Part shown: in pieces, positions 1 through 35,284 of the stretch
Layout of the letters: every line of letters begins with the position of its first letter
Numbering within the stretch: the first letter of the stretch is position 1
Assembly: GCA_938048455.1 (NCBI GenBank)
Contig: CALIUY010000058.1
Location: forward strand, 1 to 35,284
Reading direction: 5' to 3'
Length of the DNA: 35,284 nt
Source of the DNA: an uncultured Desulfobacterales bacterium
Lineage (GTDB): Bacteria > Desulfobacterota > Desulfobacteria > Desulfobacterales > SpSt-501
Program-made: the position numbers and the translations under genes
Notes under the pieces: model-generated
What the model saw: only the letters and a program-made list of their open reading frames with translations
What the model was told of the DNA's origin: nothing
Database searches by the model: none

Positions 1-28
1 CGGTTTCGGCGGGCCGGAGAGGCCGTAC

Positions 29-982
29 TCAAGGACGCCGGCGGGACGCCGAGAAGGCGAGGCGGAAGCCGAGGCCGGCCCCGTAGTAGTCCTCGGGAAA
101 GCCGAAGCGGCGGCTGCAGCGCGCGCTCCAATCATCCAGGCTCCAGGAGCCGCCGCGGATGACGCGTTCGGTCACCCCGCGCCGGGCGCTGCGGGCCTGC
201 GGCGCGACGGCGACCGCGCCCGGGATGTAGAGGTCCGCGCACCACTCCCAGACGTTTCCGCTCATGTCGTAGAGGCCTAAACCGTTCGGCGCCTTGCGGC
301 CGACCGGCTGGGTGGTGCCGCCGCTGTTTTCGGCGTACCAGGCGACGCGGTCGATCTCGTCGCCGCCGGCGTAGAGCTCGCGTTTCCCGCCGCTGCGGGC
401 GGCGTATTCCCACTCGGCCTCGGTCGGAAGCCGAAACTCGCCCAGACCGGGGGAGCGCTCGCGCAGCCGGCGGATGAACTCCTGGACATCGGCCCAGCTC
501 ACCTGCTCCACGGGGTAATCCTCCCCGAGCCGGAAATGGGAGGGGTTCTCGGGCATGATCTTCGACCACTGTCCCTGGGTCACGGGGGTTTTGGCGAGAA
601 AAAAATCCTCGATCCGCACCTCGCGCGGCGGGGTTTCGTTGTCCCAGCCGACCTCGAAGAGATCGCCCATGGAAAACGTACCGCCTTTCACGAAGACGAA
701 CGCCATGCCCGTCACCGGTTCGATGCAGGGCCCTTCGCCGGCGCCGGGGGTGGAAGCCGTGAGGCAGTGGGGGCAGTCGGTCGCGTCGGGCGGAAGTCTC
801 CTGCCGCAGGCGGAGCAGGCCAGGCGCCTGCCGCATGCGGGACAGCGCTTCCAGTGAGCCTTGACCGCGTCGCCGCATCCGGGACAGCGGGCCTCGGCCA
901 ACGGCCGCTCACAGGCCGGGCAGAAGCTCCATTCCGGTTGAACGGCCTCGCCGCAACCGGGACAGACAAGACTCTCGGCCAT
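29..982 (-). CDS. Triple zinc-ribbon protein with C-terminal FGE-sulfatase (SUMF1) fold domain
   Basis: A 317-aa protein. The first 75 residues hold six CxxC pairs (about residues 7-10, 21-24, 33-36, 47-50, 56-59, 70-73), which pair into three zinc ribbons. Residues ~90-310 form a formylglycine-generating-enzyme-like domain, recognised from the GGTFSMG start, the LPTEAEWEYAAR block, GNVWEW and the final GFRLAF. The start is the ATG at 982, because a GAGGGGAGG ribosome site lies just before it and sequence further upstream is low-complexity. The late FGE region has one Cys (in ARCSRRFGF) and no second Cys five residues on, so canonical sulfatase-activating chemistry is doubtful; many proteins of this fold are binding or modification modules. 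It is the last gene of the operon from 6422, 100 nt after the CobW gene. The family is clear; the role is unknown. Confidence 0.85.
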   Translation of the reverse strand: MAESLVCPGCGEAVQPEWSFCPACERPLAEARCPGCGDAVKAHWKRCPACGRRLACSACGRRLPPDATDCPHCLTASTPGAGEGPCIEPVTGMAFVFVKGGTFSMGDLFEVGWDNETPPREVRIEDFFLAKTPVTQGQWSKIMPENPSHFRLGEDYPVEQVSWADVQEFIRRLRERSPGLGEFRLPTEAEWEYAARSGGKRELYAGGDEIDRVAWYAENSGGTTQPVGRKAPNGLGLYDMSGNVWEWCADLYIPGAVAVAPQARSARRGVTERVIRGGSWSLDDWSARCSRRFGFPEDYYGAGLGFRLAFSASRRRP

Positions 983-1082
983 TCCTCCCCTCCTCCGGGC
1001 CGGCGCCCTATGCCGGACGCCGTTGCGGGAAATGTAAGCAAAACGGGCCGCGAATTCAAACCCCGCACCGCAAGGAGGGGGC

Positions 1083-2936
1083 TCAGGAGGCGGCGCGGAC
1101 GGCTTGGAGCAAGGCGTCGGGAAGATCGGCGGGGCCCTTGCCGATGACCGTGATGAACCGCTCGGGGATGTCGGGTCGGGCGAACTTCGCGATCTCGTAG
1201 CGGCCGCAGACATAGTGAAGGGTGTGGACGCCGGGGGCGTCCGTGAAGGACACCAGGCCCTTCGCCCGGAAGACTTGGGGGGGGAGCTCCTCGAGCGCTT
1301 GCAGCAGACTCTTGCGCTCGCAGGCTCCGGCGAGACGAAGCGTGCGGCTCCAGAGGCCGGAGGCGCTATGGCTTAGGCCCGCGGCGGGAGGGCCTCCCCC
1401 GGATCGCGGACGGGCGGGCTCGAGGTCGAGGATCCAGGCGGGGTTGAGATCCCCGCGGACGGCCGGAAATCGAAGCGCTCGGGGGTTGATCCCTTCCAGC
1501 AGACGCTCCACCTCCGCCAGGCGCGCCTCGTTCACGAGATCGCGTTTGTTGATCACCAGAATGTCCGCCGCCCGGACCTGGTCGACGGCGAGCGGCTCCT
1601 CGGAAAGCAGCCGCACGGCGTGCGCCGCATCGAGAAGGGTTACGGTGCAGTCGTAGCGCACGAGCTCCCCCCAGTCGGGCTCTTCCGCGAGCAGGGAAAG
1701 CGGGTTGGCGAGCCCGGTGGTCTCGAGGATCACGCAATCCGGAGAAAAGCGCGCCCGGATCTCTTTCAACGCGCGTTTCAGGTTCCCCGAAAGGGTGCAG
1801 CAGACGCAACCCTCGTCGATCTCGGTCACCTCGCAGTCGAGGAGCTTGCCGTCGAGGCCGACCTCGCCGATCTCGTTTTGGATGACGGCGACGAAACGGT
1901 GCCGCCGGCTCTGGTATTCCAGGAAATGCTGGAGAAAGCTCGTCTTGCCCGCCCCCAGGAACCCGGTGAGCAGAATGAAAGGCGGCCGCTCGTCGACGCC
2001 GAGGAGCCGTTTCTCGATGCTTGACCTTGCTTGGAAGTTGTGTGCCCGCCACCAGAGCCGCCCCCGGTGTTCCTGCGGGGCGTCCTCCGGGCCTGTCGCC
2101 GCGACTACGACGGAGATCGGCTCCGGGTCCACCAGCGCGGGCCGGGTAAAGGGAAAGGCTGCAGCCGATTGTCCGAAGTCCAGGCGAAGCAGGCGGGTTT
2201 GGAAATCGGCAGCCAGGCGCAAGCTTTCCGCGGAGCCCGCTCTTCCGGTCCACTCGAAGGCCGGGTGCCGCGATTCCCGCAGCCGCTCCGGAGGCCGGCC
2301 GAGGTGAAAGGTGAGCGAAGCCGAAAGCGTCTCGAAAAAGAACAGCGCCGTCTCCCAGGCGGGGAAATCCTCGTCCACCCCGCCGGGGGCGACAAGCCAG
2401 CGCGCCTCCCCCGAGCCGGCGATGCGAATGCCCTCCGGGGCGAGGACGCGCAGCCGCTCGGGGGCCTCGAGCGCCAGCGCCGCAGCCCGCCGGTCACGGC
2501 GCAGCCCCAGGCGGACGAGGGCGATGCCGAAGAGATCGGCGAAGCCCGCTTCTTCGGTGAAGCGCCGCACCCGTTCGCGATAGCCTTTGCGCCGGGTTTC
2601 GACCGCGGCCCGTATGGAAAGGGACTCCACCCGCTCCTCTTCGGGGTCCGGGAAATAGCACAGCCCGAAGCGGCCGGCGGCCCAGTCGGCGGGGGCGTCC
2701 TCTTCGGCTTCCTGGAAGAAGAGGCCGAAGACGCCGGGGGCGGCGGCGATCCTTGCCGTCCAGGCTCCCGCCGCGCCCGGGGTCACGCTCAGGCCGCGCC
2801 ACCCCAGCGCGTGCCGCACGGCGGGGACGAAGTGGGCGCGCATGAGCAGCGCCCGCAGGAACGCGGGCAGGACAAGCCCGGAGTCGGCGTCCAGGTCGAG
2901 GTTGGCGATCTCCTCCAAGGGGAGGGCAGCGACCAC
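1083..2936 (-). CDS. CobW/COG0523-family GTPase (metallochaperone) with ~310-aa N-terminal extension
   Basis: A 617-aa protein. The COG0523 GTPase occupies residues ~318-510: Walker A GFLGAGKT (325-332), the metal-binding GCVCC (376-380), ETTG (405-408) and NKRD (463-466). A CobW C-terminal-type domain follows at ~528-617. Family members use GTP hydrolysis to load Zn, Co, Fe or other metals onto client proteins. Classical members are 300-400 aa, so the first ~310 residues, which I do not recognise, form an additional domain. The start is GTG at 2936, with an AAGG-type ribosome site 8-9 nt upstream. It lies 23 nt after the small membrane protein gene in the operon from 6422, which suggests a metal-loaded client encoded alongside. 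GTPase call secure; metal and client inferred. Confidence 0.9.
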   Translation of the reverse strand: MVAALPLEEIANLDLDADSGLVLPAFLRALLMRAHFVPAVRHALGWRGLSVTPGAAGAWTARIAAAPGVFGLFFQEAEEDAPADWAAGRFGLCYFPDPEEERVESLSIRAAVETRRKGYRERVRRFTEEAGFADLFGIALVRLGLRRDRRAAALALEAPERLRVLAPEGIRIAGSGEARWLVAPGGVDEDFPAWETALFFFETLSASLTFHLGRPPERLRESRHPAFEWTGRAGSAESLRLAADFQTRLLRLDFGQSAAAFPFTRPALVDPEPISVVVAATGPEDAPQEHRGRLWWRAHNFQARSSIEKRLLGVDERPPFILLTGFLGAGKTSFLQHFLEYQSRRHRFVAVIQNEIGEVGLDGKLLDCEVTEIDEGCVCCTLSGNLKRALKEIRARFSPDCVILETTGLANPLSLLAEEPDWGELVRYDCTVTLLDAAHAVRLLSEEPLAVDQVRAADILVINKRDLVNEARLAEVERLLEGINPRALRFPAVRGDLNPAWILDLEPARPRSGGGPPAAGLSHSASGLWSRTLRLAGACERKSLLQALEELPPQVFRAKGLVSFTDAPGVHTLHYVCGRYEIAKFARPDIPERFITVIGKGPADLPDALLQAVRAAS

Positions 2937-2959
2937 GGCTTACGCCTTTCTCCGCAGGC

Positions 2960-3355
2960 TCAATATTCCACCTTGCCGCCCTTCGGGCCGCCCCAGGCGA
3001 AGCTCCGGATCCGTCCGTCTTTCCAGCCGAGTGAGAAAATTCGGACCGTGCCCTTGGCGGCAGGGGAATCCGTGCACTCCTCCACGCGGGACTCCACGGT
3101 GTACACGGTCAGCCCTCCCTGTTCCTCGGTCTTGAGGATCACGGGCTTGGCCATCTCGCACTTGCCGAGCTCGGCGGGCACCACCCCGGGGTCGCCGTAT
3201 TTCGCGATCACCGCCGCCCGTTGGGCGCGGTCGGCAAAAGCGTCGATCACTTCCTGCATCGGGGGGATGGGCTTCTTTCCCAACAGCGCGACCAGAAAGG
3301 GCAGCAAAAGGAAAACAACGGGCAGATAGGCCCACGACGCGTGCGCGTGTCTCAC
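2960..3355 (-). CDS. Small N-terminally anchored protein of unknown function
   Basis: A 131-aa protein with one hydrophobic segment at residues ~8-27 that would act as a membrane anchor or uncleaved signal. The rest is a polar domain with two Cys residues (in GKCEMAK and VEECTDS) that could form a disulfide if it faces the periplasm. The start is GTG at 3355, with a strong AAGGAGG ribosome site 5 nt upstream. I do not recognise the family. It lies between the Tat-exported MBL hydrolase and the CobW GTPase on the same strand with short gaps, so it is probably co-expressed and may be an accessory subunit of the same envelope complex. Confidence 0.75.
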   Translation of the reverse strand: MRHAHASWAYLPVVFLLLPFLVALLGKKPIPPMQEVIDAFADRAQRAAVIAKYGDPGVVPAELGKCEMAKPVILKTEEQGGLTVYTVESRVEECTDSPAAKGTVRIFSLGWKDGRIRSFAWGGPKGGKVEY

Positions 3356-3431
3356 GGAAACCTCCTTGGGAGAGCGGCGGAGGAGAAAAACCTTCCTCCC
3401 GCCGCTCGTGGTGGAGTCTTTTCCATCGGGC

Positions 3432-4610
3432 TTATACCTCGGTCCCGTAGCCGATCTTGTCGCCGTTTCCGAGGTAAGCCGTGTCCTTGGAACGATAGCG
3501 CGCCGTCCCCCTGACGACCGGATAACCCGCCTCGATGAACTTCTTGGCGCAAAGGATTCCGGTGCAGTGATTGCAGCCGATCTTCTTGAAGCCGTACTTG
3601 CCGAGCGAGAGCACCAGGTCGTCGTACTTGGGGTCCCAGTCCTCGAAGGGCGAGATGTGAAGCCCGCCGTAGATCCCGTAGAGCTGGTCTTTCTCGTACT
3701 TGATCTCGCGATAGGCGGTCTCGGAGAACTGGATGATCCCGAAGTGGCAACATCCGGTAATGCTGACCAGGCCGTGGTCCTTCACGTTCACGTAGATCGA
3801 TTGCTCGCCGTAAACGCGGCAGATGATCGGTACCGGGAAATTGTACGTGGCCATGCCGGGGATCATGCGATTCAACTCCCCGGACTTGACTTCGATCCGT
3901 TTCCCCTTGTGGCCGGCATCGTTCAGGTACTGCAGCCCCTCGGGGTACAAGCCTTGGGGATAATAGGTGGTGATGTTCGGGTTGTACTTGAAGACCACCG
4001 GGATGCCCCAGAAGTGGTCGAAGTGCTCGTGCGAGATGATGAAGGCCTCGATCTCGTTGTTTTTCAGCATCTGGTCGATCCCCTCGCGCCGGAAGCACTC
4101 GTCGATCCACTTGTAGGACCAACCGGAATCGAGGAGGAACTTGCGCTTGCGGCCGTCCAGCTCTTCGATCTCGATCAGGGCGGAGAAACCGCCGGCGTTG
4201 TCGGGGCTGACCGAGAGCTTTTCGCTCAGCGCCCAGGCCTCCTCCAGGTTGTGCGGGAGCAGGTGCTTGATCTTGGCGATCCCTTTCTCGTAGCTCCCCT
4301 TGCCGAGGCCGGTGCCGTCGCCGAAGGGCGGCCAGTTGTAACTGTACTGGTTGACGAGCAGGCCGCCCGCCTCCTTGATGTCCTTCATGAGAACGGCGTT
4401 TTCGAACCAGCTCGTCTCCGAGATGTTCGTGACCTTGACCGATTTGCAGACCCCGATGTCGGCGAGCTGGCGTTTGACTTCCGGCAGATAGGATTTCCGC
4501 CAGGGGGAATACGAATACAGCCCCATCCCCAGGATCGTTCCCCCCATCACGCCCATCGCGGCGCCCTTGAGGAAGCCGCGGCGGCTGATCGTGGTTTTCT
4601 CTTCGGACAT
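3432..4610 (-). CDS. Tat-exported metallo-beta-lactamase-fold hydrolase
   Basis: A 392-aa protein. The N-terminus carries a twin-arginine signal (SRRGFLK at residues 9-15) followed by a hydrophobic stretch to ~residue 32, so it should be exported folded, with its metal, to the outer face of the cytoplasmic membrane. The MBL metal motif HEHFDH is at 194-199, with later family-like blocks TGCCHFGI, GGLHISPF and NHCTGI. This arrangement resembles the MBL branch annotated as dihydropterin/ribofuranosyl-aminobenzene phosphate synthase-like, whose substrates are mostly unknown. The start is ATG at 4610 with TAAGGAGG close upstream. It is 23 nt downstream of the polytopic membrane protein gene; the pairing suggests a periplasmic enzyme acting with a membrane partner. 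Confidence 0.9.
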   Translation of the reverse strand: MSEEKTTISRRGFLKGAAMGVMGGTILGMGLYSYSPWRKSYLPEVKRQLADIGVCKSVKVTNISETSWFENAVLMKDIKEAGGLLVNQYSYNWPPFGDGTGLGKGSYEKGIAKIKHLLPHNLEEAWALSEKLSVSPDNAGGFSALIEIEELDGRKRKFLLDSGWSYKWIDECFRREGIDQMLKNNEIEAFIISHEHFDHFWGIPVVFKYNPNITTYYPQGLYPEGLQYLNDAGHKGKRIEVKSGELNRMIPGMATYNFPVPIICRVYGEQSIYVNVKDHGLVSITGCCHFGIIQFSETAYREIKYEKDQLYGIYGGLHISPFEDWDPKYDDLVLSLGKYGFKKIGCNHCTGILCAKKFIEAGYPVVRGTARYRSKDTAYLGNGDKIGYGTEV

Positions 4611-4633
4611 GGCTCCTCCTTATCGCTGCACGG

Positions 4634-6046
4634 TCACTTGATGACCGTGATGTGCTGGTAGGCCCAGGGCAGCACACTCAGGGTGATGAAATAGACCGCG
4701 ATCCCGCACACGGCCCCTACGCCCAGCCCCCAGCCGAGAGCCGGGTTCCAGCGGACCTCCGCCAATTTCGCTCTCTCCGCCGCATGGTCGGCCGCGATCT
4801 CTTGGGCGGTCTTGGGCACCATCTTCCAGGCCGGCCAGTTGTCCATGAACCAGTGGTGGACGAGCCAGATGTTGATCAGCCAGATGGTCGGGATCATGGG
4901 GAACTGCTGCTCGTGCATGAAGCCCTTTTGCGTCCCCAGGTAGTCGTGGGAGGTCTTGTAGTAGAAAAGGTAAAGCGCGATCGCCGCGGCGAGGGTGATC
5001 ACCGTGCGCAGGAACACGTTCACCGGCAGGCTGAAGCGCCGCGGCCAGTTGTTGCCGTAGAAGGTGAGAAAGAGGGCCGGGACGAGGAAGAAAACCGCCA
5101 TCTCGCCGACATGGAGCCAGCGCCAGTCGGGGGCGTTGATCAGGCGGGTGCCGCGGATCGCCGGCCCCCACGTCAACTCTTGGGCGAAATAGAGGAAGAA
5201 GTGCATCGCCCAGGCGATGGCGATGATGCCGAAGAAAGCGACCAGCCGGCGCAGCCAGTTCGTCCGGATCAGCTTGAAGGGGAAGCGCTCCCAGATCGTC
5301 TCGACCAGCCAGACCGTGACCGTGCAACACATGATCCAGGCCACATGGAAATTCCCCGACACCGTGTTGGCGAACTTCTCCCAGTAGGGCGGGGCGATCG
5401 CGGTGAAGTACTGCCAGGGATAGTAAAGAATGCCCATGTGGGAGTGCATGGTCATGAAGTAGATGAGCGTGCTCAGGAAAAAGGTGAAGACGACGATGCT
5501 GATGCCCTTGGCCGGCTGGCTCATGTTCTGCCAGGGCACCTCCTCGCAGGCGACCACCCAGGCCGGGCTCAGCCAGGAGGCGATCGCCGCGAACATCAGA
5601 CAGGCGAGCGAGGCGTACTCAAGGGCGAAGAATTCGGTCATGCGCGGCAGCTTCATCAGCCGCTCGGGGTTGAAGTAGGCGATCCCGAAGTTTCCGAGAA
5701 TCGACTCGAAAAAGCCCTTGATCAGCACCCAGAGGATCACGACCGAAATCGCCGTCAGCACCGCTCCCTTGACCAGCGGGTGCGTGTTCTCGAGCCAGCG
5801 GCGCTTGAAGGGCCAGTAGTTGAAGATGTAGACCATCCAGATCAACATGATCAGCCACCAGCGGGTGTACATGTAGCCCACGTAGGGCGTGTACATCCGC
5901 AGCCAGCCCCGCGGATCCTGGAAAATCCACCAGCTGACGTAGAACACGGCGAGCGTCACCACCAAGGCGACGATCGCCGCAATCGGCTGGGGCCAACGCG
6001 GGATGAGTTTTCTTTCCTCCAGATAACCGGTACCGTATCGTTCCAT
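4634..6046 (-). CDS. Polytopic membrane protein, His/Trp-rich, unknown family
   Basis: A 470-aa protein with roughly ten to twelve hydrophobic segments spread from residue ~20 to the C-terminus. Histidines lie in or next to these segments (in MTMHSHMG, NFHVAWIM, AMHFFLYF, RWLHVGEM and LVHHWFMD), a pattern seen in heme- or metal-binding membrane proteins and quinol-interacting subunits. Trp and Tyr are abundant. I do not recognise it as a known permease or oxidase family. The start is ATG at 6046, preceded by AAAGGGGGG; a longer in-frame reading to 6226 overlaps the gene upstream and is low-complexity. It is followed closely by the Tat-exported MBL protein. Membrane location is certain; a redox or metal role is inference. 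Confidence 0.85.
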   Translation of the reverse strand: MERYGTGYLEERKLIPRWPQPIAAIVALVVTLAVFYVSWWIFQDPRGWLRMYTPYVGYMYTRWWLIMLIWMVYIFNYWPFKRRWLENTHPLVKGAVLTAISVVILWVLIKGFFESILGNFGIAYFNPERLMKLPRMTEFFALEYASLACLMFAAIASWLSPAWVVACEEVPWQNMSQPAKGISIVVFTFFLSTLIYFMTMHSHMGILYYPWQYFTAIAPPYWEKFANTVSGNFHVAWIMCCTVTVWLVETIWERFPFKLIRTNWLRRLVAFFGIIAIAWAMHFFLYFAQELTWGPAIRGTRLINAPDWRWLHVGEMAVFFLVPALFLTFYGNNWPRRFSLPVNVFLRTVITLAAAIALYLFYYKTSHDYLGTQKGFMHEQQFPMIPTIWLINIWLVHHWFMDNWPAWKMVPKTAQEIAADHAAERAKLAEVRWNPALGWGLGVGAVCGIAVYFITLSVLPWAYQHITVIK

Positions 6047-6107
6047 GAATACCCCCCTTTCCGATCGGGTTATGGAAATGAAACCGCCGCGGGCCTCGGC
6101 GGATGCT

Positions 6108-6422
6108 TCACCTTCCCGAATTCCCTCCCTTACCCGGCGGAGGATTCTCACCCCTTGTCTCCGGAACGGGGCGCACGCAGCGGCTCGCCAGTTCCCGGCA
6201 GATCGCCCGCCGCAGCTCCCCGACATCGGTCCCTTCGGGGTTCAGCCCGCGGCGTTCGGCTTCGATCGCGAGCAGCGCCGGGCTGAGTTCGGTCTCGGCC
6301 ACGCCGCAAGTCGCATCCCCCAAGGGATCGGAAGGGGGGGAATCCCCTGCGCCGGCTAAACCCCTCACCGCCCGGAGACCCCGGGCCAGCAAATCCCTGA
6401 AAAACTCTTGACGCGAGAGCAT
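6108..6422 (-). CDS. Small hypothetical protein, probable first gene of the sigma-54 operon
   Basis: A 104-aa reading frame from ATG 6422. It begins LSRQEFF, then an Arg-rich amphipathic stretch, an acidic middle and a ...ELRRAICREL helix; there are three Cys (in ATCGVAE, AICREL and ASRCVRP) and a Gly/Pro-rich tail. I do not recognise the family. The sigma-54 promoter at 6436-6450 predicts a transcript start near 6424, so this ATG would be almost leaderless. The longer frame reaching 6482 would start upstream of the promoter and is unlikely. It ends 61 nt before the membrane protein gene. It is probably real, but start and expression need proof. Confidence 0.55.
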   Translation of the reverse strand: MLSRQEFFRDLLARGLRAVRGLAGAGDSPPSDPLGDATCGVAETELSPALLAIEAERRGLNPEGTDVGELRRAICRELASRCVRPVPETRGENPPPGKGGNSGR

Positions 6423-6435
6423 ACGAATTGCCTGA

Positions 6436-6450
6436 GCAAATGCAGTGCCA
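6436..6450 (-). promoter_or_regulatory. Sigma-54 (-24/-12) promoter
   Basis: Read on the minus strand the element is TGGCAC-N5-TTGC, an exact match to the RpoN consensus, with TGGCAC at 6450-6445 and TTGC at 6439-6436. Counting from the -12 C at 6436, transcription should begin near 6424 and run into the operon 6422-29. A sigma-54 activator gene lies nearby (7290-8636) and is the natural candidate regulator. The match is seen directly; activity is inferred. Confidence 0.85.
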
Positions 6451-6460
6451 GGACGCCGGC

Positions 6461-6501
6461 GAAACGATGTGTCCAATATCACCCCGATTTCACATCGTTT
6501 C
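6461..6501. promoter_or_regulatory. Perfect 11-bp inverted repeat, candidate activator site
   Basis: GAAACGATGTG (6461-6471) and its exact reverse complement CACATCGTTTC (6491-6501) are separated by 19 nt, giving a centre-to-centre distance of 30 nt, about three helical turns. Relative to the predicted sigma-54 start at ~6424 the arms lie at about -42 and -72. That is closer than most enhancer-binding-protein sites but compatible with dimer binding on one DNA face. No T-tract follows on either strand, so it is unlikely to be a terminator. Confidence 0.6.
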
Positions 6502-6598
6502 CAAAGTGGACGGCACCCGGATCAAGAAGGGGTTCTATTGAGGAGGGAACAAAACGCACCCTGAAAAGGCTTTCAAACTACAAATGGTTCCCGAAAGA

Positions 6599-7042
6599 TC
6601 AGGACTCCTTGAAGCCGGGCATGCGGAACCGCTCCTCGTTCAACCGCCCGTTTCGGTAGGCCGCGAGCACTTCACCGACTTCGCCGCTGACACCGCTGAT
6701 CAACTCGATTTTTCCGACTTCGAGGAGCGTGGAAAAAGCCTCGCTCAAGGCGCCGCAAATCACCGTGCCCACGCCGTGGCGCTTCAATTCGCTTACACGT
6801 TCGGAGGGGGAGAGGCCATCACAGGTCAGGGTACGCGGCTCCCGAAACTCTCCGTCTCCCAGGTCGAGCAGCACCAGGCGATGACAGGTGTCCAAAACCG
6901 GGGATACGCAGCCGCGGAAAACCGGCACGGCGACCCGACGGTTTCGCCGCGGAGGAGGGGACGAAGGAAACGGCGACGCGACTCGACTCACACCCTGACG
7001 GGTCCAGGTTTTCGGGCAAAAGATGCAGGGATGCTTTGCCAT
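6599..7042 (-). CDS. NifX/NifB-type dinitrogenase FeMo-cofactor domain protein
   Basis: A 147-aa protein. Residues ~35-140 match the small NifX/NafY/NifB C-terminal fold: a RRVAVPVF opening, a central strand GVGTVICGA, then GEVGEVLAAYRNGRL near the end. This fold binds Fe-, Mo- or related metal-sulfur clusters or acts as a cluster carrier. A CIFC pair near the N-terminus precedes the domain. ATG 7042 is preferred, with GGGGA upstream; the longer frame would start at a TTG at 7102. It lies between the sigma-54 operon (same strand, downstream) and the divergent activator gene. The pairing of a NifX protein with a sigma-54 activator recalls the orange-protein loci of Desulfovibrio. Confidence 0.8.
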   Translation of the reverse strand: MAKHPCIFCPKTWTRQGVSRVASPFPSSPPPRRNRRVAVPVFRGCVSPVLDTCHRLVLLDLGDGEFREPRTLTCDGLSPSERVSELKRHGVGTVICGALSEAFSTLLEVGKIELISGVSGEVGEVLAAYRNGRLNEERFRMPGFKES

Positions 7043-7289
7043 GAGCGATCCCCATGCTTGCAGCGGGGCCTTGCCATCCCTTCCGGGCTCTGATCCAAGC
7101 AATAAGCATTCCGGGGAGCACGGGAGGCCTGATTTCCACGGGAAAACCTAGTTCCGTCCGAACAACGATCGCCGTCTGGCCAAGGACGGTGCCGACCGAC
7201 GGGACCCTGGAGGAGTTGACAGCGCGCTTCGAAGGGAACAGATTGCACCCACAGGCCGCTTTACCCCCTGAAATCTCGGCAGGCCCGTC

Positions 7290-8636
7290 ATGAAAACCAC
7301 CCCCGGGGAGATCGAGCTTCGCCACCACGAGTTGATTCTCGACAGCATTCAGGAAGGGGTGTTCACGGTCGACCTGAATTGGCGCATCACCTCCTTCAAC
7401 CGTGCCGCCCAAGAGATCACCGGGGTGCCGCGGGCCGAAGCGTTGGGGCGGCGCTGCTTCGAGGTCTTCCGCGCCGACATCTGCGAAACCGGCTGCATGC
7501 TGCGCCGCACGATCGCCAGCGGCACCCCCCTGGCCAACGCCCTGGTCCACATCTACCGCGCCGACAAAAGGCGCATCCCCATCCGCATCAGCACCGCCCT
7601 GCTGCGCGACCCCTCCGGCCGCCCCGTCGGCGGGGTCGAGACGTTCCAGGACATGAGCGCCCTCCAAGAGCTGCAACGAACCTTGAGACGGCAATACCGC
7701 TTCGAGGACATCGTCAGCAAGAACCCGCGCATGCACAAGATCTTCGCCATGCTCCCCCAGGTGGCCGCAAGCGGGAGCACGGTCCTGATCGAAGGAGCGA
7801 GCGGCACGGGCAAGGAGCTTGTGGCGCGGGCGATCCACCACCACAGCCCGCAGCGCGAGGGGCCCTTCGTGGCCGTGAACTGCGGTGCGCTTCCCGAGAC
7901 GCTGATCGAGGCCGAGCTGTTCGGTTACACGGCGGGGGCCTTCACCGACGCGCGGCGGGACAAGCCGGGCCGTTTCGCGCTCGCCCGGGACGGAACGATC
8001 TTTCTGGACGAGATCGGCGACATTTCCCCCGCCCTCCAGGTGCGGCTGCTGCGGGTGCTGCAAGAGCGCACTTACGAGCCGCTCGGCTCGGGAAAGCCCG
8101 TCCCGACGAACGCGCGGGTGATCGCCGCCACGCACCGCGACTTAAGGCGGCTCGTCCGCGAGGAAAAGTTCCGGGAGGATCTCTATTTTCGCGTCAATGT
8201 CTTCCGGATCAGCCTGCCGCCGCTCGCCGAACGCCGCGAGGACATCCCGCTTCTTGTCGAGCATTTCATCGAGCGCTTCAATCTCCTGCGGGGCCGGTCC
8301 GTGGTCGGGGTTTCCCGCGAGGCGATGGAGGTCCTCCTGCACCACGAATGGCCTGGAAACGTGCGCGAGCTCGAAAACGCGATCGAGCACGCCTTCGTTC
8401 TCTGCCGCAAGGACACGATCGGCCTCGAGGACCTCCCGGAGCACCTGCAATCCTCTCCCCCCCCGTGCCGCGCGGCGGCAGCCTCCAACCTGCGGGAAAT
8501 CGAACGGACGGCGATCCTTCAGGCCCTCGAGCGCGCGGGCGGCCGCGCGCTCGGGATCGACAAGAATACGCTTCGCCGCAAAATGATCCGCCTCGGCCTG
8601 CGGCCGCCGCCCCGGAGACCGGATCGCCCCTCTTGA
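7290..8636 (+). CDS. PAS-AAA+ sigma-54-dependent transcriptional activator
   Basis: A 448-aa protein. A PAS domain occupies residues ~10-125 and contains three Cys (C56, C65, C69) that could sense redox or bind a metal. The AAA+ core spans ~143-370: Walker A GASGTGKE (169-176), the sigma-54 contact loop GAFTDA (216-221) and Walker [10 protein letters not shown] (236-244). A Fis-type helix-turn-helix should follow at ~400-440. There the sequence passes directly from ERAGG to RALGIDKNT, about six residues shorter than the usual family helix. The gene is divergent from the NifX-like gene and is the likely activator of the promoter at 6436-6450. ATG 7290 has only a weak AGG ribosome site. Confidence 0.92.
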
Positions 8637-8657
8637 CCGGCGGCAGGGTCCGGGGAT

Positions 8658-11890
<3,233 letters not shown>

Positions 11891-11894
<4 letters not shown>

Positions 11895-13033
11895 GAGGGC
11901 TGCTCCACGCGCATGCCGTCGATCAACCCCGCCGGAGGAGCGACTACGTATCGCACGTCCTCGGTTAGACCCGAGAGAACGACCGCCCGGTCTTCTCCGA
12001 GAGGCGCGATGCGGACGAGGCGGAACCGGGCGATTCCGGAGTCGTCGAGCACGAAGAGGCCGGTCAGCTGCCCCTGACGCACGAGCGCGGTCGCCGGGAC
12101 GACGATCCGCGGCGCTTCGCCCAGGGGGATGGCGACCCGGACGTAGGCGCCGGGACGAAGCGCCGCCTCCCGCGGCAGGCGGATCTTGAGCAGCACCGTG
12201 CGGCTGGAAGGATCCGCGGTGGGGGAGGCGTGCTCGATCACACCGCGATGGTTCTTTCCCTCCGCCTCCACGCGCACGGCCGTCCCGGGCAGGGCGGCGG
12301 CCGCCGCCGACTCGGGGGCGTGCACCTCGACCCGAAGGCCGCCTTCTTTCTCCAACCGCAGAAGCGGCCTTCCCGGGGCGGCGTGTTCGCCCGGCTCGAC
12401 CAGCCGGGCGGCGACAAGAGCGTCGTAAGGAGCCCTCAGATGCGTGTCGGCCGCCGCGGCCCGGGCCTGGGCGAGCGCCGCCTCGGCCCGATCCACTCCC
12501 GCGGCGGCGGCGGCGGCGGCCGCCGCGGCCCGGCGCCGCTCGGCTTCGGCCTGCTGTCGGCGCGCTTCGACTTCGTCGTATTCCTGGCGGCTCGTCGCCT
12601 CCTTCTCAAAAAGCTCGCGGTAGCGCTTGCCGGTCGCCTCAGCGAGTGCGGCCGCACTGGCGGCGGCGTCGCGTCCGGCCCGGGCGGCCTCGGCCGCCCG
12701 GCGCGCCGCGGCGAGCGCCGCCTCGGCCTCGCGCAACCGGGCATCGGCCTGCCGGGGGTCGACGACCACGAGCACATCCCCCGCCCTCACCCGATCCCCC
12801 TCGCGCACCCGGACCTCGGTCACGGCGCCTGGGGTTTTCGCCGCGATCAGGCTGGAGACCTCGGACTGCACGGTCCCGGGGACCTCGATCTCGATCGGCG
12901 AGGCCACGGCCCGGGCCACCGCGACGGACGCGCGGACGGCCGCCGGTTTTCCCTCCGTGCGGCCGGGCTCGATGCGCTCGCCGCAGCCCAAGACACAGAG
13001 CATCCCCCCCAGCAGACCCGCGAGGATTTTCAT
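11891..13033 (-). CDS. RND efflux periplasmic adaptor (HlyD/AcrA family), lipoprotein
   Basis: A 380-aa membrane-fusion protein. The N-terminus is a lipoprotein signal with lipobox VLGC (Cys17). Lipoyl-like halves flank a long Ala/Arg/Glu-rich coiled-coil hairpin at ~95-190, and beta-barrel and membrane-proximal regions follow. It bridges the inner-membrane RND pump and the outer-membrane channel. It overlaps the upstream TolC gene and the downstream pump gene by 4 nt each, so the three should be made in fixed ratio. The Ala-rich hairpin is strongly GC-biased, which explains the long antisense frames here. Confidence 0.95.
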
Positions 13034-14451
13034 CGAACCTCCGCGCCGGACGGTTTTGCGCCTCTTTCGCCTTCGATCTCCGCCGCCCCGAGCACTCCGG
13101 AGGCGCGCTCGAGTTCGACCCGGCCGAGCACGAGATCATGGCGCGCCTGGAAGAGCAGACGCCGGGCGTCCTGGAGGGCCGCCTCGGCCGAGAGCAGATC
13201 GACCATGGTGACGAGGCCCGCGGCGTAGCGCTCGGCCGTGATCCGGAGCGCCTCCTCGGCCTCGGAAACCGCCGCCGCCGCGACCCCGATGCGCCGGGCG
13301 GCGCTCTCGGCCGCGTTGTGCGCGCGGCGGACCTCGAGCAGGACCCGGTCCTCGATCCGCCGTCTCTCGGCCTGAACCTGACGCAGCCGGGCGTGCGCTT
13401 CGCCGACGGAGGCCGAGACGGCAAAACCCGAAAACAGGGGCAGCTGGACGAGGGCGCCGAAGGCGTAATGTTCCCCCGAGCCCTCGAAGTTCTCGGAATG
13501 GACGGCGACGTCGCCCACGAGATCGAGCCGCGGGAGATGCCCCGCGCGGGAGCGTTCCACACGCTCCCGGGCCATCTCCTCCAGCAGGGCCATTTCCTCG
13601 AGATCGGCCCGGTGGGTCCGGGCCCGGACCAGCCAGTCTTCCAGCGGCTCCGCGCGGCGGCGGAGCCATACCGCGGCAAGTTCCGGCAACGAGTCGGCGG
13701 GCAGGGCCGGCATCTCCCGCCGCAGCCCCATGGCCGCGGCCAGGGCGGCGCGCGCCGTTTCGATACGGCTGGCGGCGTCGAGCCGCTGCTGCTCGAGATC
13801 GGCCGCCCGCACCCGTGCGCGCAGAAGGTCGGACTTCACGGAAATCCCGGCGGCATGACGGTTCTCGGCCAGACGTGCGTGGGCGTGCGCCGCCGCCAGA
13901 GCGGCCTCGACGACGGCGACCTGCTCGCGGGCAAGCAGCCAGCCGGCGTAGGCGGCGGTCACCTCGGCGATCACCGCCTGGCGGGTGCGCTCGAGCGCGA
14001 AATCCGCCGCCCGGCGGCCGAGGCCGGCCTCTTTCCAGGCATGCCGCGTCCGGCCGCCGTCGTAGAGCGTCCAGGAGGCACGCAGCGAGCCCCCGAAATC
14101 GGAAATCGCGCTCGGCCGGTTGAGGCGGTCGATGTCGAAGTCCGCGGCCGCAAAGCGTTCCTGATTGAGCTTGCTCGCGAAGACCTCCGGGGGGTGGGTG
14201 GTGCGGCGGAAGGATCCTTCGGCGTCGAGCCGCGGGAAAAACCCGGCCCGCTCGCGAGTGAGACCCTCCTCGGCGGCTTCGGCCCCGGCGCGCGCCGCAG
14301 CGATCGCCGGGTGATCGCGCAGGGCGATGGCGATGGCCCCCGAAAGCGAAAGCTCGGCTTCGCCCCCCTCGCCGGCCGCCGCCGGGAATCCGGCGCCAGA
14401 GAAGCCCCACGCGAGCATCAGCAAAGCGGCGAACGCCTTCTTCCTGACCAT
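13030..14451 (-). CDS. TolC-family outer-membrane efflux channel
   Basis: A 473-aa protein with a cleavable signal peptide (residues ~1-26, ending near PAAAG). The usual duplicated TolC structure follows: ALRDHPAIAAAR in the first repeat and, in the second half, RAHNAAESAARR and ALRITAERYAAGLVTMVDLL, the typical end-of-repeat motif. It forms the outer-membrane duct of the tripartite pump encoded just downstream (4-nt overlap). ATG 14451 is the start, with only a weak GGAA-type ribosome site. It is divergent from the IscU-like gene at 14710, leaving a 258-nt shared intergenic region. Confidence 0.93.
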   Translation of the reverse strand: MVRKKAFAALLMLAWGFSGAGFPAAAGEGGEAELSLSGAIAIALRDHPAIAAARAGAEAAEEGLTRERAGFFPRLDAEGSFRRTTHPPEVFASKLNQERFAAADFDIDRLNRPSAISDFGGSLRASWTLYDGGRTRHAWKEAGLGRRAADFALERTRQAVIAEVTAAYAGWLLAREQVAVVEAALAAAHAHARLAENRHAAGISVKSDLLRARVRAADLEQQRLDAASRIETARAALAAAMGLRREMPALPADSLPELAAVWLRRRAEPLEDWLVRARTHRADLEEMALLEEMARERVERSRAGHLPRLDLVGDVAVHSENFEGSGEHYAFGALVQLPLFSGFAVSASVGEAHARLRQVQAERRRIEDRVLLEVRRAHNAAESAARRIGVAAAAVSEAEEALRITAERYAAGLVTMVDLLSAEAALQDARRLLFQARHDLVLGRVELERASGVLGAAEIEGERGAKPSGAEVR

Positions 14452-14709
14452 GCCGCACGTTCCGGAGAATCGATGTTTTCCTCTTATCCGATCAGCGGGC
14501 GGGGATCAACCGTCCCGGCGCCCGGCTCTGATTTGAAAGGAGACGCGGATTGAAGGAGGCTTCGCTCTTCGGCCGCCCGCCGTCTCCCGCGGGGATCGTC
14601 TGCGGCGGGCTTGCCGATCCGCAGGATCCATTGTAAGGAATCGCCCCGCGACCGACCGGCGCCCAAAGAGCCGGAGGATCGATCTCCGAATGCGAAGAGG
14701 GCCGTGGCC

Positions 14710-15180
14710 ATGAAAAAGGAGCCTTTCGATTTCTTCCGGGATCACGCGGACGTTTTTCTGGAGATGGCTTTTCGCGCCGATCGGATGGAACCCCTCGAGA
14801 ACCCGGACGCGGAGGGGCGCAACCGGGGGCAATGCGGCGATACGGCGACGATCCGGCTCCAAACCGAGGGGGAAAGGATCCTGCGGGTCGGCCTGCGGGT
14901 CGAGGGCTGTTTGCACACGGTCGCCTGCACGAACGCCGTGGCCGAACTCGTGGAGGGAAAGCCGATCGCGCAGGCCTGGAAGCTCAGCGCCGAGGACGTG
15001 ATCGCTTTTCTGAAGACCCTGCCGCCGGCGCACCACCACTGCGCGGAGCTCGCCGTGGGAGCGCTCTATCGTGCGCTCGCCGACCTTCAGTCCCGGCGGC
15101 GCGAGCCCTGGAAGCGCCCCTACCGCCGCGGCCCGCAGGAACCCGGGAGTTCGTCTCCGCCGGGAAGCGAGGCGGCATAA
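14710..15180 (+). CDS. Stand-alone IscU/NifU-N-like iron-sulfur scaffold protein
   Basis: A 156-aa protein. The three cluster-ligand Cys of the IscU fold are present: C42 in QCGD, C67 in VEGCLHT and C111 in HHHCAEL, in the normal order and spacing. The family assembles Fe-S clusters transiently and passes them to targets. No cysteine desulfurase or other isc/suf gene is adjacent, so this is an orphan scaffold. The start is ATG 14710, with AGAGG 9 nt upstream; the in-frame extension to 14611 is Arg/Pro-rich and probably untranslated. The C-terminal ~25 residues are a Pro/Ser/Gly tail beyond the fold and overlap by 61 nt the 3' end of the convergent glcF gene. Confidence 0.8.
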   Translation: MKKEPFDFFRDHADVFLEMAFRADRMEPLENPDAEGRNRGQCGDTATIRLQTEGERILRVGLRVEGCLHTVACTNAVAELVEGKPIAQAWKLSAEDVIAFLKTLPPAHHHCAELAVGALYRALADLQSRRREPWKRPYRRGPQEPGSSSPPGSEAA

Positions 15181-16445
15181 AGCTCGACGGGGTGGCGCAC
15201 GGCGATGGTATCGCCCGCCTGCGAGAGCATATCCGCAATCTGCAGCATGCAGGCCGGGCATCCGGTCGCCACCACCTCGCAGCCGGTCGCGGCGATGCGC
15301 TCGCGCTTCAGCCGCCCGATGGCCTTCGAGAGTTCGTAGTGCGCGAGGTTGAAGCTTCCCCCCATGCCGCAGCAGTCGTCGGGGGCCTCCATTTCCCGGA
15401 GGGTCCAGCCGCCCGCGGCGCCGATGAGCTCCCGCGGCTCCCGGAAGACCCCCAGCGACTTCTTGAGATGGCAAGGGTCGTGCACGGTGACGACGCGGCC
15501 CGCCCCGCCCGCCTTCCCTTCCGCCGCCGCGCCCCGGTACCGCACGAGGAACTGGGAGATGTCCATCGTCTTCTCCGCAACGGCGCGGGCGCGGGGGAGA
15601 TGCTTCTCCTCGCAGAGGGTCGGCCAGAGTTTTTTCAGGGTCGAGGTGCAGGTCGCGCAACAGGTGACGAGCGCGTCGAAACGCTCGGGGTCGAAGAGCT
15701 CGAGGTTCAAGCCGACCAGCCGATGGAACGTCTCGAGGTCCCCCCCGGAAAGGGCCGGGATCCCGCAGCAGCCCTGCCCGGGGGGGAGAAAGACCCCCGC
15801 TCCGTGGTGCTCGAGCGCGCGCAGCGCCGCCTCGGCGACCGTGGGGAAGATCTTATCGATCAGGCAGCCGGTGAAGAAGGCGACGCGCGGCCCGGAGCCG
15901 CGGGGGTGTGTTTCCCGCGAGGGGCAGCGGCGATGGAAGGGGACGGCGGCAAGCGGCCGAAAATGCCTTCCGGCAAGCAGCGGCGTCTGAATGCGGCTGC
16001 AGGAGGTGCCCACGACCTCGTTCACCGGCCGGGCGAGGAGCCGCTGGAACACGGAGGCAAACTCGAGGGCCCGATCCAGGACCCGAGGGTGGGCGAGCAG
16101 GCGGCGGAAGATCGCCTTTTTCACCGGCGAAAGGCCGAGGTAGCCGGCGAGAATCGCCCGTGCCTTGAGAAAGATGCCGAGCACGTTCACCCCGCTCGGG
16201 CAGTTGGCGGCGCAGCTGCCGCAGAGGAGGCATCGTTCCAGGCGGTCGCGGACGCCCTCGGGGTCGTCGAGCATCGCCTGCAGCAGGCCGTCGAGCAGGG
16301 CGAGTTTGCCGCGGGCGACATCGGCCTCACGGCCGGTCCGGGCGAAGACGGGGCAGACGGCCTGGCACATGCCGCAGCGCATGCAGACGACGAGTTCCTC
16401 TTCCAGCCGGCGCAGGAGGTGGCGCAACGCCGCGAGGTCGGCCAT
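15120..16445 (-). CDS. glcF: Glycolate/2-hydroxyacid oxidase iron-sulfur subunit (GlcF-like)
   Basis: A 441-aa protein. Two [4Fe-4S] ferredoxin motifs lie at the N-terminus (Cys 21/24/27/31 and 72/75/78/82). Two CCG-type cysteine-rich domains follow (GQGCCGIPA, HDPCHLKKS, DDCCGMGGS), the signature of the GlcF/LldE/HdrB group. It passes electrons from the flavoprotein GlcD to the membrane quinone pool. It is 39 nt downstream of glcD. The substrate could be glycolate, D-lactate or another 2-hydroxyacid; sequence alone does not decide. Confidence 0.9.
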   Translation of the reverse strand: MADLAALRHLLRRLEEELVVCMRCGMCQAVCPVFARTGREADVARGKLALLDGLLQAMLDDPEGVRDRLERCLLCGSCAANCPSGVNVLGIFLKARAILAGYLGLSPVKKAIFRRLLAHPRVLDRALEFASVFQRLLARPVNEVVGTSCSRIQTPLLAGRHFRPLAAVPFHRRCPSRETHPRGSGPRVAFFTGCLIDKIFPTVAEAALRALEHHGAGVFLPPGQGCCGIPALSGGDLETFHRLVGLNLELFDPERFDALVTCCATCTSTLKKLWPTLCEEKHLPRARAVAEKTMDISQFLVRYRGAAAEGKAGGAGRVVTVHDPCHLKKSLGVFREPRELIGAAGGWTLREMEAPDDCCGMGGSFNLAHYELSKAIGRLKRERIAATGCEVVATGCPACMLQIADMLSQAGDTIAVRHPVELYAASLPGGDELPGSCGPRR

Positions 16446-16484
16446 GACGTGGGGTTCCTTCCGCAGGGATCCGGCCGGACGCGT

Positions 16485-17873
16485 TCAGGCCGGGGCCGGG
16501 ATGATCTTCCCGGGGTTCAGGATGTTGCCGGGGTCAAGCGCTTTCTTGATGCGCTGCGAGTAGAGGATCGTGGCCGCGGTCGTCTCGCGGTCGAGGAAGC
16601 AGGCCTTGGCGATCCCCGTGCCGTGCTCCCCGGAGAGGGTCCCGCCGAGGGCCAGCGCCCGGTCGAAGATGGCAGCGATCGCCCGCTCGACGCGCTCCCA
16701 CTCCTCGCGGTCGCGCTTGTCGGTGAGGATGGTCGGGTGGAGATTGCCGTCGCCCGCATGCCCGAAGGTGCCGATCGACAGGCGATATTCGCGGGCGATT
16801 TCCCCGATCGCCCGCACCATCTCGGGGATGCGGCTGCGCGGGACGGTGGCGTCCTCGAGGACGAGGGTGGGTTTGAGCTTGGCGAGCGCGGAGAGGGCGC
16901 TTCTGCGGGCCTCCCAGACCTTGGTGCGCTCGGCCGCATCGCGGGCGACGCGAAGGGACTTCGCGCCGTGGCGGCGGCAGAGTTCCTCCACGCGCGCGGC
17001 GTCCTCGGCCACCTGGGCGGGATGACCGTCGACTTCGATCAGGAGCATGGCGGCCGCCTCGACCGGAAGCCCCGCGTGGCTGTAATCCTCGATCGCGCGG
17101 ATCGTGAAGTTGTCCATGAACTCGAGGGTCGCCGGCACGATGCGGGCGGCGATGATCGCGGCGACCGTCTCCGAGGCGCCCTCCGGGCGGTCGAAGACGG
17201 CCATCATCGCCTGCTGCGCGGCGGGGAGCGGAATCAGCTTGAGCGTGATGCGGTGGAAGACCCCGAGGGTTCCCTCCGAGCCGACGAGCAGACCGGCCAG
17301 GTTGTAGCCGGTCGCGCATTTCACGGTGCGCGAGCCGGTCCGGATCGTCTCGCCGCGGGCGTCGAAGAACTCGAGCCCCATCACGTAGTCGCGCGTGACC
17401 CCGTACTTCAGGCCCCGCAGGCCGCCCGCGTTTTCGGCCACGTTTCCCCCCAAGGTGGAGACGGCCTGGCTGCCGGGGTCCGGCGGGTAGAACAGGCCGC
17501 GCGCCTGGACGGCGGCGGCGAATCGGGCCGTGACCACACCGGGTTCGACCACGGCGTAGAGATCCTCTTCGTGCAGTTCGAGAATGCGGTTCAGGCCGTT
17601 GGTGACGATCACCACCCCTCCGGGGAGCGGGACGGTTCCGCCGCTCAGGTTGGTCCCCGCCCCGCGCACGGTCAGGGGAAGCCCGTTTTCGCCGCACAAG
17701 CGCACGGCGGCGGCAAGCGCCTCGCCCGAGGTCGGCCGGACCACGAGGCCGGGAAGGACCGGCTCGAGGGGAGCGGCGTCGTAGGCGTAGGTCAGCCGGT
17801 CGGCTGCCGCCGCCAGGACGGCTTCCTTTCCCAGCTTGGCCTCGAATTCGCGGATCAGCGACTGCGGGATCAC
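16485..17873 (-). CDS. glcD: FAD-linked glycolate/D-lactate oxidase subunit (GlcD-like)
   Basis: A 462-aa protein of normal GlcD length. The PCMH-type FAD domain shows VRPTSGEALAAAVRLC, GAGTNLSGG and DPGSQAVSTLGGNVAENAGG, and the C-terminal FAD-oxidase domain shows TFGHAGDGNLHP and LSGEHGTG. It oxidises a 2-hydroxyacid to the 2-oxoacid and delivers electrons to GlcF. The start is GTG 17873, with AAGGA about 8 nt upstream. It sits between the kinase-like gene (19-nt gap) and glcF, forming a three-gene operon. Confidence 0.93.
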   Translation of the reverse strand: MIPQSLIREFEAKLGKEAVLAAAADRLTYAYDAAPLEPVLPGLVVRPTSGEALAAAVRLCGENGLPLTVRGAGTNLSGGTVPLPGGVVIVTNGLNRILELHEEDLYAVVEPGVVTARFAAAVQARGLFYPPDPGSQAVSTLGGNVAENAGGLRGLKYGVTRDYVMGLEFFDARGETIRTGSRTVKCATGYNLAGLLVGSEGTLGVFHRITLKLIPLPAAQQAMMAVFDRPEGASETVAAIIAARIVPATLEFMDNFTIRAIEDYSHAGLPVEAAAMLLIEVDGHPAQVAEDAARVEELCRRHGAKSLRVARDAAERTKVWEARRSALSALAKLKPTLVLEDATVPRSRIPEMVRAIGEIAREYRLSIGTFGHAGDGNLHPTILTDKRDREEWERVERAIAAIFDRALALGGTLSGEHGTGIAKACFLDRETTAATILYSQRIKKALDPGNILNPGKIIPAPA

Positions 17874-17892
17874 GGGACGGTCCTTTCCGGCG

Positions 17893-18705
17893 TCAGAGGG
17901 GGTGGTCGAAGGTGACCTGAACGTTCTCGGCCCCCGCGAGGGCGGCGAGCGCCTGCACCTTCTCCACGATTTTCGGTTTCTCCTGGAGCAGGGTGTGCAC
18001 GGAGAAGCCGGTCACGATGTGCACGCGGGCCAGGCCCCGCTCCACGGTCACCGTGAAGCGCGGGAACTCCTCGATCAGGTAGGATTCGACCTGAGCTTCG
18101 AGCACACGGTCGTTGAGCAGCCGTTTCGCCTCGGGGGTCATCTGAAAGCAAGGCAGGGAGGCCGCCTCGGCGAGAAGACGGGCCGCATCCTCGACCTTCA
18201 TCGTCCCGATGTGCAACCAGAGATCATAGAGCGCCGGATCCGCCGGGTCCATGCCGTAGAGACTGAGCGCCCAGCGACGGCGTTCTTCGTCGTCGCGCAG
18301 CACCCGCTCGCGGGCTTTTTCCGCCGTCGTCTCCGAGGCGGCCATCTCTTCCCGGATGCGCTCTTCGAGGTCGGCGAAGACCCGGACTTTCAGGACGGCC
18401 GGAACGCCGCGCAGGAAAAAATGGCCGGCGTAGCCGTGATAGATCACGTTGTCCTTCTGCACTTCGCGCAGGAGCGCGGTACGGATGAAGGCGATGTACT
18501 TGCGCCGGTCACGGCCGAGGCGCTCGAGCAGCGTAGGCGCCTCCTCGATCGCGCGCACGAGGCGCAACTCCGGAATGTCGAAGATCTTCGAGGCCTCGAG
18601 CAGCACCTCGCGCGAAAGGCAGGTGTAGCCGAGCAGGCGCGCAGCCCGCTCGGCGACCTCGCTGCCGCGCCGATAGCAGCCCCGGGAAACGATGACGATG
18701 GCCAT
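17893..18705 (-). CDS. Cytidylate kinase-like family protein
   Basis: A 270-aa protein. The opening AIVIVSRG...RRGSEVAERAARLLGY matches the P-loop region of the cytidylate kinase-like (Cytidylate_kin2) family. The middle contains IYHGYAGHFFLRG and the Arg-rich lid DDEERRRWALSLYG. The last ~70 residues (TVTVERGLARVHIVTG) resemble a small BON-like module beyond the kinase fold. True CMP kinases are ~220 aa, so a different substrate or a regulatory role is likely. The start is ATG 18705 with AAAGGAGG upstream. It heads the operon with glcD and glcF. A TATAAG box at 18771-18766 could be its -10. Confidence 0.85.
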   Translation of the reverse strand: MAIVIVSRGCYRRGSEVAERAARLLGYTCLSREVLLEASKIFDIPELRLVRAIEEAPTLLERLGRDRRKYIAFIRTALLREVQKDNVIYHGYAGHFFLRGVPAVLKVRVFADLEERIREEMAASETTAEKARERVLRDDEERRRWALSLYGMDPADPALYDLWLHIGTMKVEDAARLLAEAASLPCFQMTPEAKRLLNDRVLEAQVESYLIEEFPRFTVTVERGLARVHIVTGFSVHTLLQEKPKIVEKVQALAALAGAENVQVTFDHPL

Positions 18706-18920
18706 CGCCGCCTCCTTTCTCGTGACCAAGGCTTCTCTCGGCCATTTTTTCGGGTTCGCTTTTTGCTTATACAGCAGCCGTGGGCTGTTTGGGAAGCCCC
18801 GAGAGCGGGTCGGGCAAGGTGAAAAAATTGCGCCGTCATGTAACCCGCAAAGATTTTCCCGGATCCTACCGACGGAGCCTCGGAGGCCCGTCTTCTTAGA
18901 GATGTTTCAAGGAGGATCCC

Positions 18921-19118
18921 ATGCCGATCTACGAGTACGAGTGCCGCACCTGCGGCAACGATTTCGAAAAGCTCCTCCTCTCCGCGGAAAGGGAGGAAGA
19001 GGTGACCTGCCCGTGCTGCGGCGGAAAAGACGTCCGCCGACGCATCAGCTGTGCAAGCACCCTCTCGGGAGGCGGCCGCGGCCTCTGCGACGGCTCCGGC
19101 GGCTCGCGTTTTTCCTGA
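18921..19118 (+). CDS. FmdB-family zinc-ribbon protein
   Basis: A 65-aa protein starting MPIYEYEC with CRTCG at ~10-14 and CPCCG at ~33-37, the FmdB/CxxC_CxxC_SSSS regulatory ribbon, followed by a Ser/Gly-rich tail. Such proteins bind Zn and accompany formamidase, FeS or metal genes, but their function is unproven. The start ATG 18921 has an AAGGAGG site. It is the first plus-strand gene of the metal island and is divergent from the kinase-glcDF operon across 215 nt. A paralog-like ribbon lies at 23496-23756. Confidence 0.9.
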   Translation: MPIYEYECRTCGNDFEKLLLSAEREEEVTCPCCGGKDVRRRISCASTLSGGGRGLCDGSGGSRFS

Positions 19119-19187
19119 GCCCGTTGAGCGCCTCTTCCGGCGGTCCGCCGGAACGACGACACCCCCTGCTCTCGGGAGAAACGGCTC

Positions 19188-19412
19188 ATGGCCACCTGTG
19201 ACCGCCATCCGGATCGCGAAACCCCCTTCCGCTGCCTGAAGCACGGGGTCTCGATGTGCGAGGATTGCCTCGCCTGCCGCGACCCCGAGCTCTACTGCAA
19301 ACACCGCTCGTCCTGCCCCATCTGGTTCATCGAAAAGCGCCGCAAGCGTATGAACCGGAAAGAGAAAGAATCCTCCGCCCCCCTGACTTCCCGGCGGCTT
19401 CCGATTTTTTAG
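19188..19412 (+). CDS. Small Cys/His-rich, B-box-like zinc-binding protein
   Basis: A 74-aa protein with a dense Cys/His pattern: CDRH, FRCLKH, MCEDCLACRD, YCKHR and SCP within the first 50 residues, fitting a B-box-like ribbon that holds one or two Zn ions. A basic tail follows (KRRKRMNRKEK). The start is ATG 19188 with GGGAG upstream. It lies 69 nt after the FmdB-like gene on the same strand. I do not know a function; RNA, DNA or protein binding are all possible. Confidence 0.7.
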   Translation: MATCDRHPDRETPFRCLKHGVSMCEDCLACRDPELYCKHRSSCPIWFIEKRRKRMNRKEKESSAPLTSRRLPIF

Positions 19413-19657
19413 GGCTAAAAGCGGAGAAAATCAGGCTCAGCGAAAACCAGGGCGGGTTCTCTTTTGGCTCCCCGGGCCGGCGCGGAGAAGGGCGCGGATA
19501 TCCGCCGCATGCCTCCCGCCAAGACAGGGATAGCCGAAGCCGCGCCCCTCCACCCGCCGCCGAGAACCGATCTTCCACCGCCTCGCTTGCAATCCCTATG
19601 GAAGCGATGAACATCGCCACGAGTGCAGTTTTAATGAAATCATGTGCATTAAAAGTA
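19413..19657. other. Intergenic stretch without a convincing gene
   Basis: GC-rich DNA between the Cys-rich protein and the first DUF134 gene, turning AT-rich from about 19630. A weak AACC/GGTT hairpin followed by CTCTTTT (~19445-19464) could end the upstream transcript. A 12-bp palindrome GCGGATATCCGC is at 19494-19505. No reading frame here has a ribosome site or recognisable protein. Confidence 0.5.
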
Positions 19658-19703
19658 TTGACAAGCAGATGGTCTTACGATATTGTTTAGAACATAATTT
19701 CAT
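19634..19703. promoter_or_regulatory. Inverted 11-bp repeats flanking the DUF134 promoter (candidate operator)
   Basis: ATGAAATCATG at 19634-19644 and CATAATTTCAT at 19693-19703 are inverted copies matching at 10 of 11 positions. They bracket the TTGACA/TATTGT promoter. DUF134 proteins are predicted DNA binders, so autoregulation is a reasonable guess, but the operator role is inferred from symmetry alone. Confidence 0.4.
19658..19686 (+). promoter_or_regulatory. Sigma-70-type promoter upstream of DUF134 gene
   Basis: A perfect -35 TTGACA (19658-19663), a 17-nt spacer and -10 TATTGT (19681-19686), all inside an AT-rich patch. The predicted start near 19693 leaves a ~26-nt leader with GGAG ahead of the TTG start at 19719. 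Confidence 0.65.
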
Positions 19704-19718
19704 AATGGAGTTTTGGGT

Positions 19719-20069
19719 TTGCCTCGACCGCGTCGGTGCCGCTTCATCCGCCATCACCCCTCCGTACGGGCTTACTTCCCGCAGCAGGCCCCGCCGGGGC
19801 CCATGCGCGGGGTCACGCTCACTCTGGACGGGCTCGAGGCCCTGCGCCTGGTCGATGCCGAGGGGTTCGAGCAGGAGGCCGCCGCGCGTTTCATGGGGAT
19901 CTCGCGGCCGACCCTTTCGCGGCTGCTGGCCGAAGCCCGGGAACTCGTCGCCCGCGCTCTGGCCAGCGGCTGGGCGATCCGGATCGAGGGGGGAAACACG
20001 CTGTTCACCGAGGAGCCTCTTCCGGAAATCGGCGACGGCCTGCGCCGCCGAAGGCGAGGCGGTCGATAA
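19719..20069 (+). CDS. DUF134 predicted DNA-binding regulator
   Basis: A 116-aa protein of the DUF134 (COG1342) family. It has the N-terminal PRPRRCRF motif, a central TLDGLEALRLVDAEG and a sigma-like HTH, FMGISRPTLSRLLAEAR. TTG 19719 is chosen because it yields the same MPRPR start as the paralog at 20550 and has GGAG 8 nt upstream; TTG 19713 is the alternative. DUF134 proteins commonly neighbour NifX and MinD genes in anaerobes and are presumed regulators of them. The gene has its own promoter in AT-rich DNA and is followed after 56 nt by the DUF5320 gene. Confidence 0.85.
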   Translation: MPRPRRCRFIRHHPSVRAYFPQQAPPGPMRGVTLTLDGLEALRLVDAEGFEQEAAARFMGISRPTLSRLLAEARELVARALASGWAIRIEGGNTLFTEEPLPEIGDGLRRRRRGGR

Positions 20070-20125
20070 GGGCCGCGGCATTTCCAAAAAATCGGGGACA
20101 ACCAGCGAAGAAAAGGAGGAGAACC

Positions 20126-20476
20126 ATGCCTGGAGGCGATCGCACGGGACCCTGGGGGGAGGGTCCGAGGTCCGGCTGGACAAATGGGCGCTGCGCACCC
20201 TCGCCGGAGGGGGCCGAGCCGGCGGAATTCCGGCGCGGAGGGCAACGCGGTTTTCGTCGAGGTCGCTGTTCCTTCGGCCGCGGCCGCAGCGGCTTGGAGT
20301 ATCGATGGGGGGGACAACAGCCCCCGGCCAGCACCGGCTCCGTCCCGCCGACGAAGCCGATGGGGGCCCTCTTCGCCCGGTTGGATGAACGCCTGTCGCG
20401 GATCGAGGCGCGGATTTTCGGCGCTGGAAGGGGGAAGGGTGCGGAACAGGGGGACCCGAATGCCGTTACGAGCTAA
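20126..20476 (+). CDS. DUF5320-like small Gly/Arg-rich protein
   Basis: A 116-aa protein starting MPGGDRTGPWGEGPRSG, the characteristic opening of DUF5320 proteins, then an Arg/Gly-rich low-complexity middle and a C-terminal helix, FARLDERLSRIEARI, that could form a short coiled coil. Such proteins lie beside NifX/Mrp genes in anaerobes; the function is unknown. The start is ATG 20126 with a strong AAAGGAGGAG site. Only one Cys-containing spot each occurs in GRCAPS and RCSFGR. Confidence 0.8.
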   Translation: MPGGDRTGPWGEGPRSGWTNGRCAPSPEGAEPAEFRRGGQRGFRRGRCSFGRGRSGLEYRWGGQQPPASTGSVPPTKPMGALFARLDERLSRIEARIFGAGRGKGAEQGDPNAVTS

Positions 20477-20491
20477 TGACCAAAAAAGATC

Positions 20492-20520
20492 TTGACGGGA
20501 GCGAATTTGGGGCATAAATA
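20492..20520 (+). promoter_or_regulatory. Sigma-70-type promoter upstream of DUF134-NifX gene
   Basis: -35 TTGACG (20492-20497), a 17-nt spacer and -10 TAAATA (20515-20520). A palindrome ATGATCAT (20531-20538) lies between the promoter and the GGAGGA ribosome site at 20541, in the transcribed leader, and may be an operator half-site pair. Confidence 0.65.
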
Positions 20521-20549
20521 TTATTGGCATATGATCATTTGGAGGATAG

Positions 20550-21293
20550 TTGCCCCGACCGCGCAAGTGCCGTTTCGTGGAAAGTGTCCCCGCCGCACGG
20601 CTTTTCAAGCCGCAGGGTATCCCCGCTCGCCAGCTCGAGGAAATCTACCTTTCGCTCGAGGGCTTCGAGGCTCTGCGGCTGGCCGACCTCGAGGGGCTGC
20701 ATCAACAAGAGGCGGCCGAGCGGATGAAGGTTTCGCGGCAGACCTTCGGCCGTTTGCTGGCCGAGGCGCGCCGGGCCGTCGCCGAAGCTGTGGTCAAAGG
20801 CTTGTGTTTGCGCATCGAAGGTGCCCCACCGACGGCCGCTGAGGGGGCCGAGGGCGCCTCAAAGAGGATCGCCGCCGTGCCTTGCGACGCCGCGGTACCT
20901 TCCGGAGATCGCCGCATGAAGGAACGAATCGCCGTCAGCAGCGAAGGTTCGGAGCTCGACAGCCGGGTCGACCCCCGGTTCGGTCGCGCCGCCGGATTTC
21001 TTCTCGTCGACCCGGAAACCCTCTCCGCCGAGTATCTCGACAACCGGGGCGCTCAGAGCCTGGGACAGGGCGCCGGCATCCAGGCGGCGGAGCTGCTCTC
21101 GCGGCACGGGGTGACGATCGTCCTGACGGGGTACGTCGGTCCGAAAGCCTTCCAAGCGCTTTCCGCCGCGGGAATCCGCATCGGTCAAAATCTCGAAGAC
21201 TGCAGCGTGCGCGAGGCGGTCCAACGCTACCGGGAAGGACGGGTGACACTGGCAGGGGCACCGAATCGTCCCCCCGGCGGGGGCCGCCCGTGA
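20550..21293 (+). CDS. DUF134 regulator fused to a NifX-type cofactor-binding domain
   Basis: A 247-aa two-domain protein. Residues 1-92 are a DUF134 domain (PRPRKCRF, SLEGFEALRLADLEG, HTH MKVSRQTFGRLLAEAR) closely similar to the stand-alone gene at 19719. After a ~30-residue linker, residues 123-236 form a NifX/NifB-C domain (RIAVSSEGSELDSRVDPRFG, VTIVLTGYVGPKA, REAVQRYREGRV). The arrangement suggests a regulator that senses a metal-sulfur cofactor. The start is TTG 20550 with GGAGGA close upstream. An internal ATG at 20916, preceded by GGAGA, could also give the NifX domain alone. Its stop overlaps the GTG of the next gene (GTGA). Confidence 0.88.
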   Translation: MPRPRKCRFVESVPAARLFKPQGIPARQLEEIYLSLEGFEALRLADLEGLHQQEAAERMKVSRQTFGRLLAEARRAVAEAVVKGLCLRIEGAPPTAAEGAEGASKRIAAVPCDAAVPSGDRRMKERIAVSSEGSELDSRVDPRFGRAAGFLLVDPETLSAEYLDNRGAQSLGQGAGIQAAELLSRHGVTIVLTGYVGPKAFQALSAAGIRIGQNLEDCSVREAVQRYREGRVTLAGAPNRPPGGGRP

Positions 21294-22180
21294 TCGTCGC
21301 CGTCGCCAGCGGCAAGGGAGGGACCGGAAAGACCACGGTCGCCGCCTCGCTTTCGTGGGTCTGGAAGCGGCCCGTGTTCGCCGTGGATCTGGATGTCGAA
21401 GAGCCCAATCTCCATCTCTTCCTCAAGCCCCGTTTCACGGGCCGCCGCACGGCGACCCTGGAGGTGCCCCTCGCCGACGAGGCCCGTTGCTCCCACTGCG
21501 GAGCCTGCGCCGAGCTTTGCCAGTTCAAGGCGATCACCGTCCTGGGCACCGTGCGGCTCACCTTTCCGGAGATGTGTCATGGCTGCGGGGGCTGCCTGGC
21601 GGTCTGTCCGGAAGGCGCCCTCGCCCCCGGCCGCCGCGAGCTGGGCGAAGTGCTCTGGGGTCGCGTCCGGGGCGAAATCGGTCTTTGCATGGGGCAATTG
21701 CGTGTCGGCGAGGCGCTCAGCCCGCCGCTGATGCGCGCGGTGATCGCCCAAGCCCGGGAGCTTGCTCTCCGCGACGGGGCCGATCTCGTCATCGACGCCC
21801 CTCCGGGAACGAGCTGCCCGGCGATTCAGGCGGTTTCCCCCGCCGATCTCATCGTGCTCGTCACCGAACCCACCCCCTTCGGCTTCCACGATTTCCGGCT
21901 CGCCCACGAAGCCTTCCTCCCGCTGGGCAAGCCGATGGCCGTCGTCGTCAACCGCGCCGACCTCGGGGAGGAGGACATTCACGGGTACTGCCGCCGCTTA
22001 AACCTGCCGGTGCTGGCCGAAATCCCGCACGACCGGCGCATCGCCCGCGCCTACGCGCAAGGGACGGTGGTTGCCGCCGAGCTCCCCGAACGGAAAGACC
22101 TCTTCGACCGCCTGGCGACCGAGATCCTCGGCCACGGAGATGTCCCCCGCCCTCTGCCGGAGGTCCCCTCCCATGCGTGA
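21290..22180 (+). CDS. MinD/Mrp-type P-loop ATPase with ferredoxin domain (first of pair)
   Basis: A 296-aa protein. The deviant Walker A SGKGGTGKT is at 7-15. Two [4Fe-4S] motifs are inserted near residues 67-77 (CxxCxxCxxxC) and 96-106. A central DAPPGTSCPAIQ and later VVVNRADLG belong to the MinD/Mrp nucleotide fold. This is the ferredoxin-bearing MinD family found as tandem pairs beside orange-protein/NifX genes in Desulfovibrio; members may carry or load metal clusters. GTG 21290 overlaps the previous stop, and the C-terminus overlaps the next gene by 8 nt, so all three should be translationally coupled. Confidence 0.93.
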   Translation: MIVAVASGKGGTGKTTVAASLSWVWKRPVFAVDLDVEEPNLHLFLKPRFTGRRTATLEVPLADEARCSHCGACAELCQFKAITVLGTVRLTFPEMCHGCGGCLAVCPEGALAPGRRELGEVLWGRVRGEIGLCMGQLRVGEALSPPLMRAVIAQARELALRDGADLVIDAPPGTSCPAIQAVSPADLIVLVTEPTPFGFHDFRLAHEAFLPLGKPMAVVVNRADLGEEDIHGYCRRLNLPVLAEIPHDRRIARAYAQGTVVAAELPERKDLFDRLATEILGHGDVPRPLPEVPSHA

Positions 22181-23060
22181 AATCCTGGTCATCAGCGGCA
22201 AGGGGGGAACGGGCAAGACTTCCCTCACGGCGGCCTTCGCCCATCTCGCCCGGGAAGCGGTCCTCTGCGACCTCGACGTGGACGCCCCGGACCTGCACCT
22301 TCTTCTCTCGCCGCAGATCGAGACCCGCGAAGACTTTATCGCCGGTCACGAGGCGGTGATCGATCCCCGCCGCTGCACGGGGTGCGGGGAGTGCCTGGCG
22401 CGTTGTCGCTTCGCGGCGGTGGTTTCCGACAGGAGCGGTTTTCGCATCGATCCGCTCCAGTGCGAGGGCTGCAAGGTCTGCGTGCGGTTCTGCCCCGAAG
22501 GGGCGATCGACTTCCCGGAGCGCCGCTCCGGGGAGTGGTTCCGCTCCCGCACCCGCTTCGGATCCCTGATCCACGCCCGCCTGCTCCCCGGGGCGGAAAA
22601 CTCCGGCCGCCTCGTCGCCCTGTTGCGCGAAAAGGCCCGCGAACTTGCCCGCAGCGCGGGCCGTCGCCTCATCCTCTCCGACGGGGCTCCCGGAATCGGC
22701 TGCCCGGTCATCAGCTCGCTCTCCGGGACCGACGCCGCGGTGGTCGTCACCGAGCCCACCCCTTCGGGCCTCCATGACCTCGAGCGTGTGCTCGCCCTAT
22801 GCCGCCACTTTCGCGTCCCCGCCGGCGTGGTCGTGAACAAGGCCGATCTCGCCCCGGAAACCACCCGGTCTTTGAAAGCGGAGTGCCGGGAAAACGGGGC
22901 GGCCTGGCTTGGCGAGATCGATTACGATGAGCGTTTCCTGGCCGCCATGACCCGGCGGATGGCGATCACGGAATTCTGTGACGATGGGCCGGCCATCGCC
23001 GTCCGCCGGATCTGGGATGGCGTCAGCAACATGGTCTCCCGGCCGGTCCGGGCGTGCTGA
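22173..23060 (+). CDS. MinD/Mrp-type P-loop ATPase with ferredoxin domain (second of pair)
   Basis: A 295-aa homolog of the preceding gene. It has Walker A SGKGGTGKT (8-16), two [4Fe-4S] motifs with Cys 68/71/74/78 and 97/100/103/107, then SDGAPGIGCPV and VVVNKADLA. Pairs of this kind probably form a heterodimer that binds clusters at its interface. ATG 22173 lies inside the end of the first ATPase gene (8-nt overlap). It is followed after 36 nt by the NifX-like gene, whose protein is a likely partner. Confidence 0.93.
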   Translation: MREILVISGKGGTGKTSLTAAFAHLAREAVLCDLDVDAPDLHLLLSPQIETREDFIAGHEAVIDPRRCTGCGECLARCRFAAVVSDRSGFRIDPLQCEGCKVCVRFCPEGAIDFPERRSGEWFRSRTRFGSLIHARLLPGAENSGRLVALLREKARELARSAGRRLILSDGAPGIGCPVISSLSGTDAAVVVTEPTPSGLHDLERVLALCRHFRVPAGVVVNKADLAPETTRSLKAECRENGAAWLGEIDYDERFLAAMTRRMAITEFCDDGPAIAVRRIWDGVSNMVSRPVRAC

Positions 23061-23096
23061 ACGAATGACCCGTTTGCGGAAAGGAGCCAACACCCC

Positions 23097-23477
23097 ATGA
23101 GCACCATCATCGCCGTACCTTCGGAAGCCCCGGGCGGCCTCGACGCCGCCATCGGGACCCATTTCGGGCATTGCGAACTCTACACCCTGGTGACGCTCGA
23201 CGACGGTCAGGTGAGCGCCGTGGAAGTCCTGCCCAACGTGCCCCATGAACAGGGCGGATGCATGGCGCCCGTAAGCCACCTGGCCCAAAACCGCGTGCGT
23301 GTGCTGCTGGCCGGCGGCATGGGCATGAGGCCCCTCATGGGATTTCAGCAGATGGGAATCCAGGTCTTTCATTGCGGCACCGCGCGGACCGTGGGCGAAG
23401 CGGTGGCCGCCTTCCGCCAGGGGAAACTGGAGCAATTCGCAAACCGCCACACCTGCGGCGGTGGAGGTACACGGTAG
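23097..23477 (+). CDS. NifX-type / orange-protein-like cofactor-binding protein
   Basis: A 126-aa single-domain protein. It shows IIAVPSEAPGGLDAAIGTHF at the start, HEQGGCMAPVSHLA, RVRVLLAGGMGMRPL and GEAVAAFRQGKL, then a C-terminal HTCGGGG metal-binding tail. The family includes NifX, NafY and the Mo-Cu-binding ORP of Desulfovibrio. ATG 23097 has AAAGGAG upstream. Its position after two ferredoxin-MinD ATPases is the classic arrangement. The metal bound cannot be told from sequence. Confidence 0.92.
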   Translation: MSTIIAVPSEAPGGLDAAIGTHFGHCELYTLVTLDDGQVSAVEVLPNVPHEQGGCMAPVSHLAQNRVRVLLAGGMGMRPLMGFQQMGIQVFHCGTARTVGEAVAAFRQGKLEQFANRHTCGGGGTR

Positions 23478-23495
23478 AATCGAGGGAAGACCGCC

Positions 23496-23756
23496 ATGCC
23501 GATCTACGAACTTCATTGCCCGAAGTGCGGCTTCCGGGGCGAGGTTCTCGTCGCCACGACCGCCTCGCCCCTGCAATGCCCTTCCTGCGCCTGCGACAGT
23601 CCGGAAAAACTGATCGCGGCGACAAGCTCGCTGAGCGGAGCAAGCCGCCGGCCGATCCCGGGACCCCACGATCCCGGATGCTGCGGAAGCCGCCCGGCGG
23701 ATGCCGGGTGCGCCGGCCCCGGTTCCTGCTGCGGCAAACCGTTCTCCACCCCTTGA
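23496..23756 (+). CDS. FmdB-like zinc-ribbon protein with Cys-rich tail
   Basis: An 86-aa protein starting MPIYELHCPKCGFRGE with a second pair CPSCAC at ~28-33, the FmdB ribbon. Unlike most family members, the tail adds further Cys clusters (GCCGS, GCAGPGSCCGK), giving eleven Cys in total and probably a second metal site. ATG 23496 follows GAGGGAAG, 18 nt after the NifX-like gene, so they are co-transcribed. It resembles the ribbon at 18921 in its first half only. Confidence 0.8.
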   Translation: MPIYELHCPKCGFRGEVLVATTASPLQCPSCACDSPEKLIAATSSLSGASRRPIPGPHDPGCCGSRPADAGCAGPGSCCGKPFSTP

Positions 23757-23774
23757 AATGAAGGCCGCGCCTCG

Positions 23775-24194
23775 GTGAAACCCCACATCCTCATCGTGTT
23801 CTCCGGCGGCGGGGAAATTTCGGATTTCTGCCGTGTCCTGGAAGAGGAATCGGGCTGCGAGATCGTCCGGGTCCCGGACGGAAAGAGCGCGCTGCGGGAA
23901 GCGCGCCGCAACGTACCCCTCGCCGTCATCCTCGAAGAGGATCTCCTGGACATGCCCGGCCTCGAACTGGTACGCCGACTTTTGTCGATCCACGCTTTCA
24001 TCCACACGGCCGTTTTGAGCGCTCTTCCGCCCGCCGCTTTCCATCAACAGGCCGAGGGGCTTGGAATCTCGGCCCAGCTTTCCGCGATCCCCGGAAAGGA
24101 GGACGCCCGGCTCTTTCTCGAACGAATGAGAAAGATCTCCGCTCCTCCCGCCCGCCCAAACGCCGCTCCACCTCGCGCGGGGGGAAATATATAG
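23775..24194 (+). CDS. Degenerate response-regulator receiver-like protein
   Basis: A 139-aa protein with the alternating strand/helix layout of a CheY-like receiver: ILIVFSGGG at strand 1, VILEEDLLDMPGLELVRRLL at strand 3 with the following helix, TAVLSALPP at strand 4 and SAIPGKEDARLFL at the end. The phospho-acceptor Asp is replaced by Glu54, the acidic pair after strand 1 by Ser/Gly, and the Lys before the final Pro by Ile. It should therefore not be phosphorylated normally; Glu54 could lock it 'on'. The start is GTG 23775 with only weak AAGG. It is the last gene of the NifX run, 18 nt after the zinc ribbon. The receiver assignment is moderately sure. Confidence 0.6.
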   Translation: MKPHILIVFSGGGEISDFCRVLEEESGCEIVRVPDGKSALREARRNVPLAVILEEDLLDMPGLELVRRLLSIHAFIHTAVLSALPPAAFHQQAEGLGISAQLSAIPGKEDARLFLERMRKISAPPARPNAAPPRAGGNI

Positions 24195-24236
24195 TGTGAA
24201 GCGACACTTGACAAATATTATTTTTGACTTCAGGAT
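24193..24236 (+). promoter_or_regulatory. AT-rich promoter region of the MerR gene
   Basis: TTGACA at 24208-24213 with, 17 nt on, a poor -10 (CAGGAT, 24231-24236). A poor -10 with a good -35 is common for promoters that need an activator. An inverted repeat AGTGT-N6-ACACT (24193-24197/24204-24208) overlaps the -35. AAATATTATT (24213-24222) is identical to 20516-20525. Confidence 0.4.
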
Positions 24237-24286
24237 TTCTGCGCAGCGGACATGAATTTTCACGCTGCTGCAGGCAGGGATCGCTC

Positions 24287-25030
24287 ATGGCCCTCCGGGA
24301 TTCGCCGGGGCGGAAAAGCGCGCCCCCCAAGGCCGGCCGGCTGAAAATGCGCGACTTGGTGCGTGCGGCCGGCGTCCCCAAGTCCACCGTTCTCTTCTAC
24401 CTTTCCTTGGGGCTCCTGCCGCCGCCGGTGCGCACCGGGCCGAACAGCGCCTGGTACGACCCGAAGTGCGTGACGCGGATCGAACTCATCCGCCGGCTGA
24501 AGCGGGAAGAACGCCTGAGCCTGGCCGAAATCGCGGAACGGCTGCGCGAAGGAAAGCGGAGCCATCTCCCAGCCCCGTTGCCGCGATGGGTCGGGAAAGA
24601 TCCCGCTCCGGAGGTTTCTCCCCGGGGGCCCGCCTGCGATGCGGAAAGCTTCTCCCGCCAAACGAGAATTCCGCCGGAGCAGCTCGAGCGGCTGGTCGCG
24701 CGTGGGCTTCTTCTGCCGGATCCGGAAGGGCGCTTCGTTGAAGAGGATTTCGCGGCGGCTCGGGCGCTTGCGGCGCTTCTCGCGGCGGGATTCGACGGCC
24801 GCGACCTCGGGGAGTACGTCGATGCGGCGAAGGGGTTGGCCCTGCTTGAGAGACGGCTGCTTGATCGTGAGGCCGGCGGAGGTCAAGAGACACGGCAGTC
24901 GGTTGCCGCCCACCTCGCCGCCCTGCGGCGCTATCTCTTGGTCGACCGCTGGGAGCGCCTCGCCGATCGCCAAAAGAAAAGCGACCCCGCCCACGGAGGC
25001 AGGCGGGAGCCCGAACCCTGGCTCGATTGA
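24287..25030 (+). CDS. MerR-family transcriptional regulator, two HTH-like halves
   Basis: A 247-aa protein. Residues ~18-90 are a MerR winged helix: MRDLVRAAGVPKSTVLFYLSLGLL, then NSAWYDPKCVTRIELIRRLK and SLAEIAERL. A second MerR-like segment follows at ~118-185 (SRQTRIPPEQLERLVARGLL, EEDFAAARALAALLAAGFD), giving a duplicated architecture instead of the usual dimerisation helix plus metal loop. No Cys metal-binding loop is seen. ATG 24287 with AGGGA is chosen; the frame could extend to TTG 24224 inside the promoter. It may regulate the adjacent metal island. Confidence 0.85.
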   Translation: MALRDSPGRKSAPPKAGRLKMRDLVRAAGVPKSTVLFYLSLGLLPPPVRTGPNSAWYDPKCVTRIELIRRLKREERLSLAEIAERLREGKRSHLPAPLPRWVGKDPAPEVSPRGPACDAESFSRQTRIPPEQLERLVARGLLLPDPEGRFVEEDFAAARALAALLAAGFDGRDLGEYVDAAKGLALLERRLLDREAGGGQETRQSVAAHLAALRRYLLVDRWERLADRQKKSDPAHGGRREPEPWLD

Positions 25031-25064
25031 TCCCACGCCCGAGGCCGGGGAGAGGGAATGCGCC

Positions 25065-25253
25065 TCAGATCGCGCCGCTTGCGCAGCAGCGCGGATAAGG
25101 GTTGAGAAGCGCCTCGTAGCAGGCGCAACAGAGGCAAATCCCCCGGCCGCCGGCGGCGCGGTCGGGATCTTTCAGCACGACGCCGCAAGCGGCGCAAACC
25201 GCCGCCCCCTCCGGCTTTGCCGCCGGCTTCTCTTTTTCCGCCTCTCTGCTCAT
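25065..25253 (-). CDS. Small Cys-rich zinc-ribbon protein
   Basis: A 62-aa protein. A Lys/Glu-rich N-terminus is followed by CAACG and CLCCACYE, a CxxC-x(~18)-CxxC ribbon, and a final RCCASGAI. I do not recognise the family. ATG 25253 has AAGGA about 10 nt upstream. It is convergent with the MerR gene, 34 nt between the stops. It fits the run of small metal-binding proteins in this island. Confidence 0.65.
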   Translation of the reverse strand: MSREAEKEKPAAKPEGAAVCAACGVVLKDPDRAAGGRGICLCCACYEALLNPYPRCCASGAI

Positions 25254-25586
25254 GGGTGAAAATCCTTTCTCCGCCTCGGCGGCTCTGAGTTTTGGCTTTC
25301 CGCCGCTTGGGCGATGTTTCCTCGAGAAGAGATCAAAAAACGTGCCGTTGCCGCCCTGCAGAGCGGAGAAAGCGATTTAACGTCGGAATCGCAAGATGTT
25401 ATCCCCACAAAACGGTCCTTCGTCCTGGGTTGCGCAAGATAAAAAAAATGACAATAATGTCACTTTATGAATGGTTTTTTAACAATAATGTCTTTTCCTT
25501 TTGACCGATGTCCGGGGATGATGTACGTTTCGCCATCGACCGGGAATTCCCGGTCGCGGTGGAAACCGTCAGCCAAGGAGGAAGCG
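25254..25586. other. Intergenic region with AT-rich regulatory patch
   Basis: There is no convincing gene between the minus-strand ribbon protein and the UPF0173 gene. The half near 25254 carries the upstream region of the ribbon gene. The stretch 25438-25505 is sharply AT-rich against its surroundings and holds the repeats listed separately. The plus-strand gene starts at 25587 after an AAGGAGGAAG site. Confidence 0.55.
25449..25492. promoter_or_regulatory. Palindrome and exact 11-bp direct repeat (candidate operator)
   Basis: TGACA-ATAA-TGTCA (25449-25462) is a palindrome. ACAATAATGTC within it (25451-25461) recurs exactly at 25482-25492, 31 nt later (about three helical turns). It sits upstream of the UPF0173 gene, so a dimeric regulator binding in tandem is plausible. 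The regulator is not identified. Confidence 0.5.
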
Positions 25587-26270
25587 ATGAGCGTCAAGGC
25601 CACCTGGCTCAGCCATGCCTGTTTCCTGATCGAAAGCCCCAAAGCCCGCATCCTGATCGACCCCTTCTTGTCCGGAAACCCGCTCGCGCCCATCAAAGCC
25701 GAAGAGGTCACCGCCGATTACATCCTGGTCTCCCACGGCCATGGGGACCATGTGGGCGACACCGTGGCCATCGCCCGGCGCACGGGGGCGACGGTGGTGT
25801 CCAACTTCGAAATCCACAACTGGATGGCCGCGCAGGGGGTGAAAAACCTCCATCCCCAGCATATCGGCGGCGGCTTCGATTACCCCTGGGGGCGGCTGAA
25901 GCTGACGCTCGCTTTGCACGGCTCGGCCCTGCCCGACGGGGCCTACGGCGGAAACCCCTGCGGCTTTCTCCTCACGCTCGAAGGGCGCAGGATCTACCAT
26001 GCCTGCGATACGGGTCTCTTCGGGGATATGGCTTTGATCGGCGAGGAGGGCATCGATCTGGCCATCCTGCCGATCGGTGACAATTTCACCATGGGCCCCG
26101 AGGACGCCCTGCGCGCCGTCAAACTGATCCGGCCCCGGCACGCGGTCCCCATCCACTACGACACCTTCGAGGTGATCCGCCAAGACCCACATGCCTGGGC
26201 GGCGAGGGTGGAAAAGGAAACCCCCACCCGCGTGACGGTGATGAAGCCGGGGGAGACGATCGCCGTCTGA
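25587..26270 (+). CDS. UPF0173-family metal-dependent hydrolase (MBL fold)
   Basis: A 227-aa protein, normal UPF0173 length. It shows TWLSHACFLIE, LIDPFLSGNP, the metal motif HGHGDH (50-55), the ligand-bearing HACDTGLFGDM and the C-terminal IPIHYDTF. Members are cytoplasmic Zn or Fe/Mn hydrolases of unknown substrate, some linked to RNA or nucleotide processing. ATG 25587 with AAGGAGGAAG is clearly preferred over the earlier in-frame ATG 25467. No signal peptide, unlike the Tat-exported MBL enzyme at 3432. Confidence 0.93.
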   Translation: MSVKATWLSHACFLIESPKARILIDPFLSGNPLAPIKAEEVTADYILVSHGHGDHVGDTVAIARRTGATVVSNFEIHNWMAAQGVKNLHPQHIGGGFDYPWGRLKLTLALHGSALPDGAYGGNPCGFLLTLEGRRIYHACDTGLFGDMALIGEEGIDLAILPIGDNFTMGPEDALRAVKLIRPRHAVPIHYDTFEVIRQDPHAWAARVEKETPTRVTVMKPGETIAV

Positions 26271-26272
26271 AA

Positions 26273-28219
26273 TCAGGGCCGGTCGCCGCGTCCTTGGGGC
26301 CCGTCGCCGGATTCCCAAGCCGGAGCCTGCGCCGCGTAATCGCCCGGGTGCGTGAGCCGCAGCCAGCGGCGCTGCAGAAGCACATCGCCGAAGGCGATTT
26401 CCGTCAGCTCCTCGGCGCACCCGGCCATGCGGTCCTGGAACTCCTCGATTTGCGGCACGGGAAGCCGGGAATCGATGAGGACTCCGTCCAGATCCTCCGC
26501 CGCGCGAAGGTCTATCCGCCCCGGCAGGGCGGAACGGCGCCACCAGAGGACCTGTCGCTCGGTCTCGCCCCGGTAGCGCGGTTCGGGATCCTCGGAAACG
26601 AGCGTGAACCAGACCGCGCGGTTGCCCGGCGCAGGAAACTGGAAGCGCAGGTCGCCGTCCAGGAAATGGGGCCGCCGCAGCTTCAGCGCCGCAAGAAGAT
26701 CCCGTGTGGGCGGAATCTCCCGGGGCTCAAAAAAAATCACTTCCAAGGGGACGAAAGGATTGGCCTCGGTGGTCAAGGAAAGCGTCCGCCGGACCTCGGA
26801 AAACGGTGTGCCCGGAGGAACGAGGATCTGATAGGGCTGGGTCAGCCGCCGGGCCAGGCGGCGGATTTCTTCGACCGGCCTTCCGGGCGGAAGAAGCAGC
26901 TTGACCAGATAATCTCCGGCCTCCGCGAAGCGGACCCGCAGATCGCGGGCTTGCGCCGGATCGCCGCCGGAATCGCCGATCCGCCAGGCGGGATCGAGCT
27001 CCGGGGGCGGAAAGAAGCAGGCCTGCAGCCGATCCTCGGCGTAATCCCAAGCGGCGAGCAGCTCCTCCGGCCCGAAGCCCTCCGTCCGCGTGACGGTGTA
27101 GGGCGGCTCCGGCGTGTAATGCAGGCCGAGCTCACGGCTGCGGGCGCGGAACTCCGTGCCGGGGAGCACCGCCAGCGGAAAGACCTGCACGTCCTCGTTC
27201 AGCCCGTGCTCGGCGATGAAGTCGACGCTGCGGCGGAACCCCGGCAGATCGTCGCCCGGCAGGCCGACGATGAGATCGAGGCAGGGGGTGATGCCGCGGG
27301 CTTTGAGCCGGCGCACCCCGCCCAGGAAGCCCTCGAGTCGGGTGGGACGGCCGATCCGGCGCAAAGCGGCCGGGTTCGAGCTCTGCAGGCCGATTTCGAA
27401 CCAGCGGAACCCGGCCGCCGCCAGCAGATCGGCCAGCTCGTCGTCCACGGCCTCGGCGCGGATTTCGCTGAAAAGCGATACACGCCGGGCCGCGTTCAGC
27501 CGCGCGATTGCGGCGAGCAGGGGATGCAGGTCGGGCCGGCAGTTGAGCGAAGGGTCGAGAACGTAGATCTCCCCCACCCCCCGCTCGATCGCCCAGGCCG
27601 CGGCCTCGAGCACCCGCGCCGGCTCGGCGAAAGCCATCCCCCGGCGGGACTTGTGGTAAAAGCAAAACCCGCAACGATAGGGGCAGCCGCGTTGGGTTTC
27701 GAGAAGCATCAGATTTTCGTCTTCCGGATCGAGCAGGCCGTTGAGGTAGGGGCTCGGCGCGGAACGGAAAATCGCCTCGGCCGGCTCGCTCCCCCGGCCT
27801 TCCTTCCAGGCGTCGGGGTCGGAGAGGAGCCGGCGGAAGATCGCTTCCCCCTCCCCGAAGACCAGAAAATCGGCCCGGCCCGCATAAAAAGGCGCCGCAT
27901 CCGGGGTGATCTCCGGACCCCCCAAAACGACCCTCGCTCCGCAGGCGCGTTTCACTGCTTCGGCGATATGAAGCACGCGATCCCGACTCCAGGCATGCAC
28001 CGTGAAACCCAAGACCTCGGGACTCCTTTCCGCCAGCAGCTCGATCAGCGCCGCATCCCCGAGGTGAGAGGAAAGCCGCTCCGGGAAAACCTCCACCGTC
28101 CATCCCGCGGCACGGTGACAGGCCTGCTTCAGGCAAGCCGCCGCCAACGGAATGTTGCCGCCGCGGCGGCCGAAATTGCGCCGGGGGATGGGCAACTGAA
28201 GAAGCAGGGCAAGTGGCAT
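26273..28219 (-). CDS. B12-binding-type radical SAM protein
   Basis: A 648-aa protein. Residues ~1-150 form the cobalamin-binding-like Rossmann domain (VLGFTVHAWSRDRVL, VVLGGPEITPDAAPF, FLVFGEGEA) without the DxHxxG lower-ligand motif. The radical SAM core begins with CPYRCGFC (Cys 179/183/186), then EIYVLDPSLNCRPDLHPLL, GLQSSNPAALRRI and DLIVGLPGDD. A DUF4080-like C-terminal part of ~220 residues follows. Reaction and substrate are unknown. ATG 28219 has GGAG nearby; ATG 28246 is an in-frame alternative, 4 nt from the upstream gene's stop. Tail-to-tail with the UPF0173 gene, 2 nt between the stops. Confidence 0.9.
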   Translation of the reverse strand: MPLALLLQLPIPRRNFGRRGGNIPLAAACLKQACHRAAGWTVEVFPERLSSHLGDAALIELLAERSPEVLGFTVHAWSRDRVLHIAEAVKRACGARVVLGGPEITPDAAPFYAGRADFLVFGEGEAIFRRLLSDPDAWKEGRGSEPAEAIFRSAPSPYLNGLLDPEDENLMLLETQRGCPYRCGFCFYHKSRRGMAFAEPARVLEAAAWAIERGVGEIYVLDPSLNCRPDLHPLLAAIARLNAARRVSLFSEIRAEAVDDELADLLAAAGFRWFEIGLQSSNPAALRRIGRPTRLEGFLGGVRRLKARGITPCLDLIVGLPGDDLPGFRRSVDFIAEHGLNEDVQVFPLAVLPGTEFRARSRELGLHYTPEPPYTVTRTEGFGPEELLAAWDYAEDRLQACFFPPPELDPAWRIGDSGGDPAQARDLRVRFAEAGDYLVKLLLPPGRPVEEIRRLARRLTQPYQILVPPGTPFSEVRRTLSLTTEANPFVPLEVIFFEPREIPPTRDLLAALKLRRPHFLDGDLRFQFPAPGNRAVWFTLVSEDPEPRYRGETERQVLWWRRSALPGRIDLRAAEDLDGVLIDSRLPVPQIEEFQDRMAGCAEELTEIAFGDVLLQRRWLRLTHPGDYAAQAPAWESGDGPQGRGDRP

Positions 28220-28250
28220 GGGCGCGGTCTCCGGGTGCACCGCCATGGGG

Positions 28251-28769
28251 TCAACCGGACGGAGGCGCCTGGGAAAAGAGGCGCAGGAGCAAAACGATCT
28301 CCCAGAGGATCACCGCGGCGAAGACGAACAAGGCGCCGCGCAGGAAATGGCGCGCCCGGATGCCCGAACGCGGCAGGATTAGGGGCGAGAGGAGCACGAA
28401 AATCGCCGTCGCGACGGCGGTGAAACCATACTTGGCGACCACGAAGGCAAACGGCCCCCGGCTCAGGAAATAGGCCATGACCGGGTTCATCTCCCAGGCG
28501 CCGTGTTCGATGAGGTAGAGGGTCAGCGCGGCGTCGAGGAGGCTGAGCGCCAGAACACCCAGGGCGGCGGCGAGGGTCCGGGAGGGGTAGCGGTCAAGCA
28601 GGGTGAGGCGGCGGCGGTCTTCGGCCCGCCGCAATGCCCGGCGGCGGCCTCCCGGAAACGGACGGGACAGCCCGATAGAACCTCTCTGCCGGCGGTCACG
28701 CCCGGAGCGTCGCTCCGGAAGTTTTGCGGCGGGAGACTGGAACGCAGGCGAAGGGGTTGGGTTCTTCAA
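28251..28769 (-). CDS. DUF5658-like membrane protein
   Basis: About 172 aa. The C-terminal ~110 residues hold three hydrophobic helices and the pattern LSLLDAALTLYLIEHGAWEMNPVMAY cut by short loops, typical of DUF5658. The segment before the membrane part is very basic (ERRSGRDRR, RRRALRRAEDRRR), also common in that family. The start is uncertain: no ATG is available, TTG 28769 is listed, and GTG 28790 or TTG 28865 are alternatives without good ribosome sites. It is divergent from the Nudix gene and may be co-transcribed with the radical SAM gene. Function unknown. Confidence 0.7.
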   Translation of the reverse strand: MKNPTPSPAFQSPAAKLPERRSGRDRRQRGSIGLSRPFPGGRRRALRRAEDRRRLTLLDRYPSRTLAAALGVLALSLLDAALTLYLIEHGAWEMNPVMAYFLSRGPFAFVVAKYGFTAVATAIFVLLSPLILPRSGIRARHFLRGALFVFAAVILWEIVLLLRLFSQAPPSG

Positions 28770-28858
28770 CGCGCAAAGAGCGCCGCCCACGGCGGCGGTG
28801 AGAGGCGGATATCGATCTCCGGCGAGTTCTCCGAACTTGTCTCGCCGGCGGCCTCGTG

Positions 28859-28887
28859 TTGACAAGGCGAGAGGCTTCGGATACGCC
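28859..28887 (+). promoter_or_regulatory. Possible promoter of the Nudix gene
   Basis: TTGACA (28859-28864), 17 nt, then a weak TACGCC (28882-28887). The start would be near 28894, two nt before the ATG, which also lacks a ribosome site, so the message could be leaderless. Confidence 0.35.
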
Positions 28888-28895
28888 CGGTCACC

Positions 28896-29492
28896 ATGGA
28901 TGCGAAGCCGGTCATCCTCGAAAAAACGGAAACTCTGGCCGAGACGGCCTTCCTGCGACTGCTCCGGATTTTCTACCACATCCCGGGACAAAAAACACGC
29001 TCCTGGGTCATGGCCACCCGCCGCCGTCATCCGCTCTGCCTCGGGGGGATCGTCGGAGCTCCCGATGCCGTGGTGATCGCGGCTTTCCATGCCGCGCGCG
29101 AGCGCCTGGTTCTCATCCGCGAATACCGCGCGCCCCTGGGGGGATTCGAGTACGGTTTCCCGGCCGGACTGGTCGAGCCCGGCGAGTCGATTGAAGAAAC
29201 CGTACGCCGCGAGCTGCACGAGGAAACCGGCCTTGAGGTCACGAGGTTTACGGTCCAAAGCCCGCTTCTTTTCTCCTCGGCCGGCATGACCGACGAGTCG
29301 GTGGTCATGGTCGGTGTCGAATGCCGGGGCGAGCCTTTGCGGCGCGGCGGGATCGAATCCGAAATGATCGAGGTACGGCTCGTCTCGCCCGCGGAAGCCG
29401 AGACCCTCTGCCGCAACGCCGAAATTTTCTTCGATGCCAAGGCCTGGCTGGTCACTCGGCGTTTCGCCGCCAGCGGTCGCGTCGAAATCTGA
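28896..29492 (+). CDS. Nudix hydrolase, ADP-ribose pyrophosphatase-like
   Basis: A 198-aa protein. A complete Nudix box (G-x5-E-x7-REL-x-EE-x-GL) starts in PAGLVEPGESIEETVRR, preceded by VLIREYRAPLGG and followed by FSSAGMTDESVVMV, the layout of ADP-ribose/NDP-sugar pyrophosphatases. It would cleave a nucleoside diphosphate linked to another moiety, a housekeeping or NAD-turnover role. ATG 28896 is used; no clear ribosome site. A strong hairpin 55-85 nt after the stop may end the transcript. Confidence 0.92.
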   Translation: MDAKPVILEKTETLAETAFLRLLRIFYHIPGQKTRSWVMATRRRHPLCLGGIVGAPDAVVIAAFHAARERLVLIREYRAPLGGFEYGFPAGLVEPGESIEETVRRELHEETGLEVTRFTVQSPLLFSSAGMTDESVVMVGVECRGEPLRRGGIESEMIEVRLVSPAEAETLCRNAEIFFDAKAWLVTRRFAASGRVEI

Positions 29493-29546
29493 ATTCCGTG
29501 GCCCGTAGCGGCTGAGAATCGGAAGCGGATGCCTCTTCTTGAGAGG

Positions 29547-29577
29547 GAAGAGGGGGGGCAGCCGATCCCCCCTCTTC
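29547..29577 (+). terminator. Strong G/C hairpin downstream of the Nudix gene
   Basis: GAAGAGGGGGG (29547-29557) pairs perfectly with CCCCCCTCTTC (29567-29577) around a 9-nt loop. There is no T-tract after it, so it may be a weak or factor-dependent terminator, or an mRNA-stabilising stem. Confidence 0.45.
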
Positions 29578-29597
29578 ATGGAGGAGAGAGGTTGGGT

Positions 29598-29687
29598 TTG
29601 AAACGCGGTTCGAAAGGACCGGGCCGGTCCAAAGGAGGTCGAAAAGACCGACCCGTTTCGAGCTTGGTGCCCTTTTCCTCTCGAACC
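29598..29687 (+). promoter_or_regulatory. Structured leader with alternative pairings upstream of 326-aa gene
   Basis: Set 1: 29598-29605 with 29654-29661 (GAAACG/CGTTTC core) enclosing hairpins GGACC/GGTCC (29616-29630) and GGTC/GACC (29637-29649). Set 2: GGTTCGAAAGG (29607-29617) with CCTCTCGAACC (29677-29687), one mismatch. The two sets cannot fully coexist. It matches no riboswitch class I can name. Confidence 0.35.
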
Positions 29688-29724
29688 GACCGTATAGATC
29701 CTTGCCGGCGCAAAAGGTTACACG

Positions 29725-30705
29725 ATGGCGCCTGAACACCCCCAAGATGTCGACGAGCGCCTCCGGTCGCTTCTGCAGAAGGCTCTGAGGCGCGGCCATG
29801 TGGAGCTTTTGCTCACCGTCTGCGCCTTTCTCGAAGATTATAAACCGCCTCCGTCTTCCTTTTTCTCCGCGCAGGCCGCCCGGGCGGCTTTTTACGAGTG
29901 CTGGCCGCTCGCAACCCGGCTGCCCTTCGCCCGAAGGCCGATCGCCGCCATAGCCTTGCTGGTCCATATGGCCGGCCTCCACAAAACCCGGGAGGCTGCA
30001 GGGCTGGGGCTTCTTGCCGACGCCGTGCGGCGCGGCGAACCGGTGACGGTCCAGGACGAAAAAGAGGGCGAAGACCTGCGCCGCATGACGCAAGCACTCG
30101 AAAACCCGGAGGATTTCATCGCATGGATCTCCGCCCGGGGACTCGCTGTCCAGGATGCGCTGCGCTACGCCGGGATCCGCCGACCCCCGCCGTCCCGGGG
30201 TCGACCGCACGACCGGGCGGTGGCCTTCGCCGCGCTCTACCTGCTCGCCGCCCGGCCCGGCTCCGCCTTGCCCGCTCCGGCTCCGCCTCCCGAGGAAGCG
30301 TTCCCCTTCTGGGTCGCCTTCGACCGTCACACCGCCGCCGGCAGGTTGGCCTTGCGCGACGTGGCCCGCGATCTGAAGATTCCGCCGGCACAGCTATCCT
30401 GGTGCTTCGCCCTTTTCGAAGGGCTCCGGCTCCAGGCCGAAATCCCCTCCCCCTGGTGGCACCGCTATTGCCGCAACCGCTTCGACCGGATCGGACTTCC
30501 GCTCGAGGAGGCTCACCTGCTCTGGGAGCCGGCGAAGATCCAGCTGCGCGAAGCGCTCGCCGCGGAGGGACGGACGCTCCAGAGCGAACTCTACCGCTGG
30601 AGACTCGAGCACGGCGAGCGCGTGGAAAACCTGCGCTCCGCCGTCGCCGCGTTCTGGAAACGCCTCGAGGAGATCCCCAAGGGGCAGCGTCCCCTGTTCG
30701 GGTAG
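29725..30705 (+). CDS. Hypothetical alpha-helical protein
   Basis: A 326-aa protein that is predicted helical throughout, with no signal peptide and no transmembrane segment. I do not recognise it. Notable blocks are LLTVCAFLEDYKPPPSSFF, FWVAFDRHTAAGRLALRDVA and PSPWWHRYCRNRFDRIGLPL. The 'FDRHTxxGRxAL' phrase and the helical repeats vaguely resemble the C-terminal helical region of RarA/MgsA-type clamp-associated ATPases, but there is no ATPase domain; treat this as weak. ATG 29725 has AAGG 7 nt upstream. Preceded by a structured leader and followed after 60 nt by an O-methyltransferase gene on the same strand. Confidence 0.75.
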   Translation: MAPEHPQDVDERLRSLLQKALRRGHVELLLTVCAFLEDYKPPPSSFFSAQAARAAFYECWPLATRLPFARRPIAAIALLVHMAGLHKTREAAGLGLLADAVRRGEPVTVQDEKEGEDLRRMTQALENPEDFIAWISARGLAVQDALRYAGIRRPPPSRGRPHDRAVAFAALYLLAARPGSALPAPAPPPEEAFPFWVAFDRHTAAGRLALRDVARDLKIPPAQLSWCFALFEGLRLQAEIPSPWWHRYCRNRFDRIGLPLEEAHLLWEPAKIQLREALAAEGRTLQSELYRWRLEHGERVENLRSAVAAFWKRLEEIPKGQRPLFG

Positions 30706-30765
30706 CGAGGCATCGCCGGAGAGCTCCGAAAAGCGGTTCTCCGCTCGGCGCTCAAGGAGGAACGG

Positions 30766-31365
30766 ATGCCGCCGATCGTGAACGACGCCGAGGGTTATTT
30801 CCGTCGCCTGGTCCCCGCCGCCGATCCCCTGCTCGCCGAGCTGGAAGCCGAAGCCGCGGCGGAAGGCATCCCCATCGTCGGCCCGCTGGTCGGCGCCCTG
30901 CTCGAAATCCTGGCGGCCGGCGCCGAACGGGTGCTCGAGCTGGGAGCGGCCACCGGCTACGCGACGATTCATCTCGCCCGCGGCTGCCGCGGCCGGGTGA
31001 CCGCACTCGAGCACAGCGCTCCCCTGGCCGAGCGCGCCCGGGGAAACCTCGCACGCGCCGGAGTGGCGGAGCGCGCGGAGGTCGTTTGCGCCGAGGCTCT
31101 TTCCTGGCTCGGAGAATGCCGCACGGCCTTCGATTTCGTCTTCTTCGACATCGAGAAGGCGGACTACGCCGCCGCCCTGAACGCCTGCAAAAGCCTCGTG
31201 CCGCCCGGCGGGCTGCTCGTCGCCGACAACACCGCGTTCCCCGAAGCCGATTCCTTCAACCGCGCCGTGCACGGCGACCCGGCCTGGAAAGCGGTATCGC
31301 TGCTTTCCTTCCTTCCCGGTCACTCCCCGGAAAAGGACGGTCTGTGCATCGCCAGACGACGTTGA
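30766..31365 (+). CDS. SAM-dependent O-methyltransferase
   Basis: A 199-aa protein of the catechol/caffeoyl-CoA O-methyltransferase-like family. The SAM-binding motif is VLELGAATGYATIHLA, with TALEHSAPLAERARGNL (motif II), FDFVFFDIEKADY carrying the metal-binding Asp and PGGLLVADNTAF. It transfers a methyl group from SAM to a hydroxyl substrate that sequence does not identify. ATG 30766 with a strong AAGGAGGAAC site. It may share a transcript with the hypothetical protein upstream. Confidence 0.9.
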   Translation: MPPIVNDAEGYFRRLVPAADPLLAELEAEAAAEGIPIVGPLVGALLEILAAGAERVLELGAATGYATIHLARGCRGRVTALEHSAPLAERARGNLARAGVAERAEVVCAEALSWLGECRTAFDFVFFDIEKADYAAALNACKSLVPPGGLLVADNTAFPEADSFNRAVHGDPAWKAVSLLSFLPGHSPEKDGLCIARRR

Positions 31366-31390
31366 AGGCGGAAAACCGCCGGTTGCTCTC

Positions 31391-32059
31391 TCAGCGGCGG
31401 GTGGCCGATCCGGCGGCCCCATCTTCGGAGGGCGGCTTTGCGCCGCGGCTTGGTGAGGGTTGGGCCCCGGGGGAGTCCTTGGGCGCCGTGCCGCGGGGCG
31501 GTCGGGAAGGCGGCGGGACCGGAGGCGGGCGTGGCTTTTCGGGGTCCCGGCAATAGATGCTGTTGTTCTCCCGGTACCAGTCACGGCACTCATCCGGCCG
31601 CGGAGGGCGGCCGTAGATATAGACCCGCTGCACGGGGGAGGACCTCACGAACCCCTCGCAGCTGCCGTAACGCAAATACCAGCCCCGGTCGCAGTCGTCC
31701 GGCGTCGAACGGCGGGCCCGCTCCTCGAGCCGTTTGGCCTCCTCGAGTCGGCGTTCCGCCTCCTCGAGACGGCGGCGCGCCTCCCGCTCCTGTTCGAGGG
31801 CCCGGAGCTTCGCCTCTTCAAGTTCGCGGCGCTCGAAGTCCTTGAGCACACGCTGATCGGACTCACGGCGCTCCTGGTCCGCCGCCGGGTCATGGGGCGT
31901 CTCCTCGATCCGCTCGAGCACCTGCACCCCGTTCGGAGGGGGCTGATTGCTGAAATGCATGACCCCCCGGCCGTCCCGCCAGCGGTAAATGTCCGCTTCC
32001 GCCCCCGGGGCGAAGATGAGGAAGAGGAAACCGAGAAGGACGAACCAGCGGTGGCGCAT
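31391..32059 (-). CDS. Secreted DUF4124-domain protein with coiled coil
   Basis: A 222-aa protein. A signal peptide (residues 1-22, ending in PGAEA) is followed by a DUF4124 module (DIYRWRDGRGVMHFSNQPP), a long charged coiled coil (~60-115, rich in EE/RR/LE), a Cys-containing segment (DDCDRGWYLRYGSCEGF, YCRDPEK) and a Pro-rich tail. DUF4124 proteins are periplasmic or envelope proteins of unknown function. ATG 32059 has GGAGA 8 nt upstream. The in-frame extension to 32248 overlaps the neighbouring gene and is rejected. Confidence 0.85.
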   Translation of the reverse strand: MRHRWFVLLGFLFLIFAPGAEADIYRWRDGRGVMHFSNQPPPNGVQVLERIEETPHDPAADQERRESDQRVLKDFERRELEEAKLRALEQEREARRRLEEAERRLEEAKRLEERARRSTPDDCDRGWYLRYGSCEGFVRSSPVQRVYIYGRPPRPDECRDWYRENNSIYCRDPEKPRPPPVPPPSRPPRGTAPKDSPGAQPSPSRGAKPPSEDGAAGSATRR

Positions 32060-32183
32060 GAAAAGATCTCCGTAAAGAAGGAGGCCGCCTTGGCGACGAG
32101 TGTTTCTTCCGCGCGCGTCCGTCGCGGCGGCCCGAAATCCGCGAGCTTTCTTCAGCATTGGACGGTTCACGTTCAACTCCGGT

Positions 32184-33086
32184 TTACTTGCCTGGCCCGT
32201 TGTGGATGCGTTCGAGTTCGGCCCGACGGATGATCTCCCAGGCTTCATCGGCCGTTTCGACGAAGCTCACAAGCTCGAGGTCCTCGGGGGCGATCATGCC
32301 TTCGGCGACCAGGTAGTCGAAATCGACCAGCCGTCTCCAAAATTCACGCCCGAAGAGCAGAACGGGGATCCGCCGCACCTTGCCCGTTTGGATGAGCGTC
32401 AACGTTTCGAAGAGCTCATCGAGCGTCCCGAAACCGCCGGGGAAGACGACCAGCGCATGGGCGCGCATGAGAAGATGCATCTTGCGGATGGCGAAGTAAT
32501 GGAACTGAAAGTTGAGCTCGGGGTGGATGTAGGGGTTGGGAAGCTGCTCGTGGGGCAAAACGATGTTCATGCCCACGCTTCCCCCGCCCGCCTCATGCGC
32601 CCCGCGGTTCGCCGCCTCCATGATCCCGGGCCCGCCGCCCGTCATGACCACCAGCCGGGGATGTCCGGCGGAGCCGACCACCCGCTTTCCCAGCTTCCGC
32701 GCCTCTTCGTAGAAGCGGCTGAGTTCCAGGCGGCGGCGGCTCACCTGCAGGGCCTGCTCCAGGCAGGGTTCGCCGGGGCGGGATCGGAGGTCCTCCTCGG
32801 CGCGGCGCAGGGCCCGTTCCGCCTCCTGGGGCTCCGGAATGCGGGCGCTTCCGAAAACGACGACCGCGGCCTCGATCCCGTGTTCCTGGAGGATGAGCTC
32901 GGGCTTGAGCAACTCGAGCTGCAAGCGCACCGGCCGCAGCTCGTCGCGCAACAGAAATTCGGGGTCTTGAAAAGCAAGGCGATAGGAGGGGGACTGGCAA
33001 TGCGGCGCCCGGCCGGAGCGACCGGCCACCGCGGCGGAAACGTGTGCCGAAGGGAAGGTCCGCTTGCGGGCGTTTTTCTGGGTCAA
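32184..33086 (-). CDS. LOG-family (TIGR00730-like) nucleoside-phosphate hydrolase
   Basis: A 300-aa protein. The Rossmann core has VVVFGSARIPEP, MTGGGPGIMEAANRGA, VGMNIVLPHEQ and the catalytic PGGFGTLDE. LOG proteins release bases from nucleoside 5'-monophosphates; older databases call them lysine decarboxylase-like. An N-terminal ~100-residue region (SPSYRLAFQDPEFLLRDELR) is typical of the longer subgroup. TTG 33086 is chosen because GGAGG stands 6-7 nt upstream and a TAGAAT box (33122-33117) would place transcription start near 33110; ATG 33113 is the alternative with a poor ribosome site. Confidence 0.88.
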   Translation of the reverse strand: MTQKNARKRTFPSAHVSAAVAGRSGRAPHCQSPSYRLAFQDPEFLLRDELRPVRLQLELLKPELILQEHGIEAAVVVFGSARIPEPQEAERALRRAEEDLRSRPGEPCLEQALQVSRRRLELSRFYEEARKLGKRVVGSAGHPRLVVMTGGGPGIMEAANRGAHEAGGGSVGMNIVLPHEQLPNPYIHPELNFQFHYFAIRKMHLLMRAHALVVFPGGFGTLDELFETLTLIQTGKVRRIPVLLFGREFWRRLVDFDYLVAEGMIAPEDLELVSFVETADEAWEIIRRAELERIHNGPGK

Positions 33087-33243
33087 GGGGCACCTCCGGC
33101 GAATCGAATTCATCTCATTCTAACAGATTCGCCGCCTTTTCACCAAAGCCCGCCGCCGGGCGCGAAGGAAAAACCCCGCGTGACGCCGCGGTCAACTCCG
33201 GTAGCGGTTGCGGGAGGATCGCGACGGTGGTAGAGGTCCCGGC

Positions 33244-34395
33244 ATGGAATTCGAACTCGCCACCCCGCGCATCCTCTTCGGGCCGGGAACGGCCGGCCGC
33301 ATCGCCGCCGAGGCGGCGGCCCTGGGAAAACGGGTCTTGGTCTTTACCGGATCCAAGCCCGAGCGGGCGGCCTTCCTGCTCAAAGGCTTGGAGGAACGGT
33401 GGCTGGAGGCGAAAACGACTGAGGTCTGCGGCGAGCCGACCCTCGATTCCCTCGCGCGGGCGTTGGACAAGGCGCGCGGCTTCGCCCCGGACGTGGTGAT
33501 CGCCATGGGCGGCGGTGCGGTGCTCGATACGGCGAAGGCCGTTTCCGTGCTGCTCACGAACCCCGGCGACCCCCTCGACTACTTGGAGGTGATCGGCAAG
33601 GGCAAAACGATCGCATCCCCCGGGGTTCCCTGCGTCGCCGTCCCCACGACGGCGGGCGGCGGGGCCGAGGCGACGCGCAACGCCGTCATCGGCTCCCCCG
33701 CCCACGGCGTGAAGGCCAGTCTGCGCAGCCCGCATATCCTGCCGCGGCTGGCCGTGGTGGATCCCGAGCTGACGCTGAACCTTCCTCCCGCCGTCACGGC
33801 CGCAACCGGCATGGACGCCCTCGCCCAGCTGATCGAGGCCTTCGTCAGCCGCCGGGCGAACCCTCTGACCGACCCCCTCTGCCGCGAGGGGATCTTCCGC
33901 GCCGCCCGGGCGCTTCCGGTCGTGGTGACCGACGGATCCGACCGCCGGCGTCGGGAAGATATGGCGATGGCAAGCCTCTTCGGCGGCATCGCGCTGGCCA
34001 ACGCCGGGTTAGGGGCCGTCCACGGCCTGGCCGCCCCCTTGGGCGGGATGACGGGCGCCCCCCACGGCGCCGTGTGCGGCAGGCTTCTGCCCGCGGTGAC
34101 GGCGGCCAACGTGGCCGCGCTGCGCCGCAGGGATCCGGAGAACCCGGCGCTCGAGCGTTACACGGAGGTCGCGCGCCTGCTCACCGGAAAGGCGGATGCC
34201 GCCCCGGAGGACGCCGTGGGCTGGCTGTCCGAACGCGTGCGGGAGTTTGCTCTGCCCACGCTTGCGGACTGCGGCCTCTCCCCGGCCGATGCCCCCGAGC
34301 TGATCGCCCGCGCCCGACGCGCGAGCAGCATGCGCGGCAACCCGGTCGAGCTCACCGCGGCCGAACTCGCCGCGATCCTGGAAGAGTGCCTCTGA
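33244..34395 (+). CDS. Iron-containing alcohol dehydrogenase
   Basis: A 383-aa protein of the group III ADH family. It has ILFGPGTAGRI at the start, the NAD(P)-binding GGGAVLDTAKAVS, PTTAGGGAEATRNAVI, then TGMDALAQLIEAFVS and GAVHGLAAPLGGMTGAPHGAVCG, which supply metal-ligand Asp/His residues. It interconverts an alcohol and an aldehyde or ketone; the substrate is not determinable. ATG 33244 has GAGGT 7 nt upstream. Divergent from the LOG gene and followed 23 nt later by the thioesterase gene. Confidence 0.92.
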   Translation: MEFELATPRILFGPGTAGRIAAEAAALGKRVLVFTGSKPERAAFLLKGLEERWLEAKTTEVCGEPTLDSLARALDKARGFAPDVVIAMGGGAVLDTAKAVSVLLTNPGDPLDYLEVIGKGKTIASPGVPCVAVPTTAGGGAEATRNAVIGSPAHGVKASLRSPHILPRLAVVDPELTLNLPPAVTAATGMDALAQLIEAFVSRRANPLTDPLCREGIFRAARALPVVVTDGSDRRRREDMAMASLFGGIALANAGLGAVHGLAAPLGGMTGAPHGAVCGRLLPAVTAANVAALRRRDPENPALERYTEVARLLTGKADAAPEDAVGWLSERVREFALPTLADCGLSPADAPELIARARRASSMRGNPVELTAAELAAILEECL

Positions 34396-34418
34396 GAGGA
34401 TCCCGAGAACGAGTCGTC

Positions 34419-34925
34419 ATGGAAGAAGCCGCCGAGTTCCACGAACTTCCCCGCAGCGCGAACCACAACTGCTTCGCCTGCAGTCCGGTCAACCCCTCCG
34501 GTTTGCGCATGCGTTTTTTCAGCGACGGGAAAATCGTCCTCTCCCGGCTCGCCGTCCCCGAGCACCTCTGCGGCTGGAGCCGGATCGTCCACGGCGGCGT
34601 TCTGGGAACGATTCTCGACGAAGTCATGAGCTGGGCCGCGATCCATCTGCTCAAGAGGATCGCCCTCACCCGCAGCCTGACCGTGGAGTATCTGAAACCG
34701 GCGACGGTCGGCTCCGAACTCGAAGCCCGCGCCTGGGTGCGCGCGGCGCAGGGAAACGACGCCGCGACCGAGGCCGAAATCCGCGATGCGGGAGGCGATC
34801 TCTGCGCCCGCGCCCAAGCCCTTTTCAAGGTCTTCTCCCCCGCCGTCGCCCGCCGGCTGCAGATCGCCGACGAGGACTCGATCGTCTGGTTCGAGCGGCT
34901 CTTCGGTCCGGCGGAAGGGAAGTGA
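34419..34925 (+). CDS. PaaI-like hotdog-fold thioesterase
   Basis: A 168-aa protein. NHNCFACSPVNPSGLRMRF is the hallmark opening of this hotdog subgroup; RIVHGGVLGTILDEVMSWA carries the catalytic HGG...D/E helix, and TVEYLKPATVGSELEARAWV completes the fold. It should hydrolyse acyl-CoA thioesters. ATG 34419 with GAGAA-type weak ribosome site, 23 nt after the alcohol dehydrogenase, so one operon. Confidence 0.88.
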   Translation: MEEAAEFHELPRSANHNCFACSPVNPSGLRMRFFSDGKIVLSRLAVPEHLCGWSRIVHGGVLGTILDEVMSWAAIHLLKRIALTRSLTVEYLKPATVGSELEARAWVRAAQGNDAATEAEIRDAGGDLCARAQALFKVFSPAVARRLQIADEDSIVWFERLFGPAEGK

Positions 34926-35284
34926 AGCCGGCGCACCGACGGCCGCGCTTTCGGGTTTTCGCTGTCAGGATTTTGGCTTTTTCCCCGACCTGCGACCCCG
35001 ACCCGCCACTTTCGATGCTGGGCCTCACTTGTCCGATCTTGGTTCGATTTTGGAGAGTTGCGGCTTGCCGGGCCCAAGTCCATTTCAGGCACACTAATTG
35101 CGAAACCTCCACGAAACCGCACCACCCGTGCCGGGAGCTTTCGGCCATGCTTCGCCATACGCATCGAGTTTTCAGCCGAAACCCAATGGCGCCGTTTGCG
35201 GGTGAAAAAGGGGGTGATCGCGCGGAGAAAACGAACGGGATACTATTCGGAAGCCGAACACCTAAAAAGCGAACATTCATGAAA
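34926..35284. other. Terminal stretch without a convincing gene; possible dispersed repeat
   Basis: No reading frame here has a ribosome site and a recognisable family. The minus strand has an open frame from about 35280 that reads into the thioesterase 3' end with protein-like but non-homologous composition (Trp, Cys and Arg rich). The base composition is less GC-rich than the flanking genes. This is compatible with a dispersed repeat, an eroded mobile element or the start of another region; the window ends here. Confidence 0.4.

Follow-up and report, generated by a model that had tools for sequence, protein, structure and literature searches.

A conserved cassette of a membrane protein, a putatively Tat-exported metallo-beta-lactamase-fold hydrolase, and a CobW-type GTPase in anaerobic bacteria

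Genes and features of the locus

The window, the whole 35,284-nucleotide stretch of DNA analyzed here, comes from an uncultured Desulfobacterales bacterium and carries six genes, g1 to g6, behind a predicted sigma-54 promoter (Table 1). A consensus -24/-12 promoter followed by six same-strand genes had been proposed in an earlier, sequence-only reading, and this layout was borne out, with gaps of 61, 23, 76, 23, and 100 bp separating g1 through g6 in order. The domain calls of that reading were likewise recovered by Pfam, which places Lactamase_B in g3, cobW and CobW_C in g5, and DZR and FGE-sulfatase in g6. The six-gene extent was too short, however, as the set reaches further upstream to g0 and a divergent gene for a PAS-containing sigma-54 activator.

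Table 1. Positions of genes and regulatory features in the window
Feature	Position	Strand	Remarks
Sigma-54 (-24/-12) promoter, TGGCACTGCATTTGCT	6435..6450 (listed 6450-6435)	-	0 mismatches to the consensus used
Inverted repeat, 11 bp, perfect, 19-nt spacer	6461..6501	.	Directly upstream of the promoter; candidate site for a regulator
g1, 104-aa small protein, 3 Cys	6108..6422	-	N-terminus basic (SRQEFFRDLL); by eye, relatives have a similar one
g2 (MEMB), 470-aa polytopic membrane protein, core	4634..6046	-	No recognized family
g3 (MBL), predicted Tat-exported, probably signal-anchored metallo-beta-lactamase-fold hydrolase, core	3432..4610	-	
g4, membrane-anchored two-Cys protein, accessory	2960..3355	-	
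g5, N-domain (about 1-315, no recognized family) followed by a COG0523/CobW GTPase that has a P-loop and CxCC, core	1083..2936	-	
g6, protein with a double zinc ribbon and an FGE-sulfatase domain, accessory of narrow occurrence	29..982	-	Pfam DZR, FGE-sulfatase
g0, Nitro_FeMo-Co (NifX/ORP-like) protein	6599..7042	-	Scores 26.1 bits, just under the cut-off of 26.3
PAS plus sigma-54 activator (EBP), divergent	7290..8636	+	Pfam

The upstream part of the locus resembles the ORP operons of Desulfovibrio, in which a divergent sigma-54 activator also lies beside a protein with a Nitro_FeMo-Co domain. However, the ORP complex has ParA/MinD-type ATPases in its operon, and none were matched among the eight window proteins scanned, so the locus is not counted among these operons. 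The match of g0 in the C-terminal part of the NCBIfam profile MrpORP is far below its cut-off.

Spread, composition, and regulation of the cassette

Searches found 172 loci with MEMB, of which the best 80 were kept for analysis. MEMB identity is at least 60% in these 80, which come from Desulfobacterota, Alpha- and Betaproteobacteria, and one Deferribacteraceae genome; the carriers include many anaerobes, with gut-associated genera such as Parasutterella and Bilophila among them, and the type strains Pseudovibrio exalbescens DSM 16456 and Rhodobium orientis DSM 11290 also have the pair. The sequence-only reading staked its proposal of a single system on homologs of MEMB and MBL being found together in other genomes, and they are. 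The Tat-MBL gene adjoins MEMB in all 80 of the best loci (of 172), and the 80 called pairs (79 loci and the window) all lie on one strand with a median gap of 21 bp. Searches of 395 genomes of the phylum (MBL at E 1e-20, MEMB at E 1e-3) placed full-length MEMB and full-length MBL in the same 12, the line to shorter forms being drawn at 680 bits after the scores had been seen, within a wide gap (684 to 369 for MBL, 683 to 420 for MEMB). MBL relatives without MEMB (24/395) and MEMB relatives without MBL (13/395) are all of shorter, weaker-scoring types. Chance clustering was rejected on the 80/80 pairing and the 12 shared genomes.

The CobW gene usually accompanies the pair, with a GTPase match in 69 of the 80 best loci (of 172). 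In five of the other 11 the contig ends there (L036, L039, L062, L072, and L091), and six (L078, L079, L080, L085, L089, and L099) keep Tat-MBL beside MEMB with no GTPase, so CobW is not always linked. Distance matrices are correlated at r 0.92 for MEMB-MBL, 0.85 for MEMB-CobW, and 0.69 for MEMB-GntR, of which shared ancestry alone would give some part. The gene tree intermixes distant classes and the MEMB-MBL pair remains together across it; its class labels are taken from record titles, and 'Myxococcia' among them seems to be an artefact of the former 'Deltaproteobacteria' naming.

By this conservation the core consists of three genes, MEMB, MBL, and N-domain-CobW, with g1, g4, and g6 as accessories. 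The idea of all six genes as one system thus held for the core and failed for g6 (2/80 loci, on which the FGE gene was rejected as core), g1 (6/80 by tblastn, 23/81 by clustering), and g4 (15/80). Every flanking-gene count is a minimum, since 80 of 172 relatives were kept and contig ends truncate some loci; gene calls in the loci come from a codon-usage script rather than a gene finder. Among neighbors, clustering with Pfam names taken from one member each gave TonB in 19, ExbD in 19, and ExbB in 18 of 81 loci, and a g0 cluster in 12 of 81; 6 of 80 have chemoreceptors no farther than ~600 bp from the cassette. A TonB-dependent receptor was rejected as part of the set, since a scan of ten of the fourteen large neighbors listed found none, these ten being chemoreceptors, kinases, a peroxidase, and others. 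A link to cobaltochelatase or B12 was also rejected, as the ChlI-like query from L130 matched only L026, on the same contig. No description of the cassette was found in the literature searched, a plasmid search gave no match, and Pfam and NCBIfam profiles yielded no named system, in agreement with the original impression that no described system has this composition.

Regulators vary between loci, with either a PAS-EBP and sigma-54 or a GntR and a PAS protein in place of the activator; the GntR cluster (Pfam name from one member) is present in 45 of 81 loci. The window has two sigma-54 sites with at most one mismatch against 0.58 expected by shuffling, and this single-window evidence is weak because 11 of 100 shuffles also reach two. 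Stronger evidence for candidate promoters comes from comparing the window and 79 of the 80 loci (the remaining one lacks enough upstream sequence): within 600 bases upstream of the MEMB gene, such a site is present in 7 of the 12 loci that have a sigma-54 activator but no GntR, in 6 of the 26 that have neither, and in 0 of the 42 that have GntR. With its -24/-12 site and linked activator, the window locus is by sequence a predicted member of a sigma-54 regulon. The predicted transcription start, at about 6424, is only ~2 nt ahead of the g1 ATG, and therefore g1 would have almost no leader, unless its start or the promoter site has been misjudged. By hand count, the distance from predicted transcription start to ATG is the same in L025 and 45-68 nt in L026, L027, and L030. 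L025, the nearest locus, has no repeat of at least 8 bp upstream of the promoter, and the 11-bp inverted repeat was rejected as a conserved regulator site.

Three core proteins

Alignments comprised, for MEMB, 68 of 80 loci plus the window (clade A), four clade B rows, and three distant rows; for MBL, 35 of 79 loci, the window, and three others; for CobW, 39 of 70, the window, and four; and for the N-domain, 26 of 70, the window, and eight.

MEMB has no named family. Window MEMB gave no Pfam match, and 76 members gave no NCBIfam match at E 1e-3. Ureide permease (PF07168) was matched weakly in 11 of the 76, best E 2.3e-4, with window MEMB not among them, and on such matches this identity is doubtful. 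Structure and PDB profile searches (model pLDDT 84) found no clear solved fold. NrfD/PsrC-type subunits were the top Foldseek matches for both models (6btm_C; 6f0k_C and 6lod_C), chain C being presumably ActC of alternative complex III, but E values of 0.04-0.06 and TM scores of 0.14-0.16 are no better than chance. NarK-, MATE-, or GPCR-like folds were rejected as well, with every VIA Z below 5 and TM at most 0.29 among the 50 Foldseek matches listed per model. Self-alignment for internal repeats reached a best off-diagonal probability of 11%. By eye, the loops predicted to lie on the inner side share a recurring WP motif.

Calling MEMB 'His-rich' was generous, at 12 His in 470 residues, but several are indeed fully conserved. 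Glu143, His201, His203, His312, and Glu315 are identical in 69/69 clade A and 4/4 clade B rows and fall at or near helix ends on the predicted periplasmic side, the topology being read from model helices and charge counts rather than a topology program; the opposite side is richer in Lys/Arg in 76/76 rows. His201 and His203 are kept in 73/73 rows of the MBL-partnered clades and lost in 3/3 distant rows, leaving only His312 and Glu315 of the five in the distant group. In all eight loci looked at, distant MEMB relatives without MBL have AMP-binding ligases or B12 acyl-CoA mutase/MeaB within ~3 kb, which suggests carboxylate handling.

MBL belongs to the metallo-beta-lactamase superfamily by profile (PF00753, 23.9 bits, cut-off 22.7) and by its HxHxDH motif, which with GCxH and NHCTG is present in 80/80 full-length proteins (79 loci and the window). 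The window protein reaches no NCBIfam cut-off for named MBL equivalogs, and 39 members matched no NCBIfam family at E 1e-5. Its closest profile matches are the MBL-fold hydrolases of PDB 7dck, 2p4z, and 3h3e (E 5.2e-17, 7.9e-13, and 4.9e-4), which share the HxHxDH and GCxH/HCTG pattern; unlike these, g3 has a Tat signal, and its full-length form is always beside MEMB. The Tat export read from the window sequence stood up as a prediction: TIGR01409 scores 19.1 bits, above its cut-off of 16.7 (PF10518 scores 17.7, below 22.7), and RRx[FLMI] occurs in the N-terminus of 79 of the same 80 proteins, so full-length MBL is a predicted Tat substrate by signal motif. The full-length form has an insertion of ~40 residues relative to clade B.

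The g5 protein is a COG0523 (CobW) member of the G3E GTPases (PF02492, E 3e-42; PF07683, E 1.3e-8), and both CxCC and the P-loop are found in 69 of 71 CobW proteins (70 loci and the window), with the remaining two truncated. It falls far below the NCBIfam cut-offs of the named COG0523 types: 93.5 of 332.1 bits for CobW, 89.6 of 361 for PRK11537, which we take to be the YjiA type, and 86.1 of 600 for ZigA. PDB profile searches with its N-domain led nowhere. Clade B has the N-domain without the GTPase, and in 9 of the 10 proteins examined it ends in a CxC tail; one N-domain is therefore combined with two kinds of metal-binding part, and this suggests that the N-domain may be the docking part of a metallochaperone. 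COG0523 GTPases are widespread, and passages of PMC9164220 name CxCC as their metal motif and describe many members, clients included, as uncharacterized; nitrile hydratase activators are described in passages of PMC2770081. Like Nha3 with Fe-type nitrile hydratase and HypB with [NiFe]-hydrogenase, g5 is a P-loop and CxCC GTPase beside one metalloprotein, but its GTPase is preceded by a 315-aa N-domain of no recognized family and its presumed client is MBL. [NiFe]-hydrogenase is, as MBL is predicted to be in the cassette, a Tat-exported enzyme on a membrane subunit. CobW probably serves MBL (or MEMB).

Possible functions of the cassette

The cassette is almost certainly one functional unit, and our tentative first choice is that it forms a conserved hydrolase-permease module of the envelope, served by a metallochaperone of its own. 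A sensed compound would turn the operon on, the g5 N-domain would dock on its client, and the CxCC GTPase would load metal into MBL in the cytoplasm. Folded, metal-loaded MBL would then be exported by Tat and held at the outer face by a signal helix that stays uncleaved; there it would hydrolyze a small substrate that in some hosts may enter via TonB-ExbBD-driven uptake; MEMB, against which MBL would sit, would import the product. The constant MEMB-MBL pair, the correlated distances, the MBL and CobW motifs, the N-domain fusions, and the uptake-type neighbors all argue for this module. Against it stand the clade B set without GTPase, the six loci without CobW, the lack of a TonB-dependent receptor among the ten large neighbors scanned, and the shorter MBL and MEMB relatives that occur without each other. 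We consider MEMB slightly better read as a permease than as an enzyme; a point against this is that searches brought no clear match to a transporter family or fold. In addition, retention of His201/His203 with MBL and their loss without it is expected of a metal site made with MBL, not of a plain permease.

The sequence-only reading proposed an envelope metalloenzyme of a membrane core and an outer-face MBL subunit. On this view MEMB would be the catalytic or electron-passing core with an outer-face metal site of the five conserved residues, MBL the outer subunit, and CobW with the N-domain the maturation factor of one or both. One conserved system, the Tat-MBL, and the CobW protein survive from that proposal. 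The five identical residues on the modeled periplasmic side are consistent with it, as are tandem DsrC-like proteins inserted in three near relatives and a small CxxCH cytochrome-like gene preceding MBL in the clade B operons L021, L208, and L209 (Pfam, weak, for L021 and L208 only), which points to redox chemistry and counts against the hydrolase-permease module. However, no heme or metal family was matched for MEMB, only two of the five residues persist in the distant group, and CxxCH stretches found by script near clade A cassettes include none that are cytochrome-like by eye. The GntR, TonB, and chemoreceptor neighbors, along with the acyl-CoA context, fit small-molecule uptake better than a metalloenzyme core, and we regard the metalloenzyme as less likely than the hydrolase-permease module. 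Rather unlikelier is a new class of envelope metalloenzyme, in which MEMB would be a membrane-embedded metal enzyme of unseen fold, its outer site completed by tethered MBL, and MBL would be GTPase-loaded via a docking domain that uses a CxC tail elsewhere, the set having spread between distant anaerobe classes; to our knowledge, a docking domain with a GTPase or a CxC tail is a chaperone design without precedent.

Acquisition of metal or a metallophore is more doubtful again. Here MBL would free metal from, or cleave, a chelate imported by TonB-ExbBD, MEMB would carry the metal in, and CobW would receive it, in keeping with the cassettes of some loci, which combine COG0523 with TonB, ExbB, and ExbD, and with the His/Glu cluster at the predicted MEMB outer face. 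Yet the TonB set is present in just 19/81 loci, the regulators are PAS-EBP or GntR-FCD rather than a known metalloregulator, distant MEMB relatives lie near acyl-CoA enzymes, and chemoreceptors were judged unusual for metals. That the genes lie side by side with unrelated functions, or form a known system that goes by another name, is hardly credible: accessories (FGE, g1, g4, and DsrC-like) do come and go, but the pairing holds in 80/80 loci and 12/12 shared genomes, the pair is intact though the gene tree mixes distant classes, and MEMB reaches no named family.

The cassette defines a MEMB family with no NCBIfam match at E 1e-3 among 76 members, weak Pfam matches in some members, and no clear PDB match. 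It also proposes a specific client for a COG0523 protein, the exported MBL, and the N-domain may name that client; with both, metal delivery before Tat export becomes directly testable. Many anaerobes, gut species included, carry an unnamed conserved gene set that joins MEMB and a putatively exported hydrolase to what appears to be their own metal-loading protein.

A six-gene set behind a sigma-54 promoter

In the window, a perfect -24/-12 site is followed by six minus-strand genes, g1 to g6, with intergenic gaps of 23-100 bp, bearing out the promoter and same-strand gene set proposed in the sequence-only reading. Among the NCBIfam rows shown, the Tat signal of g3 was the sole one above cut-off. 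The 470-aa membrane protein of g2 (MEMB) is single copy in the window's genome. The predicted sigma-54 start lies ∼2 nt ahead of the first gene's ATG, a spacing shared with the related locus L025, while three other loci have 45-68 nt. The inverted repeat upstream of the promoter is absent from the nearest relative.

Features of the window and of related loci (L numbers)
Feature	Position	Strand	Remark
-24/-12 (sigma-54) promoter	6450-6435	minus	perfect match, ahead of six-gene set
Stretch holding predicted sigma-54 start and first gene's ATG	6422-6450
Inverted repeat	6461-6501		perfect, 11 bp
g1		minus	small protein, 3 Cys; no Pfam match at E 0.1
g2 (MEMB)		minus	470 aa; no Pfam match at E 0.1
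g3 (Tat-MBL)		minus	family confirmed by Pfam
g4		minus	anchored, two Cys; no Pfam match at E 0.1
g5 (N-domain + CobW)		minus	CobW part confirmed by Pfam
g6 (double zinc ribbon + FGE)		minus	confirmed by Pfam
Nitro_FeMo-Co-like (NifX-like) gene	7042-6599	minus	upstream of six-gene set
PAS/sigma-54 activator	7290-8636	plus	divergent, upstream of six-gene set
RND-type gene set	8658-14451	minus	named from reading, without profile scan
DsrC-like genes	L015:4358-5014, 1568-2242		both PF04358 (Pfam DsrC)
DsrC-like genes	L018:2193-2849; L026:14043-14666		by similarity
PAS-containing protein	L063:4039-5358
Small CxxCH cytochrome-like gene	L021:4141-4482; L208:6692-7000; L209:6800-7108		clade B, directly before MBL
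MBL relative	L202:1368-2959		45% to clade B; adjoins DsrE-like and Hdr-like gene run (names by eye)

Conservation and spread of the cassette

MEMB or a relative was found in 13 of 58 near genomes, the window's own included, and a search of GTDB genomes gave 172 related loci, of which the best 80 were retained. The sequence-only reading had grouped MEMB with the MBL and long CobW genes, and this grouping holds: within the best 80 of 172, an MBL match adjoins MEMB in 80/80 (in L062 as a stretch at the contig end only), the g5 N-domain is matched in 72 and its GTPase in 69. Of the same 80, 17 have an activator match somewhere in the locus, 15 have g4, 10 have the NifX-like gene, six have g1 and two have FGE. 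All 80 called MEMB-MBL pairs (from the window and 79 loci) are same-strand, separated by gaps of 9-216 bp (median 21 bp). Across 395 genomes of the phylum, full-length MBL (>680 bits) is present in 12, and full-length MEMB, by the same threshold, in the identical 12. The other 32 MBL-bearing genomes comprise six with an adjoining shorter MEMB (clade B), one with fragments of both, one with both unlinked and 24 without MEMB; a MEMB relative without MBL occurs in 13/395. Sequence shows the cassette to be one unit, as it shows the Tat signal, the metal motifs and the regulators described below. In the genome of L202, the MEMB and MBL relatives lie on different contigs.

Among 289 alphaproteobacterial genomes sampled as a comparison, either gene was confined to the seed genome and none had MBL without MEMB, so the gene set is rare in this class. 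Hosts include Desulfatitalea, Malonomonas rubra, Desulfogranum, Pseudovibrio, Rhodobium, Rhodospira, Rhodoplanes, Parasutterella, Candidatus Bilophila faecipullorum and Desulfovibrio. Classes are intermixed in the MEMB tree (85 rows), whose well-supported branches imply at least five changes for Alphaproteobacteria and six for Desulfovibrionia; this fits horizontal transfer, the change counts being no proof and titles and binning being imperfect.

Regulators and neighbouring genes

The regulators of the cassette vary. The activator and -24/-12 site recur in the window's clade, and outside it the activator is replaced by a GntR-FCD regulator (45/81 loci, window counted) and a PAS-containing protein (35/81). 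At no more than one mismatch, the site is present in seven of 12 activator loci (window counted), six of 26 lacking a call for either regulator and none of 42 GntR loci. A C-terminal block (SIKPIDWALFIP) is conserved in the PAS-containing protein, and the one member scanned showed no recognised output domain. ExbB, ExbD and TonB genes occur in 18, 19 and 19 of 81 loci, mostly downstream of g5, and chemoreceptor genes lie within ∼600 bp of the cassette in 6/80 (four Pfam-confirmed). In three near relatives the operon contains an insert encoding tandem DsrC-like proteins; by eye, these are missing the final Cys of DsrC.

Metal motifs and a proposed route

The 80 full-length MBL proteins all carry HxHxDH, GCxH and NHCTG metal motifs, and 79 have the Tat motif RRx[FLMI], the remaining one being an RK variant. 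By eye, clade A proteins (the full-length type, including the window's) have a hydrophobic stretch in which no cleavage site is evident, which suggests a signal anchor. The closest solved structures are 7dck, 2p4z and 3h3e.

The g5 GTPase is a canonical COG0523 member (YjiA match, E 5.9e-54). Profile searches found no clear relative of its N-domain; the cobW rows obtained derive from members whose cut extends into the GTPase. The clade B proteins consist of the N-domain with no GTPase attached, and nine of 10 looked at have a CxC C-terminus. Since the same domain is joined either to a CxCC GTPase or to a CxC tail, we read it as the probable docking part of a metallochaperone.

The MEMB model improved from pLDDT 72 with 12 aligned rows to pLDDT 84.4 and pTM 0.88 with 76. 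Neither model had a clear solved-fold match (best Foldseek E 0.04; VIA Z <5), and such weak matches do not establish a novel fold. Charge counts place the N-terminus inside in 76/76 rows. Glu143, His201, His203, Asp307, Arg309, His312 and Glu315 are identical in 69/69 clade A and 4/4 clade B rows; of these, three distant rows keep His312 and Glu315 alone.

The loading, docking, substrate and transport steps that we infer would run as follows: CobW would load MBL by way of the N-domain prior to Tat export, the tethered MBL would act on a small substrate at the outer face, and MEMB would import the product. Six loci with ample flanking sequence have Tat-MBL and MEMB without CobW, which counts against this route; the chief competing view places the metal site in MEMB itself. 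The sequence-only reading could name no described system of this composition, and the literature matches listed, which cover few subscription journals so that absence is not proof, hold no description of the cassette. Neither PMC2770081 nor PMC9164220 contains the word lactamase, and PMC4641369 gave no match to five terms.

The distant MEMB relatives without MBL form a second uncharacterised subfamily. They lie near AMP-binding ligases (L022, L023, L024, L132) or a B12-dependent acyl-CoA mutase and MeaB (L131, L133, L134, L135), an acyl-CoA-enzyme context in 8/8 loci looked at (for L022 and L024, solely from blast matches to L023), which suggests that they handle small carboxylates. The clade B cytochrome-like gene, which in L021 and L208 weakly matches, below the Pfam cut-off, the haem-binding domain of quinohemoprotein amine dehydrogenase, instead argues for redox chemistry.
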